Origin: Candidatus Methanomethylophilaceae archaeon
Lineage (GTDB): Archaea; Thermoplasmatota; Thermoplasmata; Methanomassiliicoccales; Methanomethylophilaceae
DNA length: 38,352 nucleotides
Assembly: GCA_017935945.1 (NCBI GenBank)
Contig: JAGBGN010000057.1
Location: forward strand, 1 to 38,352
Direction: 5' to 3'
The first letter of the stretch is position 1. Each line of letters starts with the position of its first letter. A program made the position numbers and the translations under genes. The notes under the pieces were generated by a model. It was not told where the DNA came from and made no database searches. It saw only the letters and a list, made by a program, of their open reading frames with translations. This document shows, piece after piece, positions 1 through 38,352 of this stretch.

Positions 1-90
1 AGCTATCTCGAAAATATCGGAGAATCCAGGAAATCACACCATTTACCTCGGATCCGACAACGAAAAACAACGGATTTTGGAAGAAGATAA

Positions 91-3000
91 TCAATTCGTC
101 AAAGTGCCGAATTCACGTCCGAGGATGTAGAGGTCGGAACCCGCATCGATCCATACAGGCCCGTCATAATCCATGAACATACCATCTCCGATACGGTACA
201 TGTATCCGACCACGCCCTGGGTCTGAAGGGAGCTCAGATCCAGCATGTATTGGAGTACGGGGTCCACCGTAACGACCACATCTCCATAGATGTCGGGAAC
301 CGATACCTCACCTGTTGTGGGATCGTAGGTGTATCCGGTCGCCGGAAGTACGTTGCCGCCGATACGGACCTCTATGTCGTCGGGAAGCCTGTACCTCTCG
401 TTGTTGTCGGATGTGGAGGTGATCGTCAGGTTCAGGTCCGCACCATCATCGACCACTGTGGGTGTGTTGACCGTTGCACCCTCTAGTGGATCGACCACCA
501 CGGTCACATTCCAGACCCTGATGGCATCGACATCGATAACCACCTTCCCGAATACGTCGACGGAAAGGGCACCATCGACATCGTATGCATACTGACCTGT
601 GGCCAACTCCGCATCTGCCATGGTTCCGGAAATGGAATCGGGCAACCTGTATCCCTCCTCGGCGATGATTACTGACGAGTATGTCAGACCCTTGCCCACA
701 TACTGCACATCCACCGGTTCGATACCCTCGCCATCGATGGTGACCGAGAACACCTCTAAAAGTGCATGACCATGAACCGAACTCTCCGGGATTGCTGTCC
801 TTCCAACGGGCATATCGGCCTTGGCAACGGGATCGTCGACGGAACCGAGGTACACTACATACTGCCCGGGGGCCACATCTCCGGATACGGTTCCGGATGT
901 CATGGATAGGATCGCATCGGTTCCACTGACGGGCCTCACGATCACATCTATCGGATCCATGGATGCAGGTGATGCTCCATCGACAACGAGATCCACGGTT
1001 ATCGGGACCCTTCCATCGGAACCGGTTACGGTGCAGGTCACATCGACCTTCGTCACAACTTCATGATCGACGGATACGTTGTTCGTACCCATGGGTGCCC
1101 AGGAATAGGTGTATGTGCAACCCGCTCCGACAGCACCGTGACCGACTGCTGTGAAGGATACGGTCGTACCACCGGGTACGGTTGTACCGGAGGATATGGG
1201 CATCTCCCCTACTGCGGCAGTGACGATACTCTCGGAAGATACTCCCTCATCGATAACGTCGTATGATACGGTGTAGAAGTCAATGGTCAGATCCGAGTCC
1301 TTCCCCTCTATTGTGATCGATTCTCCGGTCTCAACATCTCCATAGAAGATGTTGTATGTCTTTCCGAGCACCACCTCACTGAAAGTCAGCTCCCCATCTT
1401 CAACGGAGGTGGGTGTGAGGGATGCACCTCCATCATCCACGACGATTATGCTCCATCCAGTATCTGCCTTGGTTCCATCGACGTTGGTTGTCACTGTCAA
1501 GGTATTGACGGTCCATATAGCGCTAACGACGATGTTGTCCGTGACATCGATTCCACTGTCGATAGTCAACTCACCATCGGAGAACGACCAGTCCTGATCC
1601 TCCGTGAGATCCTGTCCGCCCATCTCCACCGAGGTGACGTCGTCGATGGTGTATCCATCACGGACGAGTCCGATTGACTCGGACGAGGTGAGGATTCCGA
1701 ACGGGACGGTACCGGGGACGGCACGACCGTCATTGACCGTGACGGTGGCGCCATCGGTCCACCTGGCTACCACGGATGCTCCATCCAAACGGATCCAGCA
1801 ACCGTTGGAATCTGTGTAGCCGGATATATTGGCGACGAGGTCCCCACCGGCATCGATGAGCATGGTATCGTTACCATCCTGGATATAGTATCCCATGAGG
1901 TAATATCCCTCGTAGGAGGGAGCAATGAACTCTGGGAGTGTCTGATTGTAGGTCGCGGTCACCTTGGTGGAACCGTTCACCCCTCCAGCTGAATCTACAG
2001 TGATATCATACTGGTTGGGGATCCAACCTGCAACGAGTTCCAGGGTCTCTCCAGTGGGGACGATCCTGTCCCAATATCCTTCGGATGTCGTGAACCCGAC
2101 CGCATCGCGTACCAGGGTCCCGTCAGAGGCGACAACCTTGGTGACATCGCTGAAGTATCCTCCGAAGGTGTATCCCTCGCGAACCGGGGCGGTGAACTCC
2201 ATGGGTGCCCCACCGATGGTGTACTCGGTACCGGTGCTGAGGTATGTGACCGTCAGTCCATCCGGACCTCCGGTCCCAGGACCGTTGTCGAGGGCGATGA
2301 CGTATTCGACGGGTTCCCATACTGCATACAGTGTGTAGGTTCCGGTTGCATCATACTGGGTGGACAGCGTGGCCCCATCCTCATAAATGACATTTCCGTC
2401 GGAGGTGATGGCCCATCCCGCCAGTGCGTATCCAGGATTCTCATAACCGTTGATCGTCAGATCCTTTTCGGTACCGTATATGAAGTCCTGATCGGACATC
2501 GCACCTGTCGCACTCTCCGAATTCTTATCGAACCTTATGGTGAATGTGATCGCATTCCATATAGCGGTCATCTGCACAGTTCCGTTGTCCACGGAGGTGA
2601 GGTTGGTGACAGATGCCCCATCCTGGTACGGGACGTTCAGACCGGACACGGACCATCCAGCGAACACGTGTCCCGCGACCGTGAATCCGAGTGGGGTCAA
2701 CACCGCGGGAGTGTCGTACTCCATGTCCATGGGTTCCATGGATCCAGTCGCATCCTCATGACCTGCGATGAACTCGATGGTGTATGTGTTGGGTCTCCAA
2801 GTAGCTGTGAGAGTTACGACCTCCCCCTCGTTCACACAGAGGTCCTGCATGTACACCGAACCGTTGGAACCGATTACCGGGACGTTGGTTCCTATCGCAC
2901 TTCCATCCACAAGGGTCGTCGACTGCTGGTCCAGGACATCACCGGAAATTGCAGCATCGTTCAATGCACCGGAGACCATCCATCCCACGAAGGTGTATCC

Positions 3001-6000
3001 AGTCTTGGAAGGATCGTCAACGGACTGCGCAATACCGTACAACCATTCCCCAGGGGAGAGGTTGCCCTCTGTCCCACCATCCAAATCGTAATCGACCTGG
3101 TACTTGATCGGACCCCAGCTGGCAGTCAATGTCACGACACCGCCGTCAGTGACGGACATATTACTTATGTCTACCAACTTGGAGCCCTCCATATCGGAGT
3201 TCTTGATCAACTCCCCTGGTATGAGCCCCAGGTTCCAGTTTGCACCTGATCCGTCACGGTACTCCGTCTCCCCCAAGTCTGCATCGTCACCAGAGAGCGT
3301 CCATCCGAGGAAACTGTAACCGTCCTTGGTTGCGGGATGGACGGTCTGCCACTCACTATACTTCCATGTGGTCGGCTGGGCACCGGTAGCGATACCACCA
3401 CCCAGATCATAGTTCACTGTGTAGTCTATGGGCACATCCTCAACACTGAAGACCACGCTGTGATCGGGCATCTGGAACCTTCCATCGGCCACGGTCACAT
3501 GCACCTGATCCTCCGTAGTCTCTGTCCAAGCGGTTACATCGAGGTCCTTGTATCCGACCTTCGATGCTATACTCGGAAGGGTCACGATGACCCCGGGTGC
3601 GTAATACTCTTTGTCCACAAATGACCCATTACGTTCGTATGTGACACTGTCCCAAAGGACCCACAGTGCGTATACCTTCACTGTATCTCCGTCGTCATCT
3701 ATCTCGTAATAGAACTGGTCATCGACTGTATCCCCGTCATTTGCCACCCAACCATGGCTCGCACTGTCACCATAATCGTCTGTCCTCCATCCGTTCTGCC
3801 CCCAACCCTCACGTAAGAACTTGGAAGGCATGATCTCCCCACCAGCACCATACACGAACGTCTGGGTGTAGGTAACGGGAATAGAGGTATCTCCGTCGGT
3901 CGTGAATGCTGGCGAACCATCATCCATCGTTATGACGGTCGGCTCGACAGTGGGATTACCTGGATTGAATTCCAAGATGAACGTCCACGGTGTCACGATG
4001 AATCCCAATCCATCCGTGTCAGATGTGACGGTCTGGATACTGTGGACCTCCGCATCGGCACCAGTGGCGGATACGGTCATCAGGAAACGGTTGAGGGGCT
4101 CGATCACGAGTTCACCGCCCAGTCCGTCCGGGACCATCACGGAGAACGTCCCTGCGTCCGCATCGATGGTTCCGACGTACCTGTCATCACTGGATACCTC
4201 GAACACCACCTGCATGTCATCGGATGATATGGAATACTCCTGCTTCCCTGATTCTATGGTTCCGGACACCTCGTGGAGGATCTGGGACCTGAGCCAGTAG
4301 CTGTTGGAGTATACATCATCATTGTACACGAATCCTGTGAGTTTCGCCCTATCGAGGGGTTCGTTGCCCGTGTCCCCGACAACATGGAGAACACGGTCCT
4401 GCGACCATGTGCTTCCGACGTTGACGGCCGTGATGGTGCCATTGCCATCCGAGGTCTTCCATGTCCACTCGGTTTCACCGGAGTAATACTTCTTCCCATC
4501 GTATTCGATCTCTGTGAAGTAGCGGTATGAATTCAGGATGTTGTAATCATAATCACCGTACACCAACCTACCGTCCTCGTCCATGGTGATCACATAGTAC
4601 AACGAATCGTAGGTGTACCATGTATTGTTGATGGGCGTCTCGGAACGTGTGAACATGGATGCGTTGAACACGGTCTCTATGGATGAATCACCAGAGGTGT
4701 GTTCCATAGGGGTTATGGTTCCCTCGACATCCTGGGCGATGTTGATGTTGAAGAAGGCATCGTTGGCTACGGAATTCCAGGTACGACCGGGAATCTTGAG
4801 CACATCTATGCCTGTACAGTCCGCAAACGCCCTGTAACCGATATTCACCACGGAAACAGGGATGATAAGTTCACCTGTCATCCCTTCCGCTCCGGCGAAT
4901 GCCCCGTCCCCTATGCGGACGACATCCTCAGGTATAATGACTGAATCTGAGGATAGACCGGTCGGATAGGCCATGACTGTCCTGGTCACATTGGTGTTGT
5001 CTCCGGAACCGGTGGTGTAGTTCTGGATGAGCAATTCTCCTTCAACGGTGTATTTGTAGTAGTTGCCTCCTCCGGAACCGCCCTGTGCCACGGAGAATCC
5101 CATGAACGTGGAGCGTTCGAACGCCGATTCATAGATGCAACCGATACTTGCAGGGATCTCCAGGGTCCCCGTTACACCGGTCATGTTGGCGAAAGCGTAA
5201 CTGTCTATGTAATTCGAACCGCCCCTGATCACGACCGATGTTATTCCGGAGCAACCGTCGAACGCATTGGAACCAATGATTGTCACTGTTGACGGGATCT
5301 CCAGGGTCCCCGTCAATGATGAACATCCACTGAAAACTCCGTAGCTGATGGATGTTATGTAGGACGGGATGATTACAGTACCGGTCATCGATGAACAATT
5401 CGCAAATGCACTTCCCCCCAGGGACGTGAGGTTCTCGGGAAGGTAGAGTTCCGAGGCGATTGATGAACATCCCCTGAATGCGGAACTACCGATGGTCGTA
5501 ACCGTACTTGGAATCGTCAACGAGGTTATGTTGAGACATCCGTTGAACATATTGTTCGGTATCCCGGTCACACCTTCGGAAATCACCACCCCCGTCAGTC
5601 CTTCACACTCGCTGAATGCATATGTTCCGATGCTGGTTACCGTCGAAGGGATCGTTACATCCCCGGTCAGTCCCTCGGAATACTCGAAGGCACCGTACCC
5701 GATGCTGACCAGACCCTCGGTCAATGACAGGGGACCCGAGATCTTACAACTCTGGAACGCATGGTCCCCTATCTCTCTGACGTTTCCAGGTATCGTCAAT
5801 CCTGACGTCACTTCATTGCTTAGACAATAGAAGGCTCCTTCTCCGATTGAGGTGACATCCAAGGGTATGGTTATCTGTGTCAACATGGGGTCAACCAACA
5901 CGATGATCCTCTCATCATCCTCCCCCCTCTCTATGAAGAGGCCGTTCTCCAGATAGTATCTGGAGGATTCCGAGGATGCCATCGTCAGACCACCATGGGT

Positions 6001-6582
6001 CAAACCGGCGAATACATCGCAATCTTCTAAGGAACCTACACCCGCGGGAAGCGACAGGGTTCCTGTGATGGATGCACCGTAGAATGCATCGCTTGCTATC
6101 GACAGGGTTTCACCGGGAACCGGTTCACCGATGGACATGTTTCCGGTGACTTCGATATCTTCAAAAGCATAGGCCTCGATGGATGTGACCGATCCAGGGA
6201 TGATCAGATTACCTGAAAACTCCGTTCCCCAGAATGCATCATACCCAATCGTCTTTATCGTGTCCGGCAAGGTCAACGTTCCGACTGTGGAATAACGGAA
6301 ATAATCTACTCCAGTAACAGTGTATTGCACATCATCATACGATACGGTTTCGGGAATGGTCACAATATTGGCTTCCATCTCATCAGTCAACTTCACATGA
6401 ACCTCTTTCGAGGTGTCGTCATCGACGGTGATCACATATCCGATGTTGTTGCCATGTTCGTCAGTGACTGCGAACGTATCGCCCACAGCCCCCTCCGCGG
6501 CATCGTCCACACAAACGAGGACCACCCCGAATACCAGCACAAACATCGCCATGGCCACCGCCATCACTCTGCTATCATTCAT
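91..6582 (-). CDS. Giant secreted surface protein with BspA-like leucine-rich repeats and InlB B-repeats
   Basis: This is a 2163-residue probable extracellular protein, likely an adhesin-like surface factor. Residues 1-32 form a signal peptide: a short charged start, then the hydrophobic stretch VMAVAMAMFVLVFGVVLVCV. Residues about 50-640 carry many BspA/LRR_5-type repeats with the recurring pattern 'IPxxVTxIGxxAFxxCxxLTG'. Residues about 1060-1600 hold six InlB B-repeat/Listeria-Bacteroides-type modules (for example 'YTVNYDLGGG...GYSFLGW'). The last 550 residues are beta-rich, Thr/Val/Asp-rich modules. I see no C-terminal membrane segment, LPXTG-like or other anchor before the TGA stop. A GGAG ribosome-binding site lies about 9 nt before the ATG, and a TATA-like CTTTATATC lies about 75 bp upstream. 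Such proteins are common in host-associated Methanomassiliicoccales. The ligand cannot be inferred. Confidence 0.88.
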   Translation of the reverse strand: MNDSRVMAVAMAMFVLVFGVVLVCVDDAAEGAVGDTFAVTDEHGNNIGYVITVDDDTSKEVHVKLTDEMEANIVTIPETVSYDDVQYTVTGVDYFRYSTVGTLTLPDTIKTIGYDAFWGTEFSGNLIIPGSVTSIEAYAFEDIEVTGNMSIGEPVPGETLSIASDAFYGASITGTLSLPAGVGSLEDCDVFAGLTHGGLTMASSESSRYYLENGLFIERGEDDERIIVLVDPMLTQITIPLDVTSIGEGAFYCLSNEVTSGLTIPGNVREIGDHAFQSCKISGPLSLTEGLVSIGYGAFEYSEGLTGDVTIPSTVTSIGTYAFSECEGLTGVVISEGVTGIPNNMFNGCLNITSLTIPSTVTTIGSSAFRGCSSIASELYLPENLTSLGGSAFANCSSMTGTVIIPSYITSISYGVFSGCSSLTGTLEIPSTVTIIGSNAFDGCSGITSVVIRGGSNYIDSYAFANMTGVTGTLEIPASIGCIYESAFERSTFMGFSVAQGGSGGGNYYKYTVEGELLIQNYTTGSGDNTNVTRTVMAYPTGLSSDSVIIPEDVVRIGDGAFAGAEGMTGELIIPVSVVNIGYRAFADCTGIDVLKIPGRTWNSVANDAFFNINIAQDVEGTITPMEHTSGDSSIETVFNASMFTRSETPINNTWYTYDSLYYVITMDEDGRLVYGDYDYNILNSYRYFTEIEYDGKKYYSGETEWTWKTSDGNGTITAVNVGSTWSQDRVLHVVGDTGNEPLDRAKLTGFVYNDDVYSNSYWLRSQILHEVSGTIESGKQEYSISSDDMQVVFEVSSDDRYVGTIDADAGTFSVMVPDGLGGELVIEPLNRFLMTVSATGADAEVHSIQTVTSDTDGLGFIVTPWTFILEFNPGNPTVEPTVITMDDGSPAFTTDGDTSIPVTYTQTFVYGAGGEIMPSKFLREGWGQNGWRTDDYGDSASHGWVANDGDTVDDQFYYEIDDDGDTVKVYALWVLWDSVTYERNGSFVDKEYYAPGVIVTLPSIASKVGYKDLDVTAWTETTEDQVHVTVADGRFQMPDHSVVFSVEDVPIDYTVNYDLGGGIATGAQPTTWKYSEWQTVHPATKDGYSFLGWTLSGDDADLGETEYRDGSGANWNLGLIPGELIKNSDMEGSKLVDISNMSVTDGGVVTLTASWGPIKYQVDYDLDGGTEGNLSPGEWLYGIAQSVDDPSKTGYTFVGWMVSGALNDAAISGDVLDQQSTTLVDGSAIGTNVPVIGSNGSVYMQDLCVNEGEVVTLTATWRPNTYTIEFIAGHEDATGSMEPMDMEYDTPAVLTPLGFTVAGHVFAGWSVSGLNVPYQDGASVTNLTSVDNGTVQMTAIWNAITFTIRFDKNSESATGAMSDQDFIYGTEKDLTINGYENPGYALAGWAITSDGNVIYEDGATLSTQYDATGTYTLYAVWEPVEYVIALDNGPGTGGPDGLTVTYLSTGTEYTIGGAPMEFTAPVREGYTFGGYFSDVTKVVASDGTLVRDAVGFTTSEGYWDRIVPTGETLELVAGWIPNQYDITVDSAGGVNGSTKVTATYNQTLPEFIAPSYEGYYLMGYYIQDGNDTMLIDAGGDLVANISGYTDSNGCWIRLDGASVVARWTDGATVTVNDGRAVPGTVPFGILTSSESIGLVRDGYTIDDVTSVEMGGQDLTEDQDWSFSDGELTIDSGIDVTDNIVVSAIWTVNTLTVTTNVDGTKADTGWSIIVVDDGGASLTPTSVEDGELTFSEVVLGKTYNIFYGDVETGESITIEGKDSDLTIDFYTVSYDVIDEGVSSESIVTAAVGEMPISSGTTVPGGTTVSFTAVGHGAVGAGCTYTYSWAPMGTNNVSVDHEVVTKVDVTCTVTGSDGRVPITVDLVVDGASPASMDPIDVIVRPVSGTDAILSMTSGTVSGDVAPGQYVVYLGSVDDPVAKADMPVGRTAIPESSVHGHALLEVFSVTIDGEGIEPVDVQYVGKGLTYSSVIIAEEGYRLPDSISGTMADAELATGQYAYDVDGALSVDVFGKVVIDVDAIRVWNVTVVVDPLEGATVNTPTVVDDGADLNLTITSTSDNNERYRLPDDIEVRIGGNVLPATGYTYDPTTGEVSVPDIYGDVVVTVDPVLQYMLDLSSLQTQGVVGYMYRIGDGMFMDYDGPVWIDAGSDLYILGREFGTLTN

Positions 6583-6914
6583 CTCTCAATCTCCTGTCCC
6601 CCGAATCATGGAGGGCAGCTGATGCTGCTGGTATCGGAGACTCCTTGACAATCTGATATAAAGACGACATATGACGTACAGCAGCCATGGACCAACGGAT
6701 GATTCTGTTAAACATCCGAAACATCTGGTTGCACGAAAATCCCCCTCCCCTCGCACCAATCCGGCGTCATCTTTGAGAACAAATTACGTCATTCGTACGA
6801 CGCGTGCGACATCCCTGATTCCGTGTGCGAGTGAGCACCACAGGACGTCCCCGAACCCTGCGCCAACCCATCTCCCGATTTATACTGGCACCAGCGAATC
6901 CGAAGTACGATAGT
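6583..6914. promoter_or_regulatory. Divergent promoter region between the surface protein and the zinc-ribbon/SPFH operon
   Basis: This 332-bp gene-free interval separates divergent genes. On the minus strand a TATA-like CTTTATATC (about 6653-6664) would start a leader of about 50 nt for the surface protein. That leader holds a small GCAGC-ATCA-GCTGC hairpin (6615-6628). On the plus strand TTTATAC at 6879-6885 sits about 30 bp before the ATG at 6915, so that transcript is nearly leaderless. I found no convincing gene in the rest. Confidence 0.55.
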
Positions 6915-7835
6915 ATGGCGTTCAAGTTTTTCAAGGACGGTGACGACCTCTATGATGAAGCCACCGAGTTACTGAAGCGCGGAGAGTATGGTAAGGCACG
7001 CGACATATTCCAGAAATCCATCGACAAGGATGGTGGTACGGATGATGTTGCAGCAGTCATGGTTGCACTCATAGACCTGAAGGACCGTCAAACCGAGGGT
7101 TCTGCGTACAAGAGGGTCTCCGATGCACTTTCTAAGACGGATGCCACTGAGATCGTATTCGGACTCACCACCATATCGTGTTCGGAACTCTCCACGGAAT
7201 GTGGACTCATGAAGCGCAAGATGGAACTTCTCAGTACTTCCGACAAGAAGTCAAAGTCAGATGGGCTGCAGAAGCTGGCCGTGGAGTTCCAATCCGCGAT
7301 AGGTGACCGCAATCTGATCGTTCCGATGCTATTCAGGAACGATTCCACGATGACTGGTACCACCGAGTTCCTGAATCTGATGGCCATATCCTATGAGACG
7401 CTTTCCGAGGACATTGTGTGGACGGATACCCAGAAGGCAGCCGAGTACGAACAGATTGCCGCCGGGTACAGGCAGCAGAATGGCCAGCCCCCGGATGCGA
7501 ACATGGAGAGGATAAGGTGCTTCTCCACTACCTGCAGATGCTGGATGTGCGGGAGGGTCGCCACCGGGGAGGGCATACACTTCTTCAGTGCACCATCGGA
7601 AGTGACCACTAGTCTGGATAACGGTGAAGACAGTCCGGTCAAGTCCAGGCCGGAAGGTGGGGCCCACATCTACATCTGCCGTGCTTGTTACACCGCAGTC
7701 TCCAAGAGATCCGATGAGATTTCCAGGAGATACTACAACGAAGCCATCGCAGAACTTCGCCGTGCAGAGGTGAGACTGCAGGCGGAGATCGCGGCCCTCC
7801 AATCACAGATCTCCATGATCAGGATGAGTAGATAA
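6915..7835 (+). CDS. TPR-like protein with C-terminal zinc finger, first gene of the zinc-ribbon/SPFH operon
   Basis: This is a 306-residue cytoplasmic protein of unknown function. I chose the ATG at 6915 because a TATA box lies about 30 bp upstream; the reading frame stays open further upstream, but that part would precede the promoter. Residues about 10-45 ('LYDEATELLKRGEYGKARDIF') resemble a TPR helix pair. Near residue 210 begins a likely metal site with Cys-rich 'CWMCG', paired with 'CRAC' near residue 255. The C-terminus (about 270-300) is a heptad-like helix rich in Glu, Ala and Gln. The stop is TAA, one of only two non-TGA stops in the window. The next gene begins one base after it, so the two are surely cotranscribed. 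I do not recognise a named family. Confidence 0.8.
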   Translation: MAFKFFKDGDDLYDEATELLKRGEYGKARDIFQKSIDKDGGTDDVAAVMVALIDLKDRQTEGSAYKRVSDALSKTDATEIVFGLTTISCSELSTECGLMKRKMELLSTSDKKSKSDGLQKLAVEFQSAIGDRNLIVPMLFRNDSTMTGTTEFLNLMAISYETLSEDIVWTDTQKAAEYEQIAAGYRQQNGQPPDANMERIRCFSTTCRCWMCGRVATGEGIHFFSAPSEVTTSLDNGEDSPVKSRPEGGAHIYICRACYTAVSKRSDEISRRYYNEAIAELRRAEVRLQAEIAALQSQISMIRMSR

Positions 7836-7836
7836 T

Positions 7837-9381
7837 ATGGATGGTATGGTAGAGCTCAGGTGCAAATACTGCGGTGCCCCGTTGGACAGATCGGATGTGG
7901 AATCCGACTCCCCTTACGTGACCTGTCCCAGCTGCGGGACGACTCAGCAGAGGGTGGATGCCAGGGCATACATGGACCAGATGATGGGCCAGATCCAATC
8001 ATGGATAAGCAAGGCAATCCCTGGTGGATTCTCCCTTGCACAACAGGAGAACGTGGATCCCATCGCGAGGCACAATATATTCATCAACAACGTGAAACCC
8101 ATGTTGGATGTGGAGATCAGAGACTACAGGTTCTCTTTCGACAGTGCTATGTCATCCCCGCTCATGGTGATGCCGTTCTCCAAGGGTGAGACCCTCAAAT
8201 CCAAGCATACCTCCACTCAGGCGTTCGAGTTCAATGCCAAGTTGAAAAGTATCGAACCCTTGGCTGTAGATGGAAACGATAAGAGAACCGTCCAGGAGGC
8301 CGAAGACATCGCAATGGCCTACGCCTTGATTGTCAACAACTCCAAACTGACCATCGACACGACACCCGGGCGCTTTTCACTCATGTCGAAGAACTTCAAA
8401 GAAGCTGCAGGAGCGGTCAGAAAGCATGAGGGGTACACGGCTCTGGCCACCCGTCTGGATGCCCTGGCAGAGGTCTGCAACGCATCGGAAATGGTCCTCA
8501 ACGGGGACACCCTCGGGTGTTCGGTGGGAGTCGAACGTGCGATATCCATGTTCGAGAAATCCAAGGAAGGTGTCCTCTCTGATCCCCGTACCGCCATGAT
8601 GCTACGTGCCATAGATGTGGAGCTGTCCCAGACGAAGACCCTGAAGGGTGTGACGGACATGGTCCTCAACGGGACCACCAGAGATCCTTTGAAAACGCTG
8701 GAGATCGTGGACAAAGTGTCTGCGATAGATTATCCGCGTATCGGGAACTGGAGCAACCTCCTGGGCAGGGCGGACAGGGATGCTGAGATATACGGTTACA
8801 TCGAGAGGATCTCCTCGGCCAAAGGTGACGGTACCCTTCCGATCTGCACCGGTGGGGGAGACACGCTGTACCCATTCTGGGATGTTGACCTCAGATACAG
8901 CTTCACCACAGGCAGCCTGTTCTCCAAGAAGACTGTGGAAGTCACTGAGGACATCCTCGTCCCCGCCACGTTCACGATCAGCCAGAATGCCCTGTCGGAT
9001 CCGAGGAAGGGCTTGACGGACATCTTCTCCGCAGCTCCGCAGAGCTCCATACTCGACAGGATCAAGGGCAACGAGGACAGCATCAGTGGTGGAAGCGGCA
9101 TCGGACGGCTCACAGAATCCGCTGCAGAGAACAGGCCCGGGAACAGGACGGTGGTCGTACCACTGTCCACCAGGACCGAAGCGGTCAGACTCGTCGAAGA
9201 GTATCTGAAACAGTGTTCCGCCACCCATTCCAAACTGAAACTCAGCAGTCCCAAGGTCAAGGAGCTGGTCTACATCCCCTGCGCGATGGCCGACGGGGGG
9301 ATCTCCCTCCCCGACGAGTTCCGCGGACTGGAACCCGCCATCCTCAGGATGCCGGAGATGAGGGGAGTGGTGACCATATGA
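7837..9381 (+). CDS. Zinc-ribbon protein of unknown function, second gene of the operon
   Basis: This 514-residue protein has an N-terminal zinc ribbon ('CKYCGAPLD...CPSCGTTQ', residues about 7-35) followed by a helix 'ARAYMDQMMGQIQSWISKAIP'. A long soluble region without membrane segments follows. The start ATG lies two bases after the upstream TAA stop. An internal in-frame ATG four codons later (MVELRCKYCG) is an alternative. From memory, similar N-terminal layouts occur in archaeal and bacterial proteins encoded beside SPFH/YdjI-like genes; I could not check this. The position between a TPR/zinc-finger protein and a coiled-coil protein suggests a multi-subunit assembly. No catalytic motif is evident. 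Confidence 0.8.
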   Translation: MDGMVELRCKYCGAPLDRSDVESDSPYVTCPSCGTTQQRVDARAYMDQMMGQIQSWISKAIPGGFSLAQQENVDPIARHNIFINNVKPMLDVEIRDYRFSFDSAMSSPLMVMPFSKGETLKSKHTSTQAFEFNAKLKSIEPLAVDGNDKRTVQEAEDIAMAYALIVNNSKLTIDTTPGRFSLMSKNFKEAAGAVRKHEGYTALATRLDALAEVCNASEMVLNGDTLGCSVGVERAISMFEKSKEGVLSDPRTAMMLRAIDVELSQTKTLKGVTDMVLNGTTRDPLKTLEIVDKVSAIDYPRIGNWSNLLGRADRDAEIYGYIERISSAKGDGTLPICTGGGDTLYPFWDVDLRYSFTTGSLFSKKTVEVTEDILVPATFTISQNALSDPRKGLTDIFSAAPQSSILDRIKGNEDSISGGSGIGRLTESAAENRPGNRTVVVPLSTRTEAVRLVEEYLKQCSATHSKLKLSSPKVKELVYIPCAMADGGISLPDEFRGLEPAILRMPEMRGVVTI

Positions 9382-9403
9382 CCTGGACTAGGAGGTGAAC
9401 AGG

Positions 9404-9943
9404 ATGACGATGGATCAGAAAGTGAAGTATGAGATAAAGAGCAAAATGACCCTCGCTGAGAGGGTTGCCATGTACGTCCCCGGATACAGGGGGTACAGGG
9501 AGAGAAACCTCCGCAGAGACGAGGACAGGGCGGTCAGGAACGAACTGTCCCGCGCCATACAGGGCACAAAACAGGAACTGGCGACCGTACAGAGGACACT
9601 GGTGAGACAACCCGGACCCATGATGGATGTCGAGAGGATAAGGACCAAGGTCGACAGGTACGACATAGACGTGAAGAAGGCCGCAAATGGATACTCCGGA
9701 TTCCATGCCTCGATGAAGGTCCAACAGGAGGATCTTGACAGGTTGGTAGAATGGGATGCGGGACTGTTCGATGACATAGAACTGCTCAGACAGCACACTT
9801 CCGAGCTCATGGCTGCCACCGATTCGGACGGGGAGGTTCAAACCTGCATACGTCAGCTGGAGAGGACCATCGACTCGCTGATAGAGTCGTACAACCAGAG
9901 GGAATCAATCATGAAGGGCCTCACAGACGGAGGTGAGGAGTGA
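9404..9943 (+). CDS. Coiled-coil protein, third gene of the operon
   Basis: This 179-residue protein is almost entirely helical and highly charged. The start ATG at 9404 is chosen because GGAGGTGA (9391-9398) lies 5 nt upstream; a GTG at 9395 would overlap that ribosome-binding site. The N-terminus has a conserved-looking 'YVPGYRGYRERNLRRDEDR' segment, followed by heptad-rich helices up to the Glu-rich end. There are no cysteines arranged as a zinc site and no membrane segment. The stop codon overlaps the next ATG by one base (TGATG), so it is probably translationally coupled to the SPFH gene. The helical build and the context resemble PspA-type partners of SPFH/YdjI-like proteins in bacteria, but this is an inference from layout, not clear homology. 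Confidence 0.8.
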   Translation: MTMDQKVKYEIKSKMTLAERVAMYVPGYRGYRERNLRRDEDRAVRNELSRAIQGTKQELATVQRTLVRQPGPMMDVERIRTKVDRYDIDVKKAANGYSGFHASMKVQQEDLDRLVEWDAGLFDDIELLRQHTSELMAATDSDGEVQTCIRQLERTIDSLIESYNQRESIMKGLTDGGEE

Positions 9944-11046
9944 TGGCCAGATCCAACGTCGTCTCATGGGATTCCCAGGGACCGGATGACATCATATACG
10001 CCTATGACCAGGATGACCTCAGGACGCTCACATCCGTTACCGTTCCCGAACATGCTGTCGCATTGTTCATAAGGGACGGACAGCTGACAGGTGTACTGGA
10101 ACCTGGAAGACATGTCATCACATCCACGAACATCCCTTGGCTGACCAAGATCTACCAGCTTGCCATGGGATATAAGGAGACTCCGTTCAAGGTGAGTATC
10201 GTCTACATCTCCCAGAAGATGTTCAACGGCAGATGGGGCATACGTGGGATGATCAAGGCCGCACAGGGATATGAGGTTCCGGTCACTATGATGGCCAATG
10301 GCGACTACCAATTCCGTATCTCCGACATCCCAGTCTTCTTCACACAAATCCTGGGGGGATTGAAATCCTACACTACCGGTGACCTGAACGGGTTCATGAA
10401 ATCATTCATAAACGAACAGGTGACCCAGCAACTGAGCACACATTACTACATGGAGGTCCTCAACAACCTCGAACAGGCATCCACGACAACAAGAGTACTT
10501 GTGGAGCAGTACTTCGCACAGAGGGGGATCGAACTCCTCTCGTTGAAGATCGCGGAGGTCAGGACAACGGATGAGGATCAGAAGAAGATCTTCGAATACC
10601 TGCAGTTCAGCAGTGCAAACGGAGAGGCGTTCAGGAAGTATGAGGTCATGGAGAGCATGGCGGATGCCATTGGTGAATCCAGTGGAGGCGCGGCAATGGG
10701 TGCGGGCATGATGTTGTTCCCTCAGATGTTCCAACAACTGCAACAGCAACCTCAGCAGACGCAGGTACAACAGAGGCCGCAGGTGCTCTGCCCTTACTGT
10801 GGCGGACCCAACGACAATCCCTACAGGTTCTGCAATAACTGTGGCAAACCATCTCCGCAAGTCCAACCGATGGGTTCGACACCTCAGATGCAGACAAGTC
10901 AGATGCATCAACCATTTCCCCAACCCACACCACAACCATCTGGGGATGCACCACGCTTCAAGAACTGCCCCTACTGCGGGCAGGATATCAGCGGTCTCCC
11001 CAAAACCCCCAGATTCTGCCCGTATTGTTCGGAACAACTTTACTGA
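9943..11046 (+). CDS. SPFH/virion-core-like protein with two C-terminal double zinc ribbons (YdjI-like)
   Basis: This 367-residue protein has an N-terminal SPFH/band-7-like domain of the YdjI/'virion core' type (about 1-235). It includes 'VTVPEHAVALFIRDGQLTGVLEPGRHVITSTN' early on and 'RGIELLSLKIAEVRTT' near the end of the domain. A Gln-rich linker follows. Then come two zinc-ribbon pairs: 'CPYCGG...FCNNCGK' (about 285-305) and 'CPYCGQ...FCPYCSE' (about 345-365). There is no transmembrane segment. The ATG at 9943 overlaps the upstream TGA and follows GGAGGTGAGG; a GTG one codon earlier is less likely. Bacterial YdjI-like proteins work with PspA-like coiled-coil proteins at stressed membranes. 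A similar scaffold role is plausible here but not shown. Confidence 0.87.
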   Translation: MARSNVVSWDSQGPDDIIYAYDQDDLRTLTSVTVPEHAVALFIRDGQLTGVLEPGRHVITSTNIPWLTKIYQLAMGYKETPFKVSIVYISQKMFNGRWGIRGMIKAAQGYEVPVTMMANGDYQFRISDIPVFFTQILGGLKSYTTGDLNGFMKSFINEQVTQQLSTHYYMEVLNNLEQASTTTRVLVEQYFAQRGIELLSLKIAEVRTTDEDQKKIFEYLQFSSANGEAFRKYEVMESMADAIGESSGGAAMGAGMMLFPQMFQQLQQQPQQTQVQQRPQVLCPYCGGPNDNPYRFCNNCGKPSPQVQPMGSTPQMQTSQMHQPFPQPTPQPSGDAPRFKNCPYCGQDISGLPKTPRFCPYCSEQLY

Positions 11047-11051
11047 AACAC

Positions 11052-11071
11052 GGTGGTCCGAAAGGACCACC
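11052..11071 (+). terminator. Perfect hairpin ending the zinc-ribbon/SPFH operon
   Basis: GGTGGTCC-GAAA-GGACCACC forms an 8-bp stem with a GAAA tetraloop six bases after the operon's last stop codon. No U-tract follows. It may act as a 3'-end stabiliser rather than a true intrinsic terminator. Confidence 0.6.
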
Positions 11072-11218
11072 ACCCTTGAACCGGATCCATCTAGACGCCC
11101 CCATCATTCCAGAATTTACAGGCAATCGCAGGATTCAAACGGATTGATGGAAAGTACAACATCATGTTGGAGTCCAAGAACCCATCATTGTGGACGAGGG
11201 TTCACATTCTCGGAGAAC

Positions 11219-11362
11219 TTACAGTTGTTCGTAATCCACCTGTGGTGTGCTTCCGTCCGATACAGTACCTGTATTCGGAAAGTCGAAGGGTCTACCACAC
11301 CCAAGACATTTAGAGAACGGGTTCAACCCCTCGTCATCGTGACCGCAATGGGGACAAATCAT
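11219..11362 (-). CDS. Small zinc-ribbon protein (47 aa)
   Basis: This short reading frame encodes a 47-residue protein beginning MICPHCGHDD. It has two CxxC knuckles, 'CPHC' (residues 3-6) and 'CLGC' (19-22), as in a minimal zinc ribbon, and an acidic tail ending in YEQL. A TATA box (GTTTTATATC on the minus strand, 11383-11392) is centred about 26 bp upstream of the ATG, which is the spacing of a leaderless archaeal transcript. The stop is TAA. It lies in an otherwise empty 550-bp gap and faces the four-gene operon, whose SPFH protein carries similar ribbons. The function is unknown. Its shortness keeps confidence moderate. Confidence 0.65.
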   Translation of the reverse strand: MICPHCGHDDEGLNPFSKCLGCGRPFDFPNTGTVSDGSTPQVDYEQL

Positions 11363-11382
11363 GGATTCTGGGAACAACACAC

Positions 11383-11392
11383 GATATAAAAC
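11383..11392 (-). promoter_or_regulatory. TATA box of the small zinc-ribbon gene
   Basis: The minus strand reads GTTTTATATC here, centred about 26 bp upstream of the ATG at 11362. The rest of the gap on either side (11072-11218 and 11393-11593) holds nothing I can support as a gene. Confidence 0.55.
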
Positions 11393-11593
11393 TGATTACA
11401 TCTCGACAGTCAATGGAAATCAGGCATCGGATGTACATCCTTTGAATGTCTGTTATAAGGACATCGACTTGGTTCGACTAACAGTTCCTGCAACCAAGCC
11501 CGTAAGGGACTTCCACCCCCAAATCCGCCTCATACTGAACACAAGGTACTATTGTCCCATCCCATCAGGGATGGGTAAGTTGTTTCCAGTTCC

Positions 11594-14116
11594 TCACTCG
11601 GAACCCTTGTCTGTTATCTTGCGACCCGGACCCCTCCAGTTCCAGTTACCGAGGAGGTGCATCATCGCAGGGACGATGTACGTACGGACCAGGAGTGCAT
11701 CCACCAGGATGGCGAAGCAGAGTGCGAAACCGAACTCCTGCATCATCTCCATGGAGGAGAGCATGAGGGTTCCGAAGGCACCGGCCATGATCAGACCGCA
11801 GATGGTGATGATGGATCCTGTGTGGACGACCGCATGGCGGATAGCATCATCATTGCTCATTCCCTTGTCGGTGACGTTCTCCTTGATACGTGTTGTCAGG
11901 AGGATATCGTAATCCATTCCGAGACCGAGGCATATGACGATGAGCATCAGCGGGACCATCCACATCATCTCTCCGCCAAGGACGTTGACGAAGACATAAT
12001 GTGTTGCTGCAAGGGTCCAGACGACACTCATGAGGATCGTCAGGACGGACCTGAACGGGATCGTGTAGGACCTCATGACCACGAACAGCAGGAGCAGGAT
12101 CATCACGACGACGAGCACCGCGATCCCACCCATCTCATCACTGATGGTCTCCGAGACTTCATACATAACGACAGCAGAACCGGTGACCCATGACTCGACG
12201 ATACCTGAACCGGGATTGGCGATGAGGTACTCATCGACCTCTTCCGAGATCTTCTGGATTGATCCCATGGATGTTGCGGACATGGATGCCGCAACGGTGG
12301 AAGCGGATACCCTCAGGTATGTCACAGATGAACTGTCACCATCGATGTTCTCTCCACCGATGGTGCCTGCAGTGTGGTTGACGATGTAATCTATCATCGG
12401 ACCTGCTCCGAAGAGGATCTCCACATCGCTCATTCCCTGTGCCCTGAGCCCCTGGATAGTCGGTCCGAGATATGATGTGATGGTGCTGTTGGAACCTGCT
12501 ATCACCGCATTGATGACATCGGTGGGATTGGTGGCAGGATTGATCTGTGCGGATGTAGCGGTCTCATTGACGATGGCATCCCAGTAGAACGGGGTCGTGA
12601 CCTCTGCGATGTTGTCATCACTGGAAAGAATCTGTGCACCCATCTCGGACACATGATTGTATGCCGTGTCACTGACCCAGCTGAACACCTTGACGGGTCC
12701 GGCGGGCGTATCCTGTGTGGTGATGTATGCGACAGGTTGCTCGAACTCGAGGATGACCCAGTCGGGCATGAGCATACCTGCGTTGGAGTACTCGGTGATC
12801 AGATCCATTCCCTCACCGGAATCTCCGGAGGACATGGACGAGATCATGTCATAGGATGTCTCGGACTCCAAGGCGACATATGCAGCGGGGACCGTGACCA
12901 GGACCGCAGCCAAGACGATTACCTTGGCGTGTTTGATCGAGAACTTGGATGATCTCTCGAAGTACCTGCTGGCTATGTTTCCACACCATGCGTACCAACC
13001 GCGGGTCGCCTTTCCACCCTCCATGAACGCATCGGTCTTTGTGGGCCAGAAGATCCTGTCACCGACGAGGTTGAGCATCGAGGGGATGAATGTCAGGGCC
13101 GCGATGAGAGCCACGAAGATGGACAATGCCATGCATATTCCCATCACGGAGACCATCTCATAGGAACAGACAGCCATGGATCCGAATCCGATGAAGACCG
13201 CTGCTCCAGAGATGGCGATGGACTCGCCGGCCCAGATGATGGCCTCACGGAGGGAGTCGTGGTGGCTCTTGCCTGCACGTAGCTCCTCCCTGTAACGTGC
13301 GATGATGAAGATACAGTAATCGCAACCTGCACCCATCATCGTGACGAGCAGGAGCATCTGTGTGAAGAAGAATATGTTGAGGACCTGTCCCAGGAGGAAC
13401 ATCAGTCCCATCACTACCACGAACGCGATACCTATGGTCATCGGCGGTGTGGCGGATGTTATGAATGACCTGAAGAACAATCCTATCAGGATGAGGATCA
13501 TCAGGATTGTGAAAGGTTCAATCCTCTGGAGGTCCTTTGCAGAACCATCACTCATATCGAACGATATGGCGGACATTCCGGTGACGTACTCGGAAAACTC
13601 CACGTTGCCGTAATCTGCCTCGAACTCGTCCATCACATCATCGACGAATGCCCTCAGTTCAGGGGTGTCATCGATGGCATTGACCTCCACGTCAGGGTTG
13701 TAGAGGACACCGAGCATTATGATTCCAGAACCGTCCTCGGCTCCCTGCGGGGACATCGGATAGAACGCCATGGGCTCCGACATCAATTTCCCGGACCACG
13801 TGGGATCGGTGGCGGCGGCTGCGTTCAGATACTGAATGAATTGTTGGGCCTGGGCCATTCCAGCTTCATCCTCGTAGTGGAGGACGAGGATGGGAATAGA
13901 CGAGGTGTCGACACCCGAACTTGGGAAGTACTGGGCGACGATGGTAAGTCCCTGGACGGACTCGGAGTTCTCGTCGGCCATATCGTTCATGTCGTAACTC
14001 ATCACATCCCCGACTTTCAGAGCCATTGGGACACAACAAATCAGGAGAACGACCCAGATTGCTATGATGGCCTTCGAGTGCTTCAGAATGCCGTCTGCAA
14101 GCTTCTCGAATATCAT
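11594..14116 (-). CDS. MMPL/RND-superfamily transporter
   Basis: This 840-residue integral membrane protein belongs to the MMPL/HAE3 group of the RND superfamily, which exports lipids or hydrophobic compounds using ion gradients. It has two similar halves. Each has one N-terminal membrane helix (first one about 16-35), a large outside domain, and a five-helix bundle. The family signatures are visible as 'GAGCDYCIFIIARYREE' (about 262) and 'GLGMDYDILLTTRIKE' (about 735). The length is normal for a complete two-half protein. The start is supported by GGGGGGAG just before the ATG and by the TATA-like TTTATTAAAA about 20-30 bp upstream. The substrate cannot be read from the sequence. It stands alone, with no adaptor gene beside it. 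Confidence 0.9.
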   Translation of the reverse strand: MIFEKLADGILKHSKAIIAIWVVLLICCVPMALKVGDVMSYDMNDMADENSESVQGLTIVAQYFPSSGVDTSSIPILVLHYEDEAGMAQAQQFIQYLNAAAATDPTWSGKLMSEPMAFYPMSPQGAEDGSGIIMLGVLYNPDVEVNAIDDTPELRAFVDDVMDEFEADYGNVEFSEYVTGMSAISFDMSDGSAKDLQRIEPFTILMILILIGLFFRSFITSATPPMTIGIAFVVVMGLMFLLGQVLNIFFFTQMLLLVTMMGAGCDYCIFIIARYREELRAGKSHHDSLREAIIWAGESIAISGAAVFIGFGSMAVCSYEMVSVMGICMALSIFVALIAALTFIPSMLNLVGDRIFWPTKTDAFMEGGKATRGWYAWCGNIASRYFERSSKFSIKHAKVIVLAAVLVTVPAAYVALESETSYDMISSMSSGDSGEGMDLITEYSNAGMLMPDWVILEFEQPVAYITTQDTPAGPVKVFSWVSDTAYNHVSEMGAQILSSDDNIAEVTTPFYWDAIVNETATSAQINPATNPTDVINAVIAGSNSTITSYLGPTIQGLRAQGMSDVEILFGAGPMIDYIVNHTAGTIGGENIDGDSSSVTYLRVSASTVAASMSATSMGSIQKISEEVDEYLIANPGSGIVESWVTGSAVVMYEVSETISDEMGGIAVLVVVMILLLLFVVMRSYTIPFRSVLTILMSVVWTLAATHYVFVNVLGGEMMWMVPLMLIVICLGLGMDYDILLTTRIKENVTDKGMSNDDAIRHAVVHTGSIITICGLIMAGAFGTLMLSSMEMMQEFGFALCFAILVDALLVRTYIVPAMMHLLGNWNWRGPGRKITDKGSE

Positions 14117-14221
14117 GCTCCCCCCAGCTCACACTATTTTAATAAACCATTGGAAAGGATGTAATACAGTTCGATAGTCAACTTTCACCGTCCGACAGCT
14201 ACCCCCATTCCACACCATAAA

Positions 14222-14250
14222 ATACGATTATACGATTCCAGAATACGATT
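14222..14250 (+). promoter_or_regulatory. Promoter with three ATACGATT direct repeats
   Basis: Identical copies of ATACGATT start at 14222, 14230 and 14243, directly before the ATG at 14254. The first two abut. The TATA-like elements CCATAAAATAC (14213-14223) and ATTATAC lie in the same stretch. This may be an operator, but the repeats could also be chance in AT-rich promoter DNA. Confidence 0.4.
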
Positions 14251-14253
14251 CAA

Positions 14254-15470
14254 ATGGTAGATGAGAAAGCAATCCAGATGGCACAGGAGAAATTCGGTGC
14301 CCTTGTCAGGAAACAGCTCGAGAGGGTCGAGGTCCTCAAGAACGAGGGCGATTGGGTGGACTACTCCAAACTCGACAAGCTCATCATCGGTGTCTGCGGT
14401 GGAGACGGTATCGGACCCTACATCTGCGCATCCGCACAGAAGGTCATGGAAGTCCTCCTCGCCGACAAGATCGCCGCCGGAAAGGTCGAGATCAGCAGAT
14501 CGACGGACTCACCATCGAGAGGCGCGTGGAGGTCATGAAGGCCATCCCCGACGACACACTCGAGGAACTCAAGAAATGTCACGTCATCCTCAAGGGACCC
14601 ACCACCACACCCGCCAAGGGAGACCCCTGGCCCAACATCGAGAGTGCCAACGTCGCAATGAGGAAGGAACTTGACCTGTTCGCCAACGTCAGACCCGTCT
14701 CCGTTCCCGAGCTCGGAATCGACTGGACGTTCTACAGGGAGAACACCGAGGGTTCCTACGCTCTCGGTTCCGACGGTTTCTTCGTCTCCGATGACCTCGC
14801 CATGGACTTCTGCGTGGCCACCACCCAGGGTACCGAGAGGATCATCCGTGCCGGATTCGAGCACGCGAAGAAGACCGGAACCAACTACGTCTCCATCATC
14901 GTCAAGGCTAACATCATCAAGACCACCGATGGACTCTTCGTGGACCTCGCCGACAAGATCGCAGAGGACTACCCCGGAGTCAAACACGATGTGTGGTTCG
15001 TCGACATCACCACCGCCAAGCTGATCGATCCCGCCAGGAGGAGCGACTTCAAGGTCTTCGTCCTGCCCAACCTCTACGGAGACATCATCACCGATGAGGC
15101 TGCACAGATCCAGGGCGGTGTCGGAACCGCCGGTTCCGCCAACATCGGTAAGAGGTACGCCATGTTCGAGGCAATCCACGGATCCGCACCCAGGATGGTC
15201 ACAGAGGGCCGCGCACAGTATGCAGACCCCTGCTCCATGATCAAGGCCGTTGCCCTCATGATGGACCACATCGGTGAGAACGAGAAGGGTAAGAGGCTCG
15301 GAATGGCCCTCGATATCTGCTGTCAGTTCGAGAAGAAACTCGTCATGACCGGAAGGGACACCGGAGCCACCGGAGACGAGTTCGCACAGTACGTCCTCGA
15401 CACCATGGACAGGGCTGACCTCGAGCAGGCCTGGCAGGGCTACGTGGACGCGGCAAAAGCCAAAAACTGA
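14254..15470 (+). pseudogene. Isocitrate/isopropylmalate dehydrogenase-family gene, disrupted by a one-base frameshift
   Basis: Together the two frames encode a full-length protein of about 405 residues of the beta-decarboxylating dehydrogenase family. The first frame gives residues 1-80 (14254 to about 14493) with the nucleotide-fold start 'IIGVCGGDGIGPYI'. The rest lies in another frame from about 14496 to 15470. Family motifs there are 'SANVAMRKELDLFANVRP', 'FYRENTEG', 'KANIIKTTDGLF', 'NLYGDIITDEAAQIQGGVGT' and 'EAIHGSAP'. The 'SANVAMRKELDL' block resembles the isocitrate-binding loop, so isocitrate dehydrogenase is favoured over 3-isopropylmalate dehydrogenase, but not firmly. The break is just after the ATC codon at 14491-14493, where one base seems missing. 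Codon use stays strongly biased on both sides, which suggests a recent lesion or a sequencing error. Confidence 0.8.
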
Positions 15471-15480
15471 TTCTGAAAAC

Positions 15481-15505
15481 ACCGTACCGTGTCAAGCGGT
15501 ACGGT
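15481..15505 (+). terminator. Hairpin terminator after the dehydrogenase gene
   Basis: ACCGTACC and GGTACGGT form an 8-bp perfect stem around a 9-base loop, 10 bases after the stop codon. The T-rich CATTTTCCTTCTT follows. It lies between converging genes and probably ends the dehydrogenase transcript. Confidence 0.65.
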
Positions 15506-15605
15506 CATTTTCCTTCTTCACTTTCAATCGATCGTGATTCTGGAATGAAATGATTTTTTCAAAAAAAAGGGGCGGGAATGCCCGGAGGCACCCCGCTCGA
15601 AGGTT

Positions 15606-16553
15606 TCAGAACTCGCGCCTGTTGAACTTGATCAGTGCGATCACCATGCATGCGATTCCCCATGCCAGCATGACACCGAGACTGTATGCCACATCGGGTG
15701 CCTGCATGTACATGGAACTGACATCCATCGAGGATGCGAACCACACACCGGGGGAACTCAGGATGGCGATGAACTGCTCGAGAGACATACCGGTTCCAGC
15801 CAATGCAGCCATCAGCGCATCGGGGTTGATAAAATTGGCTGGGTTGGACAGTGCTGCCGCGAGACCGTCCAAGGCCGCATTCATGGAATCCCTGTAGCTC
15901 TCGGAAGCGGATGCGATAGTACCGCCCGCCTGGTCCAACATGAAGGAAGCATCCGTTCCAGACACAGTCATGACGGTGGATATGGCCGGGAGGATGGCGA
16001 GGAGTATCACGAACGTGAGGATCGTGGATGTGTTGGATTTCTTCATTATGGAACTTACCAACAGGGCCACACCGGTGGTACCGAAGGAGTAACCGAAGGC
16101 GAGCACGAGGGATGTCAGGAGATCGGGATCGATGCCACCTGCCACCACTGAGGACACTACTGCGGTGACTGCATAGTAGAGGATTATGAACGCCCAACTG
16201 ACCAGCAGACTTGCCAGGACCTTGCCCACGTATATGGAGATCTTCCTGATGGGTCTGGTGAACACGATGAGTGCTGTCCTCTCCTCGTATTCGGAGACTA
16301 TGGATATCGATGCGAAGAGCGTCGATGACATGAGCACGATCAGCGATACGAGGGACAGGTACATGCTGGAGATTCCGCCGGGTGTGTCCGGAAGACCGTC
16401 GCCGATGATGTACGGTGCGAAGGTCATGATGGCCAGAATGAGCAACACCAGACCGAGGTAGAGAGCCATCCTCTTGCTGTGGGCGAACTTCAGGACCTCG
16501 TTCTTCATGACCACGAATGCCTGCACTGTGGATTCAGATACTGTCTTTCCCAT
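15606..16553 (-). CDS. ABC-2 type transporter permease
   Basis: This 315-residue membrane protein has about six hydrophobic segments. The first is near residues 30-47 ('MALYLGLVLLILAIMTFAPYII'); others are near 70-90, 110-135, 145-165, 175-195 and 285-305. The segment 'SIVSEYEERTALIVFTRPIRKISIYVGKVLASLLVSW' is typical of ABC-2 permeases (the E-rich coupling region before the second membrane helix). An extended extracytoplasmic region of about 85 residues lies between the last two helices. It starts 4 bases after the ATPase gene's stop, so the two form one operon and one exporter. The substrate is unknown. Confidence 0.87.
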   Translation of the reverse strand: MGKTVSESTVQAFVVMKNEVLKFAHSKRMALYLGLVLLILAIMTFAPYIIGDGLPDTPGGISSMYLSLVSLIVLMSSTLFASISIVSEYEERTALIVFTRPIRKISIYVGKVLASLLVSWAFIILYYAVTAVVSSVVAGGIDPDLLTSLVLAFGYSFGTTGVALLVSSIMKKSNTSTILTFVILLAILPAISTVMTVSGTDASFMLDQAGGTIASASESYRDSMNAALDGLAAALSNPANFINPDALMAALAGTGMSLEQFIAILSSPGVWFASSMDVSSMYMQAPDVAYSLGVMLAWGIACMVIALIKFNRREF

Positions 16554-16557
16554 GATA

Positions 16558-17505
16558 TCACCTCGACTCCTTGATCAGATCGAGATAGATCGTCTCCAGG
16601 GAATTGTCGATCTCTGACAATGAGTACACACCCATTCCGGAACCGGCCATGTCCATGTAGAGCTTCTCCTGTTCCGGAGCTCCACCTTTGATCTTCACTA
16701 TTACCTCGTTACCGCCGTTCCTCTGGGCATCGACGACGTTATCCATCTCCATGATGCGGTTGATGACATGCTCCTCGGGGGTCTCGGTCATCCTGACGAC
16801 GATTCCACGGTAATCTGCTATGCTCTTTACCACATCTATGTCGTCGTGGACGAGCAGCTTGCCGTGGTTGATCATCGCAACACGGTCGCACAGGTCACTG
16901 ACCTCGTGGAGGATGTGGGATGACATTAGGATCGTCAGGTCGTTGGTGTCGTTGCGCAGGTTCTTGAGGATCTCCCTCATCTCCGCCATACCCCTGGGAT
17001 CCAGACCGGATGTGGGTTCATCGAGGATGATGACCTTCGGATCGTCCAGAAGTGCCTGTCCGAGGGCGATCCTCTGTCTCATCCCCTTCGAGAACGTACC
17101 GAGCTTCTTGTCGGCCCACTGCGTCATCTTGACCTTCTCGAGTATCTCATCGGTCTGGGCGGAGATGTTCTCCTTGCTCATACCGATGATTCCACCGATG
17201 TACCTCATCGTCTCGCGAGGGGTGAGGTACGGATAGAACTCAGGGGTCTCGACCACAGCGCCCACGTCCACCAAAGCACCACTTGGGTCTTTGACGACGT
17301 CCACGCCGTTGAGATAGGCGGACCCGGATGTCGCCTTGATCAGGTTGGTCAGAATCTTGAGGGTCGTACTCTTCCCTGCACCGTTCGGTCCGAGGAACCC
17401 TGTGAAACTGTTCCTCTTGATGCTGAGGTCGAGACCGTCGACGGCCACGAAGCTACCGAACTCCCTCCTCAGACCCTGTAACTCTATCGGATCGCGGGAA
17501 GTCAT
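16558..17505 (-). CDS. ABC transporter ATP-binding protein
   Basis: This 315-residue ATPase energises the permease encoded next to it. The Walker A motif GPNGAGKST is at residues 39-47. The signature 'FSKGMRQRIALGQAL' and Walker B 'KVIILDEPTSGLDPRG' follow, then the switch His in 'MSSHILHEV'. The last 85 residues form the usual C-terminal extension of ABC-2 exporter ATPases such as CcmA/NatA types. The ribosome-binding site GGAGGTGT sits 4 nt before the ATG. An AT-rich TTTAAATA on the minus strand near 17587-17596 is the likely promoter, giving a leader of about 60 nt. Confidence 0.92.
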   Translation of the reverse strand: MTSRDPIELQGLRREFGSFVAVDGLDLSIKRNSFTGFLGPNGAGKSTTLKILTNLIKATSGSAYLNGVDVVKDPSGALVDVGAVVETPEFYPYLTPRETMRYIGGIIGMSKENISAQTDEILEKVKMTQWADKKLGTFSKGMRQRIALGQALLDDPKVIILDEPTSGLDPRGMAEMREILKNLRNDTNDLTILMSSHILHEVSDLCDRVAMINHGKLLVHDDIDVVKSIADYRGIVVRMTETPEEHVINRIMEMDNVVDAQRNGGNEVIVKIKGGAPEQEKLYMDMAGSGMGVYSLSEIDNSLETIYLDLIKESR

Positions 17506-17672
17506 ACGACACCTCCGAAATCCTTGTTGTACGAGATGAAATCCAATGACATCTTTGTTACCGTGACTCGTTTGTCATGATTTCATATTTAAAACATGAT
17601 GAAGAACATACAATCGGACAGAACGATATGACGATACAACAATCCAATCAGATGAAAAATGTAAAAGATGAG

Positions 17673-17744
17673 TGCGGACGCCGGGAATCGAACCCGGGTT
17701 CCAACCTTGGCAAGGTTGAGTTATGACCCCTAGACCACATCCGC
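17673..17744 (-). tRNA. tRNA-Gly(GCC)
   Basis: A 72-nt tRNA reads from 17744 down to 17673. The acceptor stem GCGGATG pairs with CGTCCGC, with discriminator A. The anticodon arm is CAACC-TTGCCAA-GGTTG with anticodon GCC. The T arm is CCGGG-TTCGATT-CCCGG. CCA is not encoded, as is usual in many archaea. T-rich tracts (CTTTTACATTTTT, about 17652-17668) follow and could terminate it. Confidence 0.96.
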
Positions 17745-17767
17745 CTAAGACTCCTGATTGAGTCATA

Positions 17768-17777
17768 TGATATAAAC
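17768..17777 (-). promoter_or_regulatory. TATA box of tRNA-Gly
   Basis: The minus strand reads GTTTATATCA here, centred about 28 bp upstream of the mature 5' end at 17744. This is the normal spacing for an archaeal tRNA promoter. Confidence 0.65.
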
Positions 17778-17922
17778 TTACCGTTTCAAAAGACCACGCC
17801 CCATGAATCTGGAACTTTCCGGATCGAAAACGGATTGACCCGATGCACCGCCTATCTTCAAATAGGTTGACCGCTACCCCGACTTGGATCCGTGTTTACG
17901 GACTACGGAATCGGTGCTTCAT

Positions 17923-19437
17923 ATGGCTACATTCAGCGAACTCTGCATAGGCAAAAGACTCTGCGCTGCGATCTCAGAGATGGGTTGGACCGAACCCACC
18001 CCCATCCAGTTGGAATCCGTTCCGGAAGGGATGGCGGGTAAGGACCTCTTCGGACAGGCACAGACGGGAACGGGGAAGACCGGAGCCTATGCAATGATCA
18101 CCCTGGGTAGGACGCGCGCAGGTTCACAGGCCCCCACTACTGTCGTCATGACACCGACCAGGGAACTTGCCGACCAGGTCTCCAAGGAGATGCGTGCCAT
18201 ATCATCACACACGAAGCACAGGATCGTAGCCGTATACGGCGGCGCCAGCATATCCGAACAGGTGCAGAGGCTGGAAGAGGGATGCGATGTCGTCGTAGGA
18301 ACCCCCGGTAGGATCCTGGACCTCCACGGACGTGGTGTCCTTGTATTCGATGCGGTCAAGGAACTCGTCATAGATGAGGCGGACAGGATGCTCGACATGG
18401 GATTCATGGAGGACATGGAGACCATAATCTCACTCACACCGACCACGCGCCAGACCCTGTTGTATTCGGCAACCCTCTCCAAGGAGGTGCGCGACATAGC
18501 CAAGAGGTCCATGAGGGAACCTGTGGAGGTTTCAGTCTCCCATGACGATGTCGTATCCGATCTCGTTAGACAGTACTACGTCGAGGTCAAGAGGAACGGC
18601 AAGATGGATGTCCTCAGGGATATCATGGCCAACGGCGACCCGAAGGTCGTCATATTCTGCTCTACCAAGAAGATGGTCGATGACCTGTACTCCGGATTCA
18701 GTGCCGAGGGCATGAAGGTCGGAGCGTTGCATGGGGACATGCCCCAGTTCAGACGCGAGAAGACCATCAATGCGTTCAGGAAAGACAGGATGAACGTCCT
18801 CATAGCAACCGACGTCGCCGCAAGAGGATTGGACATCGACAACGTGGAATGCGTGGTGAACTACGATGCACCCCTGGATCCGGAAACCTACACCCACCGC
18901 ATAGGTCGTGCGGGAAGAGCTGGAAGGACCGGTGTGTCCGTGACGTTCATCACACCCATGGAGGACAGGAGGATCCCCACATACGAGGAATACATGGGGA
19001 GATCCGTCGAGAGGGTCACGAGGAAACAGATTCAGAACCTCACCATCTCGAATCCGGAGCTGAAGGCCATGACCAAAGAGAGGATGAAGGATGACAGGAA
19101 CGGTAAGACATCCAAACCCAAGATCAAAGCGGTCATCTCCAAGGAGAAACCTATACCTCTCTCTGATGTCACTGTACTGTCCCTGGATGTGGGTAAGGCC
19201 TCAGAAGTGGACCGTGTCATGCTCACATCACACATCATATCGTGTTCCGGGATCAACGAAGATGACATTGGACGCATAGGCATGGGTTCGAATTCATCCT
19301 TCGTCGAGATATCCACGAAGAAGGCCTCTGATGTCATAAAGGCCCTCAACTCATCCAAACTCAAAGGTAAGAGGATAAGGGCGGACTATGCACCTGAAAA
19401 GAAGAGATGCAAGGACAAGCTGAAGGATAAGCCGTGA
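17923..19437 (+). CDS. DEAD-box ATP-dependent RNA helicase with DbpA-type C-terminal domain
   Basis: This 504-residue RNA helicase unwinds or remodels structured RNA. The ATG at 17923 is preferred over a TTG at 17884, because the protein then opens directly with the normal 'MATFSELCIGKRLCAAISEMGW' helix. The Q motif is 'WTEPTPIQ' (22-29), motif I AQTGTGKT (46-53), DEAD at 151-154, and then 'SAT', 'ATDVAARGLDI' and 'HRIGRAGRAG'. The C-terminal 'IGRIGMGSNSSFVEI' fold type (about 440-490) matches the DbpA RNA-binding domain, which in bacterial DbpA binds 23S rRNA. A lysine-rich linker (about 375-420) precedes it. It is a close paralogue of the helicase at 20748, with near-identical DNA around the ATDVAARGLDID motif. 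Confidence 0.93.
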   Translation: MATFSELCIGKRLCAAISEMGWTEPTPIQLESVPEGMAGKDLFGQAQTGTGKTGAYAMITLGRTRAGSQAPTTVVMTPTRELADQVSKEMRAISSHTKHRIVAVYGGASISEQVQRLEEGCDVVVGTPGRILDLHGRGVLVFDAVKELVIDEADRMLDMGFMEDMETIISLTPTTRQTLLYSATLSKEVRDIAKRSMREPVEVSVSHDDVVSDLVRQYYVEVKRNGKMDVLRDIMANGDPKVVIFCSTKKMVDDLYSGFSAEGMKVGALHGDMPQFRREKTINAFRKDRMNVLIATDVAARGLDIDNVECVVNYDAPLDPETYTHRIGRAGRAGRTGVSVTFITPMEDRRIPTYEEYMGRSVERVTRKQIQNLTISNPELKAMTKERMKDDRNGKTSKPKIKAVISKEKPIPLSDVTVLSLDVGKASEVDRVMLTSHIISCSGINEDDIGRIGMGSNSSFVEISTKKASDVIKALNSSKLKGKRIRADYAPEKKRCKDKLKDKP

Positions 19438-19463
19438 ATGGGAAAAGTTATCTTCAAGGATGG

Positions 19464-19473
19464 TCCTATAAAT
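19464..19473 (+). promoter_or_regulatory. TATA box of the HipA-like gene
   Basis: TCCTATAAAT lies about 24 bp before the ATG at 19491. This gives the HipA-like gene its own leaderless promoter even though it follows the helicase closely, and it supports choosing this ATG. Confidence 0.55.
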
Positions 19474-19490
19474 CCGTGCGAGATAATGCG

Positions 19491-20633
19491 ATGACACATA
19501 CACTCATGCACAAAGATCTGGAAGTGGCTGAGGTCACACTGGATGCCTCGGGCATGATAACCAACATCGGGAAGGTGATTTCTAAAAACCATCTACCGGT
19601 GGATATCGTTCATGACGGATTCATGGAACGTAGCAGATTGAGCAAATGGTGGGAACAACGTTGCATACCTGCTAGTCGCAGTGGAATCAGGAACCTGTTG
19701 GATCAACTCGACATCTGTTGTCCTTCCGTACTCCTTTCAAGATCATTAGGACTCAGCCTCTCCGATCAATACTGGATTCGCCCATCAGAAATCGATCTTG
19801 ATTGGCATGATGTGAATTTCTTCGAAAATCCATTCTCCGATGATGTCGGCGACCTCCTTTTTGGAAATACCCTCACAAAAGGAGAAATTGACCTATCATC
19901 TCCAGACAATACTTCTGAAGGCAATCTCAAAAAAAGATGGAAAATCATCGATGGTGAACGCATTCTCCTGAAATCTGGGAACGATCCCCACAGATTCGAA
20001 GTGTTTAACGAGGTTATCGCATCGTCGCTCATGGACAGGTTGGGGATAGTTCATACGAAATACGATCTCTTATGGATTGGTGATGGTCCTTGTTGCAGTT
20101 GTAAAGACTTCATCACACCCTCTACGGATCTGGTCACTGCATATCATATCCAAAGGATGCAGAAAAGACCCAACAACAGATCCGTATACGATCACTATGT
20201 GAAATGCTGTTCAGACATCGACATAGATATCATCCCATCGTTGGACCGCATGATCGTTGTCGACTACCTCATGTTGAACCATGACAGACACATGAACAAC
20301 TTCGGTCTGATCCGTGACGTGAAAACCTTGGAATGGTTGGGTCCAGCACCCATCTTCGATACAGGCTCCTCACTCGGCCATGACCGCATCACATCCATGA
20401 TGTCGTCATCACTTTACGCCGTCCCAAAACCATTCGCCAAGAGTTTCGATGAATCACTCGACCTCGTATCATCATTCGATTGGATAAATCTCGACTCCCT
20501 GGAAGGTTTTCCGGACGAGATCGATACATTCCTGGCCGATACCCGTGGATACATCGATGATTTACGCAGAAAGACCACAGTCAACCTGTTATCTGATAGG
20601 ATCAGATCCCTTAAGAACCATCTGCGTAGCTGA
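19491..20633 (+). CDS. HipA-like Ser/Thr protein kinase
   Basis: This 380-residue protein resembles HipA-family kinases. The start was set by the promoter 24 bp upstream; an earlier in-frame ATG at 19437 would lie upstream of it. The N-terminus 'MTHTLMHKDLEVAEVTLDASG' and '...KWWEQRCIPASRSGI' match the HipA-related group common in gut microbes. The kinase elements are Lys161 in 'ILLKSG', the catalytic 'HDRHMNNFG' (Asp265, Asn270) and the metal-binding 'FDTG' (Asp290). No HipB-like antitoxin is next to it. Base composition and codon choice look more AT-rich than in the neighbouring helicases, hinting at acquisition. Its partner and target are unknown, so calling it a toxin would go beyond the evidence. 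Confidence 0.8.
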   Translation: MTHTLMHKDLEVAEVTLDASGMITNIGKVISKNHLPVDIVHDGFMERSRLSKWWEQRCIPASRSGIRNLLDQLDICCPSVLLSRSLGLSLSDQYWIRPSEIDLDWHDVNFFENPFSDDVGDLLFGNTLTKGEIDLSSPDNTSEGNLKKRWKIIDGERILLKSGNDPHRFEVFNEVIASSLMDRLGIVHTKYDLLWIGDGPCCSCKDFITPSTDLVTAYHIQRMQKRPNNRSVYDHYVKCCSDIDIDIIPSLDRMIVVDYLMLNHDRHMNNFGLIRDVKTLEWLGPAPIFDTGSSLGHDRITSMMSSSLYAVPKPFAKSFDESLDLVSSFDWINLDSLEGFPDEIDTFLADTRGYIDDLRRKTTVNLLSDRIRSLKNHLRS

Positions 20634-20658
20634 TCACAGCAGATTCTCGCCCAGTCAT

Positions 20659-20738
20659 ATATTTAAATAGTCACTATATACGCACCCGCGTAAAGGGAAA
20701 TTCGTCTGTGTGAAGTCGCAGACTGCAGTTTCAGATCA
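20659..20738 (+). promoter_or_regulatory. Promoter and leader of the second DEAD-box helicase
   Basis: TATA-like ATATTTAAATA (20659-20669) and CTATATA (20674-20680) precede a leader of about 45-60 nt. The leader contains a small hairpin, TCTGTG-TGAAGT-CGCAGA. Most genes here have almost no leader, so this one may carry regulation, as proposed for some archaeal cold-induced helicase genes. That is inference. Confidence 0.4.
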
Positions 20739-20747
20739 GTGATTGAA

Positions 20748-22160
20748 ATGATCTCAAAATTCACGGATATCGGCATCCCCGATGATGTTGCAAAGGCTAT
20801 GGATGATATGGGATGGGAGGAGCCCACCCCGATCCAGGTTCAATCGGTCCCACTCGGCCTCAAGGGAATCGACATGTTCGCCCAGGCACAGACCGGTACG
20901 GGAAAGACAGGTGCATACGGTTCCATCATTCTCGGAAGGATACCTTCCAAACAGAAAGTACCCACAGCGATCGTCCTGGTCCCCACCAGGGAACTGGCCA
21001 ACCAGGTCTCGGATGAGCTCGAGAAGCTCTCCAAGTACTCCGGACATGTCTGCCTGCCCATATACGGCGGAGCCAGCATCGAGGGTCAGATCAAGAAGCT
21101 CCAGAAGGGGTGCGACATCGTCGCCGGAACCCCCGGTCGTGTCAGGGACATGATTGCCAGGGGCGTCCTCAACCTCTCCGAGATCCAGATGATGGTCCTC
21201 GACGAAGCGGACAGGATGCTCGACATGGGATTCGTCGACGATATCGAGGCTATCCTCAAGGCCATGCCCGCAGAGAGGCATACACTCCTGTTCTCCGCAA
21301 CGATGCAGGAGAACGTCAAACAGCTCGCATTCGACTACATGAAGAACCCCAAGGAGGTCTCGGTCTCCCAGGACGAGGTCGTCCTCGACCTCACCAAGCA
21401 GTACTACATCTCCGTTGGAAGGAGGAACAAATCCTGGACACTCTGCAGGATCCTGGACATCGATGAGCCCAAGGCCATCATCTTCTGCCAGACAAAGAAG
21501 ATGGTCGATGTCCTCGACGAGAGGCTCACCAAGCTCGAGTACAAGGTCGAGGCCATCCACGGTGACATGCCCCAGACCAAGAGGGAGAAGGTCATCAAGG
21601 ACTTCAAGGAGGATGTTACCGACATACTCATCGCAACCGACGTCGCCGCAAGGGGATTGGACATCGACGACATCAACTATGTCATAAACTACGACATGCC
21701 CGATGACATCGACACCTACATCCACAGGATCGGAAGGACAGGCAGGGCTGGAAGGGAGGGTACCGCTGTATCCTTCGTCACCTCCGAGGAGGAACACCTG
21801 GTAAGGGAGTTCGAGATGCGTACCGGCATGGACATCGAGAAGAGGGATGTCCCCGATGCGGAACCCGGTCAGAGGGACACCATCAAGAAGGTCGTCGACT
21901 ACGATCAGATCTCCGATGTGTTCGGAATGTGCAAGTTCGAGATCAACCTCGGAAAGAACGATGGATTCAAGAAGGTCTCACTTGCGGACTTCATAATACG
22001 TAATGCGAGGATCAGGGAGGTCTCCATCGGTAAGATCGAGATCGGTCCCGACTCATCCATCGTCGAAGTACACAAGGACTTCGGTAACAGGATGACCATG
22101 GACCTCACCAAGGCCAAGTTCAAAAGCAAGAGAATAATGGTCCGTGTGATTCAGGATTGA
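20748..22160 (+). CDS. DEAD-box ATP-dependent RNA helicase with DbpA-type C-terminal domain
   Basis: This 470-residue protein is a second DEAD-box helicase. The ATG at 20748 is chosen over a GTG at 20739. The Q motif is 'WEEPTPIQ' (23-30), motif I AQTGTGKT (47-54), DEAD at 152-155, then 'FSATMQ', 'ATDVAARGLDIDDINYV' and 'HRIGRTGRAG'. The C-terminal 80 residues ('IGKIEIGPDSSIVEV...') form a DbpA-like RNA-binding domain. Strong use of preferred codons suggests high expression, more so than its paralogue at 17923. It likely serves RNA remodelling such as ribosome assembly. The phosphatidyltransferase gene begins one base after its stop, so the two share a transcript. Confidence 0.94.
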   Translation: MISKFTDIGIPDDVAKAMDDMGWEEPTPIQVQSVPLGLKGIDMFAQAQTGTGKTGAYGSIILGRIPSKQKVPTAIVLVPTRELANQVSDELEKLSKYSGHVCLPIYGGASIEGQIKKLQKGCDIVAGTPGRVRDMIARGVLNLSEIQMMVLDEADRMLDMGFVDDIEAILKAMPAERHTLLFSATMQENVKQLAFDYMKNPKEVSVSQDEVVLDLTKQYYISVGRRNKSWTLCRILDIDEPKAIIFCQTKKMVDVLDERLTKLEYKVEAIHGDMPQTKREKVIKDFKEDVTDILIATDVAARGLDIDDINYVINYDMPDDIDTYIHRIGRTGRAGREGTAVSFVTSEEEHLVREFEMRTGMDIEKRDVPDAEPGQRDTIKKVVDYDQISDVFGMCKFEINLGKNDGFKKVSLADFIIRNARIREVSIGKIEIGPDSSIVEVHKDFGNRMTMDLTKAKFKSKRIMVRVIQD

Positions 22161-22161
22161 A

Positions 22162-22692
22162 ATGAAACCCTCATTACCCGACATCCTCTCATTGACGAGG
22201 ATCGTCGGGGCCCTCCTACTGTTCATACCAACACCACTTACGCCCGCCTACCTTGGGTTGTACCTATACTGTTGCATATCCGACTTCGTGGACGGTTATC
22301 TGGCACGCAAGAACGGTGGTTCCCCCTATGGACAGACACTGGACAGTGCCGCCGACATCATCCTGACGACATCATTGCTGTTGACTCTCGTACCATGGTT
22401 GCCGTGGGACTGGTGGATGATAGAGTGGATCGTCGCATTGATCATCATGAGGGTCACATCTGTCATCATAGGAACGATCAAATTCAAGCAGATGGCCCTC
22501 CTCCATACCCGTTTGAACAAATACGCTGGCGTCTTCCGCTATGTCGCCCCGTTCGCACTCATGGTACTCGATCTGGATGTCACCGTGTTCCTCGTATGTG
22601 CCATGACCACCATCGCAACGATAGAGGATTTCATCATAAATCTGACATCCAAGGAACTCAACAGGGATATCGTATCGATTTTCAACAGATGA
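22162..22692 (+). CDS. CDP-alcohol phosphatidyltransferase family membrane protein
   Basis: This 176-residue membrane enzyme transfers a CDP-linked lipid onto an alcohol to make a phospholipid. The family signature D(x2)DG(x2)AR(x8)G(x3)D(x3)D is intact as 'DFVDGYLARKNGGSPYGQTL' followed by D, SAA and D (residues about 41-65). Five or six hydrophobic helices follow the usual pattern. In archaea such enzymes make archaetidyl-inositol phosphate, -serine or -glycerol lipids; the substrate cannot be fixed here. It sits one base behind the helicase stop codon, which suggests cotranscription without an obvious functional link. Confidence 0.87.
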   Translation: MKPSLPDILSLTRIVGALLLFIPTPLTPAYLGLYLYCCISDFVDGYLARKNGGSPYGQTLDSAADIILTTSLLLTLVPWLPWDWWMIEWIVALIIMRVTSVIIGTIKFKQMALLHTRLNKYAGVFRYVAPFALMVLDLDVTVFLVCAMTTIATIEDFIINLTSKELNRDIVSIFNR

Positions 22693-22700
22693 ATCCGTGT

Positions 22701-22757
22701 TGATCGATACATGTATCATCGATGTCGATAACATCGAATATCGATATATCGTGTATC
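22701..22757. repeat. Cluster of nested ATCGAT/GATATC palindromes
   Basis: Perfect palindromes GATACATGTATC (22706-22717), ATATCGATAT (22738-22747) and CGATATATCG (22742-22751) lie beside the inverted repeat CGATGT-CGATA-ACATCG (22720-22736). All are packed into 57 bp between the phosphatidyltransferase and the small charged-protein gene. The role is unknown; it could be a multi-site operator. Confidence 0.5.
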
Positions 22758-22835
22758 AAACCGCTTGTTTTTAATCAAATTATTAACAATGTTGATTTCG
22801 AAGCTTGTGAAATACCGGGTTTCGGAAGTGCTAAC

Positions 22836-23063
22836 ATGAACTGCAACAAAGGATGCGAGACGAAGACAGAGAAAAAAGAAGCCCGTAAGGAGAAGAAGGA
22901 GGGTATCGTCGAGAAGATAGCCAACTTCGAAATCAACCATCAGGAGAAGAAAAAACAGAAGGAGTTGGATAAGGCTGACAGGGTTGTCAAGCACGCCAAC
23001 GACAAGGAAGATGAGATAGAGCTCAAAGAGGAACAGAAGATCAGGAAGATCGAGAACGAGTGA
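22836..23063 (+). CDS. Small highly charged coiled-coil-like protein
   Basis: This is a 75-residue protein beginning MNCNKGCETK. The ATG at 22836 was chosen because the reading frame before it is AT-rich and promoter-like (GTTTTTAATC near 22767). The protein is about half Lys and Glu, predicted to be one long helix ('EKKEARKEKKEGIVEKIANFE...'). Two cysteines at the N-terminus (residues 3 and 7) could bind metal or form disulfides. There are no recognisable domains. It lies between a palindrome cluster and a structured terminator-like region, so it is probably an independent unit. Function unknown. Confidence 0.6.
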   Translation: MNCNKGCETKTEKKEARKEKKEGIVEKIANFEINHQEKKKQKELDKADRVVKHANDKEDEIELKEEQKIRKIENE

Positions 23064-23123
23064 GTCACTCATACCCATTTTCTCCTCTGTGAACTCAACT
23101 CGGGAGTACTGATCTAACAAAAT

Positions 23124-23206
23124 CCCGGAATCGGGCCTGCGACCGTTACCATCACAGGCCCATCCGGGTACAAATGGTTGAAGATGGTGGGTTGTACCCA
23201 CCTTTT
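23124..23206 (+). ncRNA. Structured region with alternative hairpins and a terminator
   Basis: Plus-strand RNA would form a two-part stem: CCCGGA (23124-23129) with TCCGGG (23163-23168), enclosing GGGCCTG (23133-23139) with CAGGCCC (23155-23161). An 8-bp pairing GGGTACAA (23166-23173) with TTGTACCC (23192-23199) competes with it. It also competes with the final hairpin GGTGGGT-TGT-ACCCACC (23186-23202), which is followed by TTTTGTTT. It may be the 3' end of the small-protein transcript or a separate small RNA. No gene lies downstream on this strand, so it is not an ordinary riboswitch. Confidence 0.4.
23186..23206 (+). terminator. Intrinsic-type terminator hairpin
   Basis: A 7-bp GC-rich stem, GGTGGGT-TGT-ACCCACC, is followed at once by TTTT. 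It lies just beyond the converging end of the valyl-tRNA synthetase gene and would stop plus-strand transcription before it. Confidence 0.6.
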
Positions 23207-23216
23207 GTTTCCCTTC

Positions 23217-25826
23217 TCAGAGCTCGATCAGGATCAGGACGTTTCCGATCTGGATCGTATCGACGGCCTTTCCATCGAGCATGAGGCGCTCGTCGAGCTC
23301 GAAGTACTCTGAACCGACGGAGACCTTCTCACCATCGATATCGATCTCGATGGCACCGGAGGCGAGCTGTGCGGAAGCATCTGCGACATCCATGGCTGCC
23401 ACATAGGCGACGATCGCCTTGGCCTGTGCCTTGAATGCGGGACCGAGCTTCGCATGCACGGGTTTGATTCCGACGACCTCCTTGGTCAGCTGTGCCTCGG
23501 GAGCGACGAGGACCTCCTTCGCCTTCGTCGTCTCGATGATATCGTCCTTGGCGGATCCGAGGATTCCTGCGTCCTCTCCGACGAACTCCACCATGGCGAG
23601 CTCCGCGTTGAGGGGGATCTTCTTCTCTCCCTTCCAGGCACGAATGGCTGCGAGCACATCCTTGAGGAGCTCTCCGGCAGCCTCTGCCTGCTCATCGACG
23701 AACATGGGCTCGGGCCAGGAGGTCAGGTGTATGCTCCTGCATCCGTCTATGGCCTTGAAGTGTTCCTGGTAGACATCCTCGGTGACATGGGGCATGAAGG
23801 GTGCGAGCATCTTCATGCTTCCGAGGAGGACGTTGTAAAGGGTGTACTTGACAGCGGGATCGTTCCTGGCCTTGACCATCTCGATGTAGTTGTCGGCGAG
23901 GTCATGCCAGATGAATCCCTCGACATCCTTCATGGCCTTGTCGAACTGGTACTGGTTGAAACAGTCGGTGACTGCCTCCAGGACCTTCGTGAACTTGCTG
24001 ATGATCCACTTGTCAGAGATCCTGAGTTCGGGCTGCTCTGTGGGCACATCCTTGAAGAACCTGCTGGCGAACTGTCCGATGTTGAACACCTTGTTGCAGA
24101 GCTTCCTTCCGCGGACGACGTCCTTCTCACGGAATGCATGGTCGATTCCGAGGGAACATGTTGCGGCATAGTACCTCAGTGCATCTGCACCGTAGTTCTG
24201 CAGGATGGGCATGGGATCGATGACGTTTCCGATGGATGAGTGCATGGGGGTACCGTCGGGAGCCATGATGAATCCGTTGATCACGATGTCCTTCCAAGGG
24301 ATGCTCTCCTCGATCTGCTCGGCCCTGAGGATGGAGTAGAATGCCCATGTCCTGATGATGTCATGGGACTGGGGCCTCATGGACATCGGGAACAGCTTCT
24401 TGTGGAGTTCCTCGTCCCTTCCCCAATAGGTGTTGTACAGTGACGAACCGGATGAATCCATCCATGTGTCGAAGACATCGGTGCATCCGCAGAGCTTTCC
24501 ACCGCACTTGGGGCACTTCTCGACAGGAGGTGCATCCAGTGTGGGATCGACATAGCACTGCTCCTCGGTTGCGCAGACCGCATGACCGCATTCCTCGCAC
24601 TCCCAGACGGGGATGGGGGTTGCGAACACCCTCTGCCTGCTGAGGACCCAATCCCACTCGAGGGAGTTGGTCCAATCCTGGAGCCTTATCTTCATGAAGT
24701 CGGGGAACCAGTTGATCTCTTCCGCCCTCTTGAGGATGGCATCCTTGAACGTGGTGGTCTTGAGGAACCACTGGGGGACCTGAAGGAACTCGATGGGTGT
24801 GTGGCACCTCCAGCAGATGGAGACCTGCTGGGGGTTGTCCTCCTGCTTGACGAGGATGCCGGCTTCACGGAGGTCCTCGATGGCTGCCTCCCTGGCCTCT
24901 ATGACGGGCATTCCGGCGTACTTTCCGGCGAGTTCGGTCATCCTTCCTGCCTCATCGATTCCCTTCTCCATCTCGAAGTGGTACTTCATGACCCACTCGA
25001 GATCGTCCTTGTCACCGATGGTACAAATCATGACGGTTCCGGTTCCATAATCGAGCTGGACCTTGGGGTCCGCGATGACCTTGACCTTCCTTCCGTAGAG
25101 AGGTGTGATGAGGTCCTTTCCCACGAGGTGGGCCTTCTCCTTGTCGTCGGGGTGGACCGCGACGGCCTTGCATGTGCAGAGGAGCTCGGGCCTGGTGGTG
25201 GCGATCATGACGTGTCCGTCCTCACCATCGATCTGGAACTTGATGTAGTTCAACTTGTTGACGTTGTCCCTGTACTCGACCTCCGCATCCGCGAGTGCGG
25301 TCATACATCCGGGACACCAGTTGACGGGGAAGTTCGCCTTGTAGACAAGTCCCCTGTTGAACAGGTTGATGAAGGAGAGCTGGGTGATCTTCCTGTAGTA
25401 AGGTGCATCCGTCTGATAGTAGATGCTGGGGTCCATGGACTCTCCGAGCATCTCGAAATCACGGGTCATCTGCTCGATGAAACCGTTCGCATACTCCTCG
25501 CAGAGCCTCCTGTACTCCTGCCTGGGCGTATCCAGTTTGGTGATCTTGTGCTTCTTCTCGACCTTGACCTCGATGGGGGTACCGTTTACATCGAAACAGA
25601 GGGGGAAGAACACGTTGTATCCACTCATCCTCCTGAAACGAGCCGAGAAATCGATGATGGAGTAACCGGTCGCATGTCCGAGGTGGAGGGGACCCGAGGT
25701 GTACCTGGGAGGATTGTCTATGCTGTACACCGGCTTATCGGACTGGGGGTCGAAACGGTAGACCGCATCGTCCCTCCACATGTCCTGCCAGCGTTTCTCT
25801 ATGGATGCTGAATCGTATTGTGCCAT
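23217..25826 (-). CDS. valS: Valyl-tRNA synthetase (archaeal type)
   Basis: This 869-residue class I synthetase charges tRNA-Val and edits mischarged threonine. The HIGH motif is 'HLGHA' (48-52). The editing domain has 'GTGTVMICTIGDKDDLEW'. Zinc-knuckle cysteines occur in 'CPGC', 'CWRC', 'CEEC' and 'CPKC', and 'TDVFDTWMDSS' is typical of ValRS. A full anticodon-binding domain and C-terminal extension follow. The KMSKS loop is unusual: it reads PMHSS (527-531) inside a normal context 'DGTPMHSSIGNVIDP', so both lysines are replaced. A TATA box (GGTTATATAGG, about 25855-25864) lies about 32 bp upstream. The gene stands alone. Confidence 0.94.
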   Translation of the reverse strand: MAQYDSASIEKRWQDMWRDDAVYRFDPQSDKPVYSIDNPPRYTSGPLHLGHATGYSIIDFSARFRRMSGYNVFFPLCFDVNGTPIEVKVEKKHKITKLDTPRQEYRRLCEEYANGFIEQMTRDFEMLGESMDPSIYYQTDAPYYRKITQLSFINLFNRGLVYKANFPVNWCPGCMTALADAEVEYRDNVNKLNYIKFQIDGEDGHVMIATTRPELLCTCKAVAVHPDDKEKAHLVGKDLITPLYGRKVKVIADPKVQLDYGTGTVMICTIGDKDDLEWVMKYHFEMEKGIDEAGRMTELAGKYAGMPVIEAREAAIEDLREAGILVKQEDNPQQVSICWRCHTPIEFLQVPQWFLKTTTFKDAILKRAEEINWFPDFMKIRLQDWTNSLEWDWVLSRQRVFATPIPVWECEECGHAVCATEEQCYVDPTLDAPPVEKCPKCGGKLCGCTDVFDTWMDSSGSSLYNTYWGRDEELHKKLFPMSMRPQSHDIIRTWAFYSILRAEQIEESIPWKDIVINGFIMAPDGTPMHSSIGNVIDPMPILQNYGADALRYYAATCSLGIDHAFREKDVVRGRKLCNKVFNIGQFASRFFKDVPTEQPELRISDKWIISKFTKVLEAVTDCFNQYQFDKAMKDVEGFIWHDLADNYIEMVKARNDPAVKYTLYNVLLGSMKMLAPFMPHVTEDVYQEHFKAIDGCRSIHLTSWPEPMFVDEQAEAAGELLKDVLAAIRAWKGEKKIPLNAELAMVEFVGEDAGILGSAKDDIIETTKAKEVLVAPEAQLTKEVVGIKPVHAKLGPAFKAQAKAIVAYVAAMDVADASAQLASGAIEIDIDGEKVSVGSEYFELDERLMLDGKAVDTIQIGNVLILIEL

Positions 25827-25870
25827 GGCTAACGAAGCGGTGTAGAATAAGAACCTATATAACCTTTAGA

Positions 25871-25884
25871 CGGGCGCGCGCCCG
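25871..25884. repeat. Perfect 14-bp GC palindrome upstream of the valS promoter
   Basis: CGGGCGCGCGCCCG is fully self-complementary and lies immediately upstream of the valS TATA box, in otherwise AT-rich promoter DNA. It may be an operator or a 3' hairpin for the downstream end of the minus-strand TIM-barrel gene. The rest of 25885-25959 shows no gene. Confidence 0.45.
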
Positions 25885-25959
25885 CGACTAGTAGAGAGTA
25901 GTCCCATGGATGTACGTCGGGTCGCCTTTCGCAGTGGTTGAACTCACATCGAACATGCA

Positions 25960-26898
25960 TCAACCGATGAGTGTCCTCTGCTTGACGAAGTCCTCCAACG
26001 GCCCCTTTTCATTCCCTGGAAGCTCATGTACCACGATGTCCGGTTCCAGTACATCCAGGATCTCCACACACCTGGGTTCACTGAACGGCAGGTGCTGGTC
26101 TATCATGCTCACATGGGGATAGGCTGAACCGATGAACGATACCGCATCACAGTCCATGGACCTCTCCTCGAACGTGGAACGGTATCCGTACGAGGCACTG
26201 TAATGGAAATGGATTGCACGTATCCTCTCGACAAGGTCCCTGCTGTATCCATAGAATATGTCCAACAGGGCATCCACACCATCCTTCTCGGTATAGATGT
26301 CCGGCAGGAGGTTCATCAGATGACCGGTGTCGAGGCAGATGCACCAATCCTCGAACTCCAGGTTGGACTCCAACAGACGGTAGTCCGATTCATCCGACAA
26401 CCTGAGTCCGGGCCACCAGAGATTCTCGAAAGCGAGCCTGAACGGAGGTTCCCCTCCGGGCATAGAGCCGACGACGGTGTTCATCATCTCGCAGAAGGAA
26501 CGGATGACATGTCTGCTGTCATCCGAGTACGTACGCCTCCAAACATCGCACAGCGATACATTGGATGCATGCATGACTCCATGGGTGGGAGAGAATGCGG
26601 ATGCGATCATAATGTCCTCGGACACGCGCTGGACAACCTCATCACGGGTCCTCCCGAACATCAGGTATGGGACACTGTCATCCGGCATGTCGTAAGGACG
26701 TCCCTCCCATGCTGCCAACCAATCATGGGCGAATGGGAGATGGACGGTCTCGGTGTACGGTAAGTATGCCTCCCCCTCCATGGTGTGGGATGTCAGCAAC
26801 TCCAAACCATCGCATCCGATACGTGACAATGTGGAACCCAGATCATACCCGAAAACGCTTGCATCCTGGTACACGGAGTGACTGAACAGATGACGCAT
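25960..26898 (-). CDS. Sugar phosphate isomerase/epimerase-like TIM-barrel protein
   Basis: This 312-residue protein belongs to the AP-endonuclease-2/xylose-isomerase-like TIM-barrel superfamily. The start ATG at 26898 is preferred over an upstream GTG at 26913 because a weak TATA-like element lies about 27 bp before it. Family features are the early strand 'DGLELLTS', the strand-end histidines 'VHLPF' and 'HGVMH', 'LAFENLWW' with its metal-ligand Glu, 'ICLDTGHLMNLLPD', and 'IRAIHFHYS'. These match the usual Glu/Asp/His divalent-metal sites. The substrate is unknown; it could be a sugar phosphate or a DNA/nucleotide lesion. It has its own promoter. Confidence 0.78.
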   Translation of the reverse strand: MRHLFSHSVYQDASVFGYDLGSTLSRIGCDGLELLTSHTMEGEAYLPYTETVHLPFAHDWLAAWEGRPYDMPDDSVPYLMFGRTRDEVVQRVSEDIMIASAFSPTHGVMHASNVSLCDVWRRTYSDDSRHVIRSFCEMMNTVVGSMPGGEPPFRLAFENLWWPGLRLSDESDYRLLESNLEFEDWCICLDTGHLMNLLPDIYTEKDGVDALLDIFYGYSRDLVERIRAIHFHYSASYGYRSTFEERSMDCDAVSFIGSAYPHVSMIDQHLPFSEPRCVEILDVLEPDIVVHELPGNEKGPLEDFVKQRTLIG

Positions 26899-26959
26899 GG
26901 AACCAGTATCCACTGGATAGGATAAGCAAGTTCCGAAAAAATGGACGGATGAGGCAGAA

Positions 26960-27544
26960 TCAGAACATTACCAACGCTGCACTGACGGCTGCCTCGACGG
27001 CGACGGACTGGGTGTTCCCGCCACCGATGATGATGATATCATTCTGGGTCATTCCGATCTCCTTACGGATCTTCATGGCATTGGCGGGATCGTTCTCGTC
27101 CAGGTTCCAATCCGGGGGAATGGAGAGTACCCCGTCCCTGAGGACGACCGTGGTGCATCCTGTGGCACCGACCTTGATACCCTCATCCCTCTGCTCCATA
27201 CCGTTGTTGACCTTGTCCGCGACACCGAGGACCAGGACCGCCTGCTGGAACTCACCCATGACTGAATCCTTGAGGTTGAGGTCCACCGGCCTGATGGGGA
27301 TCTGATTGAGGAAGGACTGACCAGCCTTGGTGATGGTTATACCGGTCTGCTTGATCAGGATGAACTCCCATTCCTTCAGAGTATCGATAATCCTACGCAT
27401 GCTTCCCTCTCCGACACCGACCTCCTCGGCCAACCTCTTGCGGCCCATCCTGCGTCCGTCCGAAAGGAGATGCAATGCCCAATAGACATTGGCGTCATTG
27501 AATCTGAACATGGGACCGAACTGAGGTTCATCGATAATCTTCAT
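26960..27544 (-). CDS. Winged-helix protein with DUF4443-like C-terminal domain
   Basis: This 194-residue protein is probably a transcription regulator. The N-terminal part (about 15-75) is a winged helix-turn-helix: 'RKRLAEEVGVGEGSMRRIIDTLKEWEFILIKQTGITIT'. The C-terminal part (about 80-194) has a Gly-rich 'IIIIGGGNTQSVAVEAAVSAAL', resembling the DUF4443 domain of archaeal regulators. A TATA-like element lies about 25 bp before the ATG. It follows S-adenosylmethionine synthetase on the same strand, but a large hairpin (27600-27633) and its own promoter lie between them, so it may be separately expressed. The effector is unknown. Confidence 0.75.
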   Translation of the reverse strand: MKIIDEPQFGPMFRFNDANVYWALHLLSDGRRMGRKRLAEEVGVGEGSMRRIIDTLKEWEFILIKQTGITITKAGQSFLNQIPIRPVDLNLKDSVMGEFQQAVLVLGVADKVNNGMEQRDEGIKVGATGCTTVVLRDGVLSIPPDWNLDENDPANAMKIRKEIGMTQNDIIIIGGGNTQSVAVEAAVSAALVMF

Positions 27545-27599
27545 GGAAACACCCTGATTGGATAATAATGCAAATCACTGGATGTGTTAATTAAGTTTG

Positions 27600-27633
27600 C
27601 CATCCAGACATCGAATCAACGATGCCTGGATGG
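27600..27633 (-). terminator. Large hairpin after the S-adenosylmethionine synthetase gene
   Basis: CCATCCAG/CTGGATGG and CATCG/CGATG form a 13-bp stem interrupted by one A-C mismatch, with a 6-base loop. It begins 24 bases after the stop codon on the minus strand and is followed by CAAACTTAATTAAC. It probably ends the synthetase transcript before the next gene's promoter. Confidence 0.55.
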
Positions 27634-27657
27634 TAGGAAATTATGTCCGCTTTTCCA

Positions 27658-28881
27658 TCAGAAGGTGCGGACCTTGCCCTCGATGATCATATCGGAGACC
27701 TTGTCGACGTTGTCGAGCCAGTCTGCGGCGATGACCTCGGCCTCGGACTTCCACTTGGACAGGTTGGGATCGTTCTCCGCATCGGGAAGGACGATCTGAA
27801 CGGATGCGTTGAGGGGCTCGGAGACGGGCTTTCCGATCTGGGACAGGAGCCTGACCCTGATCTCCGCCTCGTTGGTGACCTTCTCTGCGATGTCATCGGC
27901 GATGAGCTTGGACATGACGTTGTAGATCTTTCCGATGTGGGTGATGGGGTTCTTTCCGGAGGTAGCCTCCATGGACATGGGCCTGTAGGGTGTGATCAGA
28001 CCGTTGCACCTGTTACCCCTTCCGACGGATCCATCGTCTCCCATCTCCTGGGAAAGACCGGTACAGGTCAGGTAGTAGACTCCGCGGTCGTAGTCGTCTC
28101 CGGTGTTGAGCTCGATCTTGAGGTTGATGTCCTCGTCGCCGATGATCTTCAGTGCGTTGTCGTAGACCTTGTCGTACATCTGCTCGATGACGGACTGGTA
28201 GTGCTGTGCATCGGGAACGTACTTGTCGACCATTGCACAAGCGATTGTGACGGTCATGTCCTTTCCGACCCTGGATGCCATGACTTTGACGTCCTGTCCT
28301 GTCTCGGGAAGGTCCTTCTTCATTGCACCGTTAATGTACTCCTCGGTCTTCAGGACGACGGAGTCGGTGATGGAGTAAGGTGCGTATCCGACACCGAAGG
28401 AGGTGTCGTTAGCGAGGTGACCGGATGCCTTGTAGACTCCGGTGAGGTCATCGGAACCCATTCCGAGTTTGGCATCGAGGATGATCTCGGAATCTACATC
28501 CAGATTGGGGAATGTCTTGGTCAGGTACTCGTGTGCGGCCTTGAGTGCCACGGGCATGCAAGGGAGGGACTTCAGGTCTGCACCCTCTCCGACATGGGTG
28601 GTTGCACGTCCGACCAGGAGAATGTATGCAGGGCTGATGACGGATCCTCCGCCGAACTTGGGGGCTGCGGAACCTGCTGCAATCTGAGTCTCGTCGGTGT
28701 TGTGGTGGAGGACGTGGCCGTATTCCTTCTTGTACATCCTGCAGAGCGCCTTGGAGACCTCCTCGGCGAGTGCGTCGGACACACTGTCAGGGTGACCGAT
28801 TCCTTTCCTCTCGACGATCTCGACATTCCTCATGGGTACGGGGACCTCATTGAGACCCTCAACATAGATGTTTTTTGACAT
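27658..28881 (-). CDS. mat: S-adenosylmethionine synthetase (archaeal type)
   Basis: This 407-residue enzyme makes S-adenosylmethionine from methionine and ATP. It is the archaeal-type protein (COG1812), distinct from bacterial MetK. The chosen ATG at 28881 gives the normal family length and start 'MSKNIYVEGLNEVPVPMRNV', preceded by AGAGGAAT. Family blocks include 'ERKGIGHPDSVSDALAEEVS', 'LLVGRATTHVG', and the C-terminal 'GRGNRCNGLITPYRPMSMEA', followed by 'SGKNPITHIGKIYNV'. Codon use is strongly biased, as expected for high expression. It is divergent from an HTH-CBS regulator across a 91-bp gap that contains a 20-bp palindrome. Confidence 0.95.
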   Translation of the reverse strand: MSKNIYVEGLNEVPVPMRNVEIVERKGIGHPDSVSDALAEEVSKALCRMYKKEYGHVLHHNTDETQIAAGSAAPKFGGGSVISPAYILLVGRATTHVGEGADLKSLPCMPVALKAAHEYLTKTFPNLDVDSEIILDAKLGMGSDDLTGVYKASGHLANDTSFGVGYAPYSITDSVVLKTEEYINGAMKKDLPETGQDVKVMASRVGKDMTVTIACAMVDKYVPDAQHYQSVIEQMYDKVYDNALKIIGDEDINLKIELNTGDDYDRGVYYLTCTGLSQEMGDDGSVGRGNRCNGLITPYRPMSMEATSGKNPITHIGKIYNVMSKLIADDIAEKVTNEAEIRVRLLSQIGKPVSEPLNASVQIVLPDAENDPNLSKWKSEAEVIAADWLDNVDKVSDMIIEGKVRTF

Positions 28882-28938
28882 TTGATATTCCTCTGAATAA
28901 CGCGCAGATATTCTTGATAGATAAAGTGAACGGACTAT

Positions 28939-28958
28939 AATATTCATATATGAATATT
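28939..28958. promoter_or_regulatory. 20-bp perfect palindrome covering the TATA box of the HTH-CBS gene
   Basis: AATATTCATATATGAATATT is fully self-complementary. Its centre (TATATA) is about 25 bp before the ATG at 28973, exactly where the TATA box must be. A protein bound here would block TBP. On the other side it lies about 58-77 bp upstream of the S-adenosylmethionine synthetase ATG. The adjacent HTH protein is the natural candidate to bind it. Confidence 0.6.
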
Positions 28959-28972
28959 CAATTCATAAGACC

Positions 28973-29551
28973 ATGAAATTTCCCCCGGCAACCGACATAC
29001 GTAGGATGCGGAAGTCCATGGACATCACACAGACGGAACTGGCGAAGGAATCCGGGATCAGTCAGAGCACCATAACCAAGATCGAATCGGGGAAGATCAA
29101 CGCCAGCTACGATACCGTCGTCGCCCTGTTCGAAGCACTGGACAGGATGAAGCAGAAGGATCACAAAGAACTCACGGCGGCCGACCTCTACTCACAGATG
29201 GTGATAACGATACAGTCCACGGACACTGTCCGTCAGGCATCCGATCTGATGAGGGGTACAGGCTACTCGCAACTGCCTGTCCTCAACGGGGAGACCCCCG
29301 TCGGCAGCATTTCGGAAAGGGGCATATTCGAACTCCTGAGACGTGGGATGACCATGGGGCAACTCGCGGACATGGATGTGTCCAGGGTCATGGAGGATTC
29401 GTACCCCGTGGTTTCCGATAGCACCCCCATCACGACGGTCACATCGTTGATGGACAACTGCAACGCGGTGCTGGTATCCAAGAAAGGAAAGATTGTGGGG
29501 ATGATCACCAATGCGGACATCCTCAAACTGTTCGGTACCTATCAGATCTGA
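28973..29551 (+). CDS. Xre-family HTH regulator with two CBS domains
   Basis: This 192-residue protein has an N-terminal Xre/lambda-repressor-type helix-turn-helix (about 7-58: 'MDITQTELAKESGISQSTITKIESGKI'), then a pair of CBS domains (about 72-125 and 138-190; 'GYSQLPVLNGETPVGSISERGIF' and 'NAVLVSKKGKIVGMITNADIL'). CBS pairs bind adenosyl ligands such as AMP, ATP or S-adenosylmethionine. The gene is divergent from S-adenosylmethionine synthetase, with a 20-bp palindrome over its own TATA box, so self-repression tuned by an adenosyl ligand is a reasonable idea. This domain layout is common in archaea. Transcription is almost certainly leaderless. Confidence 0.9.
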   Translation: MKFPPATDIRRMRKSMDITQTELAKESGISQSTITKIESGKINASYDTVVALFEALDRMKQKDHKELTAADLYSQMVITIQSTDTVRQASDLMRGTGYSQLPVLNGETPVGSISERGIFELLRRGMTMGQLADMDVSRVMEDSYPVVSDSTPITTVTSLMDNCNAVLVSKKGKIVGMITNADILKLFGTYQI

Positions 29552-29562
29552 CGTGTATGCCT

Positions 29563-30480
29563 TCACGGTTCCACGAGGCGTATGGTCTTGGTCGTGACCT
29601 CGTAGAGCTGGAGGTCGTCCACAGCTACCGTTTCAGCGAACACGGAACGGGCATCGTCCACCACGGCCCCACGGTCATCGTAGCGGTTGCTGATGTGGGT
29701 CAACATGAGTGCCCTAACACCGCATGCCCTGGCGGCCTCCGCAGCCTGCGTCACAGTGGAATGGAAATGGTCATGGGCCAATGCCGATTCGGATGACATG
29801 AACGTGGACTCGTGGATCAGGACATCGACACCTTTAGAAGCTTCGGTGATCCCCTGACACGGGCGGGAATCCCCAGTGTATGAAACCGACAGGCCTGGAG
29901 TGGATGGGGAGATCACATCCTCGGGCCTCACCCCGCGTATGGTCTCACCGTTCTTGAGACGGGCCATCTCCGGACCGGGGGATATCCCGAGGGACATCGC
30001 TTTGGCCTTGTCGAGTTTTCCAGGATAATCCGCCTCCCTCAGAACGTAACCGAGGGAACGGATCCCGTGGTCGGTGACATATGATTGGATGGTCATGTTG
30101 TTGACACTGAACCGTTCACCGCCCGAAAGCTCCACGACACTCAGATCGTAACAGGTCTCCCCCTCGGTGACGGACATCATCGCATCCAGTCCCGCACGGA
30201 GCCCTTCCGGACCGTAGACCGTCAGGGGTTCCTTCCTTCCATTCAGGCTCATCGTCTGCAGGAGTCCGGGTAACCCGAACACATGGTCACCATGCATATG
30301 GGTTATCAGAACGGCACGGATCTTCATGAAGGAGAACGGGGAGATCATGATCTGCCTCTGGGATCCCTCCCCGCAATCCATCAGGATTATGTCGGATCCC
30401 CCTCTGACGGCTATGCAGGATGTCGAACGGTCCCTGGAAGGGACGCTGGCACCGGTGCCGAGGAAGAGGATCTCCAACAT
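29563..30480 (-). CDS. rnz: Ribonuclease Z
   Basis: This 305-residue enzyme trims the 3' ends of tRNA precursors. It is a metallo-beta-lactamase-fold protein. The motif HMHGDH (61-66) binds two zinc ions; 'LFLGTGASVPS' opens the protein; 'SYTGDSRP' and 'HESTF' are further metal or active-site segments, and the last His is in 'LTHISNRY'. The length matches archaeal RNase Z. The single tRNA gene in this window lacks encoded CCA, which fits a need for this enzyme. The start ATG lies 4 bases after the stop of the small zinc protein gene upstream, so the two form an operon. Confidence 0.95.
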   Translation of the reverse strand: MLEILFLGTGASVPSRDRSTSCIAVRGGSDIILMDCGEGSQRQIMISPFSFMKIRAVLITHMHGDHVFGLPGLLQTMSLNGRKEPLTVYGPEGLRAGLDAMMSVTEGETCYDLSVVELSGGERFSVNNMTIQSYVTDHGIRSLGYVLREADYPGKLDKAKAMSLGISPGPEMARLKNGETIRGVRPEDVISPSTPGLSVSYTGDSRPCQGITEASKGVDVLIHESTFMSSESALAHDHFHSTVTQAAEAARACGVRALMLTHISNRYDDRGAVVDDARSVFAETVAVDDLQLYEVTTKTIRLVEP

Positions 30481-30484
30481 GCGA

Positions 30485-30709
30485 TCACTCGAAGTCGTCG
30501 TAGACCTGGTCGATCTGCCTGTGTCCCTTGGTCTCCTTCTTGTAGGCCTTGTAGTGCTCCTTGCAGAGATGGACCTGACGGAGTCCCTCGGATTTGAGAC
30601 TCAGGGATGAACGGGACACCTGTTTGATGTTGAATGACCTCTCGGACTCACAGTTGCATCCGTCCACATCGCAGACGGGTTTGGAACGGTCGTGGTTTGC
30701 TAATGCCAT
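30485..30709 (-). CDS. Small zinc-binding protein, cotranscribed with RNase Z
   Basis: This 74-residue protein has a Cys/His arrangement 'CDVDGCNC' (13-20) and 'CKEHY' (about 49-53), suggesting one zinc site. It ends in an acidic tail (DQVYDDFE). No known domain is recognised, but the size and motif fit a conserved small archaeal protein. A TATA box (GTTATAAG on the minus strand, about 30734-30742) lies 28 bp before the ATG. It shares a transcript with RNase Z, so a role near RNA processing is possible but unproven. Confidence 0.75.
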   Translation of the reverse strand: MALANHDRSKPVCDVDGCNCESERSFNIKQVSRSSLSLKSEGLRQVHLCKEHYKAYKKETKGHRQIDQVYDDFE

Positions 30710-30804
30710 GGGTCCCGAATCGATACCGGGTTTCTTATAACCTTAGATGGCCAGTGGTTCGTATCCATCGGAACGAACTATGGTGGACATCGGTAAATTG
30801 AGTG

Positions 30805-30827
30805 ATTCGGTGGCAATGCCACCGAAT
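30805..30827 (-). terminator. Hairpin terminator after the FNT-family gene
   Basis: ATTCGGTGGC and GCCACCGAAT form a perfect 10-bp stem around a 3-base loop. It begins 7 bases beyond the minus-strand stop codon (30835-30837). CACTCAATTTACC follows on that strand. The rest of the 125-bp interval holds only the zinc-protein promoter. Confidence 0.65.
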
Positions 30828-30834
30828 GGAGTTT

Positions 30835-31419
30835 TCATGCTGTCGGTTCGTCATCGTAGATGTAACGCTTGCATACGGGGATGAGCAGACCTCCGATGGC
30901 GTTACCGAGAATGACGATGAGGATGAACGTCAGCGATTCCAGTGTGAACATACCTGCCGAACAGAAGTAGAACATGTCCGCGATGGAGTGTTCGAATCCC
31001 GAGAGGATGAACACGGGAACACACAGGAACGTAGCCAGGAAACTCTTGGTGTTCTTGTACGAATCCGCCGCTATAAACATGAGCAGACCGCACAGTACAC
31101 CCTTGAACAGAACCTGGAGGGGTTCGGCATTGTCCAGTTTCACATTCGCCAGAACCTCGGCCGACTCCAATGGCATCATCAGTCCCACAATCAGGGTTCC
31201 GACGAAGTTACCGAGAATGACGATCACCAGGTACGGAAGGTATGTGGACAACGGGTTGTCCGGGATGTAACCGACCTTTCCTGTGTACAGGTCGAATCTG
31301 AACGAGAATATCGTGAACAGACCGATGGCGAACAGAATCGCTCCGACCCATTTCACATCGCATGACAGGTAGACGCATCCACCCACACCAATCATCATTC
31401 CCGCGAGAATCGCCCTCAC
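30835..31419 (-). CDS. Short formate/nitrite transporter (FNT)-family membrane protein
   Basis: This 194-residue membrane protein matches FNT channels, which move formate, nitrite or hydrosulfide. Signature parts are 'ILAGMMIGVGGCVYLSC' near the start, 'LYTGKVGYI', 'VILGNFVGTLIVG', and the typical 'FILSGFEHSIADMFY' with its channel histidine, then 'ILGNAIGGLLIP'. Six helices are visible. It is shorter than standard FNT proteins (about 250-280), lacking most of the N-terminal cytoplasmic segment. The start is a GTG without a nearby ribosome-binding site. The frame continues upstream without a stop to the TGA ending the acetyltransferase gene, so the true start is uncertain. Confidence 0.75.
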   Translation of the reverse strand: MRAILAGMMIGVGGCVYLSCDVKWVGAILFAIGLFTIFSFRFDLYTGKVGYIPDNPLSTYLPYLVIVILGNFVGTLIVGLMMPLESAEVLANVKLDNAEPLQVLFKGVLCGLLMFIAADSYKNTKSFLATFLCVPVFILSGFEHSIADMFYFCSAGMFTLESLTFILIVILGNAIGGLLIPVCKRYIYDDEPTA

Positions 31420-31455
31420 GAAAGCTTTCGATAGACTGTTACCTATTATCTCACC

Positions 31456-31941
31456 TCATAACTCGTGATAGAACAGGAGGATCGTCCTGTACTCCCCATC
31501 CAACGACCTGAAACCTCCGGGTACCGCCCCGATGCGGACGAAACCCATCTTCTCATACAGATGTATGGCAGATGCGTTGTTCTGAACGACAGCGTTGAAC
31601 TGCATGATCCTGAATCCCAGACTGGCCGCGACCTCCAGGGAATCGGAGACGAGTGCGGAACCTATGCCTTTGTTGGACATCGACGGATCTACCGCGTAAC
31701 TGGCGTTACTGATGTGGCCGCAACGGCCCACGTTGTTGGGATGCAGGATGTACAGACCCACGACACAGTCGTCCATGACCGCCACACCGCAGTGTGACTG
31801 AGAAGCGAAGAAATCCGTTGCGGATTCCAAATCCAGTTCCTCCTCCTGCGGGAATGCCATGCCCCTGCGGACGATTGTGTTCCAAACACCCATCATATCG
31901 GGGATATCCTCGGGTCTGTAACCCCTGACCTGAACGTCCAT
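31456..31941 (-). CDS. GNAT-family N-acetyltransferase
   Basis: This 161-residue enzyme transfers an acetyl group from acetyl-CoA to an amine. The fold is clear: 'VRGYRPEDIPDMMGVWNTIV' (first strand and helix), 'YAVDPSMSNKGIGSALVSDSLEVA' with the CoA-binding loop (K/R-G-x-G), and 'NNASAIHLYEKMGFVRIGAV' near the C-terminus. The substrate is unknown; the layout resembles phosphinothricin- and small-molecule-type acetyltransferases. A TTTTAATATC promoter element lies about 20 bp upstream. It precedes the FNT gene, is in the same reading frame with it, and is probably cotranscribed with it. Confidence 0.88.
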   Translation of the reverse strand: MDVQVRGYRPEDIPDMMGVWNTIVRRGMAFPQEEELDLESATDFFASQSHCGVAVMDDCVVGLYILHPNNVGRCGHISNASYAVDPSMSNKGIGSALVSDSLEVAASLGFRIMQFNAVVQNNASAIHLYEKMGFVRIGAVPGGFRSLDGEYRTILLFYHEL

Positions 31942-32050
31942 GAACGATGGAAGCCAGTTTAGATATTAAAATGGGTCAGAAGGGGGAACATGCCTGTGAC
32001 CGGCATATCATCAAAATGACATTGGCATCTGCATTATAGGAATGGACCGC

Positions 32051-32080
32051 ACCTCGCCTCATACGACGAGGTTTGATAAA
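32051..32080 (+). promoter_or_regulatory. Promoter with inverted repeat ACCTCG-N10-CGAGGT
   Basis: A 6-bp inverted repeat (32051-32056 and 32067-32072) directly abuts the TATA-like TTGATAAAC, about 25 bp before the ATG at 32102. It could be an operator at the BRE position. The preceding 31942-32050 holds only the divergent acetyltransferase promoter and a weak ATGCC/GGCAT repeat. Confidence 0.35.
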
Positions 32081-32101
32081 CGTCTATCATGATGCCGTGA
32101 C

Positions 32102-32548
32102 ATGAGTTCGGAAATAGTCATGCGGAGCTCCTACGGTTCCATCGTGTACATCTCTATGGCAGTGACGTTTCTGGCCTTCATGCCGCTCATCGTCATGTTA
32201 CCGCAGCTTCGCCTGATCTCCATTGTCGCCCTTGTGGCTTTGATGGTTTCCATCGGACTCTACCCGTTTATGATCAAGTACAAGTTCGATGATGAGAAGG
32301 TCAGCATATCCAACCCGTTAAGTTGGAACGAGCCTCCCGCATACTACGATAGGATCTACAAGATCATCGATACGAATTGGGCCTACATATCCAACCACCA
32401 TGGTACATCCCCTGATTCCATCCAGATATGGTACGATGGGGGGACTGGACACTACATCTGCATTTCCCCTTACGACAAGAGGAAGGCATTGGCGATATTG
32501 AAAGAAAAGTGCAAGAATGCGAAATTCGAAGTCTCCAGAAAGGAATGA
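32102..32548 (+). CDS. Small membrane protein with PH-like domain
   Basis: This 148-residue protein has two hydrophobic helices (about 15-33 and 38-57), followed by a soluble domain starting 'IKYKFDDEKVSISNPLSWN'. The predicted strand pattern and the final helix ('SPYDKRKALAILKEKC') resemble bacterial PH-like (bPH) domains attached to paired membrane helices. The ATG is supported by the TATA-like element about 25 bp upstream. It is probably transcribed alone. The function is unknown; the PH-like assignment is by pattern only. Confidence 0.65.
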   Translation: MSSEIVMRSSYGSIVYISMAVTFLAFMPLIVMLPQLRLISIVALVALMVSIGLYPFMIKYKFDDEKVSISNPLSWNEPPAYYDRIYKIIDTNWAYISNHHGTSPDSIQIWYDGGTGHYICISPYDKRKALAILKEKCKNAKFEVSRKE

Positions 32549-32660
32549 ATGATGTCCAGACCTTTCCGGGAGGTTGACGGAACCTCACGGACCATCGTGT
32601 CATATCGATTGTGTGACCTGTAGGATCGTCACCGTCCGACGTGGTTCCGTGATACATCAT

Positions 32661-32671
32661 ACGTTATATCC
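32661..32671 (+). promoter_or_regulatory. TATA box of the Sel1-repeat gene
   Basis: ACGTTATATCC is centred about 24 bp upstream of the ATG at 32691, supporting that start and a leaderless transcript. Confidence 0.5.
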
Positions 32672-32690
32672 ACGGTTCCGATACCGGTGC

Positions 32691-33821
32691 ATGGATATCG
32701 AACACCTCACGGGACTCGCAGAGAACAACGACATTGATGCACTCAGGGAACTGGGTCGCATCTACCGCGAGGGGGATGGTGTCGAGGTGGATTCAGTGAG
32801 GGGCTTTGAACTCCTGAAGAAAGCGGCCGACCTCGGGGACATCCCGTCCGCATCATCCGTGGGATACATGTGCATATCCGGAGAAGGCACCAAGATCGAC
32901 CAGTCCATGGCCGAAACCTATCTGAGGAAGGCCTCCGAGGCCGGAGACTCCACCGCCATGTGCAACCTGGGATACCTCTTCTCATCCTCGGACCCCGCAC
33001 GCTCCCTCGAATGCTTCCACAAAGCCGCGGAAGCCGGCAGCATCAGGGGCATGAATAACCTGGCGACCGCCTACAGCATGGGGCAGGGTGTGCCTGTGGA
33101 CAAGGAACTCGCAGCAGAATGGTATTCCCGCGCGGCCGATCTGGACGATATCGACTCCCTGTGCGTCCTCGCATCCATGTACCGCAACGGCGAGGGGGTC
33201 CCCGTGGACAAGGCGCGTGCGGCCGAACTCTACCGCCATGCCGCAGACCTCGGCGATCCCGATGCCCAATACGACCTCGCATTCATGTTGGATTCCGGAG
33301 AGGGTATCGAGATGGACAGGGCCGAAGCCGAAAGGTACTTCCGCATGTCAGCTGACCAGGGTGACACCGATGCCTGCCTGTGCATGGGTGGCATACTGTT
33401 CGAGAGGTCCGAGTTCACCGAGGCAGAACAGTACTTCATGTCAGCAGCACTGAAAGGGGATGTAAAGGCCCAGTACAACATCGGACTGCTGTACATGGGC
33501 GACTATCTGGGTGCGCCCGATGCGGAGAAAGCCAGGGAGTGGTTCGAGATGGCGGCTGAGGAGGGATTCGCCTTCGCCCAGACGATGCTCGGAAACATGG
33601 CCATGGACTCTGGCGACGTGAAATCTGCAGAGGGATTCTTCAGGTCCGCCGCCGAACAGGGGGAGCCCACCGCGCAGTACAACCTCGGGGCCCTGGGACT
33701 CTCCAGCCAGATCAAGATGGGTTACGAGGAAGCGGTCGAGTGGCTCACCAAGGCCGCCCAGGCCGGGATGGAGCCTGCATATCAGATCCTGATGCAGCTC
33801 AACAGTCAAGGATCCCAGTGA
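32691..33821 (+). CDS. Sel1-repeat (TPR-like) protein
   Basis: This 376-residue protein consists of about ten Sel1-like repeats of about 32-36 residues with no signal peptide or membrane segment. A typical repeat is 'AQYDLAFMLDSGEGIEMDRA' followed by 'EAERYFRMSADQGD'. The repeats run nearly end to end from residue 10 to 365, so the protein should be a solenoid that binds other proteins. The start at 32691 follows the TATA box; an upstream in-frame extension to 32574 is rich in Cys/Arg and lies before the promoter. The last 23 bp overlap the end of the HAD phosphatase gene on the opposite strand. Its partner is unknown. Confidence 0.88.
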   Translation: MDIEHLTGLAENNDIDALRELGRIYREGDGVEVDSVRGFELLKKAADLGDIPSASSVGYMCISGEGTKIDQSMAETYLRKASEAGDSTAMCNLGYLFSSSDPARSLECFHKAAEAGSIRGMNNLATAYSMGQGVPVDKELAAEWYSRAADLDDIDSLCVLASMYRNGEGVPVDKARAAELYRHAADLGDPDAQYDLAFMLDSGEGIEMDRAEAERYFRMSADQGDTDACLCMGGILFERSEFTEAEQYFMSAALKGDVKAQYNIGLLYMGDYLGAPDAEKAREWFEMAAEEGFAFAQTMLGNMAMDSGDVKSAEGFFRSAAEQGEPTAQYNLGALGLSSQIKMGYEEAVEWLTKAAQAGMEPAYQILMQLNSQGSQ

Positions 33822-34428
33822 GAGAACCTACCTCGTACGTGCACGGCAACCCGTCCGGCGTGGAACCGTCATGACGGTTCACCACCGCACAATCGATCCC
33901 TGCGGCCTTCGCAGCCGCAGGATCGTTCGGACTGTCCCCCACGTAGAGCACATCATCGAGTGGGATCCCGAAGAAGTCAAGGGCCTTCTGTATCGGATCC
34001 GGATGGGGTTTGTGACGTTCCGTATCATCGAATCCCACTATGAACTCGGGTATGTCCCCCATGCCCCAGTCGCCCATCAGACGTTCTATCTTGTAACGCT
34101 TCTTTCCGGAAACGATACCGATGCGTGCACCACGCCTGACCAGTTCCTCCAGGACCTTCCTGGTCTCCGGGAACGGTTTGGCCGTCAGATACGCATCCGA
34201 TTGGACGACCTTCATGAACTCATCGGTGTAGGTATCGTACAGGGCGGGATCGCCGACGTACTTGTCGAACACCTGGTCCATGCTGAGGCCGAGGGTACCC
34301 TGGAAGAGAGAAGGAGTGTATCCGACACCCACCGCCGGAAGGGCCCTCATGAGGATGGCCTCGATACCGGCGCTGGTGTCGAAAAGGGTGTTGTCGAAAT
34401 CGAACAGGTACAGGGAGTAACGTCTCAT
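33799..34428 (-). CDS. HAD-superfamily phosphatase (phosphoglycolate phosphatase-like)
   Basis: This 209-residue hydrolase removes phosphate from a small substrate. Motif I is 'LFDFDNTLFD' (nucleophile Asp10, acid Asp12), motif II 'IGIVSGKK', motif III the Lys in 'RHKPHPDPI', and motif IV 'YVGDSPND'. The cap inserted between motifs I and II is of the C1 helical type, as in phosphoglycolate and pyrophosphate phosphatases. Its ATG overlaps the stop of the MenG-like gene (ATGA), so it is translated from the prenyl-quinone-type operon. A phosphate-removal step in that pathway is therefore possible, but a housekeeping role is equally so. Confidence 0.87.
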   Translation of the reverse strand: MRRYSLYLFDFDNTLFDTSAGIEAILMRALPAVGVGYTPSLFQGTLGLSMDQVFDKYVGDPALYDTYTDEFMKVVQSDAYLTAKPFPETRKVLEELVRRGARIGIVSGKKRYKIERLMGDWGMGDIPEFIVGFDDTERHKPHPDPIQKALDFFGIPLDDVLYVGDSPNDPAAAKAAGIDCAVVNRHDGSTPDGLPCTYEVGSLTGILDC

Positions 34429-35174
34429 TTCGTACCAACGTAGATGTTGACGGCACCGAAGCTCTTCACATAGAACCTGGCATCATCGAATCCGGCCTTC
34501 CTGAACACCTTGACCATGTCCTCACCGTAGGGGAATCCCTCGATTGAGGTGGTGAGCCACTCGTATGCGGACTGCCTCCCATCTATGGACTTGCCCTTGT
34601 CGTACTTGCGACCCATCCTCTTAACCCTCTTCATGTAGATGTTGTATCCGAAACGGACGATGGGGTTCTTGGGCTTGGACAGTTCGGCGACGATGACCTT
34701 GCCACCGGGTGCGAGGACACGGTGCATCTCGGAAACGGCCTGGAGGATGTCCGTGACGTTCCTGAGCATGTATCCGGAGGTCACGAGATTTACCGAGTTG
34801 TCTTCGATGTCGAGGGCGAGTGCATCCCCAACCCTCCAATCGATCTTGACCGGCAGGTCGAGCTCCGCTTCCTTGATTGCGGCGAGCTCCAGCATACGGG
34901 GGGTGATGTCCACACCGATGACCTCTGAACCGGCCCCTGCGGTCCTGGCCACGTGGAATGCGATCTCGCCTGTACCGGTACCGACATCGAGACACCTCTT
35001 TCCGTGGATGTCTCCGGCCTTCTTCATCATGAACTTGTGCCATCCCTGGACCATTCCCATGGACATGATCTCGTTCATCTCGTCGTAGTACTCGGCAATC
35101 TCTGTGAACACATCCTTGATGTACTCCTCTTTGCCCTCGAACTGGTTTCCCTTCTTCAACTCCTCTTCAACCAT
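34425..35174 (-). CDS. menG: MenG/UbiE-family C-methyltransferase
   Basis: This 249-residue S-adenosylmethionine-dependent methyltransferase matches enzymes that methylate the ring of demethylmenaquinone or ubiquinone precursors. The SAM-binding motif is 'CLDVGTGTGEIAFHVA' (61-76). Others are 'VIGVDITPRMLELA', 'GDALALDIEDNSVNLVTSGYMLRNV' and 'HRVLAPGGKVIVAELSKP'. The last is very typical of UbiE/MenG. The gene starts one base after the MenA-like stop and overlaps the HAD gene start. The ring substrate is uncertain, as methanogens of this type are not known to make menaquinone. Confidence 0.88.
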   Translation of the reverse strand: MVEEELKKGNQFEGKEEYIKDVFTEIAEYYDEMNEIMSMGMVQGWHKFMMKKAGDIHGKRCLDVGTGTGEIAFHVARTAGAGSEVIGVDITPRMLELAAIKEAELDLPVKIDWRVGDALALDIEDNSVNLVTSGYMLRNVTDILQAVSEMHRVLAPGGKVIVAELSKPKNPIVRFGYNIYMKRVKRMGRKYDKGKSIDGRQSAYEWLTTSIEGFPYGEDMVKVFRKAGFDDARFYVKSFGAVNIYVGTK

Positions 35175-35175
35175 T

Positions 35176-36096
35176 TCAGATCACCAATGGAAGTAACTCG
35201 GTCTGTATAAGATATCCTATGACCAGGAGAACACCGAAATGCCAATTGAGCTTGAAGCACAGCGGCACCAACATGAATCCCGCATGGGGGTCGGTGGGGG
35301 CATCAAGACTGTTCCTGTACAGCTTGTTGAGGTCATAGATGGTGATTAATGCAAGCAGGCAACCGAGCGGTGCCACGCCCGCGACGATCAATATTATGAG
35401 CAACGGGAACGGGACGATGTTCTCGAAAAGGTAGAGCCTCATAGCGTTCTCGTACGACATACGTCCACTGAGAGTCCCAACATTGCTCTTCTTGTCCTCG
35501 TGATAGTCACGGACCTCGTTCCCGCATAGGACACCAGTTATCATGAACGCATTGGGCAACGATAGGAGGAAGACCTCCATGGAGAACAGGTCGCCCGTGA
35601 GGACATAGTATGTACCCAAGGGCATCAGGAGTCCCATCATCAGGAACACGCTGGCCTGTCCCAATCCGAGGTACTTGTACGATCCACACACTGTGTACGT
35701 TCCGGCACCGATTATTCCCAGGATACCATAGATGAGGATCTCCCATCCGCAATGCCATATGAAGACGAGACCTATCAGACAGGTTATCCCTATGCATGCG
35801 GCACCCATCTTCAGAACGGATTTCGGTTTGAGGACACCTGTGACGAGTTCAGGAGAACGGGTCTCGTTCTCCACCGTGTCGATTCCGTTCTTGAAATCGC
35901 CGTAGGTGTTCAGCAGATTGGCCGCAGACTGGAGGAGACAACCTCCGATCAGGACCAGTATGAACATTATTATGTCGAAACTGCCATGGTGAAGGGCCAC
36001 CGCCCCTCCGATCAGGACGGGTACGACGGCACCGTGAAGTGTCCACGGTCTGAATGCATTGAACCAACCGGCCTTCACAGGCCTGACTCCCGACAT
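35176..36096 (-). CDS. menA: MenA-like UbiA-family prenyltransferase
   Basis: This 306-residue membrane enzyme joins a polyprenyl chain to an aromatic ring. The first Asp-rich motif is 'NLLNTYGDFKNGIDT' (60-74) and the second 'GNEVRDYHEDKKSNVGTLSG'; both are typical of MenA (1,4-dihydroxy-2-naphthoate prenyltransferase). About eight or nine membrane helices are visible. A TATA box (GTTTAATATAG, 36116-36126 on the minus strand) lies about 25 bp before the ATG, so transcription is leaderless. It heads an operon with a MenG-type methyltransferase and a HAD phosphatase, as expected for two late steps in building a quinone-like carrier. Confidence 0.9.
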   Translation of the reverse strand: MSGVRPVKAGWFNAFRPWTLHGAVVPVLIGGAVALHHGSFDIIMFILVLIGGCLLQSAANLLNTYGDFKNGIDTVENETRSPELVTGVLKPKSVLKMGAACIGITCLIGLVFIWHCGWEILIYGILGIIGAGTYTVCGSYKYLGLGQASVFLMMGLLMPLGTYYVLTGDLFSMEVFLLSLPNAFMITGVLCGNEVRDYHEDKKSNVGTLSGRMSYENAMRLYLFENIVPFPLLIILIVAGVAPLGCLLALITIYDLNKLYRNSLDAPTDPHAGFMLVPLCFKLNWHFGVLLVIGYLIQTELLPLVI

Positions 36097-36161
36097 GAGA
36101 CGATGATTGTCATCCCTATATTAAACAGGAGATGCCGATTCATCTCGAATGAAATTAATTA

Positions 36162-36189
36162 TTTATCGATAAACGATAAATTAAATACC
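36162..36189 (+). promoter_or_regulatory. Promoter with overlapping inverted repeats before the BASS transporter
   Basis: TTTATCGATAAA (36162-36173) is a perfect palindrome. Its left arm TTTATCG also pairs with CGATAAA (36174-36180) across five bases. The TATA box AAATTAAATACC follows directly (36178-36189), about 28 bp before the ATG at 36212. It looks like an operator with two registers, upstream of and touching the core promoter. Confidence 0.5.
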
Positions 36190-36211
36190 ACCTCGTCCGT
36201 TCATCAGGACA

Positions 36212-37180
36212 ATGTCGATAGTAAAACTGCTCACCAGCAGTGCATTCATGATGTCACTGGCACTCATCGTGGCCCTCATCACCAACTTCGCAGGTTGGTT
36301 CCCATCCGAGACGCTCGATGCCAACATACGCTCCAATCTGACGATCATCATACTGGCGGCGATGCTGACGGTTTCCCTTTCCAGGATCCCGTACAAGAAT
36401 CTCAACCCCCTTGCCCACAAACGTTCCGTCGCAAGGGCCATCGCATTGATACTGATCGCCTCCATCATCCCGCTCGTGGGATACTACGCCCTGAAGGACA
36501 CCGAGTACGGAGCCCAGGCCATGGGTCTGGTCTTCCTCGCCGCAACACCCTTCGCGGCTTCCGTCGCACCCCTGTCGTACATCCTCAGGGGAGATATGGA
36601 ACATGCACTCAGGGGGACCATAGTGGTCTATGTGATCTCACTCCTGTGGATCCCGTTCATCGTGTGGATCACCCTTGGCGAGATCATCGACATCAAGAAC
36701 GTGTTCATCACCGTGATCGAACTCATCGGCGTCCCGCTCGTGCTCTCAAGGCTCCTCACGAGGTTCGAGATCAGCAGGGACATCATGGCCACGTTCCTCA
36801 ACTGCTGTATCTTCACGACGGTCTGGCTCTCTGTCGGCTCCACCAACTTCGCCGGCAGCAGTGCATTCATATTCCTCGTCTTCGCGATAATCGCAGCCCT
36901 CAGGTCCTTCGGACTCGGATGCGGACTCGAGGTCGCGGAGAAGCGCATCGGCATCCCATGGGCCCAGAGGGTCACCGACATCCTGATGGTGTCCTACAAG
37001 AACAAGGGAATCGCAATCGCCACGTGCATGGCCGTTCTCGGACCCACCGGACTCGCACCCCTTGCCATGGTGGCCATAGCAACCTCAGTCATCGTGGAGA
37101 TCAGCTGGGTCATCTTCATGGATTCGATACTCTTCAGCAAGAAACGTATGATGAAGGAACTCGAATCAGAAGCCTGTTGA
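36212..37180 (+). CDS. BASS-family (bile acid:sodium symporter-like) membrane transporter
   Basis: This 322-residue membrane protein has about nine to ten helices. Features matching BASS/SBF transporters are the N-terminal 'MLTVSLSRIP', the mid-protein 'FLAATPFAASVAPLSYILRGD', where the unwound crossing helix has Pro and small residues, and the C-terminal repeat 'MVSYKNKGIAIATCMAVLGP', equivalent to 'GxQNxxLA' in the family. The substrate could be an organic anion, keto acid or amino acid precursor; it cannot be fixed. It is divergent from the MenA-like operon and has its own promoter with inverted repeats. Confidence 0.8.
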   Translation: MSIVKLLTSSAFMMSLALIVALITNFAGWFPSETLDANIRSNLTIIILAAMLTVSLSRIPYKNLNPLAHKRSVARAIALILIASIIPLVGYYALKDTEYGAQAMGLVFLAATPFAASVAPLSYILRGDMEHALRGTIVVYVISLLWIPFIVWITLGEIIDIKNVFITVIELIGVPLVLSRLLTRFEISRDIMATFLNCCIFTTVWLSVGSTNFAGSSAFIFLVFAIIAALRSFGLGCGLEVAEKRIGIPWAQRVTDILMVSYKNKGIAIATCMAVLGPTGLAPLAMVAIATSVIVEISWVIFMDSILFSKKRMMKELESEAC

Positions 37181-37191
37181 AAACATCGACA

Positions 37192-37419
37192 TCAATCCCG
37201 GAGGTCCCCCTCCGGGTCTTCCACATATTCTAGGATGTCACCGGGTTGACAATCCAGGGCACGGCAGATCCCATTGAGGGTGGAGAACCTTATAGCCGAT
37301 ATCTTCCCGGTCTTGATGTTGGACAGGTTGACGTTGGATATCCCCACAAGCTCCGCCAACTGGTTCAAAGACATCTTGCGGTCAGCCATGACCCTGTCCA
37401 ATCTGAGGATTATCGCCAT
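37192..37419 (-). CDS. Xre-family HTH regulator (YozG-like)
   Basis: This 75-residue DNA-binding protein is little more than one helix-turn-helix: 'MSLNQLAELVGISNVNLSNIKTGKISAIRFSTLNGICRALDCQPGDILEY'. It is typical of small Cro/CI-type regulators. It follows a DUF2975 membrane protein gene by 9 bases, a pairing seen widely in bacteria (YoaS/YozG type) and in some archaea. The pair probably works together, the membrane protein perhaps sensing or tethering, but that is inference. Confidence 0.9.
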   Translation of the reverse strand: MAIILRLDRVMADRKMSLNQLAELVGISNVNLSNIKTGKISAIRFSTLNGICRALDCQPGDILEYVEDPEGDLRD

Positions 37420-37428
37420 CGGAAAACC

Positions 37429-37926
37429 TCACAGAGTCTCATCGGACTCCTTCTGCAGGAGACCGCCGTACCTGAATATCAGTGCCAGGCAGTACATGAC
37501 CACACATACCAGCAGGGAGCCCAGACAGAGGAAGATGGCATTGGACACGCTTCCATGGGCGAAGTACTCGAGCACCGCGAGGAATACGGAGGATACCAGA
37601 TATGTCCATGAAAGGGCCTTGAGACGGTCGACATTGCCCTGGGTGAAAGGACTGTGGTTCCTCTGGATGGAATCCATGAACCCGCACACTATCCTGAGTG
37701 TTATGAAACCCATCACCAGGATGAGGAGAGCCTCCATGGAGGCTATGGGGGACATGTCCCCACCTATCCATCCGGAAACCTCATCTGCGAAGCCATCCGA
37801 CAACAGGGATGCCACACCGAGGATGACAGTGGCCGCGATGATCAGACCTAGGACGACCTGACCGGCGAACATGACCTTCGATGCATACATGCACACCTTC
37901 TTCAGAGTGTTCAGATCGCCCTTCAT
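37429..37926 (-). CDS. DUF2975-family membrane protein
   Basis: This 165-residue protein has four membrane helices (about 17-41, 64-84, 110-128 and 134-152). The segment 'DSIQRNHSPFTQGNVDRLKALSW' after the second helix is the hallmark of DUF2975 ('NPFxxxNVxRLK'). It is encoded just before a small Xre regulator, the usual partner. A ribosome-binding sequence (GAGGTGTCTGT) precedes the ATG, and the PH-domain gene ends 9 bases upstream. The three genes probably form one operon. The biochemical role is unknown. Confidence 0.88.
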   Translation of the reverse strand: MKGDLNTLKKVCMYASKVMFAGQVVLGLIIAATVILGVASLLSDGFADEVSGWIGGDMSPIASMEALLILVMGFITLRIVCGFMDSIQRNHSPFTQGNVDRLKALSWTYLVSSVFLAVLEYFAHGSVSNAIFLCLGSLLVCVVMYCLALIFRYGGLLQKESDETL

Positions 37927-37935
37927 ACAGACACC

Positions 37936-38301
37936 TCAGGAGAGTGACTTCGTGATGCAGCTGCTGATGTCCACGAGGTCGTTCCCGTCATCGAATTCGA
38001 ACCTGATGTCCTGACCCCCGACCCTGAGGACCAATGCCCCATCGTTGCCTATATCGCCATGTCCCTCGACGGAGAAGATGTCCACCTTAGAGTATGGGAT
38101 CACCGTGACATCGATCTTCTTGCCTGTGATACCCCTGACATTGACGATGAGCACCTTCCGATCCGTGAAAGTCACCTGGAAATCGGAACCCTTGTACAAC
38201 CCGATGCTGGCCTCCCCCGGGATCATGAGGTCGGCGGCACTCCTGTGCTGTTCATCAGTCCTACGGAGCTTCTCGATTCTGTCCTTCTCGAAGTTCATCA
38301 T
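37936..38301 (-). CDS. Bacterial PH-domain-like protein
   Basis: This protein of about 121 residues has a single beta-rich domain: 'GLYKGSDFQVTFTDRKVLIVNVRGITGKKIDVTVIPYSKVDIFSVEG', with 'IPYSKV' typical of bacterial PH domains, followed by a closing helix ('DLVDISSCITKSLS'). The start could be any of three in-frame ATGs (38322, 38301 or 38298). I use 38301 because the TATA-like GATTAATC near 38326-38333 would lie upstream, and GGTGTGA precedes it. It heads the DUF2975/HTH operon with 9-base gaps. Such domains may bind proteins or lipids. The function is unknown. Confidence 0.72.
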   Translation of the reverse strand: MMNFEKDRIEKLRRTDEQHRSAADLMIPGEASIGLYKGSDFQVTFTDRKVLIVNVRGITGKKIDVTVIPYSKVDIFSVEGHGDIGNDGALVLRVGGQDIRFEFDDGNDLVDISSCITKSLS

Positions 38302-38352
38302 GGTATCACACCCGTATGGCATCCGGGATTAATCAATCATCCCATACCAGAT

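Follow-up and report, generated by a model that had tools for sequence, protein, structure and literature searches.

Genomes of the archaeal family Methanomethylophilaceae carry a compact operon that ends in a gene for an SPFH protein of the Bacillus YdjI type, with the genes in the fixed order TPRzn-ZR2-TM-CC-SPFH in 41 of the 47 named family loci for which gene maps were drawn. We propose tentatively, and with somewhat less than even confidence, that this operon specifies a membrane scaffold free of PspA and of TPM proteins, in which a CC-SPFH pair and a TPRzn-ZR2 pair have been joined around a new four-TM anchor, that the four-helix bundle CC is a widespread archaeal SPFH partner in the place of PspA, and that some strains possess an anchorless second version of the system. 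The window analysed here, a stretch of 38,352 nucleotides from a Methanomethylophilaceae methanogen of gut type (assembly GCA_017935945.1, contig JAGBGN010000057.1), contains a copy of the latter kind at positions 6915-11046, with four co-directional genes in the order TPRzn-ZR2-CC-SPFH (Table 1).

When named genomes were scanned with a CC profile, the close relatives fell within the Methanomethylophilaceae, including Methanomethylophilus and Methanoplasma; in the loci of the 47 outside the count given above, the operon is cut by contig ends or its gene calls are incomplete. The initial annotation had described a four-gene operon and suggested a survey of gene neighbourhoods. Four genes is true of the window copy, but the usual operon of the family has five, and the survey finds these genes linked in fixed order. 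Within the family they do not lie mostly apart, a possibility that had also been raised, although the two halves of the operon do occur apart outside it. Median gaps in the five-gene form are 4, 13, 6 and 5 bp. The TM protein, of 118-131 aa in most loci, has four hydrophobic segments. At many of these loci a glutamine synthetase III gene is divergent to the operon, and a thermosome gene is close by. No TM gene is present in the window copy, which offers no room for it between ZR2 and CC (9381-9404).

Table 1. Genes, predicted zinc sites and expression signals of the window operon (coordinates in the 38,352-nucleotide window).
Feature	Position	Strand	Description
TATA-box-like element TTTATAC	6879..6885	+	Centred about 33 nt 5' of the first ATG; weak, from the sequence
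TPRzn	6915..7835	+	306 aa; N-terminus with weak TPR similarity, a single C4 zinc site (CWMC/CRAC), helix at the C-terminus
TPRzn zinc site, C209/C212 and C255/C258	7539..7688	+	Invariant in an alignment of 24
ZR2	7837..9381	+	514 aa; zinc ribbon at the N-terminus, helical repeats in the middle, C-terminal domain rich in beta structure
ZR2 zinc ribbon, C9/C12/C30/C33	7861..7935	+	N-terminal; from the alignment of relatives
Shine-Dalgarno AGGAGGTGA	9390..9398	+	Favours the CC start ATG at 9404 over GTG at 9395
CC	9404..9943	+	179 aa; all-helical, predicted four-helix bundle; ATG start
SPFH	9943..11046	+	367 aa; Band_7_1 (YdjI-type) SPFH domain, Q-rich linker, C-terminal double zinc ribbon
SPFH zinc ribbon 1, C283/C286 and C297/C300	10789..10842	+	Cysteines conserved in alignment
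SPFH zinc ribbon 2, C342/C345 and C359/C362	10966..11028	+	Cysteines conserved in alignment
Hairpin	11052..11071	+	8-bp perfect stem, GAAA loop; -17.2 kcal/mol, z -2.84

The intergenic gaps of the window operon are 1, 22 and -1 bp, which agrees with the spacing of -1 to 22 bp first reported. All four open reading frames show a coding signal by coding score, and pairwise comparison with the two nearest copies gives pN/pS ratios of about 0.14-0.42 (for the copy in genome G019, about 0.25 for both TPRzn and ZR2, 0.40 for CC and 0.16 for SPFH). The window genes are under strong purifying selection, and the low ratios on all four identify them as real, constrained genes. At the position of the TATA-like element, relatives have loosely T-rich stretches; its distance from the first ATG would imply a very short leader. 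The perfect terminal hairpin announced by the initial annotation was found right after the SPFH stop codon and is likely to mark the 3' end of the transcript. Hairpins of divergent sequence occur at the same position in about 22 of 24 relatives, and this retention of position despite sequence divergence argues for selection on the 3' end. Elsewhere in the window, a 2163-aa surface protein with BspA-type leucine-rich and Listeria-Bacteroides repeats is encoded upstream and divergently (91-6582, minus strand), an MMPL-family transporter gene, whose conserved neighbour in G019 is a dehydrogenase gene, faces the operon (11594-14116, minus strand), and a gene with a HipA-like C-terminal domain (27.5 bits, just under cut-off) lies at 19434-20633 on the plus strand, between two DEAD-box-helicase-like genes.

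Cys-pair zinc sites had been noted in three of the four proteins, and the cysteines of TPRzn, ZR2 and SPFH are indeed invariant or nearly so in relatives. The SPFH protein matches Pfam PF13421 (Band_7_1) with 79.6 bits against a curated cut-off of 24. A match to this family is also obtained for 31 of 32 relatives, and in the source genome Band_7_1 was detected in the two operon copies alone. Its C-terminus holds one double zinc ribbon, that is two four-Cys sites, rather than the two double ribbons once counted there. It has no TM helix (hydropathy maximum 0.83), and in none of TPRzn, ZR2, CC and SPFH is a hydrophobic segment long enough for one. Zinc ribbons of the SPFH type, about 60% identical over 60 aa, were also seen in other long open reading frames of the source genome and G019 (L072 7112-8362 and L073 7062-8570).

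The TPR signal of TPRzn, at 16.6 bits, is below the Pfam cut-off of 27; for 10 of 24 members a TPR_2 match reaches E<=0.01. ZR2 is covered by no family in Pfam or NCBIfam; its AlphaFold2 model (pLDDT 84, pTM 0.73) gave no significant fold match to the PDB with Foldseek. Kinship of ZR2 with Bro1 domains or GID8 was dropped, the matches being too weak, and a resemblance suspected by eye between its C-terminal beta domain and the 'PFW' domains of d196, d333 and d247, proteins of related operons described below, obtained an hhalign probability of just 2-8%. With the YdjG-like d333, ZR2 aligns only over the zinc ribbon, and it has no TM helix. More generally, nothing in TPRzn, ZR2 or the TM protein beyond the zinc ribbon was detectably homologous to YdjG-type or YdjH-type proteins.

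The CC protein, initially described as a pure coiled coil, with a PspA-like coiled-coil protein as the suggested bacterial parallel, models as a four-helix bundle (AlphaFold2; pLDDT 85, pTM 0.78) with four main helices of 26-33 residues at positions 34-65, 70-95, 108-140 and 145-176, and has no zinc site. Its identity with PspA is rejected by the Pfam search, which gave no match, and by a predicted fold that lacks the long helical hairpin; among the Foldseek matches listed, of which the best was IncA (E 0.014), there was no PspA or ESCRT-III structure. By sequence profile, CC is a remote but clear relative, and a distant one only, of the NCBIfam family LIMLP_15305 (NF047596), named from Leptospira: the window protein scores 45.9 bits (E 5.5e-12), far under the equivalog cut-off of 210, and 30 of 31 CC proteins match the profile (best E 2.9e-20). 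A literature search found no function for the Leptospira protein. Searches for plasmids with CC and d333 gave no matches.

A match to the PspA family itself (PF04012) was obtained in none of 36 family genomes, as against 9 of 14 control genomes, and TPM (PF04536) likewise in none of the 36, the same search being positive in control genomes. Two sister genomes, G043 and G046, have a PspA gene with a TPM gene no more than 3 kb away and, elsewhere in the genome, a Band_7_1-type SPFH protein of the same kind, which in G043 is part of a CC-SPFH-d247-d333-d196 operon (L067). The presence of both in these genomes indicates that CC is something other than a renamed PspA.

In Bacillus subtilis, YdjI is a soluble protein that is recruited by the membrane proteins YdjG and YdjH, interacts with PspA and is required for PspA localisation (PMC8581546); the parts encoded by ydjG, ydjH and ydjI are a zinc-ribbon/TM protein, a TPM protein and a YdjI-type SPFH protein, respectively (PMC8581546, PMC11237479). 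The earlier proposal of an archaeal counterpart of the ydj system holds in part. The SPFH protein is archaeal and of YdjI type, with Band_7_1 domain, C-terminal zinc ribbons and no TM helix, and in sister families CC-SPFH occurs with zinc-ribbon/TM and TPM proteins, the parts list of YdjG, YdjH and YdjI; on the other hand, the 36 family genomes have neither PspA nor TPM, and no similarity of the upstream genes to YdjG-like proteins was detected outside the zinc ribbon. Compared with pspA-ydjGHI, the membrane-stress system of Bacillus, the archaeal operon shares the SPFH protein with C-terminal zinc finger and without TM helix, a small helical partner, the occurrence of zinc ribbons in at least two subunits and, in its five-gene form, a separate membrane protein that may serve as anchor. 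It differs in its host, in a partner that is a four-helix bundle instead of PspA, in the absence of a TPM protein and in the replacement of YdjG-like proteins by TPRzn, ZR2 and an unrelated four-TM protein, the gene for which is present in the five-gene form, including that on contig C73 of the source genome, and missing from the window copy. The 'Meth_adaptin' systems of Methanobacteria, with their SPFH-coiled-coil-zinc-ribbon protein, resemble it as archaeal, membrane-related operons combining SPFH and zinc ribbon, but they belong to Vps4/ESCRT-III systems (PMC10936438), and neither Vps4 nor ESCRT-III is encoded in the present operon. A literature search found no paper joining Methanomassiliicoccales and SPFH.

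Outside the family, the two halves of the operon are found separately. A CC-SPFH-d247-d333(-d196) operon is present at 18 named loci, which belong to other Methanomassiliicoccales, Thermoplasmata and Methanoperedens. One Nitrososphaerales MAG and one Thermofilum MAG have CC-SPFH without d247, d333 and d196. In these operons CC and SPFH are homologous to those of the family, adjacent and in the same order; the other genes differ, with d247, d333 and d196 of their own, sometimes TPM or NfeD/stomatin, and no TPRzn, ZR2 or four-TM gene. The proteins d247 and d333 are mutually related (hhalign 96.6%), each having hydrophobic segments at its C-terminus in addition to a zinc ribbon, and are unannotated zinc-ribbon/TM families. 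In G036, G041, G047 and G050 the stretch of about 5 kb downstream from SPFH contains a TPM gene, and CC-SPFH-d247-d333-d196 operons, some followed by TPM or NfeD/stomatin-like genes, were observed at L060, L064, L067 and L126-L152. Conversely, TPRzn-ZR2 pairs without CC-SPFH occur in other Thermoplasmatota families and in one member of the Methanomethylophilaceae (L201-L204), so that this pair may have a function of its own; the next gene at L202 codes for a small protein containing two hydrophobic segments. Since each pair is found separately, the five-gene operon looks like two modules joined around a new anchor. Some genomes of the genus have a further variant, TPRzn-ZR2-SPFH followed by a gene whose product combines a helical tail with three or four TM helices (L063 3123-7590, L071 3768-8098, L198 5146-9487). 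The last protein, of 218-225 aa, was considered as a TM-CC fusion, and this was rejected: it has TM helices, but homology to CC or TM was undetected. It is possibly an alternative anchor.

The source genome has a second copy of the operon on contig C73 (L004 3132-7603), with all five genes including TM. It adjoins the only GlnN gene of the genome, and one thermosome subunit is also encoded on C73; this contig is therefore probably native, and contamination as its source is disfavoured. Codon 138 of its SPFH gene is an in-frame TGA where the alignment has an invariant glycine; either a genuine nonsense mutation or a mistake in the assembly may account for this. The ZR2 tree unites the window copy with that of G019 (100/98) and the C73 copy with that of G016 (92/86), so a recent duplication within the genome is unsupported; transfer or mis-binning may lie behind the two copies. 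The right flank of the window operon (genes for MMPL protein, dehydrogenase and ABC transporter) is present in G019 without the operon. Together with the tree, this marks the window copy as an extra, relocated copy of uncertain origin.

By analogy with ydjGHI, we give an even chance to the reading that the operon encodes a complex on the cytoplasmic face, held at the membrane and organised by the YdjI-type SPFH protein, that works somewhat like its Bacillus model; physical interactions, membrane location and a role in stress are all inferred from that analogy. SPFH subunits would oligomerise on the inner face of the membrane, CC would bind them and take the place that PspA has in Bacillus, and the four-TM protein would anchor the assembly. 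TPRzn and ZR2 could form an adapter pair that recruits clients, with the zinc ribbons as structural protein-protein modules. Having no anchor gene, the window copy would either borrow the anchor encoded on C73 or form a soluble variant. This scaffold reading is put forward because of the conserved order, the domains, the zinc ligands, the lack of TM helices in the four window proteins beside a four-TM protein in the full operon, the low pN/pS of all four window genes and the CC-SPFH core common to operons with YdjG-like and TPM parts. Against it stand the facts that CC is not PspA, that TPRzn, ZR2 and TM show no detected homology to proteins of the YdjG or YdjH type, that TPRzn-ZR2 is also found without CC-SPFH, that these archaea are not known to have a stress link and that the window copy is without a membrane anchor.

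The same proteins might instead form a chaperone for quality control or assembly, in which an SPFH ring makes a compartment, TPRzn and ZR2 recruit misfolded or unassembled clients, CC serves as lid or adapter and membrane stress is secondary. The TPR-like N-terminus of TPRzn and the helical repeat of ZR2 would suit such a role, and a survey of PSP systems argues that Band-7 proteins with TPM partners are assembly chaperones (PMC11237479); but the TPR signal is weak, the ZR2 fold has no significant match and no protease or ATPase gene is conserved in the operons of relatives, and we regard this explanation as unlikely. Membrane remodelling, with CC polymerising on membranes as an analogue of ESCRT-III and SPFH nucleating it, appears less probable still. 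It would fit the linkage of SPFH to ESCRT-III/PspA in bacteria and some archaea (PMC10936438) and a family without PspA, yet the helices of CC, of about 26-33 residues, are packed into a compact bundle, unlike the long PspA/ESCRT-III hairpin, the structural matches listed contain neither protein, and in two sister genomes a PspA gene coexists with a Band_7_1-type operon of the same kind. We would assign a similarly low probability to the window copy being a decaying, functionless duplicate. Its missing TM gene, the existence of a second copy and the G019 MMPL/dehydrogenase site without operon could be taken in that sense, but its four open frames have low pN/pS, invariant cysteines, compact spacing and terminal hairpin are all retained, and the in-frame TGA belongs to the SPFH gene of C73. 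Least probable is that the zinc-ribbon proteins act on nucleic acid or in transcription instead of in a protein scaffold: zinc ribbons are often nucleic-acid binders, and that of YdjG is annotated TF_Zn_Ribbon (PMC9239133), but none of the proteins has a DNA-binding domain, and their linkage to SPFH and a membrane protein is strict.

The machinery of membrane stress is poorly known in archaea, and the published Psp surveys consulted look for homologues of PspA or PspC. Here an SPFH system persists across a whole family of methanogens without PspA. CC is a conserved partner that can be tested across archaea, and the unannotated TPRzn, ZR2 and TM proteins become tied to a complex that can be tested. 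Its apparent origin from two modules suggests how exchangeable parts are put together into such systems.
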